In this document: positions 1 to 64,000 of the stretch, in pieces | Layout of the letters: every line of letters starts with the position of its first letter | Position numbering within the stretch: the first letter of the stretch is position 1 | Assembly: GCA_003246895.1 (NCBI GenBank) | Contig: QKCL01000069.1 | Location: 1-64,000, forward strand | Direction: 5' to 3' | Length of the DNA stretch: 64,000 nucleotides | Source of the DNA: Spirochaetota bacterium | Lineage (GTDB): Bacteria; Spirochaetota; UBA4802; UBA5550 | Made by a program: the position numbers and the translations under genes | Notes under the pieces: generated by a model | What the model saw: the letters and a program-made list of their open reading frames with translations, nothing else | What the model was told of the DNA's origin: nothing | Databases searched by the model: none

Positions 1-40
1 TGAGGCTTGACCATATTATTAAAACAAAAAACATTACAAA

Positions 41-73
41 AAAACCCTGTCCATTCGCGGACAGGGTTTTTTT
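41..73. terminator. Rho-independent terminator, probably bidirectional
   Basis: An 8-bp perfect stem (CCCTGTCC at 45-52 with GGACAGGG at 59-66) encloses a 6-nt loop. It is followed by seven T on the + strand and preceded by a run of A, so it could also stop minus-strand transcription. It presumably closes a gene that lies before the window. The only possible trace of that gene is a TGA at positions 1-3, which cannot be assigned. Confidence 0.85.
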
Positions 74-416
74 GTGCTAATAATTCATACTTCTCCTGCT
101 TTAAACTTCTCTCTCCTGAAATTAATTATTGTTCATCCAGAAAAAATATCCTGAAAATTTAAAATAATGATTTTAATCAGCAGAACATAATCTGTTTAAG
201 TAAATACTTATTCTGACGTGACTTATTGTATATTTCATATTAATAATTAAAAAAATGTAACAAAATGAATGTAAAAATATGATATTTACCTCAAAAATAT
301 TATATTTTAGAGGTTAAATGTTTTGGGATGATTCTGTGCTTTGGGCATGTGATTTAGCAAATGATTGAGTTGATGTTTCTCCGGATGGTGAATTCTGTAT
401 TTAAAGAGAGGTTGAC
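74..416 (+). other. AT-rich non-coding leader upstream of the octahaem cytochrome
   Basis: There is no credible gene in this 343-bp stretch. It is very AT-rich and must hold the promoter of the cytochrome operon, but I see no convincing -35/-10 pair, sigma-54 site or Fnr-like dyad. A purine-rich Shine-Dalgarno (AGAGAGG, about 405-411) precedes the ATG at 417. Confidence 0.5.
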
Positions 417-2063
417 ATGAGAGTGATGAGATATTTTTTCCAAATATTTTTAGTATTTCTTTTTACCACTGTGTTAGTATATGGAGAAACTGCGGATCAC
501 TCCAGGTTTACCGAACTGAATAAAAATTTTAAACAGCCTGAAGAAGTAACAAAGGCCTGTTTGAGCTGCCATAATCTCGCTGGAAGAGATATTATGAAAA
601 CCTCTCATTGGCTTTGGACAAGAAAGACTACAAAATTTCCCGGTAAAGAGGGACAAGTTGTAGAGGTTGGAAAAAAGAATATAATCAATAATTTCTGTGT
701 GGCAGTAACCTCCAATGAGCCGCGCTGTACCAGCTGTCATATCGGATATGGCTGGAAGGACCAGAAATTTAATTTTAGCGATCAAAGCAAGATCGATTGT
801 CTTGTATGTCATGAAAGCACTGGTACATACAAAAAATTTCCCGCAGGTGCCGGTTATCCTGTAACCAAACGTACAATGTTTCCAGGTAATAAAAAATGGT
901 ATGACCCGCCTGATTATAAAAAAGTGGCACAAAGTGTTAAAAAACCTGCTCGGAAAAATTGCGGAACCTGTCATTTTTATGGAGGCGGAGGAAATGCGGT
1001 AAAACATGGAGCTCTTGATATGTCCTTGTTGAATCCTGATAAAAGTATTGATGTACATATGGGAAAGAATGGTTCTAATATGGCATGTGTAGATTGTCAT
1101 GAAGCTGTAAAACATGATATCAAGGGACAGCTGTATTCTGTTTCAGTTGAAAATAAAGACCGTTTGAGCTGTGCAAGATGTCATACCTTAAAGCCTCATA
1201 CACAGAAGATTTTTCTGCAGGAATATGAGGCTGATGACAAACAGGGTCATGACCTTTTTAAAAAGAAACTTTATTCCAGGGAAAAACCCAGGGATAGTTT
1301 CATTCACCGGATTCTTGACAAGCATTATGACAGAATCGCCTGTCAGTCATGCCATATTAATCGTTACTCAACAAAGTATAAAACAAAGCTCTGGTGGGAC
1401 TGGTCAAAGGCAGGTGAGAAGAATAACGAAGGTAAGCCCAAAGTAGTTCGTGATAATGATGGGGATGCTGTATATGATGGCATGAAAGGTGAATTCAAGT
1501 TAGGAAAAAATCTGATCCCTGAATATCGGTGGTTTAACGGAAAGGTAAGTCACATTCTTGCGGGAGACAAAGTTGATCCATCGGAGAATCCTGTTTTGAT
1601 TAATAAAATCTCTGGAGACTGCAGGGATAAGGACAGCAAAATCTGGCCATTCAAGATCATGCGGGGTAAACAGCCGTACGATCCTGTCGAAAATATATTA
1701 CTCGTTCCAAAACTGTTTGGAAAGAAGGGGAGCGGTGCATACTGGGCAGACTGGGACTGGCAAAAGTCGGTTATAGCCGGGATGAAGGAAGCGGGTCTCA
1801 AATACAGTGGAAAAATTGAGTGGAAGGAAACTGAAATGTTCTGGCCTCTGACACATCTTGTTACCGAAAAAGAAAATGCTCTAAAATGTGTGGATTGTCA
1901 TTCCAGAAACAGCAGGCTCAAAAGTATTCAGTCCTGCTGGGTTCCAGGCCGTGACAGAAGTATGATTATGGATATATTAGGAATGATTTTGATACTTGGT
2001 ACCATGTCAGGTGTTTTAATGCACGGTTTTATCAGGTATAAAAATTCCGGTAAAAAGGAGTAG
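417..2063 (+). CDS. Octahaem c-type cytochrome, tetrathionate reductase (OTR) family, membrane-anchored
   Basis: The 548-aa precursor has an N-terminal signal peptide (hydrophobic residues about 6-22) and eight CXXCH haem-binding motifs, at about residues 48, 104, 128, 182, 224, 252, 309 and 491. That is the count and length of octahaem tetrathionate reductases such as Shewanella OTR. A hydrophobic segment near residues 515-540 follows the last haem, so the protein is probably periplasmic but tethered to the inner membrane. OTR-type enzymes reduce tetrathionate and, in vitro, nitrite and hydroxylamine; the physiological substrate here is unknown. The next gene encodes a cytochrome b starting 4 nt downstream, which suggests a quinol-linked two-subunit module. 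The family call is firm and the substrate is not. Confidence 0.88.
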   Translation: MRVMRYFFQIFLVFLFTTVLVYGETADHSRFTELNKNFKQPEEVTKACLSCHNLAGRDIMKTSHWLWTRKTTKFPGKEGQVVEVGKKNIINNFCVAVTSNEPRCTSCHIGYGWKDQKFNFSDQSKIDCLVCHESTGTYKKFPAGAGYPVTKRTMFPGNKKWYDPPDYKKVAQSVKKPARKNCGTCHFYGGGGNAVKHGALDMSLLNPDKSIDVHMGKNGSNMACVDCHEAVKHDIKGQLYSVSVENKDRLSCARCHTLKPHTQKIFLQEYEADDKQGHDLFKKKLYSREKPRDSFIHRILDKHYDRIACQSCHINRYSTKYKTKLWWDWSKAGEKNNEGKPKVVRDNDGDAVYDGMKGEFKLGKNLIPEYRWFNGKVSHILAGDKVDPSENPVLINKISGDCRDKDSKIWPFKIMRGKQPYDPVENILLVPKLFGKKGSGAYWADWDWQKSVIAGMKEAGLKYSGKIEWKETEMFWPLTHLVTEKENALKCVDCHSRNSRLKSIQSCWVPGRDRSMIMDILGMILILGTMSGVLMHGFIRYKNSGKKE

Positions 2064-2066
2064 GAA

Positions 2067-2666
2067 ATGATAAAGAAAGTGTATATGTATAAAAAGTTTG
2101 AGAGGTTCTGGCATTGGGCCCAGGCATTTTTAATTTTTTTCCTTGCATTGACAGGTTTTGAGGTTCATGGATCCTATTCCCTTTTCGGATTTGAAGAAGC
2201 AGTGGTAATGCATATGTATGCCGGATTTACACTCATTGTACTTATTGCATTTGCAATATTCTGGCATTTCACTACAGGAGAGTGGCGTCAGTATATTCCT
2301 ACTACCCAAAAGCTTTCAGAACAGATTAGCTATTATCTTAAGGGAATTTTCAGAAATGAGAAACATCCCGTTGAAAAAACTATTGAAATGAAACTGAATC
2401 CCCTGCAGAAAATTACATACTTTGGATTCAAGATTGTTGTTATTCCTGTCATGATATCTACGGGAGTGATTTATTACTATGTTGCACACGGAACTCTGCA
2501 GTTGCAGTCTGTTAAGTTTATTGCACTTCTGCATACATTCGGATCATATATATTGATTGTTTTTGCCATAATTCATGTATATATGACTACAACCGGTGTA
2601 ACAATAGCATCCCACCTTAAAGCGATGATTACGGGGTATGATGAAGTTGAGGTTGATGATGAGTGA
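2067..2666 (+). CDS. Di-haem cytochrome b subunit, quinol-oxidising partner of the octahaem cytochrome
   Basis: This 199-aa integral membrane protein has four predicted transmembrane helices (about 15-33, 48-68, 119-139, 152-175). Histidines on or next to them (H16, H49, H67, H156, H170) suit two b haems, as in thiosulfate reductase or formate dehydrogenase gamma-type cytochromes. Its Shine-Dalgarno (AAGGAG) lies inside the end of the upstream gene, whose stop is 3 nt before this ATG, so the two genes are surely co-transcribed. It probably passes electrons from membrane quinol to the periplasmic octahaem subunit. Confidence 0.82.
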   Translation: MIKKVYMYKKFERFWHWAQAFLIFFLALTGFEVHGSYSLFGFEEAVVMHMYAGFTLIVLIAFAIFWHFTTGEWRQYIPTTQKLSEQISYYLKGIFRNEKHPVEKTIEMKLNPLQKITYFGFKIVVIPVMISTGVIYYYVAHGTLQLQSVKFIALLHTFGSYILIVFAIIHVYMTTTGVTIASHLKAMITGYDEVEVDDE

Positions 2667-2773
2667 TTATATCATATGATTGAAACCGTTTTTTCTTAAA
2701 AAAGAATAAGAAATTTATGCATAAATAAGTATAAATGGTTCCAACTGTTTATTCAGTATCACAAAATATAATA

Positions 2774-3781
2774 TTATGATTCAACAGAAATCAAATCTCC
2801 ATCAGGTTTCTGCCTGTCTGCATACCTGTTTGCCAGGATGGCGCAGTAAAATATCTGAATTGGGTGATAGAGCATAATGGGAAGCAGTATCATGCCAAGC
2901 CTTGGATCTGCTCCGAAAATAACTTTTGCCATAGGTACACCGGCTGCAAGAGTCTTTTTTGTACCGCAGAATACAGCTGCTATTTCATCTGGAAGTGGAA
3001 ATCCTATAAAACGTGCTCCCCACTGAATTGAATGAACCATGAGAAGCAGAATTATTGAGCAGAGTATTATTGATGAACCAAGCATTGTAAAAGAGAAATT
3101 TTTCCATATGCCGTTGTATATTGAATCGCAGAATGCATTATATACGATTAGTATTATGACGAATTTATCTATTTTATTTACGAGAAATTTGTATCTGTCT
3201 GTAATGCCAATTAGTATGGGCCGTAGAATTTGACCTGCAATCATTGGCACTATAAGCAGTTTTGAAATTGAGATAATTGATGCCAGCAGGTTGATTTCTG
3301 CTCCTTCAAAACCCATGAAGAGTTGTATAAAGAATGGTGTGATGAATACACCCAGAATACTGGACAGTGAAGCATTGAATACTGCACCTGGAACATTCCC
3401 CTTCCCTACACTGGTCATTGTGACTGATGACGATATTGTACTTGGCAGAACAAAGAGGTAGCAGAAACCGAAAGCAAGAGCAGCAGGCATTGTTGACATA
3501 AAAGCTTTTCCAAAAACAATCCACAGGAGCGGGTAGAAGAAAAATGTTGAGAGCTGAACGTAAACATGGAGCTTCCAGTTGCTGATGCCTGCCTTGATTG
3601 CTGCAGGAGAAAGGCCAAGCCCGTGAAGAAAGAAAACGACAGCTATTCCTATTCCGGTCAGGCTGTCAAGATGTATGATCCCGTTTGTTCTGCCGATCTC
3701 TGATGAAAAGATGGCAAGTAATATTGCCAGTCCCATGCCAAGGAGAAACCATTCTTTTTTCAATTTCTGTATAATATTCAT
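2774..3781 (-). CDS. Bile acid:sodium symporter (BASS) family transporter, SBF-like/YfeH type
   Basis: The 335-aa protein is hydrophobic throughout, with about nine or ten membrane helices. It matches the SBF-like (YfeH) branch of the BASS superfamily. The characteristic C-terminal section has the pattern FCGTKKTLAAGVPMAK followed by a helix containing LPIMLYHPIQI. Members are secondary carriers for organic anions, often Na+-coupled, but the substrate of this branch is not established. The gene converges on the cytochrome b gene and has no obvious operon partner. The other Na+-linked systems in the window make Na+ coupling plausible, but that is inference. Confidence 0.8.
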   Translation of the reverse strand: MNIIQKLKKEWFLLGMGLAILLAIFSSEIGRTNGIIHLDSLTGIGIAVVFFLHGLGLSPAAIKAGISNWKLHVYVQLSTFFFYPLLWIVFGKAFMSTMPAALAFGFCYLFVLPSTISSSVTMTSVGKGNVPGAVFNASLSSILGVFITPFFIQLFMGFEGAEINLLASIISISKLLIVPMIAGQILRPILIGITDRYKFLVNKIDKFVIILIVYNAFCDSIYNGIWKNFSFTMLGSSIILCSIILLLMVHSIQWGARFIGFPLPDEIAAVFCGTKKTLAAGVPMAKVIFGADPRLGMILLPIMLYHPIQIFYCAILANRYADRQKPDGDLISVES

Positions 3782-3931
3782 TTATCCCTGCCGGAAAAGT
3801 TGTCAGATAATTTAAATCTATGTGGCAGCATATCATATACAGCTCTATCAGTCTAGATTAAATTGTAAATTATTGCAGACTTTAAATAGAGATAGGAGAG
3901 GCAGCAAGGCAACAGAGGGTAAAAGAGAAAA

Positions 3932-5080
3932 CTAATCATCCTGTCCAAATATCTTTTTGTATTCATTGGGATAATGGAGTTTGAAACATTCCGGACATAT
4001 ACCATGTGTAAAGTCTGCATCAGAATGTTTTTCAATATAGGTTTCAACCTGTTCCCAGTAACCCTTATCATCTCGGATTTTCTTGCAGAATGAGCATATT
4101 GGAAGAATGCCCCTGAGAGTCTGGATTTCGTTTTCTGCAGACTTTTTTTCAGAAAGATCCCTTATTGAAGTACCACGGACTTTCCTGTTTTTGTATGTGA
4201 ACATTTTGGCGTTAATTTCAACAGGAATTTGTGTCCCGTCTCTGCGGACAGCCATGGTTTCATACGGTTTTTCATAACCTTCCATGATTTTGGCAGAAAC
4301 TTCATCTCTAAATTCAGGTGCCACAAAATTTACCATTTTAATTCCTGTCATTTCGAAGGAATTATTGAAATGAAACATTTCAGCAGCTCTGTCATTTGCT
4401 TCTATTATTATGCCATTTTCTGAGAGAAGTATTCCTTCAAATGAAACCTCCGAGAGAACCCGAAGCCTCTCATTTGTGTATGATAGTTCAGAAGTCCTAT
4501 CCTGAACACGCTGTTCAAGTTCTCTGTTGAGTTCAAAAAGTTTTTTTCTGTTTAAAGCAGTATTTCCAAGAATTGAAGTAAGAGTAGTAATAAATGTAAT
4601 GGCATTCTCTATTGTTTTTTCATCAACAACAGGTACTTTATTCAGGGCATTGATGTATGCATCCTTGTCGAAGCCGAATTCCTCCGCCTGCTCCATAAAA
4701 AAAGAAATGTCGGGTGATTCCAGTAAAAATTGGCCAATGAAAATATTGCCCAAATGAAGATCTCCTACATAAAATGGCACAGAAACATCCACAAGGCCGT
4801 TTTTGCATTTGTAGAGATTGTATTTTCTGCCGTCTTCAATTTTACCAGCCAGGATTGTATCGCTTTCACGGCAACGCAGAGCTGTCTGGCTGTTTTTCCT
4901 ATGGAAATAAAGGCAGATCTCCTGCCATTGTGATGCAGCAAGCACTTTTCCATTGAGGTCAAGAACGGCTGTTCCAAGACCGGTCAGATTTGAAAATGTG
5001 AGGATGAGTTTCTGAAGATCTGAGATATCAACCAGTTCATTGATTGTGTAATCACTGCTATTAATATTATTTTCAGACAT
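3932..5080 (-). CDS. PocR-PAS sensory protein with a C-terminal cysteine module and no output domain
   Basis: The 382-aa soluble protein has three parts. Residues about 10-175 match the PocR ligand-sensing domain (conserved Cys in CLYFHRKNS and in LYKCKNGL). A coiled coil (180-205) leads into a PAS domain (about 208-315). The C-terminal 60 residues carry two cysteine pairs, CSFC (in ICSFCKKIRDD) and CPEC (in HGICPEC). This small cysteine tail is common on sensory proteins of anaerobes and could bind metal. There is no kinase, cyclase or DNA-binding domain, so it probably acts through a partner. AGGAGG lies 14 nt upstream of the ATG. PocR domains in characterised regulators sense small organic compounds; the ligand here is unknown. 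Confidence 0.78.
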   Translation of the reverse strand: MSENNINSSDYTINELVDISDLQKLILTFSNLTGLGTAVLDLNGKVLAASQWQEICLYFHRKNSQTALRCRESDTILAGKIEDGRKYNLYKCKNGLVDVSVPFYVGDLHLGNIFIGQFLLESPDISFFMEQAEEFGFDKDAYINALNKVPVVDEKTIENAITFITTLTSILGNTALNRKKLFELNRELEQRVQDRTSELSYTNERLRVLSEVSFEGILLSENGIIIEANDRAAEMFHFNNSFEMTGIKMVNFVAPEFRDEVSAKIMEGYEKPYETMAVRRDGTQIPVEINAKMFTYKNRKVRGTSIRDLSEKKSAENEIQTLRGILPICSFCKKIRDDKGYWEQVETYIEKHSDADFTHGICPECFKLHYPNEYKKIFGQDD

Positions 5081-5332
5081 GTTTAAAAATTTATCCTCCT
5101 AAACAATATCTCCAACTCTACCAGTGAGCAGGATTCTGTATTAATGATCTTATAAATATAAGTATAAAACGAGCAATTGTATTAATATTTCAGAATTTAT
5201 TTAATTACTTTCTTATCCATTAGAAATTTAATAAAGGAAAAAAGAAATGAATAATGGGCATAAATAAAAATATGTTTGATATCTTTACGAAAATTTGATA
5301 AAAAAAAGAAAATAAACATTGAGTGGAGCATT

Positions 5333-5713
5333 ATGGCGAACATTTTGATAGTAGATGATTCCGCAGTAGTCAAATACCGGCTAAGACAGATCCTTGAACG
5401 CTATGGCCATGTAGTAGTAGGAGAGGCAAGTGACGGGATTCAGGCTATAATAATGTACAAAGGACTGAATCCTGATATTGTTACCATGGACATTAATATG
5501 CCTGGTAAAAACGGAATAGAAACTACAATTGAAATATTGAAAGATGATCCCGGGGCCAAAATTATAATGATTACAAGTGAAGCATGCGGTGAGAATGTTA
5601 TTAAGGCATTGCAGAGCGGTGCCAGAAACTATATTTTAAAACCTTTCAACATAGACAGGGTTATTCAGACAATTGATGATGTATGTAAAGGGAACTCTGT
5701 TAAAGGTTGCTGA
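5333..5713 (+). CDS. CheY-like single-domain response regulator
   Basis: This is a 126-aa stand-alone receiver domain: an acidic pair (DD) after beta-1, the phospho-acceptor Asp in VTMDINMP, the Thr switch in IMITS and the Lys in YILKPF. The reading frame is open further upstream, but the start at 5333 aligns with family N-termini (MANILIVDDS) and has a GTGGAG ribosome site. With no output domain it must act by protein-protein contact, as chemotaxis CheY does, or as a phosphorelay intermediate. An HD-domain gene follows 47 nt later on the same strand and may be its partner. Confidence 0.85.
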   Translation: MANILIVDDSAVVKYRLRQILERYGHVVVGEASDGIQAIIMYKGLNPDIVTMDINMPGKNGIETTIEILKDDPGAKIIMITSEACGENVIKALQSGARNYILKPFNIDRVIQTIDDVCKGNSVKGC

Positions 5714-5760
5714 GACTGTTTTTCAGTAAAATTTTTTGTTTTTATTATGGAGGAGAGATG

Positions 5761-6324
5761 ATGCCGGACAGAAACAGCGCCATGGAGCTATTTAAAGAAT
5801 TTAATACTTCCGAGAGTCTTTATAAACATGCATTGTCTGTGGAATCTGTAATGAAACATTTCGCCAAACTCAGTGGAGAGGACGAAGAGAAATGGGGTAT
5901 CATTGGCCTTATTCATGATCTGGATTATGAACAATTCCCAAACGAGCACTGTTCAAAGTCCTCTGAAATTCTTTCAGAAAGAGGATGGCCTGAGGAATAC
6001 ATACATGCAGTTGTGTCACACGGCTGGGGAATATGCAGCGATGTTGAACCTTCTGAATATATGGAGAAAGTTCTTTATGCTACGGATGAACTCACTGGCC
6101 TTATAACTGCCGCTGTACTTGTGAGGCCTTCAAGAAGCATCATGGATCTTTCCGTAAAATCTGTTAAAAAAAAATGGAAAGACAGGTCCTTTTCTGCAGG
6201 TGTTGACAGGTCTGTTATTGAAAAAGGTGCTGAAATGCTCAATATTGAACTTTCAGAACTCATCTCAATGACAATTGAAGGGATGAAGGCTGCTGCAGAA
6301 GAAACAGGCCTTGCCGGTAATTAA
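5761..6324 (+). CDS. HD-domain hydrolase (HDIG-like)
   Basis: The 187-aa soluble protein has the HD-superfamily metal motif (IHDLDYEQFPNEH, with H and D from the HD dyad) and a downstream conserved His (VVSHGWG). It belongs to small predicted HD hydrolases related to COG2316; the substrate is unknown. I use the second of two adjacent ATGs because GGAGGAGAG then has a 7-nt spacing; the first ATG, 3 nt earlier, is equally possible. It follows the CheY-like gene and precedes a 59-aa ORF. Confidence 0.75.
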   Translation: MPDRNSAMELFKEFNTSESLYKHALSVESVMKHFAKLSGEDEEKWGIIGLIHDLDYEQFPNEHCSKSSEILSERGWPEEYIHAVVSHGWGICSDVEPSEYMEKVLYATDELTGLITAAVLVRPSRSIMDLSVKSVKKKWKDRSFSAGVDRSVIEKGAEMLNIELSELISMTIEGMKAAAEETGLAGN

Positions 6325-6465
6325 GCTGTATTATAAAATTGCCGATTATATAATAACAGCATGACTATTTATTCCTGTATAAATTTTATCTTCAAAGTCC
6401 GATTTTCGTTGATAAATTAAATTTATGCTGTAAACTGTTATGATTTTGAAAAATGAGAGGTTGTC

Positions 6466-6645
6466 ATGGCTTTTGGCAGAGATGGATCCGAACTGGAAAT
6501 GTATATAATGGATCTTCAGTGTAAAACTATGCGTGAGGCTTTAAGTTTTATAGCAGAGAATTCAAAATGCAGTGATTCAAAGAAGGCGGCCAGAACTGCT
6601 TTGAAAAGATTCAGTGAAATAAGGAAGAAACATGAATCAGATTGA
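6466..6645 (+). CDS. Small uncharacterised 59-aa protein
   Basis: A short ORF with a good ribosome site (GAGAGG, 5 nt before ATG) and codon use like its neighbours. The product is charged and mostly helical, with two cysteines (residues 19 and 35), a basic C-terminal half and no membrane segment or export signal. The first base after its stop begins the BirA-like operator of bioB. I recognise no family. It could be a small regulatory or structural protein. Confidence 0.55.
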   Translation: MAFGRDGSELEMYIMDLQCKTMREALSFIAENSKCSDSKKAARTALKRFSEIRKKHESD

Positions 6646-6678
6646 TTGTTAACCCTGTTTTTTTAAAAAAGTTGACAA
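6646..6678 (+). promoter_or_regulatory. BirA-type biotin operator upstream of bioB
   Basis: TTGTTAACC (6646-6654), a 15-nt spacer, then AGTTGACAA (6670-6678). This matches the bacterial BirA box TTGTAAACC-N14-16-GGTTTACAA at 8 of 9 and 7 of 9 positions with the right spacing. The right half contains TTGACA (6672-6677), a perfect -35 hexamer, so a bound repressor would cover the promoter; the -10 is weak (around 6695-6700). The ATG of bioB is at 6722. Biotin-dependent repression of bioB is the expected function. Confidence 0.72.
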
Positions 6679-6721
6679 TCTCCCCCCATAGTCCACTATG
6701 CCTCCATACCCGGAGGGAAAA

Positions 6722-7630
6722 ATGAATTATCAGGAATTTATTAAAATGCCGCTGCCTGAACTCATGGTGGAAGCAGACAGAATTAGAAGAGAAAACATCC
6801 CGTCAAAGAAGATGGAGCTCTGCAGTATTATAAATGCCAAGTCTGGCAAGTGTTCTGAAGACTGCAGGTACTGTGCACAGTCAGGATTCCATAATACAGA
6901 GGTTGATGTCTACCCTCTCAGGAGCATGGAAGAAATTCTTGATGCTGCGAAGCGTTCAAAAGACGCCGGAGCAGATAAATTCAGCATGGTAACAAGCGGC
7001 AACAGGCTCAATGAAAAGGAACTGGATACTGTCTGTGAAGCTGCACGTGCTATTATTGATGAGACCGGACTATCTGTTTGCGGATCATTGGGAGCCCTCA
7101 ATGAAGAAGATTTCAGAAAACTAAAAGATGCAGGGATGACCAGATATCACCACAATATTGAAACATCGAAAGAGAATTATCCAAAGATTGTTACGACCCA
7201 TAATTTTCAGGAGAGGGTTGATACAATAAACAGGGCCCATGAAGCAGGTTTCGCAATTTGTTCCGGAGGAATTTTAGGCCTTGGTGAAACGTGGGAAGAC
7301 CGTATCAGTATGGCCAATACCATAAAAGAACTTCCTGTGGACAGTGTTCCTCTTAATATACTGGTTCCAATTGAAGGTACAAAAATTTACGGCATTGACC
7401 AGATCACACCTGAAGAAGTAATAAGAACAATAGCCCTTTTCAGAATAATTCTAAGAGACAAAACGATCCGTGTTATTGCCGGAAGAGAAAGTCAGATCAA
7501 GGATTATCAGGCTATGGCATTCATGGCAGGAGCAAACGGCATGATGGTTGGTGGATATCTCACAGTAAACGGACGTTCCGAGGAAGACGATAAGAAATTA
7601 GTCCGCGAGGTGGAACATATCTGGCAGTAA
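6722..7630 (+). CDS. bioB: Biotin synthase
   Basis: The 302-aa radical SAM enzyme inserts sulfur into dethiobiotin, the last step of biotin synthesis. The radical SAM cluster motif is CSEDCRYC (CxxxCxxC), preceded by the BioB signature NAKSGK. The GGGILGLGETWEDR and SVPLNILVPIEGT blocks and the YRVIAGR-like VIAGRESQIKD segment are typical. The start at 6722 is chosen because GGAGGG lies just 4 nt upstream; the longer frame from 6698 would put that site inside the gene. No other bio genes are nearby. Transcription is probably repressed by BirA-biotin through the operator just upstream. Confidence 0.93.
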   Translation: MNYQEFIKMPLPELMVEADRIRRENIPSKKMELCSIINAKSGKCSEDCRYCAQSGFHNTEVDVYPLRSMEEILDAAKRSKDAGADKFSMVTSGNRLNEKELDTVCEAARAIIDETGLSVCGSLGALNEEDFRKLKDAGMTRYHHNIETSKENYPKIVTTHNFQERVDTINRAHEAGFAICSGGILGLGETWEDRISMANTIKELPVDSVPLNILVPIEGTKIYGIDQITPEEVIRTIALFRIILRDKTIRVIAGRESQIKDYQAMAFMAGANGMMVGGYLTVNGRSEEDDKKLVREVEHIWQ

Positions 7631-7692
7631 AAACTCATGGGGAAACTTCTGCCCATCATTGAGATATATGTCCTATAGTAACCTGCATTTAA

Positions 7693-8112
7693 CTACTGAT
7701 AAAAAGGTTTGAGTTTTTCATCCATGAAATCGGGGATTTTCATTGAAAGCTTTCCGTCTTTCATGGATACTGTTGTAACCTTTGCCCGGATGCAGAGCTT
7801 GTTGTCTTCTTTTCGGAAAATGTCCTGGTAGAAATCAATTTTGATTGGGCCTTCCTGTAATATGTAGAGTTTGCTGATAAAATTGTCACCGCTTCTGAGG
7901 GGAAATTTGTAATCTATTTCGACTCTTGCAACTACAGGATCAATTCCCTGTTCATGGAGCCGGGCAAAATCCAGACCCGCGTGAATCAGGAATTCATGTC
8001 TGGTATGTTCGAGGTAGTTCTGGTATACAGAATTGTTTACAATTCCCTGAAGGTCGCATTCATAGTCCCGAACTTTAAATTCAAGTTCATAAATATAATT
8101 TCTGTTAAGCAT
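7693..8112 (-). CDS. Acyl-CoA thioesterase, 4HBT/YbgC-FadM hotdog family
   Basis: The 139-aa single hotdog-fold protein has the family signature [18 protein letters not shown], where the Asp of DLQG is the usual catalytic residue and the next helix carries [10 protein letters not shown]. The length is normal for the family. It probably hydrolyses short- or medium-chain acyl-CoA or 4-hydroxybenzoyl-CoA-like thioesters; the exact substrate cannot be read from sequence. It converges with bioB and stands alone. Confidence 0.82.
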
Positions 8113-8190
8113 TTAATACACCACTTTATAATATTATACAAAAGGTGTACTACATAATATAATTATCAATAAATAAAACTCTTCTGATGC

Positions 8191-9489
8191 CTATTTTTCT
8201 TCAGGGGTGTATTTGAAAATGAGAAAAGTGGTATCATCATATTGAGGTTCTGATCCCCTGAATACTTCCATATCTTTTAAAATCTCTTCACGGAGAATAT
8301 CCAGAGATTTATCTGTATTTTCAACGATGAGTTTTGAAAACCTGTCCATTCCGTATAGTTCTCTGTGATCATTCATCTGTTCAACAATTCCATCTGTAGT
8401 GAGAATGACTATGTCAGAAGGCATCAGCTTTATTTTTTTTGATTCGGGATCTATCTTCGGGGTAATGCCGATGGGAATATTTGAATCATCTGTTTTTACA
8501 GTATGTATTTTTCCGTTACGGAAGATATAAATAAAAGAGTGCCCCATGTCCCATATCCTCATGGTGCCGTCTTCTTCATTGAATATTGAAAAGATACCGG
8601 TTAAAAATCTTTCAGCATTAAATGTATCGAAAATGTATTCATTTAGTTTTGTAATGAATTTTTTTGTGCCTTTCTTGAAGTCATATGTATGGGCCAGTGC
8701 ACCTATTATTGCGGTTATGAATGATGCTCCTATTCCTTTTCCGGAAACATCTGCGATATTTATAAACCAGTGAGTATCTGTAAGTTTTTTGATGGAATAA
8801 AAATCTCCCCCAACACCCTTTGCCATGACAGCAGATGCGGTAATTTCAAGAAAGTCTGTTTTCTTATAGAGTTTTTCATTTACAATACTGGATTGCAGCC
8901 TTGCCGCGGTTTCAAGGTCTCTCTGTGACATTTTTGCAAGATAAACCATCATATCCCTTGTGTGAAATATTCCGCAGAACTGGTGGTCGGTATTTACAAG
9001 AAGATAAAACAGGAAAGAACCATCCATCATCTCATCCTGAATGATTTCCGCCACAGTGATTATGTTTGTATTATAGTGAAATTCCTGCACATTTACAGCT
9101 ACAGATGAAACTGGACGGTTTTTGGAAAAATCATCACCATAGGATCTGGCGAGAATATTGAATACTTCTCGTCTTATTATAACACCAACAACATCCTGGT
9201 TGTCATCCACCATGCCCACAGCCAGAAGTTTTGGGTGCTTGTCAAGTTCCGAAACAAGATCATCAATTAGAACATCCTTGTGAACATAGTGGGTCATTGA
9301 GGCAATGTTTGATATGCCGTATTTGCTCTTGTTCTTCTGGCATACCTTCTTCAGTACACCGGAGGATTTACAGGGGTTAAACTCAGAGTCAAATATTGGA
9401 GTGACCTCAAAGACGTACTCATCATCAGTGGATTTATCGGTTACATTTAAATTGCTATCAATGATCATAATATTTTCCTGATTATGCAT
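8191..9489 (-). CDS. SpoIIE-type PP2C serine/threonine phosphatase with N-terminal CBS-like sensory region
   Basis: The 432-aa protein has an N-terminal region (about 45-185) with two beta-alpha-beta units resembling a CBS pair, a short linker helix, then a SpoIIE/PP2C phosphatase domain (about 195-430). Metal-site motifs are present: GVGGDFY (Asp229), ADVSGKGIGASF (Asp247) and YDDTTFLIF near the C-terminus. It is the last gene of a four-gene minus-strand operon and overlaps the amt-kinase gene by 8 nt, which implies coupled translation. An internal ATG 21 nt downstream (9468) has a better ribosome site (AGGA) and could be the true start. Such phosphatases usually act on STAS-domain anti-sigma antagonists; none is encoded nearby. 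Confidence 0.83.
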   Translation of the reverse strand: MHNQENIMIIDSNLNVTDKSTDDEYVFEVTPIFDSEFNPCKSSGVLKKVCQKNKSKYGISNIASMTHYVHKDVLIDDLVSELDKHPKLLAVGMVDDNQDVVGVIIRREVFNILARSYGDDFSKNRPVSSVAVNVQEFHYNTNIITVAEIIQDEMMDGSFLFYLLVNTDHQFCGIFHTRDMMVYLAKMSQRDLETAARLQSSIVNEKLYKKTDFLEITASAVMAKGVGGDFYSIKKLTDTHWFINIADVSGKGIGASFITAIIGALAHTYDFKKGTKKFITKLNEYIFDTFNAERFLTGIFSIFNEEDGTMRIWDMGHSFIYIFRNGKIHTVKTDDSNIPIGITPKIDPESKKIKLMPSDIVILTTDGIVEQMNDHRELYGMDRFSKLIVENTDKSLDILREEILKDMEVFRGSEPQYDDTTFLIFKYTPEEK

Positions 9490-12220
9490 TTAAGGGGATA
9501 AGAAACTGGAACTCACAGAATTGGTTTCTGCGGGTTTTTACAACCATTTTTGCTCCAAGCTCTTCAATATAGTTTCTTATCATATCCATGCCAACACCCC
9601 TTCCGGCACTGGTGTTGACAACATCTGCTGTGGATACACCCGGGCTGAAAAGGAACTGAATGAGCTGGTCATTTGACAGCGACTGGGTATTCTCTTCTGT
9701 AAGTGAATATTTCTCCTTTACCCTGTACCTTAATTTTTCAAAATCAATACCTCTTCCATCATCAATGAATGAAAGCTTCAGAATATTGCTTTCAGTGGAT
9801 GATGATATTGTTATCTTTCCACTTTCCGCTTTCCCATACTGTATTCTTTCGTCAGGTGTTTCAATACCATGATTTATAGAATTCTGAACGAGCTGAACAA
9901 TTATATCCTTTATGCGTCTCTTTATTGTCTTTGGAACCATTTTTATATTGAAGTTCTTGTGCTCAAATGCAACAGTTTTGCCGGATTCTTTTGTGAGTCT
10001 GTCGATGAGTCCATTCACTGAAAGAAGCAGCAGCTCCTCATGTTTTGAGTTGTGGTTAGCAAAAACATCTTTAAAGTTCAGCAGTCTGTTTATGAGAATT
10101 TTCATCTGGTTAAGGGATGATTTCAGTTCCGACAGCATCACTGCAAGTGGCAGAAAGTCTCCGCTTTTAAGGTCATCCCTGGATTTCAGCTGTTCTATTT
10201 TTTCCTCAAATTCATGAGATTTTTTTACAAGAAAATCAAGCTCAAAGAGATTGGAGTCACCCTTTATGGAGTGTATGAGCCTGTATATTGTATCGAGAAC
10301 GTCATTAAGGTTTTTATTATCTTCTTCAAGGGCAATGTTAATTTTGCCCATATTTTCCTCTATGGTAGCAAGAAATTCAACAAACATATTGGGTTCAATA
10401 TGGAGAATCTGATAGAACATCTCCATTTCGGTGTTTGTTTTCTTTTGGATCTCCACCATCTCATTTTTAAGTACGGTTTCATTTGTAATATCTCTCAGAA
10501 TAACCATTATCTGGTTTATGCCGTTTTCGTCTTCCAGTCTCTGGAACGCTGCATCGAGAAATTTTGAATTAAATCCTCCATGATTGTCATCAATGAAAAC
10601 TTCAATTTCCTTTAGAGGATTAAGTTTGTTCAGTGTATTCATATTGAAGCTTTTGTCAAATAGCAGGGCAAGAAAGTCCTTAACTTCCTGAAGATTTTTT
10701 TCTGTGATCATCCCTTCAAAAAGATCTGTGAGTTTTTTGTTTGCGATACTTTCCTTTTCAAAGATTGCTTCAAGCGCTTTTGAATAGAAAGGGCTGACCT
10801 TAAAATCATGGTTGATAATAAAAAGACCATCGGAAACGTTATCAAGAATATGCAGGTATTCAGTTTTGGCAATAAGGTTTTCTTCAAGATTTGACATTAC
10901 CATGTTGTATCTCTGCGCAATCTGTCCAACTTCTGTAAACGGCTCCTCCGGCAGACGGAGTGATAGATTACCGGTTCTTGACTGCTCTTCCATGGTACTG
11001 TAGAGTTCAAATATTTCCGTTGTAGCACCGTGCTCGGCGACGTTAAGCCCGATTTTCTCCTGCTCGGCTGTAACGCGTAGAGGTGAAATCCTGTTCATTA
11101 TATACATGAATAAAAATGATACTCCAAATGCCCATGCTCCTACCGAGAAAATACCGAGAAGCTGAACCTTTAGCTGAGAGGCGAATGAAAGCCCGGTGCC
11201 CAGGATTTTGGGGTCACCGAAAAGAGCAACGGCAATGGTTCCCCATATTCCGGCAAAGAGGTGTACTGGAATGGCGCCGACTGCATCGTCTATTTTAAGC
11301 TTTTCGAGAAGTTTTGATCCCAGAAGCATTATAACTCCGCCAACACCCCCGATAATTGCGGCTGAAACTCCTGTAACTGAGTGGCATGGCGCTGTAATTG
11401 CAACAAGACCGGCAAGGGCTCCGTTTATTACAAATTCAATATCCGGTAACCCATATAATATCCATCCGATTGCAAGTGTGGCAACGATCCCGGTTGCCGT
11501 TGCAATGGTTGTGGCCATAATTATTGAAGGAACCTGTGCATTCATTTCAAGGGTACTGCCTCCATTGAAGCCGAACCAGCCGAACCAGAGGAGAATTACA
11601 CCAAGAACAGCTGCAGGGATATCATGCCCCTGAATCTTGACAGCTTTTCCGTTTTCATCAAAGCGGCCTGTTCTTGGCCCTATAATTAGAAGTATCGCCA
11701 GAGAAATCCACCCACCCACACTGTGAACAACTGTTGAACCGGCAAAATCTACAAAGCCCCTTGACACAAGCCATCCTTCTGCTTTGCCGAAAAGTGCTCC
11801 TCCCCATGCCCAGTGGCCGGAGATAGGGTAGATTAGTATTGAAGTTATGGCCGTTGAAATAATATAAGAAGAGAATCTCATTCTTTCAGCAACAGCACCG
11901 GAGACAATGGTTGCCGAAGTAGAACAGAACATTGATTGAAAAAGGAAGAACGCTCCAACCCACATTGAGCCGGAAAATGGAACCAGAAAATTATCAGAAC
12001 CGAAGATTCCGGCCTTTGAGACACCAAACATGAGTCCAAATCCCACTATCCAGAAGAAAAAAACCGAGACTCCAAGATCCGTAAGGTTTTTTATAGCAAC
12101 ATTTATACTGTTTTTTGTCCTTGTAAGTCCGGATTCAAGAAATGCAAAACCTCCCTGCATTATGAAAACAAGCCCGGAGGCAATGATTATCCAGAGTATA
12201 TCGATTAATTTTTTTTCCAT
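9482..12220 (-). CDS. Ammonium transporter (Amt) fused to a PAS-HPt-CheA-like histidine kinase
   Basis: The 912-aa fusion starts with a complete Amt domain (about 1-380, eleven membrane helices). It retains the twin pore histidines H166 (STVVHS) and H320 (IPVHLFAG) and the conserved Asp158. A cytoplasmic HAMP-like helix pair (about 405-450) and a PAS-like region (about 455-590) follow. An HPt-type motif comes next (IHSIKGDSN, phospho-acceptor H650), then a CheA-type ATPase domain: N box with N780/N783/H784, G1 box DDGRGID at 820-826, G2 box GRGVGMDMI at 873-881. There is no CheW-like P5 domain and no HisKA domain. It is the third gene of a cheY-cheX-amt/kinase-spoIIE operon. It probably senses or transports ammonium and controls phosphorylation of the CheY encoded upstream. 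No glnK-type PII gene is adjacent. Confidence 0.9.
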   Translation of the reverse strand: MEKKLIDILWIIIASGLVFIMQGGFAFLESGLTRTKNSINVAIKNLTDLGVSVFFFWIVGFGLMFGVSKAGIFGSDNFLVPFSGSMWVGAFFLFQSMFCSTSATIVSGAVAERMRFSSYIISTAITSILIYPISGHWAWGGALFGKAEGWLVSRGFVDFAGSTVVHSVGGWISLAILLIIGPRTGRFDENGKAVKIQGHDIPAAVLGVILLWFGWFGFNGGSTLEMNAQVPSIIMATTIATATGIVATLAIGWILYGLPDIEFVINGALAGLVAITAPCHSVTGVSAAIIGGVGGVIMLLGSKLLEKLKIDDAVGAIPVHLFAGIWGTIAVALFGDPKILGTGLSFASQLKVQLLGIFSVGAWAFGVSFLFMYIMNRISPLRVTAEQEKIGLNVAEHGATTEIFELYSTMEEQSRTGNLSLRLPEEPFTEVGQIAQRYNMVMSNLEENLIAKTEYLHILDNVSDGLFIINHDFKVSPFYSKALEAIFEKESIANKKLTDLFEGMITEKNLQEVKDFLALLFDKSFNMNTLNKLNPLKEIEVFIDDNHGGFNSKFLDAAFQRLEDENGINQIMVILRDITNETVLKNEMVEIQKKTNTEMEMFYQILHIEPNMFVEFLATIEENMGKINIALEEDNKNLNDVLDTIYRLIHSIKGDSNLFELDFLVKKSHEFEEKIEQLKSRDDLKSGDFLPLAVMLSELKSSLNQMKILINRLLNFKDVFANHNSKHEELLLLSVNGLIDRLTKESGKTVAFEHKNFNIKMVPKTIKRRIKDIIVQLVQNSINHGIETPDERIQYGKAESGKITISSSTESNILKLSFIDDGRGIDFEKLRYRVKEKYSLTEENTQSLSNDQLIQFLFSPGVSTADVVNTSAGRGVGMDMIRNYIEELGAKMVVKTRRNQFCEFQFLIPLNA

Positions 12221-12242
12221 GATTCATTTTTCCTGAGTAGTT

Positions 12243-12689
12243 TTATTCCAGGCCTACAACCAGGTAGGAACTGAAAGTTCTCCATTTTATTGGGATAATA
12301 AAAACTGGCGGTTGAAGTTTGAAAACTACATCTTCGGGACTGCCCTTGAGAATAATTGGTACAGATATCATAAAAGAGGAACCAAAACTCTGCCGCACAT
12401 TACCTGCAATGGTGTTTGTTATTTCTCCAACCATATCTATTGCACATTCATCATCGACTTCATCGGCTCCAAGAATAATTGCTGCAACCTCTTTCAGCAT
12501 AACTTTGGATGCAGTGAGATAGATAGCGCCCTTCCTCGGCCCTGAAATTCCGATTACACCTGTGTAGTCGAGTATAACAGATTTGTTTTCCTTTATATAT
12601 GGCATTCCCATTTCAACAGTTTCGCCGGTAACATCCTGGAAATAACTTACAACGACATTGATAAATTCCCTTAATTCGTTTTCTTTCAT
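12243..12689 (-). CDS. CheX-like chemotaxis phosphatase
   Basis: The 148-aa protein belongs to the CheC/CheX/FliY family. It has a single catalytic ExxN motif (E89 and N92, in GEITNTIAGN), as in CheX, which removes phosphate from CheY-P. Its ribosome site (AGGAGA) lies within the last codons of the upstream cheY-like gene, and only 1 nt separates that stop from this ATG, so the pair is translationally coupled. Placed between CheY and the Amt-kinase, it is the natural signal terminator of this relay. Confidence 0.85.
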   Translation of the reverse strand: MKENELREFINVVVSYFQDVTGETVEMGMPYIKENKSVILDYTGVIGISGPRKGAIYLTASKVMLKEVAAIILGADEVDDECAIDMVGEITNTIAGNVRQSFGSSFMISVPIILKGSPEDVVFKLQPPVFIIPIKWRTFSSYLVVGLE

Positions 12690-12690
12690 G

Positions 12691-13050
12691 TTATTCTCCT
12701 AGTACCGATTTGATTTCTTCCTGAATTTGTGCTTCACTGAATGGCTTTGTTAGGTAGCCTTTTGCGCCAATACGCAGGGCCTTGAGTCCGGTTTCCTTGT
12801 CTTTTAAGGCTGTAATGATAATTACTTTTGTTTCAGGTTTAATTTTAAGGACTTCCTCAAGGCAGGCAATGCCGTCCATTTCAGGCATTGTTATGTCCAT
12901 TGTTACAATGTCGGGTAAGTGTTCGTTAAAGAGTTTTAATGCATCTATACCGTTACCGGCTGCACCGACAAAGTCGAAGTTAAAAGTTTTGCAATACTTT
13001 TCGATGGCCTTTCTCATTATGACCGAATCGTCTACAATCATGAATTTCAT
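12691..13050 (-). CDS. CheY-like response regulator of the Amt-kinase operon
   Basis: The 119-aa stand-alone receiver has acidic pocket D7/D8, phospho-acceptor D52 (MDITMP), switch Thr80 and Lys102 (TKPF). It is the first gene of the minus-strand operon with cheX, the Amt-kinase and the SpoIIE phosphatase. GGAGG lies 7 nt before the ATG. It is the probable phosphate acceptor from His650 of the Amt-kinase. As it has no output domain, its target may be the flagellar switch, the SpoIIE phosphatase or another partner; the sequence does not decide. Confidence 0.88.
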   Translation of the reverse strand: MKFMIVDDSVIMRKAIEKYCKTFNFDFVGAAGNGIDALKLFNEHLPDIVTMDITMPEMDGIACLEEVLKIKPETKVIIITALKDKETGLKALRIGAKGYLTKPFSEAQIQEEIKSVLGE

Positions 13051-13145
13051 GGTTAAACCTCCATGGCAATATATTACAAAAATAACAAATATGGATTAAT
13101 GTCAATAGATGGGGCTGTTATGGATCAAAAGATAATATTAATTAA

Positions 13146-13172
13146 CATTATTGTAAAAAAGTTGCAATAATG
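13146..13172. promoter_or_regulatory. Inverted repeat upstream of the cheY-cheX-amt/kinase operon
   Basis: CATTATTG (13146-13153) and CAATAATG (13165-13172) form a perfect 8-bp dyad with an 11-nt spacer, about 96-122 nt upstream of the cheY-like start. It could be an operator or part of the operon promoter. It is not followed by a T tract, so it is not a terminator. Function is inferred only from position. Confidence 0.35.
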
Positions 13173-13641
13173 GAGTCATAAGCCACAAGTCTGCCTACCT
13201 GACAGAATTTTCCAATAATTTATTAATTACTATTCACTTCATTATATAAGGAAATTATAGTTCAACAAATTAATTATTATTTATTAGTTTGGTTTTGAAA
13301 AAACAAAATAGAATTTTAAAGCTGGCTGCGGGTTTATTAAAAAAACAACAAATTTGTATTATTTTGAAAAAAATCTGTTTCTGTTCAAAATTGTTAAATA
13401 TATGAGAGCCGGATTTATCTTAATTAAAGAGAAATTTATAGTTTGCGAAACACTAGATAAACATGGTAATGAGTGCATTTTAATGAAAGTATCTTAAGTT
13501 TTAATGTGTAAAGGCTATTTTTTAGCATTTTATTTCACGACCTAAAAATTTTTTCAAAAATTAATAATAAATCTGTGGGTATGTAAGTTAACTGGTCTGA
13601 TAATATTTTACAAAATATTGCAGAATACTAAAAATAGAATA

Positions 13642-13699
13642 ACAAAAATGTGATAAATATCTAATTTGTTACATTTTTGTCTCAATGCTAAACAAAAAT
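13642..13699. promoter_or_regulatory. Cluster of inverted A-tract repeats, candidate upstream activator sites for nif
   Basis: Three copies of one half-site occur in alternating orientation: ACAAAAATGT (13642-13651), its exact reverse complement ACATTTTTGT (13671-13680), and ACAAAAAT (13692-13699). The last pair reads TGT-N11-ACA, close to the NifA target TGT-N10-ACA. The cluster lies about 145-200 bp upstream of the sigma-54 -24 element, where enhancer-binding activators normally sit. The protein that binds is not known. Confidence 0.42.
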
Positions 13700-13825
13700 T
13701 TTATAGAAAATGACATTTTTAAAAAAATAAACATAAAATATTTATCCTAAAATTGCCCTGCAGGGTTCCTTTTTTTTCCGCAATGTTAACTAACCATTAA
13801 ACTGAAATTGAACCTACTTGATTGA

Positions 13826-14722
<897 letters not shown>

Positions 14723-14756
14723 GAGTATAAAAAAATATAAAAGGAGAATTGCTGTT

Positions 14757-15113
14757 ATGTTGATGATAAAATCAGTAGTAAGACCAAATAAAGTTGATGA
14801 TGTCCTGGCTGCTCTTATGGAAGCGGGATTTCCTGCAGTAACAAAAATTTCGGTAGTAGGTAGAGGTAAGCAGAGAGGTATTAAAATCGGAGAAGTAACA
14901 TATGATGAAATACCAAAAGAAATGCTGCTTACATGTATTAAAGACGAAGATAAAGAATATGTAATCAAGACAATAATGAATGCAGCAAGAACAGGAGAAA
15001 AAGGATCATTCGGAGACGGTAAGATTTTTGTTAGCCAGGTTGAAGAGGTCTATACAGTAAGCTCAGGAATCAAGGAAACTGCTGATGGTACTGTAGAAGA
15101 GGTAGCAATATGA
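14757..15113 (+). CDS. nifI1: PII-family nitrogenase regulator NifI1
   Basis: The 118-aa GlnB-like protein (MLMIKSVVRPNKVDDVLAAL at the N-terminus) has the internal PII core but a T-loop unlike GlnB/GlnK. With NifI2 it is known from methanogens and anaerobic bacteria to bind dinitrogenase and switch off activity when ammonium is present, in response to 2-oxoglutarate. The start at 14757 has AGGAG 10 nt upstream. Its position directly between nifH and nifD is diagnostic. Its stop overlaps the nifI2 start. Confidence 0.9.
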   Translation: MLMIKSVVRPNKVDDVLAALMEAGFPAVTKISVVGRGKQRGIKIGEVTYDEIPKEMLLTCIKDEDKEYVIKTIMNAARTGEKGSFGDGKIFVSQVEEVYTVSSGIKETADGTVEEVAI

Positions 15114-15490
15114 AAGAGGTATTGGCTGTAATTCGCATGAATAAAATAAACCAGACCAAGAGAGCACTACTTGATGCAGGAATAACATCTGTAACAGTAA
15201 AAGATGTTCTTGGTCGCGGGAAGGGTATGGTTGATATATCTCTTCTTGAAGGAGCTGAAAAAGGGTACGAAGAAGCCATAGCTCAATTGGGTTCTACTCA
15301 AAGGCTTATTCCCAAGAGGATGCTTTCAATAGTTTTACCTGATGCGTTGGTCAGTACTGTAGTTAAAACAATAATAAGTACCAACAAAACCGGAAAATCC
15401 GGCGATGGTAAAATTTTTGTAATGCCCGTAATGGATTCAGTAAGAATCAGAACAGGTGAGAATGGAAATACTGTTCTGGATGAAGCATAA
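15110..15490 (+). CDS. nifI2: PII-family nitrogenase regulator NifI2
   Basis: The 126-aa PII-like protein is the partner of NifI1 in the post-translational ammonium switch-off of nitrogenase. Recognisable blocks are MKEVLAVIRMNKINQTKRAL, VKDVLGRGKG, RMLSIVLPD and SGDGKIFVMPV. It overlaps nifI1 by 4 nt (ATGA), so the two are translated together, as expected for subunits that form a hetero-oligomer. The length is normal for NifI2. Confidence 0.9.
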   Translation: MKEVLAVIRMNKINQTKRALLDAGITSVTVKDVLGRGKGMVDISLLEGAEKGYEEAIAQLGSTQRLIPKRMLSIVLPDALVSTVVKTIISTNKTGKSGDGKIFVMPVMDSVRIRTGENGNTVLDEA

Positions 15491-15505
15491 GGCAGGAGGA
15501 AAATA

Positions 15506-17152
15506 ATGGGTAACAAGAATAATAAAGTGTTCGATCCTGAGTTTGTAAAACAGGAAATGATCAAAAAGTATCCTGCAAAAGTTGCAAGGAAGAGAGCTAA
15601 AGGTATAGTTGTAAACAAAATTGAAGGTGAAGATAAAGTAGTTCCTGAAATTCAGGCAAACGTAAGGACAATTCCTGGAATCATCACACAGCGTGGATGC
15701 TGCTATGCAGGCTGTAAGGGTGTTGTACTTGGCCCAACAAGGGATATTCTTAATCTTACACACGGTCCTATTGGATGCGGTTTTTACAGCTGGCTCACAA
15801 GAAGGAACCAGACAAAACCTGAAACAGAAACATCAGAGAATTATATGCCATACTGTTTCTCAACAGATATGCAGGATGAAGACATCGTTTTCGGTGGAGA
15901 AAAGAAACTGAAGCAGGCTATCAGAGAGGCAATGGAAATATTCAAACCTAAAGCCATAGGAATTTTCTCAACCTGTCCTGTTGGTCTAATAGGTGATGAC
16001 GTGCATGCTGTTGCAAGGGATATGAGAGAAGAATTCCCTGGAACAAATATTTTCGGTTTCAGTTGTGAAGGTTATAAAGGTGTTACACAGTCTGCTGGTC
16101 ACCATATTGCCAACAATGAGCTTTATAAACATATCATCGGTGAGAATGATACACCACTTGATGCTAAGTTTAAGGTTAACATGCTTGGTGAGTACAATAT
16201 TGGTGGTGATGCCTTTGAGATTGAGAGAATGTTTAATGAATCAGGGTTGACTCTAAATTCATCATTCAGTGGAAACTCTTCATACGATCAGTTTGCCAGA
16301 GCTCACACTGCGGATCTGGATGTGGTTATGTGTCACAGGTCAATTAACTATATGGCAGAAATGCTTGAAGCAAAATTTGGTATTCCATGGTTCAAGGTAA
16401 ACTTCATCGGTGCAAAAGACAGCGCCAAGTCCATGAGGAAAATTGCCAAGTATTTCGATGATAAAGAGCTTACTGCTAAGATTGAAGCATTCATTGAAAA
16501 AGAAATGGCTGAAGTTGAAAAAGTAAGACTTGATGTAATTAAAAGAACAGAAGGAAAAACAGCAGCGCTTTTCGTAGGTGGATCACGTGCTCATCATTAT
16601 CAGGAGCTTTTCAAGGAACTTGGAATGAAAACTATTTCTTCTGGTTATGAGTTTGGACACAGAGATGACTATGAAGGACGTAAAGTTCTCGATACAATCA
16701 AGGTTGATGCTGACAGTAGAAATATTGAAGAGCTTACAATCGAAAAAGATGAAGCAAGATATAAAGCAAGAAAGAGTGAGGCTGAACTCGATGCTCTGAA
16801 ATCTGATAAAGATTTTGAAATGAACGACTATGTGGGATTGATGCCGGATTCAGAAGAGGGAAGTCTTATAATTGATGACATAAGCCACTATGAAACAGAA
16901 AAACTTCTTGAGATATGCAAGCCTGATATTTTCTGTGCAGGTATCAAAGAGAAGTATGTTGTACAGAAATGGGGAGTGCCGTTGAAACAGCTTCACAGTT
17001 ACGATTACGGCGGACCTTACGCTGGTTTTAAGGGTGCAATTAACTTCTATAAAGAGATTGATAGAATGTTAAGCAGCAAGGTATGGGCAGATATTAAAGC
17101 TCCTTGGGAACAAAGCCCTGAACTTGTAGCTAAGTATGCATTTAACAATTAG
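15506..17152 (+). CDS. nifD: Nitrogenase molybdenum-iron protein alpha chain
   Basis: The 548-aa protein has the expected cluster ligands. P-cluster cysteines are C65 (RGCCYAG), C91 (GPIGC) and C157 (STCPVGLIGDD); FeMo-cofactor ligands are C276 (VVMCHRSINY) and H497 (LHSYDYGGPYAGF). All are intact, so a functional subunit is likely. It is longer than Azotobacter NifD (about 490 aa) because of an internal insertion near residues 380-440, as in anaerobe-type enzymes. The sequence around the first P-cluster Cys has two extra cysteines (C66, C70). GGAGG precedes the ATG. Confidence 0.95.
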   Translation: MGNKNNKVFDPEFVKQEMIKKYPAKVARKRAKGIVVNKIEGEDKVVPEIQANVRTIPGIITQRGCCYAGCKGVVLGPTRDILNLTHGPIGCGFYSWLTRRNQTKPETETSENYMPYCFSTDMQDEDIVFGGEKKLKQAIREAMEIFKPKAIGIFSTCPVGLIGDDVHAVARDMREEFPGTNIFGFSCEGYKGVTQSAGHHIANNELYKHIIGENDTPLDAKFKVNMLGEYNIGGDAFEIERMFNESGLTLNSSFSGNSSYDQFARAHTADLDVVMCHRSINYMAEMLEAKFGIPWFKVNFIGAKDSAKSMRKIAKYFDDKELTAKIEAFIEKEMAEVEKVRLDVIKRTEGKTAALFVGGSRAHHYQELFKELGMKTISSGYEFGHRDDYEGRKVLDTIKVDADSRNIEELTIEKDEARYKARKSEAELDALKSDKDFEMNDYVGLMPDSEEGSLIIDDISHYETEKLLEICKPDIFCAGIKEKYVVQKWGVPLKQLHSYDYGGPYAGFKGAINFYKEIDRMLSSKVWADIKAPWEQSPELVAKYAFNN

Positions 17153-17169
17153 GATGGAGGATACAGAAA

Positions 17170-18546
17170 ATGTTATTAAGACATACACCAAAGGAAATTA
17201 AGGAAAGGACTGCCCTAAGGGTAAATCCTGCGAAAACATGTCAGCCGGTTGGTGCGATGTATGCATCACTTGGAATTAACAAGTGTCTTCCACACAGTCA
17301 CGGTTCTCAGGGTTGTTGTGCTTATCACAGAAGCGTACTGACAAGGCACTATAAAGATCCAATTATGGCGGGAACAAGTTCATTTACAGAAGGAGCTTCT
17401 GTTTTCGGCGGCCAGGCAAACCTGCTTCAGGCGATAGATAACATCTTTACAATCTATGAGCCCGATGTAATTGCTGTTCACTCAACATGTCTTTCTGAAA
17501 CAATCGGTGACGATATGAATCAGATAGCTGCTAAGGCGAAAGAAGACGGTAAAATACCTGAGGGTAAATTTGTTATACATGCATCAACGCCAAGTTATGT
17601 TGGTTCACACGTAACAGGTTTTGCAAACATGACAAAATCTATGGCTCTTCAGTTTGCTCAGAAGACCGGCATAAAAGAAGATCATGTAAATGTTATCCCA
17701 GGATATGTTGAGCCTTCAGATATGAAGGAGATCAAGAGACTTCTTAAGGAAATGAAGGTAAAGAATATAATGTTTCCTGATACATCGCATGTTGTAAATG
17801 CACCGATGACAGGAAAATACAAAATGTATCCGGACGGCGGGGTAACTGTTGACGAACTGATGGAAACAGGTGACAGCTCATTTACTTTTGCTCTTGGACA
17901 GTGGGCATCTGAGGATGCGGCAAAGGGACTTGATGCAAAGTTCAGCATACCGTTTGATGTTCTTGATCTTCCAATAGGATATAAGGCGACAGACAGATTT
18001 ATAGAGTCACTTAGAAAAAATGCAGGAGTAACTGTTCCTGATTCAATAACAGTTGAAAGGGGACAGCTCATGGATGTTATAGCAGACATGCAGCAGTACC
18101 TATATCAGAAGAAAGTTGCTCTTGTTGGAGATCCGGATCAGATGATTGCTCTGACAGAATTTATTGTCTCTCTTGGAATGATACCTGCATATGTAATAAC
18201 AGGTACTCCAGGTAAAAAATTTGAAGAGAAAATCAAACAAATAACCAAAGATGTTCCATACGAAGTAAAAGTCAAAGCTGAAGGAGATATGTTCATGCTT
18301 CATCAGTGGATCAAAAATGATCCTGTTGATCTGCTAATGGGTAATACTTACCTGAAGTATATCGCAAGAGATGAAGATATTCCACTGGTGAGATTCGGAT
18401 TTCCGATACTTGACAGAATAGGACATTCATACTTCCCAACTGTTGGATATATGGGAGCCCTGAGACTTGTTGAGAAAATTCTTGAAAGACTCATGGACAG
18501 ATATGACAGAGATATTTCGGAAGAAAAGTTTGAATTAGTAATGTAA
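17170..18546 (+). CDS. nifK: Nitrogenase molybdenum-iron protein beta chain
   Basis: The 458-aa subunit forms the alpha2-beta2 MoFe protein with NifD. P-cluster cysteines are at C24 (TCQPVGAM), in SQGCCAYHR (C49/C50) and C107 (HSTCLSETIGDD). It lacks the roughly 50-residue N-terminal extension of proteobacterial NifK, as do clostridial and other anaerobe-type beta chains. It starts 18 nt after nifD, with GGAGG before the ATG. Confidence 0.95.
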   Translation: MLLRHTPKEIKERTALRVNPAKTCQPVGAMYASLGINKCLPHSHGSQGCCAYHRSVLTRHYKDPIMAGTSSFTEGASVFGGQANLLQAIDNIFTIYEPDVIAVHSTCLSETIGDDMNQIAAKAKEDGKIPEGKFVIHASTPSYVGSHVTGFANMTKSMALQFAQKTGIKEDHVNVIPGYVEPSDMKEIKRLLKEMKVKNIMFPDTSHVVNAPMTGKYKMYPDGGVTVDELMETGDSSFTFALGQWASEDAAKGLDAKFSIPFDVLDLPIGYKATDRFIESLRKNAGVTVPDSITVERGQLMDVIADMQQYLYQKKVALVGDPDQMIALTEFIVSLGMIPAYVITGTPGKKFEEKIKQITKDVPYEVKVKAEGDMFMLHQWIKNDPVDLLMGNTYLKYIARDEDIPLVRFGFPILDRIGHSYFPTVGYMGALRLVEKILERLMDRYDRDISEEKFELVM

Positions 18547-18558
18547 TTGGGGGACACA

Positions 18559-19917
18559 ATGATTAAGGTTCTTGATGAGAGGGTAAAACAGATTCATGAA
18601 AAAGGTGCAGAGCCGTTTGACTTTGACTGCGACAGACGAAGTACTGCCGGGTCAGTCAGCCAGAGGGCATGTGTATTCTGTGGATCAAGGGTAGTTCTTT
18701 ATCCCATAGCTGATGCCGTCCATTTGATACATGGACCAATCGGATGCGCTGCATATACATGGGATATAAGGGGATCTCTTTCATCGGGACCAGAACTTCA
18801 CAGGCTTAGTTTTTCCACTGATATACAGGAAGAAGAGGTTATCTTTGGTGGAGAAAAGAAGCTTGAGAAGTCCCTTAATGAGTTAATTGATATTTATAAA
18901 CCTAAAGCTGCATTCGTGTATTCAACATGCATCATCGGTGTTATCGGTGATGATGTTGAAGCAGTTTGCAGAAAGGTTTCAAAGGAAAAAGGTATCCCTG
19001 TCCTTCCTGTACATTCGGAAGGATTCAAGGGTACAAAAAAAGACGGATATGCAGCAGCCTGTGAATCAATTTTTAAGATAATCGGAACAGGCAATACAGA
19101 TGATGTAAGTGAATTCAGCATCAACATTATGGGTGAATTCAACCTTGCCGGTGAAGCCTGGATCATAAAAAAGTATTATGAGGAGATGGGTGTACAGGTA
19201 GTTTCAACAATGACCGGTGATGGAAGGGTTGGAGACATAGCCCGTGCTCATGGAGCAAAACTGAATGTTGTGCAATGTTCCGGCTCTATGACAAAGCTTG
19301 CTAAAATGATGGAGGAGAGATATGGAATCCCTTTTATCAGGGTGTCTTACTTCGGAATTGAAGACGTATCTGAAGCTCTCTATGAAGTAGCAAGATTTTT
19401 CAAAGGGAATCCGGAAATAATGGTAAAGGCAAAAGACCTTGTTAAAAGAGAAATTTCAAAAATCATTCCTGAAATGGAAAAATTCAGAAAAGCTCTCAGG
19501 GGTAAAAAAGCTGCAATTTATGTGGGTGGAGCATTCAAGGCTTTCTCTCTGATTAAACAGCTGAGATACCTTGGAATGGAAGTAGTTCTTGCCGGATCTC
19601 AAACAGGCAACAAGGAAGACTATGAGTTTCTCAGAGAAATGTGCAATGACGGAACTATCATTGTGGATGATTCAAATCCTTTGGAGCTCTCGAAGTACAT
19701 GCTTGAGAAGAAGGCTGATCTCTGTATCGGTGGAGTAAAGGAAAGACCGATTGCATACAAACTGGGTATAGGTTTCTGTGATCATAATCATGAGAGAAAG
19801 ATTCCTCTGGCAGGTTTTGAAGGAATGTATAATTTTTCAAAAGAAGTGTATAATACAGTACTGAGTCCCGTATGGAAATTTGCGCCGAGAAACAGAAAAC
19901 ATGGAGGAGAAAGATGA
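18559..19917 (+). CDS. nifE: FeMo-cofactor biosynthesis scaffold NifE
   Basis: The 452-aa NifD paralogue forms the NifEN scaffold on which the NifB cofactor matures. Family blocks are RACVFCGSRVVLYPIADAVH, HGPIGCAAYTWDIRG and STCIIGVIGDD. I place the start at the ATG at 18559, 5 nt after GGGGG, rather than at the in-frame TTG that directly follows the nifK stop. It overlaps the nifN start by 4 nt. Confidence 0.94.
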   Translation: MIKVLDERVKQIHEKGAEPFDFDCDRRSTAGSVSQRACVFCGSRVVLYPIADAVHLIHGPIGCAAYTWDIRGSLSSGPELHRLSFSTDIQEEEVIFGGEKKLEKSLNELIDIYKPKAAFVYSTCIIGVIGDDVEAVCRKVSKEKGIPVLPVHSEGFKGTKKDGYAAACESIFKIIGTGNTDDVSEFSINIMGEFNLAGEAWIIKKYYEEMGVQVVSTMTGDGRVGDIARAHGAKLNVVQCSGSMTKLAKMMEERYGIPFIRVSYFGIEDVSEALYEVARFFKGNPEIMVKAKDLVKREISKIIPEMEKFRKALRGKKAAIYVGGAFKAFSLIKQLRYLGMEVVLAGSQTGNKEDYEFLREMCNDGTIIVDDSNPLELSKYMLEKKADLCIGGVKERPIAYKLGIGFCDHNHERKIPLAGFEGMYNFSKEVYNTVLSPVWKFAPRNRKHGGER

Positions 19918-21290
19918 ACAAGGTAATGGATAATAAAAACAATACTGACAAGTATATCGTTACCAGAAATGCGTGCAAACTCTGTTCTCCTCTGGGCGCA
20001 AGTATAGTTTTACGCGGCATAGAAAATTCAATGCCCATACTGCATGGGTCTCAGGGGTGTGCAACGTATATCAGAAGATATCTCATTAGTCACTTTAATG
20101 AACCTATAGATATTGCATCGTCCAATTTCACTGAAAGTGAGGTTGTTTTTGGAGGGTCTTCAAATCTGAACCAGAGTCTTGATAATGTTACAAAACAGTA
20201 TGAGCCCGATATAATCGGTGTGGCAACAACCTGTCTCAGCGAGACAATCGGTGATGATGTTCCGAGATTTTTAAGGGAATACAAAAAAGAAAGAGAGGGC
20301 AGGAAGATTCCTGAAATATTTACAGTATCAACACCAAGTTACAAGGGATCACATATGGAAGGTTTTCATCAAACCCTTAAGGCTGTAGTTGACGCCATTC
20401 CGGGTGATGAAATTAAAACTGATTCTGTAAATCTGTTTCCGGGATTTATCTCGACTGCAGACCTCAGACACCTGAAAGAAATTTTTGAAGATTTTGGGGT
20501 TAATCCCATCATGCTTCCCGATTATTCAGAGACCCTAGATGGAACATCATGGGAAACATATAATAAAATTTCACCGGGAGGTACTCCTGTTTCTGAAATC
20601 AAAAAAATGGGAGGAGCCAGGGAGAGTATTGAATTCGGGAAAACTCTCAGTGAGGTAGAGAGTGCCGGTAAAAATCTGGAGAAAAAATTCGGAGTAAAAT
20701 GCAGCAGCCTGGGGCTTCCAATAGGCATAAGGGAAACAGATACCTTAATGGATCTCATGGAAAAACTCTCAGGTAAATCCATGCCTGAAAAATATGTGAA
20801 AGAAAGAGAAAGGCTGATAGATGCCATGTCAGACGGGCATAAATATGTAATGGGAATAAAAGCAGTGGTTTATGGAGAAGAGGATTTTGTGGCCGGAATT
20901 GCTTCAATGCTCCTTGAAATCGGAGTAGTGCCTTCCCTGTGTGCTTCTGGAGGTAAAAGCGGTTTCCTTGAAGAGAAGATAAGATCCATGGCTGAAGGAT
21001 ATACTGATGAGGAAATAATTGTAAAGGATGGAGTAGATTTTATGGATATTTCCGAAATTGCAAAGGAAATAAATCCGGACATGATTGTAGGAAACAGCAA
21101 GGGATATACCCTTTCGAGAACTATAAATAAGCCTCTTGTTCGTGTAGGTTTTCCAATACACGACAGAATAGGAGGCCAGAGAATACTTCATATTGGATAC
21201 AGAGGTGCTCAGCAGCTTTTCGATATGGTAACTAACACAGTTATTCAGTACAGGCAGGATTCATCGCCTGTTGGATATACATATATGTAA
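19914..21290 (+). CDS. nifN: FeMo-cofactor biosynthesis scaffold NifN
   Basis: The 458-aa NifK paralogue is the partner of NifE. Recognised by ACKLCSPLGASIVLRGIE, HGSQGCATYIRRYLISHFNEP, SSNFTESEVVFGG and TTCLSETIGDD. The ATG at 19914 overlaps the nifE stop (ATGA) and has GGAGG 6 nt upstream; the frame is open to an earlier ATG at 19872 inside nifE, which is unlikely. Strict coupling suits a 1:1 NifEN complex. Confidence 0.92.
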   Translation: MNKVMDNKNNTDKYIVTRNACKLCSPLGASIVLRGIENSMPILHGSQGCATYIRRYLISHFNEPIDIASSNFTESEVVFGGSSNLNQSLDNVTKQYEPDIIGVATTCLSETIGDDVPRFLREYKKEREGRKIPEIFTVSTPSYKGSHMEGFHQTLKAVVDAIPGDEIKTDSVNLFPGFISTADLRHLKEIFEDFGVNPIMLPDYSETLDGTSWETYNKISPGGTPVSEIKKMGGARESIEFGKTLSEVESAGKNLEKKFGVKCSSLGLPIGIRETDTLMDLMEKLSGKSMPEKYVKERERLIDAMSDGHKYVMGIKAVVYGEEDFVAGIASMLLEIGVVPSLCASGGKSGFLEEKIRSMAEGYTDEEIIVKDGVDFMDISEIAKEINPDMIVGNSKGYTLSRTINKPLVRVGFPIHDRIGGQRILHIGYRGAQQLFDMVTNTVIQYRQDSSPVGYTYM

Positions 21291-21301
21291 GGAGAATTGT
21301 T

Positions 21302-22567
21302 ATGAGAGTAGATATTTCAACACACCCATGTTTTAACAAAGACGCAAAGAATACTCACGGAAGAGTACACCTTCCTGTGGCACCAAGATGCAATGTTCAG
21401 TGCAATTTCTGTGACAGGAAATTTGACTGTGTAAATGAGAGCCGTCCGGGTGTAACCAGTACAATTCTCACTCCACACCAGGCGCTTGCCTATTACAGGG
21501 ATATAAGAAACAAGAATGAAAATATCAGTGTTGTTGGTATTGCAGGGCCTGGAGATCCTTTTGCCAATCCCAATGAGACAATGGAAACACTTAGACTCAT
21601 ACGTGCCGAGTTCCCCGATGTAATACTTTGCCTGGCTACAAACGGCTTGAACTTATACCCATATCTGGATGAATTGGCCGAACTTGAGGTGAGTCATGTT
21701 ACAATTACTGTAAATGCTGTGGATCCTGAAATAGGTGCAAAGATATATTCATGGTTAAGACCTGCCAAGATTACACTGAGGAGTGTGGAAGGAGCAAAGA
21801 TCCTTCTTGAAGAGCAGCTCAAGTGCATAAAGAAGATGAAAGAGCTCGGACTTATCGTTAAAATCAACTCTGTTGTGGTACCGGGAATAAATGACAACCA
21901 TATAGTTGAAATTGCAAAGACTGTTTCGGAACTGGGAGCTGATATCTTTAATCCAATGGCATATTATAATAATCCGGGAAGTAATTTCGGCCATATTGAG
22001 ACACCTTCAAAGGAACTCATACATGAAATAAGGAATGAATCTAAGCAGTATATGAATCTGATGCTGCACTGTCAGAGATGCAGGTCAGATGCTATCGGTC
22101 TTATCTCTGATGAAATGAAGCCGGAACAGTACTCACGACTTGTTGAATTTTCAAAACTACAGCTTGTTCCTGCAAAGGATAAGCCCAATGTAGCTGTTGC
22201 CACGAATGAGGGAATGCTTGTGAATCAGCATCTCGGCGAAGCTGAGGAACTGTATATTTTTCAGGACAGGGACGGCTCATATGAGCTTCTTGAAAAAAGA
22301 CCGCTTCCTTCAGCTGGTGGAGGTATGAACAGATGGCAGGAGGTTGCTGAAACAATTTCAGACTGCAGCTATCTGCTCGTGAGCGGAATCGGTGAAACCC
22401 CGAAGAGTGTACTTGCCGAACATGGAATTGAAGTGAGGACTATAGAGGGCATGATTTCCGAAGCGCTTAACGGGATTTATAAGGGAATTGATATAAATCA
22501 CATGATAAAAAGAACAAGAACCAAATGCGGTGAGTCCTGTACAGGATCCGGGACAGGCTGCGGTTGA
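21302..22567 (+). CDS. nifB: FeMo-cofactor biosynthesis radical SAM protein NifB with NifX-like domain
   Basis: The 421-aa protein has a radical SAM domain (about 20-270) with the cluster motif CNVQCNFC (C30, C34, C37). A NifX/NafY-like cofactor-binding domain follows (about 295-400, starting KPNVAVATNEGMLVNQHLG). It converts 4Fe-4S units to the NifB cofactor using SAM. The tail ends in a short Cys/Gly-rich stretch (CGESCTGSGTGCG) that may bind metal. There is no separate nifX in the operon, consistent with the fused domain. AAGGAG precedes the ATG. Confidence 0.95.
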   Translation: MRVDISTHPCFNKDAKNTHGRVHLPVAPRCNVQCNFCDRKFDCVNESRPGVTSTILTPHQALAYYRDIRNKNENISVVGIAGPGDPFANPNETMETLRLIRAEFPDVILCLATNGLNLYPYLDELAELEVSHVTITVNAVDPEIGAKIYSWLRPAKITLRSVEGAKILLEEQLKCIKKMKELGLIVKINSVVVPGINDNHIVEIAKTVSELGADIFNPMAYYNNPGSNFGHIETPSKELIHEIRNESKQYMNLMLHCQRCRSDAIGLISDEMKPEQYSRLVEFSKLQLVPAKDKPNVAVATNEGMLVNQHLGEAEELYIFQDRDGSYELLEKRPLPSAGGGMNRWQEVAETISDCSYLLVSGIGETPKSVLAEHGIEVRTIEGMISEALNGIYKGIDINHMIKRTRTKCGESCTGSGTGCG

Positions 22568-22594
22568 TATACAGTAACATTTAAGGAGAAAATA

Positions 22595-22903
22595 ATGGAA
22601 AAACCAACACATCATATTTTTGTATGTGCCAGCTTCAGAGCAAAGGGGGAGCCTCAGGGTGTATGCCATCAGAAAGGTGCAATGAATTTCGTTTCATATA
22701 TTGAAAATGAAATCATTGACAGAGGCATGGACGGAGTAGTTGTATCAACAACAGGCTGTCTTAAGGCCTGTGACAGGGGACCAATTATGGTTGTTTATCC
22801 AGAGAACCACTGGTATGGCGGAGTTGAAAGTGAAGATATTATTGACGAAATACTTGACGCTATTGAAGATGGTGAACCTGTAGAGAAGTATCTTATCTGC
22901 TGA
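22595..22903 (+). CDS. Thioredoxin-like [2Fe-2S] ferredoxin
   Basis: The 102-aa protein belongs to the thioredoxin-fold [2Fe-2S] ferredoxins typified by the Clostridium pasteurianum and Azotobacter Shethna proteins. Cysteines lie in FVCASF, GVCHQKG and TTGCLKACDRGP, the expected spacing, and the end YGGVESEDIIDEIL is typical. These ferredoxins are often encoded in nif clusters and interact with the MoFe protein or its assembly. It starts 27 nt after nifB, with AAGGAG upstream. Confidence 0.9.
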   Translation: MEKPTHHIFVCASFRAKGEPQGVCHQKGAMNFVSYIENEIIDRGMDGVVVSTTGCLKACDRGPIMVVYPENHWYGGVESEDIIDEILDAIEDGEPVEKYLIC

Positions 22904-22930
22904 AAATAATTATTTTTGATCGGAGTTTCA

Positions 22931-24091
22931 ATGTCTCAGAAAAGAAGAATCAAGGTTTATGACACAACACTCAGAGATGGAGAACAGGCCCCCGGTTTTT
23001 CCATGACAGTTGAGGAAAAATGCAGAGTGGCTGCAGCACTTTCAGAACTGGGTGTTGATGTCATTGAGACCGGTTTTCCTGCAGCATCACACGGGGAGAT
23101 TGAGGCTGTATCAAGAATATCAGAGCAATGCACAAATGTCGTTTGCACTGCACTTGCCAGGGCAAACGACAGTGACATTGACGCGGCAAAGGAAGCCCTT
23201 TCGTCGGCGCAGAACCCCAGGATTCATGTATTCATTCCCACATCTGATGTGCAGATCATGTATCAGATGAGAAGCGACAGATCCAGCACAATTAAACAGG
23301 CGACCATGGCAGTAAGGCGTGCCCTCCGTTATGTAAGTGATGTTCAGTTCTCAGCAATGGATGGAACAAGGGCAGATCGGGAATTTCTCTGCCAGATTTT
23401 CTCTCAGATGATTGAAGAGGGCGTTTCAACAATTAATATATCCGACACTGTAGGATATCTCCTGCCCCATGAAGCCATGGACCTTGTCAGGTATGTGAAG
23501 GAAAATGTAGCAGGCATTGATAAAGTTGAACTTTCCATTCATTGCCATGATGATCTGGGAATGTCCACCGCTAACACGATAGCGGCAGTGAAAGCCGGCA
23601 TTGATCAGGTTGAGTGTACTGTAAACGGAATAGGAGAAAGGGCAGGGAATGCCGCACTTGAAGAGGTTGTTACTGCCATGAAAATCCGTGGTGATGAACT
23701 GAATGTGTATAGTGAAATCGATTTTAAAAAACTGCTTTCTCTAAGTGAGATTGTACAGGAAGTGACCGGGGTGAGAGTTCCTCCAAACAAATCGGTTGTT
23801 GGTTCAAATGCATTTGCCCATGAGGCCGGCATCCACCAGGATGGGCTTCTGAAAAATGAGGATACCTATCAGCTTGTGAGTCCTGCACTGGTAGGCTTGA
23901 AGGGGCCGCAGTTTGTACTTGGCAAGCACTCAGGAAGGCATGCCCTCCTTGATTTTATCAGAAAGAAGGGGTACTCACTTTCAGAAAATCAGTTTAAAGC
24001 TGTCTATAATGAGATCAAGGTCATAACTGACAGGGATAAAAAGATCAGCCAGGACGAAATAATAGCAATCATTGAAGGTATTCTGAAATAA
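22931..24091 (+). CDS. nifV: Homocitrate synthase NifV
   Basis: The 386-aa enzyme condenses acetyl-CoA with 2-oxoglutarate to give homocitrate, the organic ligand of FeMo-cofactor. Signature blocks of the isopropylmalate/homocitrate synthase family are present: DTTLRDGEQAPGFSM, the HCHDDLGMSTANT metal site and NGIGERAGNAALEEVV. The length and nif context favour NifV over LeuA. I use the ATG at 22931 (GGAG 5 nt upstream) and not the in-frame TTG 15 nt earlier. It ends 4 bp before a large gene on the opposite strand, with no terminator visible between them. Confidence 0.93.
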   Translation: MSQKRRIKVYDTTLRDGEQAPGFSMTVEEKCRVAAALSELGVDVIETGFPAASHGEIEAVSRISEQCTNVVCTALARANDSDIDAAKEALSSAQNPRIHVFIPTSDVQIMYQMRSDRSSTIKQATMAVRRALRYVSDVQFSAMDGTRADREFLCQIFSQMIEEGVSTINISDTVGYLLPHEAMDLVRYVKENVAGIDKVELSIHCHDDLGMSTANTIAAVKAGIDQVECTVNGIGERAGNAALEEVVTAMKIRGDELNVYSEIDFKKLLSLSEIVQEVTGVRVPPNKSVVGSNAFAHEAGIHQDGLLKNEDTYQLVSPALVGLKGPQFVLGKHSGRHALLDFIRKKGYSLSENQFKAVYNEIKVITDRDKKISQDEIIAIIEGILK

Positions 24092-24095
24092 TTAA

Positions 24096-27000
24096 TCAGA
24101 ATACCCAGAGGAAGGTATGTTTCTTCTGACCGTCCCTTTCTACCCATTTATACAGTCCCTTGAGAATCGAAAATTTCCTGAATCCGGTTTCTCCCTCTGT
24201 TTCATAGTTCCATAATATTCCCCACATGCTGCCCTGTGCATGGTAATCTCTTTCCGGTTCCCTCACTTCATTGTAAACTGAACCGAGAAGCCACATGCGT
24301 CTGTCTGTCTTTTCTTTTATATTTTCATTGCGGTAGTAAATGAGTCCAAGAAGGCCAAGGTCAAAGTCACCGTCCTTTGATTCACTGAAGTAGCTCAATG
24401 CCGGCGGAATCAGCAGTGACCATTCATCATCGCCATATGAACTGTATGAGTATAAAGGAAGAATCCTGTGATGAAAACTCTTCCCTGACCGTTCAATGCC
24501 AGCAAGGTAGAGCAGAGAGTTAAACTCATAATCCGGGCTGTTTGTATAGCTTTTATAGTTGCAAAGGGCTCCCCAGAACATTCTGAACTGCCTCAGTTCA
24601 CGTGTTGTTCTGTAATCGATTGTGGTAAAGAGCATGGAATATTCATTGGACTCATATGAGGTGTAGGTATATTTTTTGTGGTCATATAGGTAATAAATAT
24701 TCTGTCTTTCATATCTCTCTGAATCATGCCAGTATGTTCCAAGTATAACTCTTGAACTTGAACCCGGAGTTTTGCTGTATCCGCTTAAAAGCGGGAAAAT
24801 CATAAGAAATGATGAGTCTTTATCATCACTGCGGTAGTAGAATGGAAGCACCATGGAATGTGTAAGGTTTCCTTCCCTGTTCCTGTTAAAGTCAATGATG
24901 CCCAGTATGTTTGTATGTTTCTCTCCTTCAGTTTCAGTACCATAATAGAAAGGAAGGAAAAAGTTTCTTCTGTAATTGTTCTCTTCTTTGTGATCGATAA
25001 GTCCCAGCAGGTTCCAGTGTCTGTATGATCCTTCGCTGTGTGAATAGAACAATGGAATAACTGGAACCCACAGGGTTTCCGAATGACTTGCAGACCCGTT
25101 AATAACAGTTTCGGATGTATTTTTATAATAGAAGGGGTTTGCAAATGTATTGCTTTTAGAAGCAACGGAAATATCTGATTTATCTTCGGGAGAGGTAAAT
25201 GCCAGTGTTTCCGATTTTTCCGAACTGTAGTACAGAGGGATGACAGGGTACCATCTGGAGCTGCTTTCTGTTTTTATTTCCGGTGTGCTGTAGGTTTCTG
25301 TTCCAGAATAAAAGAGCGGGTTCATCTCTGTGGAATCCGACTGTTCAGCCTTTACCGTAACATTCTCAGCAACTGTTTCAGTTTCATTAAAATGGTTACT
25401 GCTGCTGTAATAAACCGGAAATACCATTGTATGGCTGTGGCCGGCAGATTCATGTTTGTCATAAAGTCCCAGAACATTCATGTGGAATTTTTCATTGCTT
25501 CTGCTGTAATAGTACAGAGGCAGAAGTGGTGCCCAGAATTCATATGATGAGTACTCTGTTTCTTTCTCCCTCTTTGACACAGATCTGTAGAAAAAGGGAT
25601 TAATGAGAGTTGTTTCAGTGACATCTCCTTTCCTGTTACTGTCATAATGGAAAATTGGAAGGATAGGTATATTCAGAGAATAGAATTCCTCGTCATTTTC
25701 AGTCTTCTCATTTTCAATGTAAAGAGGGTTTACTACCCTGCTGTAGAGAAGCCTGCCTGTTTTCTCCTCCCTGATTTTACGGTTGTAATGAAGGAGAGAT
25801 ATTGTTCTGTAATTTCTCTTTGAAGATTCAAGCCAGGATTTGTGCCAGACAAAGGGGAAGAACCTGTAGCCGTCCTTGTCAGGAGAGCTGTACCAGTTTA
25901 TGAAGGGCCAGAGGACTGTCTGCTCCCTGTAATTTTTTTCCGAGTCGAATTCATCCCAGTAAAGGTTAAGTACCACGCCCCTTTTGTATGATTTTCCCTT
26001 TCTCTGGTATCCGTAGAACGGAACGACTGTAAAGTATTCCTCATCAAGTTCAGTGGACTTGTATGAAACGTAAAACGGGAGTATGGCGATGAATTTTTCA
26101 TTACCCTTGTCTGTGAGGTTAATCCACGCAAGGGGAAGCATACGGAAATGTTTATGATCATCTGAACGCTCATATGCCATCCACCCGAAGAGAAGTTTCC
26201 ATCCCCAGAATAAGTGTGAGTTTTCACGGGTATATTTATTCTCGTCGGAGATCTTGCTCACTTTCGTATTATTTTCTTTCGGTTTTTCTGAACTTGTACC
26301 GGATGCTTCATCTTTTTTCAGTGGATTCTTTATTGGTATCCTGGACGAGAAACTCCAGACATCGTAGAGCCATGATATGTCGCTGTCAAGGTGCCATGTG
26401 TTGTCTTTGTTTTGAAGGCCAACTGTGAGGTCTGGCTTGAAGGGGCTCATATATGTTTTGCGCGCATAACCCGTGAGGTTTATGTGAAGAGTTGTGTCTG
26501 AATCTTTATAATTAAAGTAAAGTGGCAGAATTACAGTACCCTCACTTTCTGAAGTTTTCCAGTCCCAGTAGAGGGGAATGAAATGAGTATAGGTTTCACC
26601 GGGGCTAACCTTTTCAGAATTTGTTTTGGTCACCTTTGTATCAGTCTTTTCACTGTGGTAGTAGAGCCATGCCCATGTCTTCTCTCCACCTTCCCACCAT
26701 CTGTGGTAGTGGAAGAGTCCGAAATGCATACCCTGTTTCTCATCTGAACCTGAAGGTCTTATGTAGAAGGGAACATAGTATCTGTAACCGTTATCTTTGC
26801 TCTGGTGAAAAACAAATGGCAGAACCGAGAACCTTTTAAGGTTGCCTTCAGTATCATTCTCCCAGTCAAAAAATAAAAGAAGGTTCCGGTGGGTACCTTC
26901 ACCTTTTGTGTAGCTTGAATAAAATAGAGGTACTATTGGAAACCAGAAGTTTGAGTACTCAACATTCTGGTTTGAAGCTGACCTTTCCTCAGTACTGCAG

Positions 27001-28103
27001 TAAAGAGGTGTAATAAGTCCGTCATCATCGGTTGCACTGCCACGGTCTTTCCATTTTGAGTACAATGGCAGGAGATGGCTGTAACTACTCCCTGTTGAGT
27101 CTGTGGAGCTGTAGAAAACAGGTACTATTGGTATCCATAGTTTCCACCTGACTTCCTCACCAGTTTTTGAATCTGTAACTAGATTTCTTCCATAGAGGAG
27201 ATTTACGTTCCACTCACTGACCCTTGAACTGTAGCTGTTTTTCCACCTTGAGTAGAGAGGCAGGAGATGTTCATAAAAGTCACCGTTTGAGTACCTGTTC
27301 TTTATGTAAACAGGGGGAAGTACATATGTGTAGCCGTCATCTCCTCTCCCCCAAAGATATAATGGGAGAAACCAGAAGCGCTTCATTGAATCCTTTCCAT
27401 TTTCAGTTGTCCAGGAATAGTCAAGAAGCCAGAAGATGTTTCTGTGGCCGCCGTAGCTGTCAACATCGTGATATGTCAGGGGGAGAATGGGAGCCCACCA
27501 TGTATATGAATTTCTGGATTTTTTTTCATTGCCCGATGAATAGCTTACAAAAAGCGGGTTGATCCAGAATGATTCGTAGTCACCGGATTTTGTCTTTGAG
27601 CTCTCCTGATAAAGGAGAGGAAAAAGAAAATGATAATTGTCTGATTTATATGAAGAGATGCTGTCGCCCCACCAGTAAAGGAAAAGGAGAGACCTGTCGC
27701 TGCCGTATCTGTTCACATTGCTGTAGTATAGGGGTGCAAGGAGAAACAGTATTTCCTGGTCCCTGTCCCTTTCAAAATAGGAAAGCAGGGGCGGGATGAC
27801 TGTCATCTTTCTGTTGTCGATTTTGCTGTTCAGGTTATAATAAAAAGGAAGAAACCTCATTGAACTGTATTTGGGGTAATCGGTATTTTTGTACAGGCCC
27901 ATGACCATGAGGGCGTGATGGTCTTCCCATTCCTCCTTTTCGATGAAAAAGGCATTTATTGGATACTTCTCCTCTTTTTCACTTCCGTAAATTTTGCGTT
28001 CATCCCTGTCCAGATCGTACCAGGATCTTGTCATGGCATAATCTGGAAAAAGGGATGCTAAAATAAAAAAGAGAAACAGAAAAACTGATGATCTGGCTGT
28101 CAT
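24096..28103 (-). CDS. Very large exported repeat protein, about 35 copies of an hhPLhYs motif; function unknown
   Basis: This 1335-aa protein has a signal peptide (hydrophobic residues about 6-22) and no other membrane helix. The mature part is a tandem series of a short motif: two hydrophobic residues, Pro, Leu/Phe, aromatic, Tyr, Ser (for example LAPLYYSN, IVPLFYSS, ILPLYFNY, VLPFYYRS), repeated about 35 times at 30-45-residue intervals. Polar Ser/Asn/Lys/Glu segments, often with W or Y, lie between. Stretches near 575-615 and 880-960 are more acidic and spacer-like. Each motif could be an amphipathic beta-strand, giving an extended beta-solenoid or a barrel-like outer-membrane protein. 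I do not recognise a characterised family. The gene converges on nifV with a 4-bp gap, and base composition matches its surroundings. No clear ribosome site precedes the ATG. Confidence 0.75.
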   Translation of the reverse strand: MTARSSVFLFLFFILASLFPDYAMTRSWYDLDRDERKIYGSEKEEKYPINAFFIEKEEWEDHHALMVMGLYKNTDYPKYSSMRFLPFYYNLNSKIDNRKMTVIPPLLSYFERDRDQEILFLLAPLYYSNVNRYGSDRSLLFLYWWGDSISSYKSDNYHFLFPLLYQESSKTKSGDYESFWINPLFVSYSSGNEKKSRNSYTWWAPILPLTYHDVDSYGGHRNIFWLLDYSWTTENGKDSMKRFWFLPLYLWGRGDDGYTYVLPPVYIKNRYSNGDFYEHLLPLYSRWKNSYSSRVSEWNVNLLYGRNLVTDSKTGEEVRWKLWIPIVPVFYSSTDSTGSSYSHLLPLYSKWKDRGSATDDDGLITPLYCSTEERSASNQNVEYSNFWFPIVPLFYSSYTKGEGTHRNLLLFFDWENDTEGNLKRFSVLPFVFHQSKDNGYRYYVPFYIRPSGSDEKQGMHFGLFHYHRWWEGGEKTWAWLYYHSEKTDTKVTKTNSEKVSPGETYTHFIPLYWDWKTSESEGTVILPLYFNYKDSDTTLHINLTGYARKTYMSPFKPDLTVGLQNKDNTWHLDSDISWLYDVWSFSSRIPIKNPLKKDEASGTSSEKPKENNTKVSKISDENKYTRENSHLFWGWKLLFGWMAYERSDDHKHFRMLPLAWINLTDKGNEKFIAILPFYVSYKSTELDEEYFTVVPFYGYQRKGKSYKRGVVLNLYWDEFDSEKNYREQTVLWPFINWYSSPDKDGYRFFPFVWHKSWLESSKRNYRTISLLHYNRKIREEKTGRLLYSRVVNPLYIENEKTENDEEFYSLNIPILPIFHYDSNRKGDVTETTLINPFFYRSVSKREKETEYSSYEFWAPLLPLYYYSRSNEKFHMNVLGLYDKHESAGHSHTMVFPVYYSSSNHFNETETVAENVTVKAEQSDSTEMNPLFYSGTETYSTPEIKTESSSRWYPVIPLYYSSEKSETLAFTSPEDKSDISVASKSNTFANPFYYKNTSETVINGSASHSETLWVPVIPLFYSHSEGSYRHWNLLGLIDHKEENNYRRNFFLPFYYGTETEGEKHTNILGIIDFNRNREGNLTHSMVLPFYYRSDDKDSSFLMIFPLLSGYSKTPGSSSRVILGTYWHDSERYERQNIYYLYDHKKYTYTSYESNEYSMLFTTIDYRTTRELRQFRMFWGALCNYKSYTNSPDYEFNSLLYLAGIERSGKSFHHRILPLYSYSSYGDDEWSLLIPPALSYFSESKDGDFDLGLLGLIYYRNENIKEKTDRRMWLLGSVYNEVREPERDYHAQGSMWGILWNYETEGETGFRKFSILKGLYKWVERDGQKKHTFLWVF

Positions 28104-28411
28104 AGGTTACCCGGTTTGTTATATTAAAATATAAGTATAGAAAATATCTGATTTATAGTCAAACAGTAAAAACAGACATTTGGATATGTTTATTATGCGT
28201 GAGGTACATGGAGGGCGGCGAAGCCGGTGTGGAACACCGGAGCCCGGAATGGACCGGCCCGACATGGTATAAAAAAATTTTTTACTGATGGTGACAGATC
28301 TCACAGCTTTTTATAGATGAGAGAAGGGAGGGACACGCCCGGCAAAAAAATGGTTGTAAGATTTGCAATCTTTAAGTATTTTAGATTTTCTTAAAAATCC
28401 TGGAGGAATAT
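28104..28411. other. Intergenic region between the repeat protein and a divergent flavoprotein gene
   Basis: A 308-bp divergent spacer with no gene. It is AT-rich except for a sharply bounded GC-rich block (28201-28265, listed separately). A second small GC-rich patch lies near 28328-28344. The Shine-Dalgarno GGAGG before the ATG at 28412 is clear; promoters are not obvious. Confidence 0.5.
28201..28265. repeat. GC-rich palindromic block, candidate dispersed repeat
   Basis: The block is strongly GC-rich in otherwise AT-rich DNA. Its core is a perfect hairpin, CCGGTGT (28224-28230) and ACACCGG (28234-28240) around a GGA loop, flanked by further GGCC/CCGG-rich sequence. It is followed by an AT palindrome-like run (about 28268-28284). 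The abrupt composition and structure resemble an intergenic repeat or small mobile element. I see no second copy in the window. Confidence 0.4.
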
Positions 28412-29308
28412 ATGATTGATTATGAAGTTATTATTCTTGGCTGCGGGCCCGCGGGGCTTCAGGCGGCCATTCATGCCGCAAGGGCCAAGGCATCGGTTCT
28501 GGTAATGGGGCGCAGAGAAAACAGCAGCATAAGTGGTACTCACATGGAAAACTATTTCGGGGTATCATATACAGCAGGAGAGGATATTTTAAGGACAGGA
28601 GTTGAGCAGGCAAAAAAATCGGGAGCCGCATTAGTCTGTGAGGATGCCGTGGAAACCTCAATTGACGGAGAGAACATAATACTTGTAAAGTCTGAAAGCG
28701 GAAAAATATACAGATCCAGGGCCCTTATTTTTACAATAGGTATAACCAGAAATACATTGAATCTGCCCGGTGAAAAGGAACTTGTCGGCAAAGGTGTAAG
28801 TTACTGCGTTGACTGCGACGCCAATTTCTTCAAAAACAGAAAGACAGTTGTAACAGGCAACGGAAGTGCGGCGGTATCAGGTGCACTAACACTCATTGAA
28901 TACACAGGAGATGTTTCTCTTGTATCGGATAAAATAAATGTTGATGAAAAGCTCCTGAACCAGCTGAAGTCGAGCAGCATCAGGGTATTTGAAGGCAATG
29001 CAATTTCTGAAATTGTGGGAAAGGAAAAGGTTGAGGGAGTAAAGCTGAAGAACGGTGAAACAATTGAAACTGACGGAATATTTATAGAACTGGGAGCAAA
29101 GGGAGCCATGGAGCTTGCAGGGCTCATGGGAATCGGAATGGATGACAGTTTTAAGTACCTGGCAGTGAACCGTCAGCAGGAGACTAATACTCCGGGAATT
29201 TATGCGGCGGGAGATATCTGCGGCCCACCATGGCAGGTGGCTAAGGCTGTAGGAGAGGGATGTGTAGCCGGAATGGAAGCCGCGAAATATGTGAAAAAGT
29301 TCAGGTAA
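28412..29308 (+). CDS. Thioredoxin-reductase-like flavoprotein with CVDC redox motif
   Basis: The 298-aa protein has the FAD-binding motif GCGPAG near the N-terminus (10-15), a redox-active CxxC (C132-V-D-C135) in place of the usual CATC, and the C-terminal FAD motif GIYAAGDICGPPWQVAKAVGEG. The second nucleotide-binding motif is degenerate (TGNGSAA instead of GGGDSA), and the HRRxxxR element that grips the NADPH phosphate is not visible. It may therefore use another donor such as NADH or ferredoxin. No thioredoxin gene is adjacent. GGAGG lies 7 nt before the ATG. Confidence 0.75.
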   Translation: MIDYEVIILGCGPAGLQAAIHAARAKASVLVMGRRENSSISGTHMENYFGVSYTAGEDILRTGVEQAKKSGAALVCEDAVETSIDGENIILVKSESGKIYRSRALIFTIGITRNTLNLPGEKELVGKGVSYCVDCDANFFKNRKTVVTGNGSAAVSGALTLIEYTGDVSLVSDKINVDEKLLNQLKSSSIRVFEGNAISEIVGKEKVEGVKLKNGETIETDGIFIELGAKGAMELAGLMGIGMDDSFKYLAVNRQQETNTPGIYAAGDICGPPWQVAKAVGEGCVAGMEAAKYVKKFR

Positions 29309-29388
29309 GAGAACCCGTTATCGCTGGATTTAGGCAAAAGTAAAAAGAGATGTTCGCGGATAAATAATAACAGGGTTAAGTGAATTTT

Positions 29389-29463
29389 GTCATACCAACC
29401 CGATTTGGGATCTCTTTAAAAAAAATTTTACCATTATGATATTCCCGCTTTCGCGGGAGTGAC
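29389..29463. repeat. REP/MITE-like intergenic palindrome
   Basis: A 75-bp element between convergent genes is bounded by GTCAT (29389-29393) and GTGAC (29459-29463), which are near inverted repeats. It contains a compact hairpin CCCGC-TTTC-GCGGG (29444-29457) and a weaker CCCgatttGGG hairpin. The CCCGC/GCGGG hairpin next to a GTCAT-type end is a layout common in dispersed bacterial repeats. It could also help transcripts end, although no T run follows the strong stem. Confidence 0.45.
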
Positions 29464-29492
29464 TAATGATATGAATCTGTAGTAGTATTCTA

Positions 29493-31187
29493 CTAATCCA
29501 GGAAGTAGTTGAAGTCCTTCTTTTCATTTTCTGTCATTATTTCACAGATTTCTGCTGCATTTTTTGACATGAAAATCCTGTTAAGGGTGTTTTCCGCACT
29601 CAGTATTTTTGAAAGCTGGCTCAGAACCGCAATGTGCAGGTCATCCTTGTGATTGAGAGGGGTGACAATGAGTACTATAAGCCTGACAGGCTCACCGTCG
29701 ATGGAATCAAAGTCTATTCCCTTTCTTGAAAGGCCTATGGCTCCCCATATGACGGGGCCTTTGCTCACAAGTCCGTGAGGGATTGCTATTCCCTTGCCCA
29801 CACCTGTAGATGAAAGGTTTTCCCTCTCCATTACGGAGTTAAGAATTTCTTTCTTCTGCCTCCTTGTGCCGTTATGTGTTTTTATAAAAAAATCAATAAG
29901 TTCCTCAATGGCCTCTTCTTTTGTTTCGGCTTTGAGGTTTGGGTTTATATATTCTTCCATGAGGAATTCAATCAGTTTAGGCCTGTCCTGTCCTGCATCA
30001 CCGCTTTCTGTGAGGGCCCATTTGGCAATTGGAGGCCCCACTATTTCGCTCAGGGCTACAACAGCAAGAACAAGGGTTGTAAGAAAGTCAGTTATATGAC
30101 TAAGTTCCGGAATGCTTCTTGCCATTATTACAAGACCTATTGCAACACCGGCCTGGGGGAGAAGAGTGGCTCCAATGAAGTTGTAAACCCTCTGAGGGGC
30201 CTTTGCTATACGCGCACCTATTGTGGCTCCGGTAACCTTTCCCAGGATCCTGCTGAAAAAGTAAACAATACCGACAGTCCCGGCAAGTCCCAGGCTGTTT
30301 ATGTCGATATGGGCTCCGGCCAGAGCAAAAAATACTATGAGAATGAGATATTCTATCTCCTCAAATATTGTAAGAATTTTTGATTTGTGATGGCTTGAAT
30401 TTGTTATGACCATACCTATGACCATGCACGGCAGCATGGAATTGATGTCCAGTGAAATTGAAATTCCCGTAGTTGCAAAAACTGTAAGAAGGACAAATGT
30501 CAGAACATGTGCGCCTGAGGAGATGCTTCTTTCTGCAAAGTATTTCAGGATAAAACCTGTAATCAGTCCTAGAATAACAGAAATCAGTATGTCCTTTCCG
30601 AAGATGAGGAAAATATCAGAAAACTGAAAAGCCTTACCCTTTGAAATGACATCAGCCATTATTCCGAAAACAAGAATACAGAGAACATTGTTGAGTGCAA
30701 CAACAGGCATGAGCGTATTTACCAGAAGGCCCTTTGCCTTGATCTCCTTTACCGTTGCCACCGTTGCGGCAGGAGCAGTGGCGATGGAAATTGATGCGAT
30801 TAGAAGTGCCAGGAGCATATCCTTTTTTGCTATATACTTAAGGGCGATGAATACAAATGTGAAAGTAAAAATACTTTCGAAGAGAAATACGAAAAAAATT
30901 CTTTTGCCTGAAAGTTTTAGCTTAAAAAAATTCAGGTGGGCGCCGATAGTTATTGACATGAGCCCGAGTGCGATAAGGTTGAATCCCTGAAGATTTTTAT
31001 GATTTTCCGGTGAAATCAGATGCAGTAGCGGGTCGCCGATTATTATTCCGGCAAAAATATACCCTGTGATCTGCGGGAGTCGCAGGGTTTTTGCAATATG
31101 TGCAAAAATCAGTCCGAGAATTATCAAAAGGGCAAGAACAAGTATACCATTGCCCTTCAGGTTAGTTGTTATTATTGAATCAATCAT
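29493..31187 (-). CDS. CPA2-type cation/proton antiporter fused to a C-terminal PTS IIA domain
   Basis: The 564-aa protein has an N-terminal Na+/H+ exchanger domain (about 1-390, eleven to thirteen membrane helices, CPA2/KefB style) and a cytoplasmic PTS EIIA domain of the fructose/nitrogen type (about 405-560). The EIIA phospho-acceptor is H471 in GKGIAIPHG. There is no TrkA-N domain. The fusion suggests that PEP-dependent phosphotransfer gates ion exchange. The transported ion (Na+ or K+) cannot be read from sequence. It is divergent from the HD-GYP gene. Confidence 0.85.
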   Translation of the reverse strand: MIDSIITTNLKGNGILVLALLIILGLIFAHIAKTLRLPQITGYIFAGIIIGDPLLHLISPENHKNLQGFNLIALGLMSITIGAHLNFFKLKLSGKRIFFVFLFESIFTFTFVFIALKYIAKKDMLLALLIASISIATAPAATVATVKEIKAKGLLVNTLMPVVALNNVLCILVFGIMADVISKGKAFQFSDIFLIFGKDILISVILGLITGFILKYFAERSISSGAHVLTFVLLTVFATTGISISLDINSMLPCMVIGMVITNSSHHKSKILTIFEEIEYLILIVFFALAGAHIDINSLGLAGTVGIVYFFSRILGKVTGATIGARIAKAPQRVYNFIGATLLPQAGVAIGLVIMARSIPELSHITDFLTTLVLAVVALSEIVGPPIAKWALTESGDAGQDRPKLIEFLMEEYINPNLKAETKEEAIEELIDFFIKTHNGTRRQKKEILNSVMERENLSSTGVGKGIAIPHGLVSKGPVIWGAIGLSRKGIDFDSIDGEPVRLIVLIVTPLNHKDDLHIAVLSQLSKILSAENTLNRIFMSKNAAEICEIMTENEKKDFNYFLD

Positions 31188-31260
31188 ATTAAGCCTGAAA
31201 AAATTTTAATCTGTTGTAGTATCTCAATTAATATTTGTCTATAAAAAAGTGACTAAAAAA

Positions 31261-31288
31261 ATAATATTGAATATTTATTCAATATTAT
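31261..31288. promoter_or_regulatory. Perfect 28-bp AT palindrome, candidate operator
   Basis: ATAATATTGAATA (31261-31273) and TATTCAATATTAT (31276-31288) are perfect reverse complements around TT, lying 74 nt upstream of the antiporter gene start and 210 nt upstream of the HD-GYP gene. With no G+C-rich stem or T tract it is unlikely to terminate transcription. A dimeric repressor site is more plausible. Confidence 0.4.
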
Positions 31289-31345
31289 AGGGGGAACTCA
31301 TGAAAACTGTTTTCGGGATATCCCCTTGTCGGAACAATATCAGAT

Positions 31346-31388
31346 AAAACCAGTATTATCGTTTTAAAAAAATGTAAATACCGGTTTT
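31346..31388. repeat. Inverted repeat, member of an AAAACCGGTATTT family
   Basis: AAAACCAGTATT (31346-31357) and AAATACCGGTTTT (31376-31388) form an imperfect dyad. The right arm is identical over 13 nt to the right arm of the hairpin at 58146-58190, so the two are probably copies of one dispersed element. Confidence 0.45.
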
Positions 31389-31497
31389 CAGATGTTTCCA
31401 TAATCTACCCTATATTTGCGCTTCTTGGGTGAATTAATGCTTGTTTTAAGGGAACTTTTTTTTTAAAGTTCAGATATCAGAACGGTTGAGGTTATGA

Positions 31498-32688
31498 ATG
31501 TACAGTCTAAACAGTTCAAATTTTCCTGCAATGATTCCATTGACCAGTGAAAAAATTTCAGAATTTCTGGATTTTATACCCGTCCCAATACTGATTAGCT
31601 CAGTTAAGATGGATAGCGTAAGGATAAATGAGTCCGGGAGAAATATTATTAACTCTCTCTTTGGATCCGAGGATATGTTCATTGATCAGATGAGGAATAA
31701 CTATGGTCTTTACAGGAAAATAATGGAATTCGGCAATGTAAGACACTATTTTCTTGAAGCAGTAAAAACAAAAAAGGCTGTTAAGGACTGTTTTGTGACC
31801 TTCTGTATTGGTGAAAATGGGGGCTGTCAGAGAGAAATAACATGGCTGATGAATATAAGCCCGGTTTGTGATGAGTTTTCCGGTTCTGTGAAATCATTTG
31901 TTACTGCCATAGAGGATGTATCTGAAATATTTAATTATAACAGGGAGATAAATTATTCTCTCAAACATCTGGAAGGTGTAATAGAAGCATTTGCAAAGGA
32001 GAGGATTGCATATCTTTTTGCATACGGTCAGGAGGAGACTGTCAAACACCTTCTTGAGGTAAGGGTTTTTTCAAAAATGATTGCCGATTCAATAATGAAA
32101 GATGTAACTCTCAAAAACGGTGATCCCGAATATCTGAAGATTACCCCTCTTTATATAAGAATGCTCGAGCTTTCGGCTCTTCTTCATGATTTTGGAAAAG
32201 TAAAGCCTGAGATTAATTCTGTCATTATGCAGCCCAGAAAACTGACTGATAGTGAATATGAGACAGTAAAAAAACATACCATTGTCGGATCAGACCTCAT
32301 AGGGCTGGAGAATGAAATGCTTAAAATGTGCTGGCTTGTGACCAGGCATCACCACGAAAAGTGGGATGGTTCAGGATATCCCGATGGTTTAAGCGGCAGG
32401 GATATTCCGCTTTCATCGAGGATTGTGGCTTTTGCAGATATGGTTTCAGCCCTTAAAAACAAAAGGGTATACAAGGATGCAATAAGCGATATCGAGGAGA
32501 TAAAAAAAATATTTATCGAATGCAGGCATCATTATGACCCCATCGTTTTCGCCCATGGCATGATGCTTCTTGAAGATATGCATAGAAAATCTAAGTATAT
32601 CGAGAATGCGTACAAAGATTTTGAACTGACATCGGGATATATAGTTGATCTTCTTACAGATGTTTTCAAATTTCTTTCTGACAGGTAG
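31498..32688 (+). CDS. PAS/HD-GYP domain protein, probable cyclic-di-GMP phosphodiesterase
   Basis: The 396-aa soluble protein has an N-terminal PAS-like sensory region (about 15-145) and an HD-GYP domain (about 180-340). Catalytic signatures are intact: HDFGK (H230, D231), KHT (H260), HHHEKWDGSGYP (H285, H286 and GYP at 293-295). HD-GYP proteins hydrolyse cyclic di-GMP. The regulatory signal for the N-terminus is unknown. It is flanked by a region of palindromes upstream and converges on a broken XRE regulator gene, with 23 bp of overlap. Confidence 0.87.
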   Translation: MYSLNSSNFPAMIPLTSEKISEFLDFIPVPILISSVKMDSVRINESGRNIINSLFGSEDMFIDQMRNNYGLYRKIMEFGNVRHYFLEAVKTKKAVKDCFVTFCIGENGGCQREITWLMNISPVCDEFSGSVKSFVTAIEDVSEIFNYNREINYSLKHLEGVIEAFAKERIAYLFAYGQEETVKHLLEVRVFSKMIADSIMKDVTLKNGDPEYLKITPLYIRMLELSALLHDFGKVKPEINSVIMQPRKLTDSEYETVKKHTIVGSDLIGLENEMLKMCWLVTRHHHEKWDGSGYPDGLSGRDIPLSSRIVAFADMVSALKNKRVYKDAISDIEEIKKIFIECRHHYDPIVFAHGMMLLEDMHRKSKYIENAYKDFELTSGYIVDLLTDVFKFLSDR

Positions 32689-33178
32689 ATATGTTTTGGT
32701 CTTTTCTCCAGTCTTTTCCTGAACGCCTTTCAGGATTGTGTATCAGGTAGTCATGGTAATTTAAGACTCTTCTTTTCCCGGTTCTTCTGTTTCTTTGACC
32801 GGCTTTTTCTGTATATTCTTTTCGTATAATACTGTTTAGAAATTCAAGTGAAGACAGATCAAGATCCAGCAGTTTTGAGATATTCCAGAATAGTTTTTCT
32901 AGTTTCTCTTCAATATTGTCAGTATGATCATTATCATCCGGGAGATTGGTCTTGCTGGAGCACGTATTTGTCTCATCATCAGACAGAAGTCATGCATGAT
33001 TTATGTTAAATATTTTTATTATATCATAGATAACTGAATATGAGTGAAAGTACTTTGAATTTTCGATATCGTTCAGAGTTCCCCTGGAAATACCAGGTTT
33101 AGCTGAAAATCTATTCTGACTGAGGTTCAGTCTAATGGGGAGCGGCCGGATTCTTTTTCCTATTGTTTTTTTCAACAT
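32666..33178 (-). pseudogene. Broken XRE-family regulator: in-frame TGA at the expected conserved Trp
   Basis: Codons 1-62 encode a helix-turn-helix of the XRE family (LSQNRFSAKPGISRGTLNDI, then YSVIYDIIKIFNINHA). The frame meets TGA at 32990-32992, then stays open in the same frame for 107 more codons, ending at 32666. The residues after the stop, LLSDDE, match the family pattern IN-x-x-WLLtG-x, so TGA sits where TGG (Trp) is expected. The downstream part looks like real protein: a helical IEEKLEKLFWNISKLLDLDL segment, then a basic tail with PERR. Other signature positions are also altered: IENSK for IENGK, and FHS for sPS. This suggests decay. Genome-wide TGA recoding is ruled out by many genes ending in TGA. 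Confidence 0.65.
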
Positions 33179-33278
33179 TCTGCCTTAAAGCCGAATAATA
33201 AAATTAAAAAACAGGAATGAAATATGTCAAGTCTGAGATATTATGAAATGTTAAATCGCAGTAATATATGAAATAGAC

Positions 33279-33300
33279 GGGGCAGCAGAAATGCTGCCCC
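33279..33300 (-). terminator. Hairpin terminator downstream of the small cysteine-rich exported protein gene
   Basis: GGGGCAGC (33279-33286) and GCTGCCCC (33293-33300) form a perfect 8-bp stem with a 6-nt loop, 16 nt beyond the stop of the minus-strand gene. On the minus strand the stem is followed by a moderately T-rich stretch (GTCTATTTC). Confidence 0.7.
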
Positions 33301-33316
33301 GGAAAAATAAAATCAA

Positions 33317-33595
33317 TCAATAACCCTTCAAATCTCTGCTGGCATTTCCGTTCTGGTTGTAACATTTACCTGAATTACTGTGGCATGAGCTTGAATAGCT
33401 TCTCACTGAACCGCAGTCGGAACCTTTTGCCTTTTTGCAGATTTCCTGTGCTTTTTTTCGGTCTGAAAATGAATCACCTGGAACACATACCTGATAATCC
33501 CCTCCATTGCTGAAAGTGTAACATTTTGCAAAGAGATTAATACTAATTGTAGAAAAAGTAAAAATTAACATAATGAGAAAAACATTTTTTTTCAT
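33317..33595 (-). CDS. Small secreted cysteine-rich protein, function unknown
   Basis: The 92-aa precursor has a clear signal peptide (residues 1-23, cleavage after LFA). The mature part of about 69 residues contains six cysteines (in AKCY, QVCV, EICK, SDCG, SSCH, GKCY), enough for three disulfides, and a Ser/Gly/Asn-rich, soluble character. GGAGG lies about 7 nt before the ATG and a hairpin terminator follows, so it is a single-gene unit. I recognise no family with a known function. Confidence 0.72.
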   Translation of the reverse strand: MKKNVFLIMLIFTFSTISINLFAKCYTFSNGGDYQVCVPGDSFSDRKKAQEICKKAKGSDCGSVRSYSSSCHSNSGKCYNQNGNASRDLKGY

Positions 33596-33785
33596 TGACC
33601 AACCTCCATTTTAGGTGCTAATATAGCATAACACTATTTTAGAAGCAATAAAAATATAGGTTTTACCGGTGATTCCAGGAAAATATACCAGGATTTAAAT
33701 TCCGGTGACAAAAATACTTGCCAACAAATCTGCGGTTCTGGAAAGATAATCATAGAAATTTTAAAATAAAATAACAGGTATATAA

Positions 33786-35420
33786 ATGATAGAAGTAAGA
33801 GATTTAACACTGGCTTATGGTAAAAGGATCTTGTTCAAGGATGTAAATATAAAATTTTCTCCCGGGAACTGTTATGGACTTATCGGAGCCAACGGAGCGG
33901 GAAAATCCACCTTCCTTAAAATTCTTGAGGGTAAGGTTGAATCAACCCAGGGTGAAGTAATTATCGGAAACAAGCAGAGGATGGCTGTCCTTGAGCAGGA
34001 TCAGTTTGCCTATGATGAGCATACTGTCATGGATACTGTCATAATGGGCCATAGGTCACTCTATGAGGTTCTTCATGAGAGAGATATGATTTATCAGAAA
34101 GAAGATTTTTCCGAAGAGGATGGGCACAGGGCTGCGGAGCTTGAAGAGCTTGTTGAAGAAATGAACGGATATGAGGCTGAGGCAAATGCCGGCATTCTTC
34201 TTGACGGACTTGGAATAACAGATGAGTTTCATGAGAAGAAACTTAAAGAACTTGAAGGTGGCCAGAAGGTAAGGGTTCTGCTCGCGCAGGCACTTTTTGG
34301 AGATCCTGAAATTCTTCTTCTTGATGAGCCCACAAACAACCTTGATATTGAATCTATTTCATGGCTTGAGAATTTTCTTTATAATTTTAAAAATACTGTA
34401 ATTGTAGTATCTCACGACAGACATTTTATGAATAAGGTCTGTACACATATGGCGGATATAGATTTTGGAAAGATCCAGGTATATCCGGGCAACTATGACT
34501 TCTGGGCAGAGGCAAGTCAGCTTATGGCGAAGCAGAAGAAGGATGAGAACAAGAAGAAAGAAGAAAAGGCCAAGGAACTCAAGGCTTTTATTGAGAGATT
34601 CAGTTCCAATGCTTCAAAGGCCAAACAGGCAACCTCCAGAAAGAAACTTCTTGAGAAGATGAATATAGAAGATATTCCGGCATCTTCAAGAAAATTCCCA
34701 TACATTGCATTCAATGCGGAAAGAGAGTGCGGAAAGATGATTCTAACTGTTGAAAATCTTTCCAAGTCAGTAGATGGAGAGCTGCTCTTCAAGGATTTTA
34801 ATCTCACTATAAATAAGGGAGACAAGATTGCATTTGTCGGTCAGAACAATCTTGCAAAAACAGTACTGTTTCAGATTCTTATGGGTGAGCTTGAACCGGA
34901 TTCCGGTGAATTCAGATGGGGAGAGACAATTACAAATTCCTATTTCCCAAAGGAGAACAGCAAATATTTTGAGAACAAGGTGAGTCTGATACACTGGCTG
35001 AAACAGTATTCAACCGATAATGATGAAACATTTGTCCGGGGCTTCCTGGGAAGAATGCTTTTTTCCGGAGAGGAATCAATGAAAACCGTTGATGTACTTT
35101 CAGGTGGAGAAAAGGCGCGTTGTCTCCTTTCAAGAATGATGCTTTCAGGAGCCAATGCCATGATTCTTGATGAGCCTACCAACCACCTGGATCTTGAAAG
35201 TATTACGGCACTGAATAATGGACTGATAAAATTTCCGGAGATTCTTTTGTTCTCATCACATGACCATCAGTTCATAGATTCGATAGCAAACAGGATAATA
35301 GAAATTACTCCAAATGGATATATTGACAGAATGATGTCATTTGATGATTATATACAGAATGAAGATGTTAAAAAACTCAGGGATGACCTATATAAGGGAC
35401 ATGAAAGGCTTAACCTGTAG
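33786..35420 (+). CDS. ABC-F family ATPase, YbiT-like
   Basis: The 544-aa protein has two ABC ATPase domains and no membrane segments. The first has Walker A GANGAGKST, signature LEGGQ (for LSGGQ) and Walker B LLLDEPTNNLD. The inter-domain linker is charged (about 245-300, SRKKLLEKM). The second has signature LSGGE and Walker B ILDEPTNHLD, with a degenerate Walker A (GQNNLAKT). ABC-F proteins act on the ribosome, either relieving stalls or giving antibiotic protection. The closest subgroup by pattern is YbiT. A strong terminator follows. Confidence 0.88.
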   Translation: MIEVRDLTLAYGKRILFKDVNIKFSPGNCYGLIGANGAGKSTFLKILEGKVESTQGEVIIGNKQRMAVLEQDQFAYDEHTVMDTVIMGHRSLYEVLHERDMIYQKEDFSEEDGHRAAELEELVEEMNGYEAEANAGILLDGLGITDEFHEKKLKELEGGQKVRVLLAQALFGDPEILLLDEPTNNLDIESISWLENFLYNFKNTVIVVSHDRHFMNKVCTHMADIDFGKIQVYPGNYDFWAEASQLMAKQKKDENKKKEEKAKELKAFIERFSSNASKAKQATSRKKLLEKMNIEDIPASSRKFPYIAFNAERECGKMILTVENLSKSVDGELLFKDFNLTINKGDKIAFVGQNNLAKTVLFQILMGELEPDSGEFRWGETITNSYFPKENSKYFENKVSLIHWLKQYSTDNDETFVRGFLGRMLFSGEESMKTVDVLSGGEKARCLLSRMMLSGANAMILDEPTNHLDLESITALNNGLIKFPEILLFSSHDHQFIDSIANRIIEITPNGYIDRMMSFDDYIQNEDVKKLRDDLYKGHERLNL

Positions 35421-35430
35421 GAATATTCAA

Positions 35431-35456
35431 ATCCCGCTGCCATGGCGGGATTTTTT
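35431..35456 (+). terminator. Rho-independent terminator after the ABC-F gene
   Basis: ATCCCGC (35431-35437) pairs with GCGGGAT (35445-35451) around a 7-nt loop, followed at once by six T. It lies 10 nt after the ABC-F stop codon. Confidence 0.9.
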
Positions 35457-35554
35457 ATAATTTTTATACTTATTGCAGAATTATACAATAATTTCACTTT
35501 AAATAATTATACATCTGTGTCATAATCGTGGAATACTACAGTAGGGGTTGTGTA

Positions 35555-37225
35555 ATGCACATAGAACTTCTTGAAGCTTTAGTAAACCAGGTTGGAAGCA
35601 TAGTTCTTCTTGCTGTAATACTTTCGAGGTTCAGAATTTTCAGAAGCCTTCTCACACAGGATAGAATTCAATATAGATATCTCGTTCTTCTTGGAATATT
35701 TTTCGGACTCTTCGGGATTTTAAAAACATATTCAGGCATCCCCGTAAAGGGTGCTCTTGCAAATGCGAGAGTGGTTGGAGTTTTTGTGGGAGGACTAATC
35801 GGAGGGCCCGTTGTGGGTGTCCTGTCAGGAATTATTGCGGGTTTTCACAGGTGGGCCATAGATATCGGAGGTTTTACAGCATTTGCATGTATGGTTTCCA
35901 CAATAGTTGAAGGCGTCATGGCTGGCATGCTGAGCAAATACTTTTATAAGTCCGAAAAGAAATGGCTTTTTGCTCTTTACGCGGGTATTATTGCTGAGGC
36001 TGTCCAGATGGTCATAATTCTGCTGGTTGTGAGACCGTTTGATGACGCCTGGGGCCTGGTAAAAATCATTGGAATTCCAATGATTTTTGCAAACGGTATT
36101 GGTATAAGCATGTTCATAGCAATTGTTGAGCTTTTCTATAATGAGAGGGACAAGATAGCGGCCAGTCAGTCAAGGACTGTACTGAGTATTGCAAATGAGA
36201 CAATAAACCTGTTCAGAAGGGGGCTCACGGAGGAGACAACAAAGGCTGCAGCCATTATTATACGTTCAGTTACAGGCGCTTCAGCCGTTGCATTTACATC
36301 GAAGGACAAAATTCTGGCACATGTAGGGGTAGGTTCAGGTCATCATATTGCAGGAGCCAATATAGTGACAGAAATTACAAAGCGCGTTATTAATGAGGGA
36401 GTTTCGAGAATAGCAAACGACAAAAAGGATATTGCATGTGAGCACAAAGGCTGCAGGCTGAAGAGGGCAGTCATTGTTCCGCTTCGGGTAAAAAATGCAG
36501 TGGCCGGAACTCTCAAAATATATAAGGATGAAGCAATAACCCCTGTTGATGAGGAGATTGCGGAAGGGCTGGCATCACTCTTCTCCACCCAGATTGAACT
36601 GAGCCGTATTGATGAACAGGCAAAACTTCTTGACCAGGCTGAACTCATGGCCCTTCAGGCACAGATAAATCCCCACTTCCTTTTTAACGCCATAAACACC
36701 ATTGTGTCTTCAATAAGAACAAGTCCTGACCATGCAAGGGACCTTCTGATCAAACTCGGTTCATATTTCAGAAACAGTCTCAATCAGCCCGAGGAGATAA
36801 GCTTTTCACACGAAGTGGGGAATATAAATAATTATCTGGAGATAGAGAAGGCCAGATTCGGGGACAAGATAGATATCAGGTATAATATTGACAGGGATAT
36901 CAAACATAAGATTCCTCCCTTTACACTCCAGCCTCTGGTTGAAAATGCCCTGAAACATGGACTGCTCTCCAGGATTGAGGGTGGTTCAATAGAGATCAGA
37001 GCTGTGCAGATGGGGACAGATCTGAAAATAACCGTCAAGGATGACGGGATGGGAATTCCGAGCGACAAGCTTCCTGATCTCCTAAATGACAATGTGGATT
37101 CCGGCAGCGTGGGACTGAAAAATGTGAACAAGAGGCTCATCTACAGATATGGATCCGAAAGCGGTTTAAAAATAAAAAGCATGCCGGGATTCGGCACAGA
37201 AATATCATTTAGCATACCGGGGTAG
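35555..37225 (+). CDS. LytS/BtsS-type sensor histidine kinase (5TM-Lyt, GAF, His kinase)
   Basis: The 556-aa kinase has five to six N-terminal helices of the 5TM-5TMR_LYT type (about 1-190), a GAF-like domain (about 205-340), a LytS-type phospho-acceptor region (QAQINPHFLFNAINT) and an ATPase domain with the N box LVENALKHG and DDGMGI. I start at the ATG at 35555 (MHIELLEALVNQVG, which matches LytS N-termini); the open frame extends 27 nt upstream. It precedes its LytTR response regulator and a CstA transporter, the arrangement of E. coli BtsS-BtsR with the pyruvate transporter BtsT. Pyruvate sensing is a reasonable inference. Confidence 0.87.
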   Translation: MHIELLEALVNQVGSIVLLAVILSRFRIFRSLLTQDRIQYRYLVLLGIFFGLFGILKTYSGIPVKGALANARVVGVFVGGLIGGPVVGVLSGIIAGFHRWAIDIGGFTAFACMVSTIVEGVMAGMLSKYFYKSEKKWLFALYAGIIAEAVQMVIILLVVRPFDDAWGLVKIIGIPMIFANGIGISMFIAIVELFYNERDKIAASQSRTVLSIANETINLFRRGLTEETTKAAAIIIRSVTGASAVAFTSKDKILAHVGVGSGHHIAGANIVTEITKRVINEGVSRIANDKKDIACEHKGCRLKRAVIVPLRVKNAVAGTLKIYKDEAITPVDEEIAEGLASLFSTQIELSRIDEQAKLLDQAELMALQAQINPHFLFNAINTIVSSIRTSPDHARDLLIKLGSYFRNSLNQPEEISFSHEVGNINNYLEIEKARFGDKIDIRYNIDRDIKHKIPPFTLQPLVENALKHGLLSRIEGGSIEIRAVQMGTDLKITVKDDGMGIPSDKLPDLLNDNVDSGSVGLKNVNKRLIYRYGSESGLKIKSMPGFGTEISFSIPG

Positions 37226-37228
37226 AAC

Positions 37229-37990
37229 ATGAATGTTTTAATTGTTGATGATGAAAAGCCGGCAAGAGAAGAACTCAAGTATCTTCTTTCGGATTATGAA
37301 CATGTCAATGTTCTCGGGGAGGCTGGAGACGGTGAAAGTGCAGTGAGCATGGTTTATGAACTGAAGCCGGATGTGGTTTTTCTTGATATACAGATGCCGG
37401 TTGTTACAGGAATTGAAGTGGCAGAAATTCTCCTCAACAGTCCGGGAACCCCCTATATCATTTTTATAACCGCATATGATTCCTATGCAATAAAGGCATT
37501 TGAACTTCATGCAGTTGACTATCTCCTTAAACCCATTGAAAGGCAGAGGCTGTCCGCGAGTATTGATAGGGTGGAGGACCTGATAAGTTCACGTGATAAG
37601 GAAAATTCGACACTCAATGGACTTAAGGAAATGATCGGAAGCTTCAAGAGTGATAAAAAAACATCATACATAACAGTGTGCCGTGATGAAAGATTTTATC
37701 CCATACCTTTTGAACAGATCAAATATGCATATTCCGAAGGGAAAAAGACAATCCTTGTCACAACGGAAGGGAAATTTACATATAAAAATACCCTGCAGAA
37801 TGTTGAGGAGTCCATGACGGAGGATTTTATAAGGACCCATAAGAGTTATATTGTAAATATCAGATATATAGAAGAGATAGAACCCTGGTTTAATGGTGCC
37901 TACACAATAACTGTGAGAGGTGATGAACATGAAATTCCACTCAGCAGAAGCTATGCCCGAAAATTCAAGGAAGTGCTGAAAATGACCTGA
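37229..37990 (+). CDS. LytTR-family response regulator
   Basis: The 253-aa regulator has an N-terminal receiver (residues 1-125; VDDEKPAREE, phospho-acceptor Asp in VFLDIQMP, Lys in YLLKPI) and a C-terminal LytTR DNA-binding domain (about 140-250; FIRTHKSYIVNIRYIEEI). It starts 3 nt after the kinase stop, so the two form one unit. It probably activates the cstA-like gene that follows 125 nt downstream; no clear LytTR target is visible in that gap. Confidence 0.88.
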   Translation: MNVLIVDDEKPAREELKYLLSDYEHVNVLGEAGDGESAVSMVYELKPDVVFLDIQMPVVTGIEVAEILLNSPGTPYIIFITAYDSYAIKAFELHAVDYLLKPIERQRLSASIDRVEDLISSRDKENSTLNGLKEMIGSFKSDKKTSYITVCRDERFYPIPFEQIKYAYSEGKKTILVTTEGKFTYKNTLQNVEESMTEDFIRTHKSYIVNIRYIEEIEPWFNGAYTITVRGDEHEIPLSRSYARKFKEVLKMT

Positions 37991-38115
37991 AAGGCAGGGA
38001 TGCATCTTATCCTGTATATCTGCAACTTGGTACCCATATAAGACATCTTGAGGAAAAAAATCACAAATTTAGCAATAAAGAGTTATTATCTATCATAATT
38101 TATTGGAGGTAAATC

Positions 38116-39552
38116 ATGATCAGCTTTTTATTGTCAATAGCAGCTTTAATTGCCGGTTATTTTATCTACGGAAATATTGTAGATAAAATTTTTGGGGCTA
38201 ATGGAAACAATGCGACCCCTGCCAGCCGGATAAATGACGGCGTGGATTTTGTTCCGCTGCCATGGTATAAAATTTTTATGATACAGACACTTAATATAGC
38301 AGGTCTGGGGCCTATCATTGGTGCAATAATGGGTGCTCTTTATGGTCCTGCGGCTTTCCTGTGGATTGTACTTGGAAGTATCTTCGCGGGTGCGGTACAC
38401 GATTATTTTTCCGGAATGCTTTCATTGAGACATGATGGAGAGAGTATATCCGAGGTTGTTGGTAATTATCTTGGAAATTTTATGCGTCAGTTCATGAGAT
38501 TTTTCTCTGTTGTTCTTCTTCTTTTTGTCGGTGTTGTTTTTATACTTGGTCCATCTAAACTTCTTGCGAACATGCAGTTTGGTGGTGTCTTCAATCAGTC
38601 ATGGGTGTGGCTGCTTATCATAATCGGTTATTATTTCCTTGCAACAATCGTTCCAATAGACAAGATAATAGGAAGGGTTTACCCTGTATTCGGTGTTGTA
38701 CTCCTTATCATGGCACTTGGTATTGGCGGTGTTCTGATTTTTACAGGTGCCAATATTCCTGAAATATCATTTCATAACTATCATCCAAAGGGACTGCCCT
38801 TATGGCCTTTGATGTTTATAACAATAGCCTGCGGTGCTCTCAGCGGATTCCACGCGACCCAGTCGCCTGTTATGGCGAGATGTCTTCAGGATGAGAGACA
38901 CGGCCGCAGAGTTTTCTACGGAGCGATGATAACAGAAGGTGCAATTGCACTTGTTTGGGCTGCGGCAGCAATGTCATTCTTTGGCGGAATTGAAGGACTT
39001 AATGCAACTCTTGGAAAAGGCGGTTGGGCTGTTGTTGTTCATAAGGCATCAATAGGTCTCATGGGACCAATAGGAGGATTCCTTGCAATACTTGGTGTAA
39101 TTGCATGTCCAATTACATCCGGAGATACTGCTTTCAGAAGTGCAAGGCTTACAATTGCCGATGCCCTTGACCTCAAGCAGAGGCCCATAAGAAACAGGCT
39201 TCTCATCGCAATTCCTCTTTTTGCACTTGCAATTGCAATTACATATCTTCCATGGCAGGTAATCTGGAGATATTTTGCATTCTCCAATCAGACACTTGCA
39301 ACTATTGTTCTATGGGCAAGCGCAATGTTCCTTGCTATTAACAACAAGTTCCACTGGATTGCTACAATTCCTGCAACATTCATGACAGCAGTATGTACAA
39401 CATATATTCTCATGGCACCTGAAGGATTCAAACTGTCAACTTCAATTGCCTACCCTGTAGGAATCGTGGTGGCACTCTTTGCATTCACATCTTTTGTTGC
39501 ATATCTCTTCCCCAAAGGGAGATCATCTGCAACTGCTACAGAAACAGACTAG
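38116..39552 (+). CDS. cstA: CstA family carbon-starvation / pyruvate-type transporter
   Basis: The 478-aa protein has about twelve to fourteen membrane helices and CstA landmarks: ARINDGVDFVP-type start (ASRINDGVDFVP), IAGLGPIIGAIMGA, GAVHDYFSGMLSLRH, FHATQSPVMARCL and CPITSGDTAFRSARL. It is shorter than E. coli CstA (701 aa), like many CstA homologues of anaerobes. Characterised members import pyruvate or peptides. The LytS-LytTR pair upstream supports control by external pyruvate. TTGGAGG precedes the ATG and a terminator follows. Confidence 0.9.
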   Translation: MISFLLSIAALIAGYFIYGNIVDKIFGANGNNATPASRINDGVDFVPLPWYKIFMIQTLNIAGLGPIIGAIMGALYGPAAFLWIVLGSIFAGAVHDYFSGMLSLRHDGESISEVVGNYLGNFMRQFMRFFSVVLLLFVGVVFILGPSKLLANMQFGGVFNQSWVWLLIIIGYYFLATIVPIDKIIGRVYPVFGVVLLIMALGIGGVLIFTGANIPEISFHNYHPKGLPLWPLMFITIACGALSGFHATQSPVMARCLQDERHGRRVFYGAMITEGAIALVWAAAAMSFFGGIEGLNATLGKGGWAVVVHKASIGLMGPIGGFLAILGVIACPITSGDTAFRSARLTIADALDLKQRPIRNRLLIAIPLFALAIAITYLPWQVIWRYFAFSNQTLATIVLWASAMFLAINNKFHWIATIPATFMTAVCTTYILMAPEGFKLSTSIAYPVGIVVALFAFTSFVAYLFPKGRSSATATETD

Positions 39553-39578
39553 AATACTATTTAACAATATGAAAGTAC

Positions 39579-39607
39579 AAAGCGGGCACATGCTGCCCGC
39601 TTTTTTT
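39579..39607 (+). terminator. Rho-independent terminator after cstA
   Basis: AGCGGGCA (39581-39588) and TGCCCGCT (39594-39601) enclose a 5-nt loop. Two more A-T pairs extend the base, and a run of seven T starts at 39601. It separates cstA from the V-ATPase operon. Confidence 0.92.
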
Positions 39608-39677
39608 ATTTCCCCTGCAGAATCAATAATTTGAAATTCCCCTGTCTTTGATTAATTTTGAATGAGGGGGTTCCGGT

Positions 39678-39998
39678 ATGAAACTTCATGACAATATAAT
39701 TTTTGAGATTAAGGAAGCGGAAAGAAATTCAAAAACGGCCATAGAAGAAGCTATAATGAAAGGTGAAGAGAGGCTCAAAGAGGTCGAGGCAAAAATAAGG
39801 GATGAGTTCAACGTAAAGCACGCGAAACTCAGAGAGGAACTGAAGGATGATTTCTCCAAAAGGCTATTAATGGCTGAATCGGAGTTTTCAGAAGTAATGA
39901 GAGAGAGTTCTGAACTGAAAAATGAGCTGGGTAAACTTTCCGAAAGCAAATATGAAATACTCATGAATCTTTTCTTAAACCGGACCGGAGAGGGGTAA
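39678..39998 (+). CDS. V/A-type ATPase peripheral stalk subunit G/H-like
   Basis: The 106-aa protein is highly charged and almost entirely helical coiled coil (residues about 5-95), the hallmark of the G/H (EG-stalk) subunit that pairs with subunit E. Sequence alone is not diagnostic, but it is the first gene of the V-ATPase operon, in the G-I-K-E-C-F-A-B-D order, and its stop codon touches the start of subunit I. Confidence 0.75.
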   Translation: MKLHDNIIFEIKEAERNSKTAIEEAIMKGEERLKEVEAKIRDEFNVKHAKLREELKDDFSKRLLMAESEFSEVMRESSELKNELGKLSESKYEILMNLFLNRTGEG

Positions 39999-41993
39999 AT
40001 GTCCATTTCAAAAATGTACAGGGTACTGGCATGCGGACATGTTGATGAAAGAGACAGGCTGCTGGGAGAACTGCAGCATCTCGCTATTGTTGAAGTATCA
40101 GATATTAATAGTGATAGGATATCAGAAGACAATGAAATAAGTAAAATAATAGAATCTGATTCAGAACGGCTTCAGTCAGTAAAGGTTCTTCTTGAAAAAA
40201 TGAAAACATACAGTCCTGAAGATAAAGTTTTTTCAAGGTTCATGACGGGGCCTGCTTTAATAAAACGGGACAGGTACGATGAAATATGGAACTCTGAAGA
40301 AACCTTGTTTAAAATAAGAACCGGCAAAGAACTCTTTGAAGCTCTTGAAAAAGTGGATGCCAAAAGGGAATCACTCAAGGTTTCCATGGAAGAGCTCAGC
40401 CCCTTCAGAGGCCTTGACTTTTCATTCTCAGAGTTGAGAAGCCTCTGGTATGCGGAATTCAGAGTTATTTCAGCGGAGGAAGCGGTATTCAATGAAATAG
40501 AAAAAAATGATAAAATAGAAATTTTCAGGGCCGGAGAAAAGGATACTGCTCTGCTTCTGTTTCATAAATCTCATAACAGGGAAGTGGCGGAATTTACAGG
40601 CAGGTTAAATGCCGAATTTCTCCAGGTGCCTTCATCCTTTGATAATCCTGCAGAATCATTCAATGAGCTTAAAGAAAAAGTTGAGAGCGTTGAAAATGAA
40701 ACCATTGATATAGAGAAAAAGATCAGGTCATTTGCCGTTTCATCAATTCAGCATCTGTCGGCAGTGAAAGAATATGGTGAAAATATGCTTTTGAGGAGAG
40801 ATGCCCTTATGGGCGTAGATTCCGGAAGAAGCAGTTTTATCATGAAGGGGTGGATAGACATTGATGACATCCCTCTCCTCCATGAGCTTGAAAAGAAATT
40901 CAGTACTGTTGAATGTTTTACTGAAAAACCTGAAGCCGGAGAAAATCCTCCAATAAAACTCAAGGACACAAAACTTTTCAGTCCCTTTCAGATGTTTGTA
41001 AAAATGTACAGCATGCCTGCATACGGTACAGTTGACCCAAGCAGGTTTACGGCGTTTTTCTTTGCACTCTTCCTTGGCATAACACTCACCGATGCGGCAT
41101 ATGGACTTGTTCTTGCAGTTTTATCAGCAGCAGGGCTTATACTTTTCAGAAGAAAACCGGATATTCTCTGGATAACATTCTGGGGGGGCCTCTTTACTGT
41201 TGCAGCAGGGCTCCTGACGGGAGGAATAGCAGGAGATCTTTTCAGAAACAGCTCACCATATGTTTCATCCGGGCAAATGATCTCTTTCAGAAAATATTTC
41301 ATGTGGTTTGACCCTCTCGTGGATCCCATGATGTTCTTCAGGATTGCACTTGCCCTGGGTGTCATTCAGATTCTGTCCGGCCTTGCCATTGGATTTGTCC
41401 ATGACTTAAGGATAGGAAGATACTCCGATGCATTTTTTGACAGGCTTACATGGTTCTTCATTGTCGGAATGTCCGTGAAGATTCTTCTGTCTTCAAAAAT
41501 TTCAGTTGATATGTCTCTCGTACCATATGATGAGCCGCTGTTCACCGGCAGTTACCTGAAATATGAATCTGTTTTGCCTGTTTTCATGTCCCTTCTGATC
41601 CTGTTCTTTGGAGGCAGGGAGGAGAAGTCCTGGCCGTTCAGAATCTTTGTTGGGTTCCTTAAACTCACAGTGCTGAGCGGAATTTTTTCATATCTAGGGG
41701 ACATCCTTTCATATATCCGGCTTATGGCCCTTGGAATGGTCACAGCTGGAATAGGAATGGCCGTTAACGCCATAGCATTTATGTCAGCCGATATCCCTGT
41801 TGCCGGTTTCATTATTACATTGATTATTCTTGTAATTGGACATACTTTCAATTTAGCGATAAATCTTATTGGAGGGTTTGTCCATTCCATGCGTCTGCAG
41901 TATGTGGAATTTTTTACAAAGTTTTTTACAGGAGGAGGCAGGGTGTTCAGGCCTCTTTCAGATATTGAGGATAAAATAAAATTTCAGCCATGA
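39999..41993 (+). CDS. V/A-type ATPase subunit I (membrane stator, a-subunit equivalent)
   Basis: The 664-aa protein has an N-terminal cytoplasmic half with coiled coils (1-340) and a C-terminal half with about seven or eight membrane helices (from about residue 350). Family motifs include PAYGTVDPSRFTAFFFALFLG, TDAAYGLVLA and SYIRLMALGMVTAGIGMA, whose Arg is the conserved residue facing the rotor glutamate. It supplies the half channels for ion flow. It begins directly after the stop of the preceding gene. Confidence 0.93.
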   Translation: MSISKMYRVLACGHVDERDRLLGELQHLAIVEVSDINSDRISEDNEISKIIESDSERLQSVKVLLEKMKTYSPEDKVFSRFMTGPALIKRDRYDEIWNSEETLFKIRTGKELFEALEKVDAKRESLKVSMEELSPFRGLDFSFSELRSLWYAEFRVISAEEAVFNEIEKNDKIEIFRAGEKDTALLLFHKSHNREVAEFTGRLNAEFLQVPSSFDNPAESFNELKEKVESVENETIDIEKKIRSFAVSSIQHLSAVKEYGENMLLRRDALMGVDSGRSSFIMKGWIDIDDIPLLHELEKKFSTVECFTEKPEAGENPPIKLKDTKLFSPFQMFVKMYSMPAYGTVDPSRFTAFFFALFLGITLTDAAYGLVLAVLSAAGLILFRRKPDILWITFWGGLFTVAAGLLTGGIAGDLFRNSSPYVSSGQMISFRKYFMWFDPLVDPMMFFRIALALGVIQILSGLAIGFVHDLRIGRYSDAFFDRLTWFFIVGMSVKILLSSKISVDMSLVPYDEPLFTGSYLKYESVLPVFMSLLILFFGGREEKSWPFRIFVGFLKLTVLSGIFSYLGDILSYIRLMALGMVTAGIGMAVNAIAFMSADIPVAGFIITLIILVIGHTFNLAINLIGGFVHSMRLQYVEFFTKFFTGGGRVFRPLSDIEDKIKFQP

Positions 41994-42002
41994 GAGGTTT
42001 AT

Positions 42003-42479
42003 ATGAATGATATAGGTTTTGCCATAGCAATTTTCGGGGCAGCATTTACTGCAATATTTGCCGGAATAGGTTCCGCAATCGGGATTTCAAAACCTGGTCA
42101 GGCTGCTGCCGGAGTGCTCAGGGAGGATCCGGACAAGTTTGGAAGCCTTTTTCTACTGGTGGTACTCCCGGGGACACAGGGTTTCTATGGATTCATTGCA
42201 GCTTTTCTGGTAATAATTAAACTTGGTATGCTCGGGGACAAAATAGTGACACCTGACCTTTGGCAGGGTGTTCAGATCTTTCTTGCATGTCTGCCGGTGG
42301 CAGTAACAGGCTTTATTTCTGCAATTCACCAGAGTCATGTGTGTATGGCGGGAATTCATCTGGTTGCAAAACATTCCGGTGAGGCCATGAAGGGAGTCAT
42401 ATTTGCAGCAATGGTTGAAACATATGCCGTGCTTGGTCTGCTCATTACATTCTTTCTGTTAAACGGTATCAGGTTGTGA
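42003..42479 (+). CDS. V/A-type ATPase subunit K (rotor proteolipid), Na+-type residues
   Basis: The 158-aa proteolipid consists of two fused hairpins (four helices). The second has the ion-binding Glu139 (MVETYAVLG); the first lacks a carboxylate, so each K subunit binds one ion. The residues that hold Na+ in the Enterococcus hirae NtpK ring are all present: L55, T58 and Q59 (LPGTQGFYG), Q110 and E139. This strongly suggests Na+ as the coupling ion. It lies 9 nt after subunit I. Confidence 0.93.
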   Translation: MNDIGFAIAIFGAAFTAIFAGIGSAIGISKPGQAAAGVLREDPDKFGSLFLLVVLPGTQGFYGFIAAFLVIIKLGMLGDKIVTPDLWQGVQIFLACLPVAVTGFISAIHQSHVCMAGIHLVAKHSGEAMKGVIFAAMVETYAVLGLLITFFLLNGIRL

Positions 42480-42482
42480 CAG

Positions 42483-43070
42483 ATGAAAGTTATTGAAAAA
42501 ATAAATGAAGACAGGGAAGCAAAAATAAGGGAAGTCGAAAGTGAATATGAACTGCGTATTACAAAAATCAAAGAGGACTATGAACTTAAGTGGAACAGTA
42601 CTCTCCGGACTGAACAGGAAAAACATAATTATGAACTGGTACTGGCCCTTAACAGAATAAGAAACGGCCATCTGATTAAAAGAGACATGGACATTCTCAG
42701 AGAGAAACAGATGCTCATTGACAGATACATGGAAAGGATAGTGGAAGATGTTATTTCAGACCCTGAACTCTATGCAGGGTTTATAAGGCATACGGCAGCG
42801 GCGGGTGCCGGACTGGGAATGAGGGAGATCCTCATAAACATGAACGATCATGATATTTTCGATGAGACTTTCATTGAGTCTCTCAACAGTGAGGCCCGGT
42901 CTTTTTGTGAAGAATGGGGCGGATTTTACATAGGGAAAGAGCGTATTGATGAAAAGGGCATTGTAATAGTCAATGGCAGAAGACGAATAAACGGAACGGT
43001 CAGGGCCTATGTTGAAGAGTTCCGAAGAAACAGCATCGTAGAAATTTCAGAAATGCTTTTCAGGGAGTAA
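42483..43070 (+). CDS. V/A-type ATPase subunit E (peripheral stalk)
   Basis: The 195-aa protein has a long N-terminal helix (about 1-85) and a globular C-terminal part (about 95-195), the layout of subunit E, which pairs with the G/H subunit in the outer stalk. Sequence identity to known E subunits is not obvious, so the call rests on architecture, size and position between K and C. Confidence 0.82.
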   Translation: MKVIEKINEDREAKIREVESEYELRITKIKEDYELKWNSTLRTEQEKHNYELVLALNRIRNGHLIKRDMDILREKQMLIDRYMERIVEDVISDPELYAGFIRHTAAAGAGLGMREILINMNDHDIFDETFIESLNSEARSFCEEWGGFYIGKERIDEKGIVIVNGRRRINGTVRAYVEEFRRNSIVEISEMLFRE

Positions 43071-43075
43071 GTAAC

Positions 43076-44056
43076 ATGCTGCGAATGGGAAAAAAGGTGA
43101 ATAATGATGTATTCCTGGTCGCACTGATCAGGGCACTTGAGGTGAGACTGCCGGATAGATCTCTTCTGGAACAGCTCAGATCCTGTATAACCATGAGTGA
43201 GGCTTCTGAAAAAATGGAGAAAAGTCTTTTCTCCGGATTTCTCAGGGAAGGAGAAAGTTTTGACTCCGAAAGGTTTATGGAAAAATCCCTGTCATGGGCC
43301 CTGGGAGTTGTACAAGAGTATTCTGAAAATCCTGTACTCATGCCCTATCTCAGGTCAGGGTTTGATTGTCTCAACTGCATAATATGTCTTAAAAGCAGGC
43401 TCACAGAGACGGATTATTCAGCATTATCAGGACTCGGAAGCTGCAGTACAGAAGAAATGAAGAGAATTTTTGAAACTGAGAAGTATTCATCACTTCCTGC
43501 TGAGTTCAATGAAGCTGTACTGAAATCAGTTGAGGGCTACTTTGAGAACAGGGAACTTCTCCTGATAGATTTACATTTTGAGAAAGCCCTTTACAGATAC
43601 AGGAAGAGACTTGTTTCTCAAATGAACAGTGAACTTATGGAGAGGTACCAGTCTGCGGAAATAGACATGAAAAACCTTTCATCTGCAGTGAGGATTCGCG
43701 AGTTCAGCCTTGTAAAAGACTTCCTGAAAAATTTTTTCATCCCCGGCGGAAATTTGACCTTTGAGGAATACAGTACTCTCTTTAAGTCAGGTGAAAACAG
43801 ATATTTATACATGAAAGACCCTGACTCTGAAATTTCAAACACAACCATCGGCTCTTTAGATTTTGAAATAAGGTCACTGAAATATCTTTATTCAATACTT
43901 TCCGAATCGGATTACGGAATTTTCGGACCGGAACCGGTCATTGCCTTTGTGAAAAGAATTGAGCATCGGTCAGGTCTTGTTTCTTTCGTTTTACAGAACA
44001 TTGCCTGCAACTGCAGAACTGACATGGAAAGGCTTCTGTGGGGAGGTTTATTATGA
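43076..44056 (+). CDS. V/A-type ATPase subunit C (d-subunit equivalent)
   Basis: The 326-aa soluble, helical protein occupies the C (NtpC/AtpC) position, where it forms the socket between the rotor ring and the central stalk. Length and helix content fit. It starts 5 nt after subunit E and overlaps the start of subunit F by 4 nt (ATGA). Confidence 0.85.
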   Translation: MLRMGKKVNNDVFLVALIRALEVRLPDRSLLEQLRSCITMSEASEKMEKSLFSGFLREGESFDSERFMEKSLSWALGVVQEYSENPVLMPYLRSGFDCLNCIICLKSRLTETDYSALSGLGSCSTEEMKRIFETEKYSSLPAEFNEAVLKSVEGYFENRELLLIDLHFEKALYRYRKRLVSQMNSELMERYQSAEIDMKNLSSAVRIREFSLVKDFLKNFFIPGGNLTFEEYSTLFKSGENRYLYMKDPDSEISNTTIGSLDFEIRSLKYLYSILSESDYGIFGPEPVIAFVKRIEHRSGLVSFVLQNIACNCRTDMERLLWGGLL

Positions 44057-44364
44057 GAATTATTTTTGTGGGGAGAGAGTGTGAAATATTTTATTTCAGA
44101 TCATCCGGAGCAGAGGCGGTCCTTATTGAAGATCCCTCGGGTTTCAGCAGTTACATTGAAACGCTTTTACAGCACAGTGACATGATGATCTTTGCCACCA
44201 ATGAATATACAGAGAAAATCTCTCCTGAACTTATTGAAAAACTATGGAAGAGAAATATTTCGGTAACCTCCCTTTCCGAAAAAGAAAGGGCCTTCAGCTA
44301 TACCGGGGAAATTCTTTTTGAAAAGATATCAAGGGCTGTTGGAATAAATGTAAGGAATCTGTAA
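44053..44364 (+). CDS. V/A-type ATPase subunit F (central stalk)
   Basis: The 103-aa protein has an N-terminal Rossmann-like core (RIIFVGRE, then MMIFATNEYTEKISPELIEKL) and a C-terminal helix, as in the V-ATPase F subunit, which binds subunit D. The start at 44053 overlaps the stop of subunit C and has GGGAGG 6 nt upstream. An in-frame ATG 15 nt earlier lies before the ribosome site and is rejected. Confidence 0.88.
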   Translation: MRIIFVGRECEIFYFRSSGAEAVLIEDPSGFSSYIETLLQHSDMMIFATNEYTEKISPELIEKLWKRNISVTSLSEKERAFSYTGEILFEKISRAVGINVRNL

Positions 44365-46137
44365 ATGGATAAATTCGGAAAAATACAGAAGGTTTCAGGT
44401 CCGCTGGTGATTGCAGGGGGCATGACCGGGTCAAGGATGTATGATGTTGTAAGGGTTGGAGAAAGGCGTCTACTTGGCGAAATAATTGAACTCAATGAGG
44501 ACAGGGCATCCATTCAGGTCTATGAAGATACGGCCGGACTTGGAACCGGAGAGGACATTGAATTTGTTGATGAACCGCTTTCGGTTGAACTGGGGCCCGG
44601 GCTTCTGGGGTCCATTTTTGACGGAATTCAGAGACCTTTGGACAAACTCCTTGAGGGTGATGGTGATTACATAGTACGTGGTGCGGACATACCTGCCCTT
44701 GACCGTGAGAGGAAGTGGGAATTTAAACCGTTGGTAAAGGCAGGGGACAGTGTCAGGGAAGGGGATATTATAGGCACTGTTTCTGAAACTGAACTCATAG
44801 AACACCGTATAATGGTTCCATTCAGGTGTTCCGGAACTGTGGAAGAAATAAAAGATGGAGACTTAACAGTAACTGACACTGTATGCATAATTCGGGGAAA
44901 TGACAATCAGATGCATGAACTTGCAATGAGACAGACATGGCCTGTAAGAATACCAAGAAGATATGTGAAGAAACTTTTTCCCGGGGAAATACTCACCAGC
45001 GGGCAGAGGGTCATAGACAGCCTTTTCCCTGTGGCAAAGGGCGGCACCGCATGTATACCAGGCCCATTCGGAAGCGGCAAAACGGTCGTCCAGCACCAGC
45101 TGGCAAAATGGGCTGATGCGGACATAATAGTATACATAGGCTGCGGAGAGAGGGGCAATGAAATGACAAGTGTACTTCAGGAATTTCCGGAACTGAAGGA
45201 CCCTAATACAGGGCAGCCCCTGATGAAGCGGACTGTGCTGATCGCAAATACTTCGAACATGCCCGTTGCAGCAAGAGAGGCATCGGTCTATACGGGAATA
45301 ACGGTTGCAGAGTATTTTCGCGATATGGGGTATTCTGTTGCGCTCATGGCCGATTCAACTTCCAGATGGGCAGAGGCAATGAGGGAGATTTCAGGGTCAC
45401 TGGAAGAGATGCCTGGTGAAGAGGGTTATCCGGCCTATCTTTCATCACGTGTTGCGGATTTTTACGAGCGCGCGGGCAGGGTTCGGTGCTGCGGCACAGA
45501 GGGACGTGAAGGGAATCTCACGGTAATTGGCGCAGTATCTCCAGCAGGCGGAGACCTTTCCGATCCGGTAGTTCAGGCTACACTGAGGGTGGTGAAGGTT
45601 TTCTGGAGCCTTGAGGACAAACTCGCTTTTGCAAGGCACTTCCCGGCAATTAGCTGGTTAAGGTCATATTCGTTATATGAGGAGACACTGGACCGGTACC
45701 TGAAAGAAAAGGTCTCTCCTGACTTCCCTGAAAACAGAAAACGCATTGTCTATATTCTCGAAAAGGAGGATGAACTTGCCGAGATCGTGAGACTTGTGGG
45801 TGCGGATTCACTTGGCGGACAGGACAGGCTTCTCCTTAAAACCGCCAGAATAATAAGAGAGGACTTTCTGCACCAGAATGCCTTTAACAGCGACGATACC
45901 TTCAGCCCGCTTGTACTGCAGAATTTTATTATGAGTGTAATACTTTTTTATCATGATCTTCTCATGGATGCTGTAAATTCCGGAGTCGACTTCGGCGCAA
46001 TTGAGAATCCTGAAACAGATGAAATTATATCGAAACTTAAATTCAGCAAAGACCTGAATCAAGAGTACCTGACCGGTATATATGATGAAATAAAATCCGG
46101 TGTAAATAACCTAAGGAAGGGGGGAGCCGGTGATTAA
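44365..46137 (+). CDS. V/A-type ATPase catalytic subunit A
   Basis: The 590-aa catalytic subunit has the P-loop GPFGSGKT (233-240), the long non-homologous region before it (about 115-190), Walker B-like region [17 protein letters not shown] and the ring motif [11 protein letters not shown]. It hydrolyses or makes ATP in the A3B3 head. Its ATG follows the stop of subunit F immediately. It overlaps subunit B by 8 nt. Confidence 0.96.
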
Positions 46138-47521
46138 TGAATACAGAACAATCAGAAACATTGTAGGCCCCCTCCTTCTTGTTGAGGAGGTTGAAGGGGT
46201 AAAATACGAGGAACTTGTGGAAGTGAGGCTTTCTAATGGAGAGAAGAGGAAAGGGAAGGTCATTGAACTTGAGAATGATACTGCACTTGTTCAGGTATTT
46301 CAGGGAACCGCAGGTATAGATATTCCCAGAACTTCTGTAAGTTTTCTGGGCAAGGGTGTGGAACTCAAGGTTTCCGGAGATATTATAGGAAGGGTATTCA
46401 ACGGTTTCGGTGACCCCATAGATGGAGGACCTGAAATCCTTCCTGAAAAGGAAATGGATATTAACGGCCTTCCTCTTAACCCATGTGCACGGGAATATCC
46501 AAATGAATTTATTGAGACAGGGATCTCCGCAATAGATGGTCTGAATCCCCTGATACGTGGGCAGAAACTCCCGATTTTTTCAGGTTCCGGTTTGCCCCAC
46601 AACCGTCTTGCTGCCCAGATTGCAAGGCAGGCCAGAGTCCTTGATAGTGATGAAAACTTTGCCGTAATATTCGGCGCCATGGGCATAACCTATGAGGAAT
46701 CGGAATTTTTCAGAAGGGAGTTCGAGGATTCGGGTGTTCTCAGAAAATCCGTGCTATTCATAAATCTTGCCGATGACCCTGCAGTGGAGAGAATTGCAAC
46801 TCCCAGGGTCGCAATGACAGCCGCGGAATATCTGGCCTTTGAAAAGGGAATGCATATACTTGTAATACTTACGGACTTTACGAATTACTGTGAGGCTCTC
46901 AGGGAGATAGCATCGGCAAGGAAGGAGATTCCAGGACGCAGAGGGTATCCCGGGTATCTCTATACTGACCTTGCTTCAATTTATGAAAGGTCATGCCGCA
47001 TTAAAAACAGGGAGGGGTCCATAACCCTTGTTCCTGTACTTACAATGCCGGAAGATGATAAAACCCACCCTATTCCTGATCTGACAGGGTATATTACCGA
47101 AGGTCAGATTGTACTCTCAAGGTCCCTCTACAGAAAAAATATCACGCCTCCAATTGATGTTCTGCCGTCCCTTTCAAGACTCAAGGACAAGGGCATAGGG
47201 GAGGAGAAGACCAGAGAGGATCACGGTGATCTTTCAAATCAGCTCTTTGCCGCTTATGCGAGGGGTAAGGAGATGCAGGAACTGGCTCTCATTCTCGGTG
47301 AGTCATCTCTTTCAGAAACAGACCGTATCTATTACCGGTTTTCCGAAGAGTTTGAAAAGAAATTTGTTTCCCAGGATTTTTATGAAAAAAGAAGCATCAT
47401 TGATACGCTTGATCTTGGGTGGAGTCTTTTAGAAATGTTCCCTGACAGGGAACTGAAAAGAATCGGCGAAGCCCTTAAAGAAAGATACTTCAGGAAGGAA
47501 AATCATGGCCGTAATAGCTGA
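46130..47521 (+). CDS. V/A-type ATPase regulatory subunit B
   Basis: The 463-aa non-catalytic subunit lacks a true P-loop (the region reads [14 protein letters not shown]) but has the family blocks [21 protein letters not shown]-like and [16 protein letters not shown]. It starts with GTG at 46130, inside the end of subunit A, behind AAGGAAGG-type purines; the only nearby ATG is out of frame. It forms the A3B3 head with subunit A. Confidence 0.95.
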
Positions 47522-48182
47522 CATCGTCTCCACAAGAATGGAGCTAATGAAGCTTAAAAAAAAGGAGATCATTTCAGTAAAGGGGCATAAGCTTTTAAAA
47601 GACAAACTCGATGAGCTCATAAGAATTCTCATCACCAATATAAGGCAGTGGAAGGCTCTTGACCGTGAAATAGCATCACAGCTCCAGGAGATAAGGGCTT
47701 CAATAAATTTGTGCAGTGTTTTTTCTGACCTGAAATATTTAAGGCAGTCACTTTTTTACGTAAAGGAAATGGCGGGCATTTCAGTAACTGATATAAGGGT
47801 ACTGAATATTGATATCAAAAAGTATGAACTGAATCCGGTAAAACATGAACTTCCCTTCTATGGAACAGCATCAACCTCATCTTTCTGTGAAGGCCTTGCA
47901 AAAATCACTGAGGAAACTGTCAGAAACATGCTTAAACTGTCCGAACTTGAAAGGTCCATGAACTTAATATCAGATGAAGTACTTCGAACAAGAAGAAGAG
48001 TGAATGCCCTTGAGTATTACATGATTCCGAATATCCGGGATACAATAAAATCTATTTCCATGAAGCTCGAGGAACATGACAGAAATACGAAATCGCAGCT
48101 CATGAGAATAAAGGATCTTATCAGGGCACCGAAGGTAAGGTCTTCTGCAAATCCGGGTGGATTTAAAATTCAGGATCTGTAG
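47505..48182 (+). CDS. V/A-type ATPase subunit D (central stalk shaft)
   Basis: The 225-aa protein has long N- and C-terminal helices that form the coiled-coil shaft of the rotor. The family blocks are present: [21 protein letters not shown]-like start, and [22 protein letters not shown] in the C-terminal half. It overlaps subunit B by 17 nt and is the last gene of the operon. Its 3' end overlaps the convergent hybrid kinase gene by 20 bp, so there is no space for a terminator between them. Confidence 0.94.
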
Positions 48183-50841
48183 GAGAGATTTTACCTAGGG
48201 TTTTTGCGATGATATAACTCAGCATGTTAAGCCTGTACGGTTTCTGAATAAATCCTGCAGCACCCAGGTTTATGATTTCTTCATGCCAGATATTTGTGGT
48301 AAATCCGGATGATATGAGTACCTTTGCTTCAGGAGAAATTTCCAGTATGTTCTTTAGTGTATCCTTTCCGCTCATTACCGGCATAATAACATCAAGTATT
48401 ACCAGGTCGATGTTATCCTTATTGCTGATGAAATATTCAAGAGCCTCCTGGCCGTTTCCTGTACAGTGAACGTCATATCCAAGCGACTGCAGCTGGTTTT
48501 TAGCAGCGTCCAGTATAATTGCCTCATCATCTGCAATGAGTATTCTGCCTGTGCCGCGATAAATGCTGCTTTCGAATTCCATGGGAGAACTGTTATCCTT
48601 GCCTAATACAGACGGGAAGTAGAGCCTGAAAACTGTTCCTATGCTGGTTTCGCTGTAGACTGTTATGTGACCGCTGTGTTCCTTGACTGTACCATATACT
48701 GCAGATAGGCCAAGTCCTGTACCTTTGCCCACATCCTTTGTAGTAAAAAAAGGATCAAAAATTTTCTTTATTATATCCTTGTCAATTCCTGTTCCTGTGT
48801 CACATACACTTATCTCAATGTAAGTCCCCGGTTCGAGCTGCTCAGTATATTTCGCATGATCCTCTTCCCTGATAGTAATATTCCTGGTTCTTATAGTGAG
48901 GGTCCCTCCGTCATTCATTGCATCCCTGGCATTTATAGAGAGGTTTAACAGAGAGTTTTGAAGAAGAGTTGAGTCACCTGTTATGAGAGGGTATTCGGCT
49001 TCGTTGAAAATTTTAATTTCAATGTTCTTGTTCAGGCTTCTTTCAAGAAGAGAAACTGTTTCATCTATTATACTGTGAATATTAACGGTTTCCAGGTTCA
49101 TGGTATTTTTTCTGGAGAAAAAGAGAAGTCTCTTTGTAAGCTCAGATGCCCTTTCAATGCTTGAGGCTATTGTTTTTGTATATTTCAGGAGTGGTGAATC
49201 TTTCGGCAGTTTCATTTCTATGAGTTCAGTATTCCCCATTATTCCAGCCATCATATTATTGAAATCATGGGCGATTCCGCCGGCAAGCTGTCCAACAACA
49301 TCCATCTTTCTGGACTGATTTAACTGTTCCTCCATTTTCTTTCTGTCTTCAATGTCGCGGATTATTGCCTGAGCCGCTCTAGCCCCGGAGAGGGCAATCG
49401 GGTTTAATGTTACGTCGCAGCGGAAAGTTTTGCCGTCAGGTTTTATATGGAGCCACTCCATTGAGTATTTTTTTCCCTGGGCCAGTCCTGTTTTCATTTC
49501 ACATATCTTGTCCATTGATCTTTTGCCGTCAGGCTGGAATTCAGGAGAAAAATCTGCTGTTGTTTTTCCAATAATTTCATTTTTAGTCCTTCCGAATATT
49601 TCTTCAACTTTCGGGTTGCAGTCAATTATATATTCATCGTTGAAGTACAGTATCCCTTCTCCTGCATATTCAAAAAGGCCTCTGTACTTTGTTTCATTTT
49701 CATTTTTTTTGCGGTAAAATACGACAAGCATTATAATGGCCAGACTCTCAATTATTATAAAAAGAAAAACGCCCATAATATAGAACCTGTTTTTTTCCAG
49801 AAATGAGATTTGCCTGAAAAGTATCTTCGACCCGGCAGGGATCAGGTTTCTGTTCACATTGAACCTTTCAAGTACATTCTCGTCAAGCATGCATATTCTT
49901 GGAGATTCAGCCATTACAGGTATTTCTGAGATTTTTTCGCCTGAGAGAATCCTGATTCCCATGAGTGCCGCTGTTCTGCCCTGTTCATAGGCGCTTACCA
50001 TATCTCCGCCAATAATGCCCAGTCCCATGAGTGTGTCGGCGTGATAAAACACCGGTACAGATGACTCTTCAGCCAGTGTTTTTACAAAAATTTCAGGATC
50101 AACAAGTCTTTGGTCCGGCTCTCTGTAGAAATCAAGGAAGAAGATAACGTTTCCTTTTGGAAGTTTTGATGCTTTTTGGATTATGGAATAAGAATAAAGA
50201 TCAGAGTTTTTATTCATAATCTCGAAGGCTACTCTGTCTGTATATCCTGATTCCATACGTCTGATAATTTCCTTGTTCAGCAGTCCGGTAACAGTGGAGT
50301 CTGTTATAAATAATATTTTGGAAGTATTGGGAAGTATCTTGAGAATCAGATCAATTGTGCCTGTATAGTTGGTCCTTGAAATAATTCCGGTCATATTTCC
50401 GGGTATCTGTTTTATTACAGGTTTTTCAACACCGCAGAAAACAGCCCTGGATCCTGGAAAAAGATTTTTCCAGTGGGCTATATAAAATTTATATGCCGCG
50501 CTGTCGTTAATAAGAACAAGATCAGGGCGTGATTTACTGTATTTATATTTCAGAATTTCCTTAAGCTTTCGGGCATATTCATCATTTGGAGTCTTAAAAT
50601 TCTCTTTTGAATTCATGTATTCATAGTATATATCAATTTTCTTGCCGTATTTTTTCTTTAAGGTGTCATACATTCCGCTGTTTATATTATCAGACCAGCT
50701 GTACCCGCGGTGGTAGGAATTAAGGAGCAGTACAATCTTTTTTTTTGTTTCTACATGAAACGGCACGTGGTTAGCATAACCAGCAGTTACGGTGACTGTC
50801 AGAAGCAGAAAAATATATTTTATTTTTTTAAACTTTAACAT
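48163..50841 (-). CDS. Hybrid sensor kinase with periplasmic ABC-substrate-binding-like sensor
   Basis: The 892-aa protein has a signal/anchor, then a periplasmic domain (about 30-340) resembling the TrpX-type ABC substrate-binding family, one membrane helix (about 350-372), PAS (about 380-495), HisKA (GGIAHDFNNMMAGI), HATPase (FDPFFTTKDVGKGTGLGLS) and a C-terminal receiver (VILDVIMPVMS). Autophosphorylation would pass to the attached receiver. The ligand may be an amino acid or other small molecule. The gene is alone on its strand and overlaps subunit D of the V-ATPase. Confidence 0.9.
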   Translation of the reverse strand: MLKFKKIKYIFLLLTVTVTAGYANHVPFHVETKKKIVLLLNSYHRGYSWSDNINSGMYDTLKKKYGKKIDIYYEYMNSKENFKTPNDEYARKLKEILKYKYSKSRPDLVLINDSAAYKFYIAHWKNLFPGSRAVFCGVEKPVIKQIPGNMTGIISRTNYTGTIDLILKILPNTSKILFITDSTVTGLLNKEIIRRMESGYTDRVAFEIMNKNSDLYSYSIIQKASKLPKGNVIFFLDFYREPDQRLVDPEIFVKTLAEESSVPVFYHADTLMGLGIIGGDMVSAYEQGRTAALMGIRILSGEKISEIPVMAESPRICMLDENVLERFNVNRNLIPAGSKILFRQISFLEKNRFYIMGVFLFIIIESLAIIMLVVFYRKKNENETKYRGLFEYAGEGILYFNDEYIIDCNPKVEEIFGRTKNEIIGKTTADFSPEFQPDGKRSMDKICEMKTGLAQGKKYSMEWLHIKPDGKTFRCDVTLNPIALSGARAAQAIIRDIEDRKKMEEQLNQSRKMDVVGQLAGGIAHDFNNMMAGIMGNTELIEMKLPKDSPLLKYTKTIASSIERASELTKRLLFFSRKNTMNLETVNIHSIIDETVSLLERSLNKNIEIKIFNEAEYPLITGDSTLLQNSLLNLSINARDAMNDGGTLTIRTRNITIREEDHAKYTEQLEPGTYIEISVCDTGTGIDKDIIKKIFDPFFTTKDVGKGTGLGLSAVYGTVKEHSGHITVYSETSIGTVFRLYFPSVLGKDNSSPMEFESSIYRGTGRILIADDEAIILDAAKNQLQSLGYDVHCTGNGQEALEYFISNKDNIDLVILDVIMPVMSGKDTLKNILEISPEAKVLISSGFTTNIWHEEIINLGAAGFIQKPYRLNMLSYIIAKTLGKISPTDPEF

Positions 50842-50937
50842 TGCTGTTCACGGTTCTTATTTTTTTATAATATATGATTTAATTTAAATAATCAATGTTT
50901 TTTCCGGCCATGAATAAAAATATAGATAAGATATAAA

Positions 50938-52098
50938 ATGGGTTGCTTTTCAGGTATTGTGAATAATTCTGATGAAATGATACGGGAAAACAGCTACAGA
51001 AAACTTCAGAGGCATTTTGATTCCATGCCGGTACCATTTCCATCCACTTCAAATGGGACTGAGCTGACAATTCTGGAAAGTTTTTTCGCTGAAGATGAAA
51101 TCTCCGTGGCTATGGCCATGGACTTCAGACTGCGTTCCGCTGCAGAAATTTCACAGAGAGCAGGAATTTCCGATATTCCATTTGTGGAGAAGAAGCTTGA
51201 CTCAATGCTTTCAAAGGGTGCGCTTCTTTACCGAGAAGAAGGAAAGCTCTATTCACTGGTTCCGCTAATTGTGGGAATGTATGAATTCCAGTTAAAAAGG
51301 CTTACTCCGGGTTTTCTCACCAGTTTTTATAAATATATGAAGGAGAAGTTTGCCTTCCATTTTCTCACAACATCAAGGCCACAGACAAGAATACTGCCGG
51401 TTAACGTAACCGTGTCGGCCGGTAATCGAATTTCAACCTATGATGAGTACCGGGACATGATTAAAGGTGCGGGAGACAGAATTGTTGTCATTGAATGTAT
51501 CTGCAGAAAGGTCCACGATATGGAGGGGGATCCATGCAGAATTTCAGACAGGAGGGAACTCTGTCTTGCCCTCCGTGACTATGCCGATACTGCTCTCCAT
51601 GAGGGATGGGGGAGAAAAATAACCGTCCAGGAGGCTCTTGAACTTGCTGAATTAAACCGGAAAGACGGTTTTGTACTTCAGAGTGCAAATGACCGGAATC
51701 CGAATTTTATCTGTGCATGCTGCAGTGACTGCTGCGGTTTGCTGAATATGATTAAGTCGGTTCCATCTCCTGCTGACTATGTTGAAAGCAGTTACTTCTG
51801 TGAAGTTAACAGCAAATCGTGTAAAAGCTGCAGAATCTGTATCAAAAGATGCCCCATGAATGCCGTTGAGATGAGAAACGGCTTCATAAGAATAAACAGG
51901 TCAAGATGCATCGGCTGCGGGGTCTGCACAGATGCCTGCAGATTCGGCGCTCTTTCCATGAAGTTAAAGGCAGAACATAAAGTTCCACCTGAAAATGTTG
52001 ATGATCTCTATGAGTTATTCAGAGGGAAGAAGAATTATGTTAAAAAAACCAGATTGATTGTACGTTATATTCTCTGGAAACTTAAGCTTTTAAAGTAG
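50938..52098 (+). CDS. 4Fe-4S protein with N-terminal winged-helix-like region
   Basis: The 386-aa soluble protein has an N-terminal region (about 45-110) that looks like a winged helix (RSAAEISQRAGISDIPFVEKKL). A central part is rich in cysteines (VIECICRKVHDMEGDPC, CACCSDCCG). Two C-terminal ferredoxin motifs follow (CKSCRICIKRCP and CIGCGVCTDAC), so at least two 4Fe-4S clusters are expected. It could be a redox-responsive regulator or an electron carrier. The stop overlaps the convergent hypB by 17 bp. The ribosome site is weak, so the start is uncertain. Confidence 0.75.
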   Translation: MGCFSGIVNNSDEMIRENSYRKLQRHFDSMPVPFPSTSNGTELTILESFFAEDEISVAMAMDFRLRSAAEISQRAGISDIPFVEKKLDSMLSKGALLYREEGKLYSLVPLIVGMYEFQLKRLTPGFLTSFYKYMKEKFAFHFLTTSRPQTRILPVNVTVSAGNRISTYDEYRDMIKGAGDRIVVIECICRKVHDMEGDPCRISDRRELCLALRDYADTALHEGWGRKITVQEALELAELNRKDGFVLQSANDRNPNFICACCSDCCGLLNMIKSVPSPADYVESSYFCEVNSKSCKSCRICIKRCPMNAVEMRNGFIRINRSRCIGCGVCTDACRFGALSMKLKAEHKVPPENVDDLYELFRGKKNYVKKTRLIVRYILWKLKLLK

Positions 52099-52732
52099 TG
52101 ATAATGAAGCTGCATATTTCCTCAAAGCCGGTCTTCTGTTTCGATGATGTAATAAATAGTTCAGCATTCTCCTTAAGGCTGAGTAAATTGTTTCTGAACA
52201 TCTCAATTGAAAAATCGGACAATTGAATATAATCGTGTTTTGTTATGATCACTGCATCGGAGTCTTTAAATATTGCCGGGTATTTCATCGGTTTATCATC
52301 TCCCTCAGGAACAGAAAGCAGTACAATATTCAGGTCCGCTCCTATGTCATGGCCCGAGGTGCAGATGAGGTTCCCGATATTCTCGATCAGAATAAAATCA
52401 TATTTTTTAAAATAATCCGGCATCAGAGACTGTTCAAGCATGTATGCATCAAGGTGGCATGCTCCTCCTGTCTGAATCTGGACAGAGTCAAATCCCTCGG
52501 ATATTATTTTTCTCGCATCTACATCTGAGTCCACATCTCCTTCAATAACAAGAACAGAACGGTTCCGCATCGTTTTAATGAGTTCTATTATTAAAGATGT
52601 CTTGCCGCAGCCCGGTGATCCCATTATGTTTATCAGAAAACATGTGTTCTCTCGGGCCTGTTTCCGTATACGGTCGGCGCAGATTTTATTGTCCTCGTGA
52701 ATGGATTTATCAATCTTTATGATTCTTGTCAT
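52082..52732 (-). CDS. hypB: Hydrogenase nickel incorporation GTPase HypB
   Basis: The 216-aa GTPase has the P-loop GSPGCGKTSL, a metal-binding Cys-His pair (GGACHLDAYMLEQSL), the switch region LIENIGNLICTSGHDIGADL and the base-recognition motif TKHD. It delivers nickel to NiFe hydrogenase (or urease) precursors. It lacks the His-rich N-terminal tail of some HypB. The start at 52732 has GGAGG 5 nt upstream and overlaps the hypA stop; a longer frame to 52804 is ignored. No hydrogenase structural genes are in the window. Confidence 0.9.
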   Translation of the reverse strand: MTRIIKIDKSIHEDNKICADRIRKQARENTCFLINIMGSPGCGKTSLIIELIKTMRNRSVLVIEGDVDSDVDARKIISEGFDSVQIQTGGACHLDAYMLEQSLMPDYFKKYDFILIENIGNLICTSGHDIGADLNIVLLSVPEGDDKPMKYPAIFKDSDAVIITKHDYIQLSDFSIEMFRNNLLSLKENAELFITSSKQKTGFEEICSFIITTLKA

Positions 52733-53076
52733 ATTACCTCCATATCGACTATTCTGAACGAAGAGTCTCCAATTATTGAGCACCTGTTTCCGCAGACAGG
52801 GCATTGAAGATCTATTTGATCGATATTTTCTGTTTCATATTCATAGGAGCAGGTGCGGCACGATATAACGGGTTTGAGCTTTTCCAGAGCAAGTTCAGCT
52901 CCATGAGCCGCAGTCCCGGCGGTAAGACTCTTAAAGTATCTGTTCATCCAGCTTTCATCAAGGTCTGTAAAGGCTCCGGTTTCAATTCTGACTTTGATGA
53001 TTCTTTTTACCATGTTTTTTTTTGCTGTATCAAGAATTATCCTGAGAATATCTTTCATCACAGTTATTTCGTGCAT
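52729..53076 (-). CDS. hypA: Hydrogenase/urease nickel incorporation protein HypA
   Basis: The 115-aa protein starts MHE, where His2 is the nickel ligand in HypA, and has a zinc site with two pairs of cysteines (CRTC and CPVC). It hands nickel to HypB. The two genes overlap by 4 nt (ATGA), so they are translated together. It is divergent from the chemoreceptor gene. Confidence 0.9.
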   Translation of the reverse strand: MHEITVMKDILRIILDTAKKNMVKRIIKVRIETGAFTDLDESWMNRYFKSLTAGTAAHGAELALEKLKPVISCRTCSYEYETENIDQIDLQCPVCGNRCSIIGDSSFRIVDMEVI

Positions 53077-53152
53077 ATATTTTCCATGGGCATTGACTTT
53101 GTTCTTATCAGATAATATATTGTACTGACTATATTAATGCACAGGGAAAATA

Positions 53153-54949
53153 ATGAAAAGTATAAAAACAAAACTCATAGTTGTTATGCTGCTATTGTCA
53201 GTGTCGCTTCTTTCTGCAATGCAGGTATTTTCCATTTATACACAGTACAGCCAGAGTGGTAAAAGCATAGAAAATACTAAAAAAATACTCCTTGAAAATT
53301 ATGACAGAATGATTGCCGGACAGGTAAAGAATATTGTATCCCTCATTGACAGAATGGAAAAGGTTAATTCTGCAAAGGGGCTGGCTCTTTCGGAAAGACA
53401 GCAATATGTTAAAGAGGTAATAAGGAATATCAGATATGCTGAAGACGGATATTTTTGGATAGATGATTATGAGGGGAACAATATTCTCATGCCGCCGAGT
53501 CCGCAGTCCGAGGGTAAAAACCGTTTGGGTATGAAGGATGTAAAGGGATACCCTCTTATCAAATATCTCATAGAAAACGGCATCAAGGACGGGGGAGGGT
53601 TTACAGAATACTGGTTTCCAAGAATCGGCCAGACAGAAGCCCTGCCAAAGAGAAGTTACACTCTTGCATATAAAAGCTATAAATGGGTCGTGGGAACAGG
53701 TAATTATATTGATGACATAGATAAGGAAATCGCAAAGCTACGGGAAGCAGCAATGTCGATATTGTACAGATCGGTTATTGTTTCTGCTGTTGTGTTTGCT
53801 TTTGCTGTTGCTGTTGCTATTGCAGTGGCCATTCTTTTCGGAAGGTCCATCGCAAACCCCATAGTAGAGATTTCTGCTTTCATAAAAAAAATGTCCGATG
53901 GTGATCTTACAGCCAGAATAAACAGAAAGCATCTAAATAGGAAAGACGAGGTCGGACGTATGGTCGCGGATATGAGGGAGCTCCGTAATGCCCTAATAGA
54001 TATCATGTCCAGTATACGGGTTATTTCCGATGAACTATCGGCATCTTCCGAGGAAACAGCTTCAGCTGCTGACAGTTTTTCTGAAAATTCACAGAAACAG
54101 GCTGCAGCAGTTGAGGAGATCAATGCAACCATTGAAGAGGTTACAGCCGGTGTTACTACTATACATGGCAGTGCAAAGGAACAGCTCGGAAGTACTGAAC
54201 TGCTTTCAAAATCTGTAAAAACTTTAAAGGATATCGAAAAAAATATAGAGAATACGGTCCAGTCAATTTCAAAACTTTCAGATGATATTTCAGGCAGGGC
54301 AGATGAGGGGAACAATTCACTGAAGACAATGCAGAAAAGATTCGGTGAAATTTCACAGAGTTCGGGCAGAATGCTCGATGTTGTAAATGTAATAACAGAT
54401 ATTGCGGATCAGATTAATCTCCTCTCTCTCAATGCTGCAATTGAGTCAGCAAGAGCTGGAGAGGCAGGTAAGGGCTTTGCCGTTGTAGCTGATGAGATCT
54501 CAAAACTTGCAGATGAAACGGCCACAAACGTAAAGACAATACAGCAGAATATTGTTCTTAATGATGAAAAGATCAAGCAGGGTGAAGTAATTGTGAATGA
54601 TTCGCTTGAAAAACTTAAAGCTGTAATTGAAGGTGTACGGCAGATTGCCGAATCCCTGCGGTCTGTTGAAGATGAAGTTGGAACTCAGGCAGATACATCA
54701 AATGTAGTTAACGGTGAGACAACGCAGGTTAAGCAGAAATCTGAAGAGATTCAGGCTGCCATTGGTGAACAGAATCTGGCCATGGAGGAGATTACATCAA
54801 CAATTGGAAACATTAATCTTTCTGTCCAGGCAACTGCGGCAGGTGCTGAGGAGATCGCAGGTTCATCTCAGGAGATTGCGAGGATGTCTCAGAATCTTCA
54901 GTCAAAACTTTCAGTATTCAAGATTCCGGAAAAGGGAGAACTCAGCTAA
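53153..54949 (+). CDS. Methyl-accepting chemotaxis protein with periplasmic Cache domain
   Basis: The 598-aa receptor has membrane helices at about 8-28 and 203-230, and a single Cache-type periplasmic domain between them ([55 protein letters not shown]). HAMP (about 232-285) and an MCP signalling domain (about 300-590) follow, with the hairpin tip [26 protein letters not shown]-like. Cache domains of this kind often bind organic acids. The presence of a receptor supports motility. A terminator follows. Confidence 0.92.
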
Positions 54950-54981
54950 ATAGATTTGTCAGAAATCAAATAATTCTTCAC

Positions 54982-55007
54982 TCCTGAATCCGTGAATCAG
55001 GATTTTT
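54982..55007 (+). terminator. Weak rho-independent terminator after the chemoreceptor gene
   Basis: TCCTGA (54982-54987) pairs with TCAGGA (54997-55002) with a 9-nt loop, followed by five T, 32 nt after the MCP stop. The stem is short, so efficiency may be partial. Confidence 0.6.
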
Positions 55008-55050
55008 GAGTTGAGTTGAAGACAATAAAGGATTATTCTGTGAATATTCC

Positions 55051-55575
55051 CTATTTTGCGTAAAAGGACTTATCAAAAAAGATAAGCTCTGTATCTTCAG
55101 GTTTAAGATTCCAGAGATCCTTTATTGTCCTGTTCATTTCTTCCGTATATCCCCTGATGAGATAGTACTGAGCCCTGTCAAAGAAAAGTATAATACGGTC
55201 ATTTAATTCCCGCATCTGATGGAGCTGATAAGCTGTTACAAAGTCGCTTTCATTCTCAACAAACATCCAAAGTGTACGTCTCAGAACGAACAGACCCCGT
55301 ATTGCCTCACATAGCGGAACTTTCATCCTGAAAAGTTCTATACCTTCCTTTGCATAGAGTTTCCCTACCTCTTCTTTACCGGTATTGTAACTTACCCATT
55401 TCCCCAGATATCCTAGTACTGAACGCAACTTTGTTTCAATGTAGTCCATGTTTCTTTCTGTAAATGATTGAGTGGCCGGGTCATTTTCTATCTGGTTTCT
55501 CCATCTTTTTAGAATTTCAACCGTATGATCTTCAACAAGTTTAACAAGGGTATCGGATATGAGATGATGTGCCAT
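55051..55575 (-). CDS. RsbRD N-terminal-like haem/globin-fold sensory protein
   Basis: The 174-aa soluble helical protein resembles the RsbRD_N domain (VKLVEDHTVEILKRWRNQIENDP, followed by long helices) that forms the sensory end of stressosome-type proteins. It lacks the C-terminal STAS domain of RsbR. The start at 55575 has AGGAGG 6 nt upstream; the frame is open 31 codons further, but without a ribosome site. It could be the sensory partner of a serine phosphatase or histidine kinase system. Confidence 0.62.
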   Translation of the reverse strand: MAHHLISDTLVKLVEDHTVEILKRWRNQIENDPATQSFTERNMDYIETKLRSVLGYLGKWVSYNTGKEEVGKLYAKEGIELFRMKVPLCEAIRGLFVLRRTLWMFVENESDFVTAYQLHQMRELNDRIILFFDRAQYYLIRGYTEEMNRTIKDLWNLKPEDTELIFFDKSFYAK

Positions 55576-55705
55576 AGCATTCCTCCTTATTAAAAATGGC
55601 TGCACTATTAATATAATAATTTTTTGGGTAATATTAAAATTATTGTAGCAATATGAAAATGATTCCAATAGCAGTTAAACATATATGTAATCTGAGGAGG
55701 CGAAC

Positions 55706-56284
55706 ATGTTTAATACAGGAATTCTTGTTTTTAATGATGTGGAGGAGCTGGATTTTATCGGTCCCTTTGAAACAATGTCATACATTAATAAAATACGTCC
55801 TGAATCGACGAAGGTCTTCACAATTTCAGAAAATGGAGGAGAGATCCGCTGTTTTAACGGGCTGAAAGTTCTGACCGATTATTCAGTGGAAACCTGTCCT
55901 GAACTTGATATACTTATTGTTCCCGGCGGAAAAGGCAGAATAAAAGAGATGAAGAACGGGGTATTGCTGGAATTTATCAAATTACAGGACAGGTCTACAA
56001 AATATACCGCATCGGTCTGTACAGGAGCCTTTCTTCTTGCAAATGCCGGGCTGCTTGCACAGAGAAAGGCAACAACATATCATACTGCATTTGAGGAGCT
56101 TGCAGAATACGGCATAGATGTTCAGAAGTCCAAGGTGGTTTGTGACGGTAAATACGTTACTTCAGCCGGGGTAAGTTCAGGAATAGAACTGGGCTTATAT
56201 CTTATCAGGGAACTTTTCGGACTGGATAATGCCAGGGATGTTGCTTCCAAAATTGAATATGAAGTGGATGTTGAGAAACTTTAA
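55706..56284 (+). CDS. DJ-1/PfpI family protein
   Basis: The 192-aa protein has the flavodoxin-like fold of the DJ-1/PfpI superfamily. The nucleophile elbow is ASVCTGAFLLANAGLL, with Cys as the probable active residue. Related proteins include isocyanide hydratases and regulators of the AraC type without the DNA-binding part. The exact activity is unknown. AGGAGG precedes the ATG. It converges on the HAD gene with a 4-bp overlap. Confidence 0.8.
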   Translation: MFNTGILVFNDVEELDFIGPFETMSYINKIRPESTKVFTISENGGEIRCFNGLKVLTDYSVETCPELDILIVPGGKGRIKEMKNGVLLEFIKLQDRSTKYTASVCTGAFLLANAGLLAQRKATTYHTAFEELAEYGIDVQKSKVVCDGKYVTSAGVSSGIELGLYLIRELFGLDNARDVASKIEYEVDVEKL

Positions 56285-56871
56285 ATAAGTACAAGTTTTT
56301 CAAGGAGTATTCTTGTTTCTTCAAAGTTTTTTACATGATAACTTTTAATGCCGAGTTTTTCAGCTGATTCTACATTTTTTATGTTATCATCGAAGAATAC
56401 TATTTTTTCCGGAGGAATTCCGGTTTTTTCAATAACGTGAATAAAGGGAGCGGATTCAGGTTTAACAGATCCTATGAGGTGTGACGCAAAGGAATAGTGA
56501 AAGAACTGGTCTATTTTCCATTCCTTCAGTGCCCTTTCCCAGTGAAGTTCATTGCTGTTTGAAAGACAGGCAGTGGTATATTTTATTCTTAATTTCATGA
56601 GAAATTCAGAAGCTCCCGGGAACCATGATTTCGGCCAGAAATTAAAGTGTTCAATGAATTCACTGACAGTTGTGTCAAGTTTGAGTTCACTGATAATTTC
56701 CTGTGCGAATTCTTCAGATGTGCACCTGCCGGATTCATAGCTTTTAACAGTGCATGAAGAAATCCAGAAATCATTTAATAATTCTCCAGGTATGGGAAGC
56801 CATTGAGCCTTGAATGGAAGGCCTTCAAGTTCTATGAGTACTCCGCCCAGGTCAAAAAGAATCAGTTCCAT
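56281..56871 (-). CDS. HAD-superfamily hydrolase, YihX-like
   Basis: The 196-aa protein has motif I FDLGGV (nucleophile Asp), motif II CLSNSN, Lys in SVKPE and motif IV VFFDDNIKN, the set for HAD subfamily IA. Motif I has Gly where many phosphatases have a second Asp, as in E. coli YihX, a glucose-1-phosphate phosphatase. The substrate is not known. It follows the acetyltransferase gene by 1 nt, so they form an operon. Confidence 0.82.
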   Translation of the reverse strand: MELILFDLGGVLIELEGLPFKAQWLPIPGELLNDFWISSCTVKSYESGRCTSEEFAQEIISELKLDTTVSEFIEHFNFWPKSWFPGASEFLMKLRIKYTTACLSNSNELHWERALKEWKIDQFFHYSFASHLIGSVKPESAPFIHVIEKTGIPPEKIVFFDDNIKNVESAEKLGIKSYHVKNFEETRILLEKLVLI

Positions 56872-56872
56872 G

Positions 56873-57325
56873 TCAGATTTTATTTATAAGTGCAAAAAGA
56901 TTTGTACTGTTCCATTTTTCCTTACTGTAGAAATTAATTGCAGGGGTATTATTTCTGTCCGCAAGGAGCTGGAGTCTTTTATACCCCTTCTCCTTTGCAT
57001 AATTGACAAGAAAAGCCATGAACTGCGTTCCTATTCCCATTCCTCTATATTTTTTATCTATTACCAGATCCTCAATGAGTCCTGATTTTCCACCCTCTGC
57101 AGTGGATATAAGCTCCTGGATAGAACACATGCCTATAACATTGCCGTTTTCCTTTATTATAAAGAGCTGGCTTGAGCTGTTGTTCATAATCATCTCCAAC
57201 CCTTTTCTCTGCTTGTCATAATCAGCATGAAAGTCCTCTTCAATTTCAAAAAGCTGTTCAAGAAGCTTTATCATTTCGTCAATGTCTGCAGGTTCGGCAA
57301 AACCCATTGTAATATGATTCTTCAT
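56873..57325 (-). CDS. GNAT-family N-acetyltransferase
   Basis: The 150-aa protein has the GNAT core. The acetyl-CoA-binding loop is YRGMGIG (R/Q-x-x-G-x-G), preceded by the beta-strand LIEDLVIDKKY and followed by helix alpha-3 FMAFLVNYAKEKGY and the motif NTPAINFYSKEKW. The acceptor substrate is unknown. It is upstream of the HAD gene in the same unit. TGAGGAAATA-type purines lie before its ATG. Confidence 0.82.
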   Translation of the reverse strand: MKNHITMGFAEPADIDEMIKLLEQLFEIEEDFHADYDKQRKGLEMIMNNSSSQLFIIKENGNVIGMCSIQELISTAEGGKSGLIEDLVIDKKYRGMGIGTQFMAFLVNYAKEKGYKRLQLLADRNNTPAINFYSKEKWNSTNLFALINKI

Positions 57326-57346
57326 TATTTCCTCGTGTACTGATTT

Positions 57347-57991
57347 TTATACTTTTTTAAAAGCTGAAATTACACCATGGCACCTGCATGCTGTACAGAT
57401 CAGCAGATTGTTCTTTGATGTATTGTTTACTCTGTCAAGGGCATTGAAAAGCTGTTCAGAATGATATCCCCCGATGCCCGGGCCAAGCTGAAAGCTCTGG
57501 AGCACAATTGTTTCATAATCGTTGAGGCTCACTGAACCGAGAATATCATACATGTTCGGTTTTCTAGGAAGTTTTGTATGAGTGCATATCTTTTCAGGTT
57601 CAGGGCAGTTGTCAGGGCATTTGAATGTTGCGTGGCTCACATAGAGGTCTATGCTTACACCTCTCAGCGGGTTAGGTACAATTGGGTCGACTGAAAGGGG
57701 AACTTCTGTCTGGCTGATTTTCCCGCCTCTCTTTAGGTTGATCCATTGTGCAGCCAGATGTATTGGAAGCGCGGGTATAATCCATTCAGGTTTATTGTTC
57801 TGTGTCAGATTCTCAAGCATCCACTGTATCCCTTCAGCCTGGATAAGTATATTATCAGGTGCTTCTGTGTGTCTCAGTGATTCAGTGTCAGGGTCAATGA
57901 TTTTAAACCTGAATTTTTCATTTTTACAGAGCCTTGAATATGCTCTTTGTCCAAAATGTCCTGCTCCGATAATCCAGATTTCTTCGTACAT
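57347..57991 (-). CDS. Uncharacterised protein with NAD-binding-like N-terminus and cysteine cluster
   Basis: The 214-aa protein begins with a Rossmann-type glycine motif (IWIIGAGHFGQRAYSRL) and an acidic end of the second strand (IIDPD), as in NAD-binding and TrkA-N-like domains. The middle region has a Cys pattern (FKCPDNCPEPEKICTH), and the end has LLICTACRCHG with three cysteines, together suggesting a metal or Fe-S site. I recognise no family with known function. The start is the ATG at 57991, with AGAGG 8 nt upstream; an in-frame GTG 9 nt earlier overlaps the ribosome site. Confidence 0.6.
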   Translation of the reverse strand: MYEEIWIIGAGHFGQRAYSRLCKNEKFRFKIIDPDTESLRHTEAPDNILIQAEGIQWMLENLTQNNKPEWIIPALPIHLAAQWINLKRGGKISQTEVPLSVDPIVPNPLRGVSIDLYVSHATFKCPDNCPEPEKICTHTKLPRKPNMYDILGSVSLNDYETIVLQSFQLGPGIGGYHSEQLFNALDRVNNTSKNNLLICTACRCHGVISAFKKV

Positions 57992-58145
57992 GATAGACAC
58001 CTCTTGGTTAAGGTTTTAGGGAGCATTTAAAGTATCAAGAATAACAAAGTATAATGCGGTGAGTCATGGCTACATGTTGAAGCTCCCATGAATAAGCTTA
58101 ACAGTAAAAAAGGAACTGTTCCAGTACTTTTTGCATGCACTTTTA

Positions 58146-58190
58146 AAAACCGGTATTTATAATGATTCTGAAATAATAAATACCGGTTTT
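58146..58190 (-). repeat. Long inverted repeat (15-bp arms), member of AAAACCGGTATTT family, probable terminator
   Basis: AAAACCGGTATTTAT (58146-58160) and ATAAATACCGGTTTT (58176-58190) are perfect reverse complements with a 15-nt loop. It lies 36 nt beyond the stop of the minus-strand lipoprotein gene and is followed on that strand by five T, so it can serve as its terminator. The same arm sequence recurs at 31376-31388, so it is also a dispersed repeat. Confidence 0.68.
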
Positions 58191-58226
58191 ATCAGGTGTT
58201 ATATCCTGATGTTTATTAAAAGTTTT

Positions 58227-58676
58227 TTACTTAAATTCATCATTCCATGGTTTGATTGCGAAGTTGCTGAATTTTGATGTGTAGTCAATGGTCATTCTTA
58301 TTTCAGGAACCTTGTTCTTTTTTGAAAAATTTCCTTTAAATCTGATTATGGTTGCTTCAAGGTCCTTTATCCTGTATGCTTCTGCGTATTCGAGTGAAAC
58401 AAATTTTCCATAGACCTGTTCCAGTGCATCAAAGAGTTCCCTCTGCCTGTCAGGTTCAAAGGCGGAGATCATATCTTCAGTAGCTTCCTTGCTGGCCAGA
58501 TGAGCAACATGTCCCTGACTGGATGCCTTGAAGAGTCTGTTAAGAATATCTTCAGCAATTTTAATCTTTTCAGCGATGTCCTTTTTATTCTCAACCTTGA
58601 TTCTTTCTTCCTTGCATGAAATAATAGAAGTGAAAATAGCAAAAATTATTACAGTCTTTATAAGTTTTCTTATCAT
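58227..58676 (-). CDS. Small lipoprotein, function unknown
   Basis: The 149-aa precursor has a lipoprotein signal peptide ending in the lipobox IISC (Cys21). The mature part is charged, with a helical first half (about 25-90) and a beta-rich second half (about 95-149), like small ligand-binding or secretion-chaperone folds. It is next to a histidine kinase gene on the same strand but 82 nt from it. I recognise no family. Confidence 0.65.
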   Translation of the reverse strand: MIRKLIKTVIIFAIFTSIISCKEERIKVENKKDIAEKIKIAEDILNRLFKASSQGHVAHLASKEATEDMISAFEPDRQRELFDALEQVYGKFVSLEYAEAYRIKDLEATIIRFKGNFSKKNKVPEIRMTIDYTSKFSNFAIKPWNDEFK

Positions 58677-58758
58677 TTTTATTCAACCTGAATGTTTTTA
58701 TTTTTTTTAATTCCCGAAGTTAATTCGTCAAGTATATTGCTGATATTTTTTATTGTCT

Positions 58759-60177
58759 TTAAAGAGGCATTACCTCATCTGAATTTTCCGAAGGATCAAT
58801 AATGAAATTTATTCTGAAAAGTGTTCCCTGGTCGAGTTTTTTAATATCAATTTCGGTTTTGTGCTTTTTCAGTATTTTCTGGCTCAGGGAAAGACCAATG
58901 CCTGTCCCCTTTCCTTTGTTCTTTGTTGTAAAAAATGGAGTCCAGATTTTGGGAAGAATATGATCTGGGATGCCCCCTCCATTATCTTCAATATCGAGTT
59001 CCACCATAGTATTATTCAGTTTAGTTGTAATAATAATCTGTCCGTTGAAGTCTGTATTTTCCTTTCTGCCAAGAATGGCGTCTTTGGAGTTTATAATGAG
59101 ATTTATGAAGACCTGTTCAAGGGACAGGTTATCTCCGGTAATTTTGGGAAGAGTATCATCAAGAATAAAAACTATTTCAATGTCATTTTTTCTGAGCTGT
59201 TCCTTCAGGAGGTCTATTGAATTTAATATGCATACATTCAGATCAACAGGACGGAATGTATATCCCCTCTTTCTTGAAAATGTTCTGATATGGTCAATTA
59301 TTGAAGAGGATCTGTCTACGAGGCCCACAATTCTGTTCAGGTCAGCTATGGCCTGTTTTTCATTGAAATCATCATAATTAATATCATCTATCATGTTCTG
59401 GGATACTCCCTTTATTCCTGTCAAAGGCTGAGCCAGTTCATGAGCAATACCTGTTGTAATTTCTGCAAGGCTTGCGTGTCTGGAGAGCTGCTGAATCTCT
59501 GTGTCCTTCTGTGCGATGACTCTTCTAAGCTGGTCATTGTTCTGTCTGAGTCTTGTAATTCTCTGGTCCAGAATAATATTCTGATCAACAACATTGGTGA
59601 GTTTGTAGTTGATGCTGAAGAGTTTTCTGGAAAATTCAAAGAGTATAACCAGATAAGTCAGAATAAAATGAATTATTACACCCAGAAGCAGATAATTTGA
59701 GTCTTTCCCATATGTAAGATTCCAGATTAAAAAAACAATCGGAAAAATCAGTATGGATGAAATATAGGGTTTAATGAGGAGCTTGTCGTATATTCTGATT
59801 ATTATTCCCATATATATTATTATATGAAGTATTGAAAGAATTCTGAACCTCTGGTCGTGAAGAAAAATGAGTATTGGTAAAATCATAATCAGGAAAAGAA
59901 CCAGTTTTTTTAAAAATTCTTTCTTAAGAACAGGGAAAAAATCTAGAATAAGGTATGCAAAGGTATAGGGGAAAAGAATAAGCCCCATATATATCATTAA
60001 CTGTGATCCTGCTGTTTCTATTCCGTTATATTTTAATGAAAGCGGTACAGTAATGAGCAGTACTGGTACGAGGTTAAGAATAAGCAGCTTACCCAGCCAG
60101 TTTCTGAAAAAGATCAGAAGATGAATCCAGATGAAGAAAAGAATGAAGAGCAGGATGTTAAACAGTGAAAGTGCCAA
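58759..60177 (-). CDS. Membrane-bound sensor histidine kinase
   Basis: The 472-aa kinase has six to seven hydrophobic helices in the first 185 residues with little periplasmic sequence, a coiled coil (about 190-230), HisKA (phospho-acceptor H246 in GIAHELAQPL) and HATPase (N box INSKDA, DNGGGIP, KGTGIGLSL). Its C-terminus is close to NtrB/DctB-type kinases. No receiver domain is attached and no response regulator is adjacent. A membrane-embedded signal such as a lipid or redox cue is possible. Confidence 0.87.
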   Translation of the reverse strand: MALSLFNILLFILFFIWIHLLIFFRNWLGKLLILNLVPVLLITVPLSLKYNGIETAGSQLMIYMGLILFPYTFAYLILDFFPVLKKEFLKKLVLFLIMILPILIFLHDQRFRILSILHIIIYMGIIIRIYDKLLIKPYISSILIFPIVFLIWNLTYGKDSNYLLLGVIIHFILTYLVILFEFSRKLFSINYKLTNVVDQNIILDQRITRLRQNNDQLRRVIAQKDTEIQQLSRHASLAEITTGIAHELAQPLTGIKGVSQNMIDDINYDDFNEKQAIADLNRIVGLVDRSSSIIDHIRTFSRKRGYTFRPVDLNVCILNSIDLLKEQLRKNDIEIVFILDDTLPKITGDNLSLEQVFINLIINSKDAILGRKENTDFNGQIIITTKLNNTMVELDIEDNGGGIPDHILPKIWTPFFTTKNKGKGTGIGLSLSQKILKKHKTEIDIKKLDQGTLFRINFIIDPSENSDEVMPL

Positions 60178-60198
60178 TTCCGGTTCCTGTTCCCGCAG

Positions 60199-61047
60199 TT
60201 ACTTTATTCCGGCGTATTCGGATTTTTCAGTGTAAATTACAAGATTTTCTGAAATGGTGAAAAAGTATGTAATTCTGATTTTAAACTGTGAAGGCAGGTT
60301 GTTCAGAGAAAATTCATTTTTTAATGATCCAGGAACTGTTTTTATCTCCTTCAAGCCCCATACCCTGTTCAAGGGGCCATCATTTGCCAGCCTTTCGTCG
60401 GTAATTAAGACTGTACCTGTAAATATTTTGTCAATGCTGAGGGAAGGTGATGAACCGGTTTTCTGTTCCGGGTATAAAATTTCTATCATTACAGCACTGC
60501 CGTTGAATTTTACTTCCGGATTACCCTGATCAAGGATGCCTATCTCCATTTTAGATTCCTTTGGATCGTACCTTCTTATATTAAGAAATGCCCCTTTGTC
60601 ACCAATACTGCCGTAGTTTTTTCTGTTTCCATCACGTCCGGGGATAATGGCCTTGACCCTTCCATGATTTCTGTGTGTGATATAAAAAGGTTTTCCTCCT
60701 ATTGATACTGCGTCTTTGTCCATTTTAACAGAGAATCTGCCAGTGAATTTTCCGTCCCCGTCAAGGTCAACATTGAGCTGCGAAAAAAGCATGTCCCGTT
60801 CAGTAAGTGAGTTTTTGTTGAGTGTTCCCCTTGCAATGGTTTTTTCATTTAAGATGACTGATTTTTCATCAGAAAATATTTCAGGATTCAGACCGCGGTA
60901 AGTTGTATAGAAGGATAGAGCGTAGCTGCCGTTTCCGGTGTTTTTCAGGGATATACCCTTTATTCCTATCTCTGGTGTTGAATCAGCAAAGATAAAGTTC
61001 TGCATCAGCAAAAGCATAATTATAATAATAGGCAGCATCTTTTTCAT
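60199..61047 (-). CDS. Exported protein of unknown function
   Basis: The 282-aa precursor has a signal peptide (hydrophobic residues about 4-20). The mature part is beta-rich and resembles no recognised family. It includes a D-x-D-x-D-G-type loop (DLDGDGKFTG) that may bind calcium. The start is the ATG at 61047; the frame extends 15 nt upstream only to a TTG. It follows the nitroreductase gene closely on the same strand, so they may be co-transcribed. Confidence 0.62.
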   Translation of the reverse strand: MKKMLPIIIIMLLLMQNFIFADSTPEIGIKGISLKNTGNGSYALSFYTTYRGLNPEIFSDEKSVILNEKTIARGTLNKNSLTERDMLFSQLNVDLDGDGKFTGRFSVKMDKDAVSIGGKPFYITHRNHGRVKAIIPGRDGNRKNYGSIGDKGAFLNIRRYDPKESKMEIGILDQGNPEVKFNGSAVMIEILYPEQKTGSSPSLSIDKIFTGTVLITDERLANDGPLNRVWGLKEIKTVPGSLKNEFSLNNLPSQFKIRITYFFTISENLVIYTEKSEYAGIK

Positions 61048-61062
61048 TTTAATATCCCGCAA

Positions 61063-61569
61063 CTATATGTATTTAATAAGAATCTCTGAAATTTCTTTTC
61101 TTTTGTCTGTGCCGGGGCTTTTTTCATTTCCGTAGCCAAAGGCTACAACAGCAACGAGTTCATTTTTTTCGCCGGGCAGGAGAATTTCGGAGACCTTCTC
61201 CTTCTGATTTAATATTTCTCCGAGCCATACCGCACCCAATCCAAGGTCATGGGCCTTGAGGAGCATGTTCTGAATGGCAGCCCCTATACTCATTAGGTCC
61301 TTATCCCTGTTGTATCCGTCTGCGGTATTGTAGAAAACTGCAATTGCCAGTTTTGACTCTGTCATTATGTTTTTGTAATGTGTCAGATCGGAAAGTTTTT
61401 CCTTTACGGCCTGATTCCTTATTACAATGAATCTCCATGGCTGATTGTTCAGGCCTGAAGGGGCCCATCTTGCAGCTTCAAGAATCGCTTCAACGGATTC
61501 ATTATCTATTTCACGATCAGTATATTTCCTCACCGATCTCCGTGATTTTATTGTATCTGATATGGACAT
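61063..61569 (-). CDS. Nitroreductase-family FMN oxidoreductase
   Basis: The 168-aa protein has the nitroreductase FMN-binding motifs SRRSVRKYTDREI, AARWAPSGLNNQPWRF and GLGAVWLGE. It is short for the family (usually 180-220 aa), of the compact type common in anaerobes. Its substrate is unknown; NAD(P)H-dependent reduction of nitro or quinone compounds is typical of the family. The gene upstream on the same strand encodes another exported protein. Confidence 0.85.
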   Translation of the reverse strand: MSISDTIKSRRSVRKYTDREIDNESVEAILEAARWAPSGLNNQPWRFIVIRNQAVKEKLSDLTHYKNIMTESKLAIAVFYNTADGYNRDKDLMSIGAAIQNMLLKAHDLGLGAVWLGEILNQKEKVSEILLPGEKNELVAVVAFGYGNEKSPGTDKRKEISEILIKYI

Positions 61570-61614
61570 GTCTCTTCCTGAAAGTAAAGGTTCAGCGGAA
61601 TGAATATATTGAAA

Positions 61615-62322
61615 TCAGTTGGCCGATGCAAGATAATTTTGAAGTTTGGCCTGTTTCTCTCCCAGTTTTTTTATATGGGTGTTGATTATTCGTTCGAAGT
61701 CTGTTTCGCCGTTTATTATTCTGAATCTTTCACTTTCAACGTTGCTCAGGCGCGTTGTAATTTTGATTCTGCTTGCCTCCTCGGCGTAGCGCCTGGCCTC
61801 TTTCCAGTATGGCAGCGCTTCCCTGTAGAGTTGATCCGCGATTTTCAGGCTCTCACTGATCTCCTTGGCAAAGGTCTGATCGTAGAAATAAATTCTCTTC
61901 TTGTCATACCTTACGGCGATTTTCATGTAGTTGCGCATAATAAGCAGATTTATATGCATGAACATTATTTTTCGGTATTTAAGATATTCCTGTTCGGTTT
62001 CAACTTTCACGAGAGCATTTATGGGATGTCTGAACTTGCTGTTAAGGGCAATTTTAAGCATCCTTATGTTCCTTCTCAGTGAGTTTTCATTGTAGTAGAG
62101 TTTCATTCCGTAGAGCTGGTAATAGTCCTCCAGAAAATGCGGATGGGTGTAGTTGTGCATCCTGATTCTGGGAATATAATCAGAAAATGGAACATATTTA
62201 TCCCTGCTTTTGGGGTCTGAAAAGTACTGAAACTGGTAATCATCCCCCATTGAAATGGTCGGAATAAGCAGTATCAGCACCAGAATAAATACAATTTTCT
62301 GTTTAAAGGAATAGCATTTCAT
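61615..62322 (-). CDS. Exported helical protein of unknown function
   Basis: The 235-aa precursor has a signal peptide (hydrophobic residues about 8-25). The mature part is helical and rich in Tyr, Arg and Lys (LYYNENSLRRNIRMLKIALNS-type pattern, then a long helix from about 160 to 235). No family with known function is recognised. It lies between the nitroreductase and PAS-protein genes on the same strand. Confidence 0.6.
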   Translation of the reverse strand: MKCYSFKQKIVFILVLILLIPTISMGDDYQFQYFSDPKSRDKYVPFSDYIPRIRMHNYTHPHFLEDYYQLYGMKLYYNENSLRRNIRMLKIALNSKFRHPINALVKVETEQEYLKYRKIMFMHINLLIMRNYMKIAVRYDKKRIYFYDQTFAKEISESLKIADQLYREALPYWKEARRYAEEASRIKITTRLSNVESERFRIINGETDFERIINTHIKKLGEKQAKLQNYLASAN

Positions 62323-62421
62323 ATTTCAGTTTATCGGAAAATTTTTGCCGGGAGTAAAATAAATAAATGGCACATCTTCCCGTTTTATTGCAGGAGAGTT
62401 CCATGCCGTAATCAGCGGAGT

Positions 62422-63765
62422 CTATTTTTCAAAGGCCGTGATGTTTACCAGTACAATATCACCATTATTGTTGAAAACAGCATGGTTTGTGAGTCTGAGC
62501 TTTTTGTCCTGACCCTTTACTGTAAATCTGATCTTTGAGGAGCTTTCAGGAGAAGACGGAGTGAGTTCTGAAATCAATGTCAGGAACTTCTCCTTCTCCT
62601 CTTCGCTGAGAAGATCAAAGAAATTGAATGAATGTATATCGTTAATAGGTATTTCGAAGCGTTCTGAAAAGTTTCTATTAATGAATTTTATTTTTCCGTC
62701 TGTATCAATCTGGCACATGAGGTGAGGAGTCTCCTCCATGAGTATTTTCTGCTGCAGTTCATTCTGATGAAAGATGAATTCTTCTTCTATCCTTTTTAAT
62801 GTCCCTTCAAATATGTGAACAATTGCCTTGTATGTGAGAATGTCAGATGCAGTTACAGTGTCAAAGAAAAGGGTTACATCAATGACGGCTGCTCTCCTTA
62901 CATGCCTGTCAATCCTGCCCGGGATTATAAGTAAAATCCTGTTTTCGTTTTCAATCCAGCTGTTATGGGAGAAGAATTCGGGATCTGCATCACTGTCCAG
63001 TGTCATGTAGTTCCCATGGTCAAATTTTTTCCAGTCAAGGTTGAAGTTGCTCTCATTCAGTTTGATTGAATAAAAACGTGATTCAGGCTCACCTGTAGTT
63101 GAATGGAGAGTGCATTGACCGCTGCATTCTTCCATGAGGTATACATTTTTTGAAGGCCTGTAGCGTTTGAGCTCGTTGAGTGTGAAGTTTATTGTCCGGT
63201 CTTTTGAAATAAAGCCGTTAAGTTTTGCCGCAATATTCCCGATGTATTTTTCATTGCTCAGCTTTGCCCTGGAGTGCTGGTAATGGATGATCAGGTCTGT
63301 GATGTTTATGAGAAATCCTTCGGACTTGATCATGTTATTCTCATTGTCATAGTAGTTGTTCATCAGTGTCAGTGTATAATATGAATATCCGGTTGCAGGA
63401 TTTACTATGGTGTTTTCAAATTTTAGGCTTCTTATGCTGTTATCAAAGGAGAGGAGAATCGTGTCAATGATTTCATCTCTCTCCTTCTCGGGAATCATGT
63501 CTCTGTAGAAGTCCAGTTCCATTATATTGGTTTCGAGCCTGAAGAAGCTTTTCAGGATATCATCTACAATAAATATCTGTTCCCGTCTGTCATATTCCCA
63601 GCATCCAAGTATAAACTCGTCTGCAGGTTTTGAGAATTTATGTGAATCTTTTATGGATATAACCTCATCTATCCGGTCAATATTGATCTGATTTTCGATG
63701 AGTTTTTTCAGAAGATCATTTTCTTCACGAAGTTCATTTAGTGTTTTTTCTTTTTGATTTCCCAT
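62422..63765 (-). CDS. Multi-PAS sensory protein without recognisable output domain
   Basis: The 447-aa soluble protein has a short coiled coil (5-25), a PAS-like domain (about 50-165), a GAF-like middle (about 180-325) and a C-terminal PAS (about 345-445; MCQIDTDGKIKFINRNFSERFEI). No kinase, cyclase, phosphodiesterase or DNA-binding region follows. It may relay a signal by protein contact. The gene is divergent from the truncated universal stress gene at the window edge. Confidence 0.7.
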   Translation of the reverse strand: MGNQKEKTLNELREENDLLKKLIENQINIDRIDEVISIKDSHKFSKPADEFILGCWEYDRREQIFIVDDILKSFFRLETNIMELDFYRDMIPEKERDEIIDTILLSFDNSIRSLKFENTIVNPATGYSYYTLTLMNNYYDNENNMIKSEGFLINITDLIIHYQHSRAKLSNEKYIGNIAAKLNGFISKDRTINFTLNELKRYRPSKNVYLMEECSGQCTLHSTTGEPESRFYSIKLNESNFNLDWKKFDHGNYMTLDSDADPEFFSHNSWIENENRILLIIPGRIDRHVRRAAVIDVTLFFDTVTASDILTYKAIVHIFEGTLKRIEEEFIFHQNELQQKILMEETPHLMCQIDTDGKIKFINRNFSERFEIPINDIHSFNFFDLLSEEEKEKFLTLISELTPSSPESSSKIRFTVKGQDKKLRLTNHAVFNNNGDIVLVNITAFEK

Positions 63766-63864
63766 ATTTTAACCATCTCATATATTAAAAATACAATAAA
63801 ATATTTGAAAAAAAAAATAATCTGGGTATAATATACACAGAATTTTTTCTCAGAGAGGTGCCAT

Positions 63865-64000
63865 ATGTTTAGAGAAGGGATGAAGATCCTTGTCGCTCTT
63901 GGATTTACCGATAAACCTGACACGGTTCTCGGTGAGGCCGTAAAGATTGCCAGAAAATATAAGGCAAAGTTATATGCAATGCATGTAATTGCCGAAGTCC
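63865..64000 (+). CDS. Universal stress protein (UspA) family, 5' end only
   Basis: The first 45 codons of an ORF run off the window. They read MFREGMKILVALGFTDKPD and then an AVKIARKYKAKLYAMHVI helix-strand unit, the N-terminal pattern of UspA-like nucleotide-binding proteins. AGAGAGGTG lies just upstream of the ATG. The C-terminal nucleotide-binding motif is not in the window. Confidence 0.65.
   Translation, partial: MFREGMKILVALGFTDKPDTVLGEAVKIARKYKAKLYAMHVIAEV

Follow-up and report, generated by a model that had tools for sequence, protein, structure and literature searches.

The window, as we call the whole 64,000-nucleotide stretch of DNA analysed here, carries at positions 24096-28103 a gene for a 1335-aa repeat protein. 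The original prediction had identified this open reading frame without giving its strand, and the frame is borne out: it lies on the minus strand with its start at 28103, and 61 stop codons interrupt a plus-strand reading of the same interval. The gene converges with a LeuA/NifV-type synthase gene, its stop codon lying 4 bases away, and its other flank is occupied by a divergent thioredoxin-reductase-like gene. Because of this flanking arrangement and a promoter-like site of its own (Table 1), the gene stands alone. Direct search found one copy in its genome, Rfam gave no match around the gene, and no neighbour was consistently conserved among the loci examined. A thioredoxin-reductase-like neighbour present in 3 loci and a large cluster of sensor-kinase-like neighbours were considered as partners and judged incidental.

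The synthase gene closes a nif cluster (window 13838-24091) that also holds nifH, nifD, nifK, nifE, a nifN-like gene scoring just under its model cut-off, nifB and a 2Fe-2S ferredoxin gene. NifD (window 15506-17152) has 548 aa, about 80 more than its 466-position model, and two stretches matching related models end near aa 391; the protein may contain an insertion. Window 29493-31187 encodes a protein resembling cation:proton antiporters that carries a PTS IIA (PtsN/FruA-like) domain at its C-terminus.

Table 1. Features of the repeat-protein gene (window positions; aa, residues of the 1335-aa product)
Feature	Position	Strand	Remark
Whole CDS, LA_1737 family repeat protein (P0001)	24096..28103	-	1335 aa
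Promoter-like site TTGACT-17-TATACT	28134..28162	-	30 bases 5' of ATG; weak evidence
Signal sequence, aa 1-25, cleavage site approximate	28029..28103	-	read from sequence
Array of ~64 hydrophobic/aromatic strands, period ~19 residues	24099..28022	-	
Conserved mature N-terminus, aa 28-98	27810..28022	-	alignment A1, 20 sequences
Conserved core, aa 505-770	25794..26591	-	common to nearly all relatives
Polar linker with low conservation, ~aa 598-625	26229..26312	-	inside core
LA_1737 C-terminal domain (NF047486), aa 1185-1329	24117..24551	-	
C-terminal strand KHTFLWVF, beta-signal-like end	24099..24122	-	

Repeat architecture of the long protein

The protein had been predicted to contain about 35 motifs built around Pro-Leu-aromatic residues, and this count was reproduced: a relaxed pattern ([ILVFWMANT]P[LFIVP][FYWLIVTA][YFWVLINSHG]) gave 35 matches, against a mean of 1.9 and a maximum of 8 in shuffled sequences, and a stricter pattern gave 12 against 0.07. 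A P-[LFIVPA]-hydrophobic context accounts for 46 of the 62 prolines. The proposed spacing of 30-45 residues captured part of the regularity, as motif-to-motif gaps concentrate at 33-39 residues but also at 16-20, and the smoothed hydrophobicity autocorrelation (0.43 at 19 residues, 0.26 at 38) points to an underlying period of ~19 residues. Power in the 16-24-residue band was 0.594, compared with 0.174 ± 0.032 for shuffled sequences. The real repeat unit is a hydrophobic/aromatic strand of ~10 residues in every ~19: about 10 contiguous apolar residues, with Trp/Phe before the block, aliphatic residues and Pro in its middle and Tyr-Tyr after it, followed by about 9 polar residues. Hydrophobic peaks number 64 when the profile is averaged over the alignment and 70 when the sequence is taken by itself; the Pro-Leu-aromatic motif is present on about half of the strands, and the polar linker is the longest gap of the array.

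A unit of 19 residues falls within the length range of solenoid coils, and a beta-solenoid, as initially suggested, or a stacked-sheet fibre, either of them secreted or surface-exposed, would take each unit as one rung of a structural or adhesive assembly that is not inserted into the membrane. In each unit, however, the apolar residues lie together in a single uninterrupted block and are not distributed round a coil, which does not favour a solenoid. For adhesion, also proposed at the outset, we found no support, and we consider the solenoid or fibre unlikely.

Membership and distribution of the LA_1737 family

The NCBIfam model NF047486 (LA_1737_Cterm) matches the C-terminal 145 residues of the long protein at 130.3 bits (E 5.9e-38), with a curated cut-off of 60 bits, and also matches all 20 aligned relatives. 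This profile match places the protein in the named but uncharacterised LA_1737 family; the view that it belongs to no characterised family thus holds for function, although a named family exists. The model spans 158 positions at the C-terminus only, gives no function and leaves the rest of the 1335 aa unmodelled. As the family takes its name from a locus tag of Leptospira interrogans, it has relevance to the envelope of a pathogen; our literature searches found neither a paper on LA_1737 in Leptospira nor one linking Leptospira to both MCE and MlaE. Pfam had no significant match for 20 long members, and the plasmid search returned no match. The PDB contained no match for the single long sequence, for the long-family profile or for the profile of a short family described below, and viral contigs none for either profile.

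The original prediction had pointed to a search for homologues, and NF047486 matched in 49 of the 296 sampled genomes of one phylum, which we infer to be Spirochaetota (47 above the cut-off), and in none of 14 control genomes; judged by these matches, LA_1737 homologues appear confined to that phylum in the genomes sampled. A genome-wide search with the single sequence of the long protein had L019 as its sole match. The relatives range from 731 to 2333 aa with 38-129 hydrophobic peaks, and have the N-terminus, the core and the C-terminus in common; across 20 aligned sequences, 31 columns do not vary. Within the conserved mature N-terminus W28, D30, L31, E42, K46, E57, W59, H62, Y76, P77, P86, D96 and R98 are invariant in these sequences. 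Tandem blocks of ~135-145 residues in L044 and L074 suggest that length differences among members arise partly via tandem duplication of such multi-strand blocks, a mode of growth that would also suit a solenoid or fibre.

A short family beside mla genes

The long-family profile weakly matches proteins of 480-590 aa in further genomes. This short family (~540 aa) is found in 63 of the 296 genomes of the phylum, nearly always as a single copy, and includes a member in the window's own genome (L094:3991-5613, G000:C79); the other loci are L095-L103 and L108-L127. It has no NCBIfam model, and Pfam gave no significant match for 6 members. Like the long proteins, the short ones (alignment A3) show a strand period of ~19 residues, P-L-aromatic motifs, a signal-like N-terminus and a hydrophobic C-terminus. 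They differ in having 22-33 strands instead of ~64, in their linkage to mlaEFD, and in a hydrophobic insertion absent from the long family (about PGIALFFLYPPASLL in L094). In 26 of 30 loci mlaE lies directly downstream of the short gene, 24 of these also containing mlaF, and mlaD is present in most of the loci that combine the short gene with mlaE. Pfam confirms MlaE, ABC_tran and MlaD beside the short gene, which in the window's genome precedes mlaE-mlaF-mlaD. The short gene is absent from the mla loci sampled in family f22, and some f34 and f11 genomes carry it away from an mla operon. Next to the long gene, mla genes never occur in the loci examined.

Comparison of the two families by hhalign gave a probability of 98.3 and an E of 1.7e-14 over 383 columns, against 7.5e-5 for a reversed alignment and 0.34-0.67 for permuted columns, and hmmsearch between them gave 37-65 bits, against at most 18 for reversed sequences. 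The strongest region of the weak matches is the second half of the core. The reversed and permuted controls led us to reject composition as the sole cause of the similarity; the reversed control also shows that shared composition and period add to the score, of which they explain part, not all. These comparisons indicate that the long and short families are distantly homologous, and a distant homologue encoded with mlaEFD argues against the solenoid or fibre.

We know of no outer-membrane partner described for spirochaete Mla/MCE lipid transporters, and the papers that our searches brought up do not discuss one. By gene order the short family suits this position, and it is a candidate outer-membrane partner of the system; the giant LA_1737 proteins carry the same repeat on to 700-2300 residues. 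No neighbour of the long gene is conserved, and the role proposed for its product draws on the distant homology.

Termini, strand faces and possible architectures

By eye, the N-terminus of the long protein looks like a Sec signal sequence, in which R4 is followed by VFLFLFFILASLF and the mature protein begins with the conserved WxDL, and homologues from both families have signal-like N-termini too. The predicted signal peptide is thus recognisable, and the predicted export would follow from it. At the other end, a hydrophobic last residue, as expected of BAM substrates, is present in 33 of 43 long and 27 of 30 short members, compared with 27% of neighbouring ORFs; Phe is last in 20 of the 30 short members, compared with 6% of neighbouring ORFs. 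In both families the last residue is mostly F, L or I; about a quarter of the long members end in a residue that is not hydrophobic. This bias is the main evidence that the long protein is probably located in the outer membrane, and a fibre would offer no known reason for it.

In the usual outer-membrane strand or beta-groove, apolar residues take turns with polar ones. E. coli outer-membrane proteins, taken as positive controls, gave a dyad alternation z of 3.8 for LptD, 3.8 for FadL, 2.5 for OmpF and 1.7 for FhuA, and TamB gave 5.0; the long protein, in contrast, gave -1.5, as did the mean over 41 family members, and neither conservation, side-chain volume nor aromaticity alternated along its strands. 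Without alternation, both sides of each strand seem to be apolar, so that they would either be in contact with lipid or some other apolar material or be stacked in layers, and layered packing could again mean a fibre. This puzzling absence of alternation is the most interesting feature of the long protein. AlphaFold gave all-beta models for aa 786-1335 (pLDDT 31.7) and aa 488-800 (pLDDT 34.8), which, built on nearly empty alignments (window and L019 sequences only), are no evidence for the fold.

A conventional water-filled barrel of the porin or receptor type, or several in tandem, would account for the signal sequence, the strand length and the beta-signal-like C-terminus. We nevertheless regard it as very unlikely: inside/outside alternation is missing, the turns are short all along by eye, and no match to a porin, a TonB receptor or LptD was found. 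TamB/AsmA-like proteins, too, are long beta meanders and take part in the lipid traffic of the envelope, and a beta-groove of this type bridging the periplasm, with lipids carried along one apolar face, would be in keeping with the great length, the meander and the distant link to lipid-transport genes. The strong alternation of TamB contrasts with the long protein, however, by eye there is no N-terminal membrane anchor beyond the signal sequence, and these proteins have no sequence match to it, Pfam finding neither AsmA nor TamB; such a groove appears quite improbable.

The outer-membrane, lipid-handling repeat protein originally envisaged fits the beta-signal-like C-termini and the distant homology to an mla-operon protein, and this much of the prediction stands with partial confidence. 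We tentatively favour, with somewhat less than even confidence, a giant outer-membrane beta-meander/barrel of the LA_1737 family that serves lipid or envelope traffic. The signal sequence would direct Sec export, and the hydrophobic C-terminal strand, judging by C-termini across the family, would be recognised by BAM. About 64 short antiparallel strands, each with ~10 apolar residues between Trp/Phe and Tyr-Tyr and joined by polar turns of ~9 residues, would then insert as a very large meander or close into a barrel, the periodicity being observed and the topology predicted. By analogy with the short mla-linked protein, the structure may move or hold lipids at the outer membrane. Weighing against this reading are the missing alternation, the low pLDDT of the models, the long members without a hydrophobic end, the separation of the long gene from mla genes, the share of composition and period in the long-short score, and mla loci that lack the short gene. 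Because face alternation is lacking, our findings suggest that both sheet faces contact apolar groups, for example in a lipid-lined lumen; transmembrane strands of this kind would depart from the two-faced design usual in outer-membrane barrels. A bolder and distinctly unlikely form of the proposal is a ring or fence of ~64 transmembrane strands (up to ~129 in relatives), apolar on both faces and with lipid on both sides, which would corral a patch of outer-membrane lipid or form a lipid-filled conduit, the short form being the outer-membrane end of the spirochaete Mla/MCE transporter.

The analogy that we propose with LptD, TGD4-type proteins and Mla outer-membrane partners lies in their position at the outer membrane within a lipid-transport pathway; none of them matches the long protein in sequence. 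MlaA-OmpC is one such Mla partner. In Veillonella, a 10-strand barrel is fused to MlaD and is not a separate protein (PMC10665443). Several f34 genomes (L100:3775-4611, L123, L125, L139-L141) have a second MlaD-type (MCE) gene between mlaE and mlaF, and the f34 transporter may contain two different MCE proteins. The window's genome has three MlaE-type permease genes, one of which (L137:5807-6619, G000:C49) is adjoined by neither mlaF nor the short gene and lies next to a DnaB-like gene.
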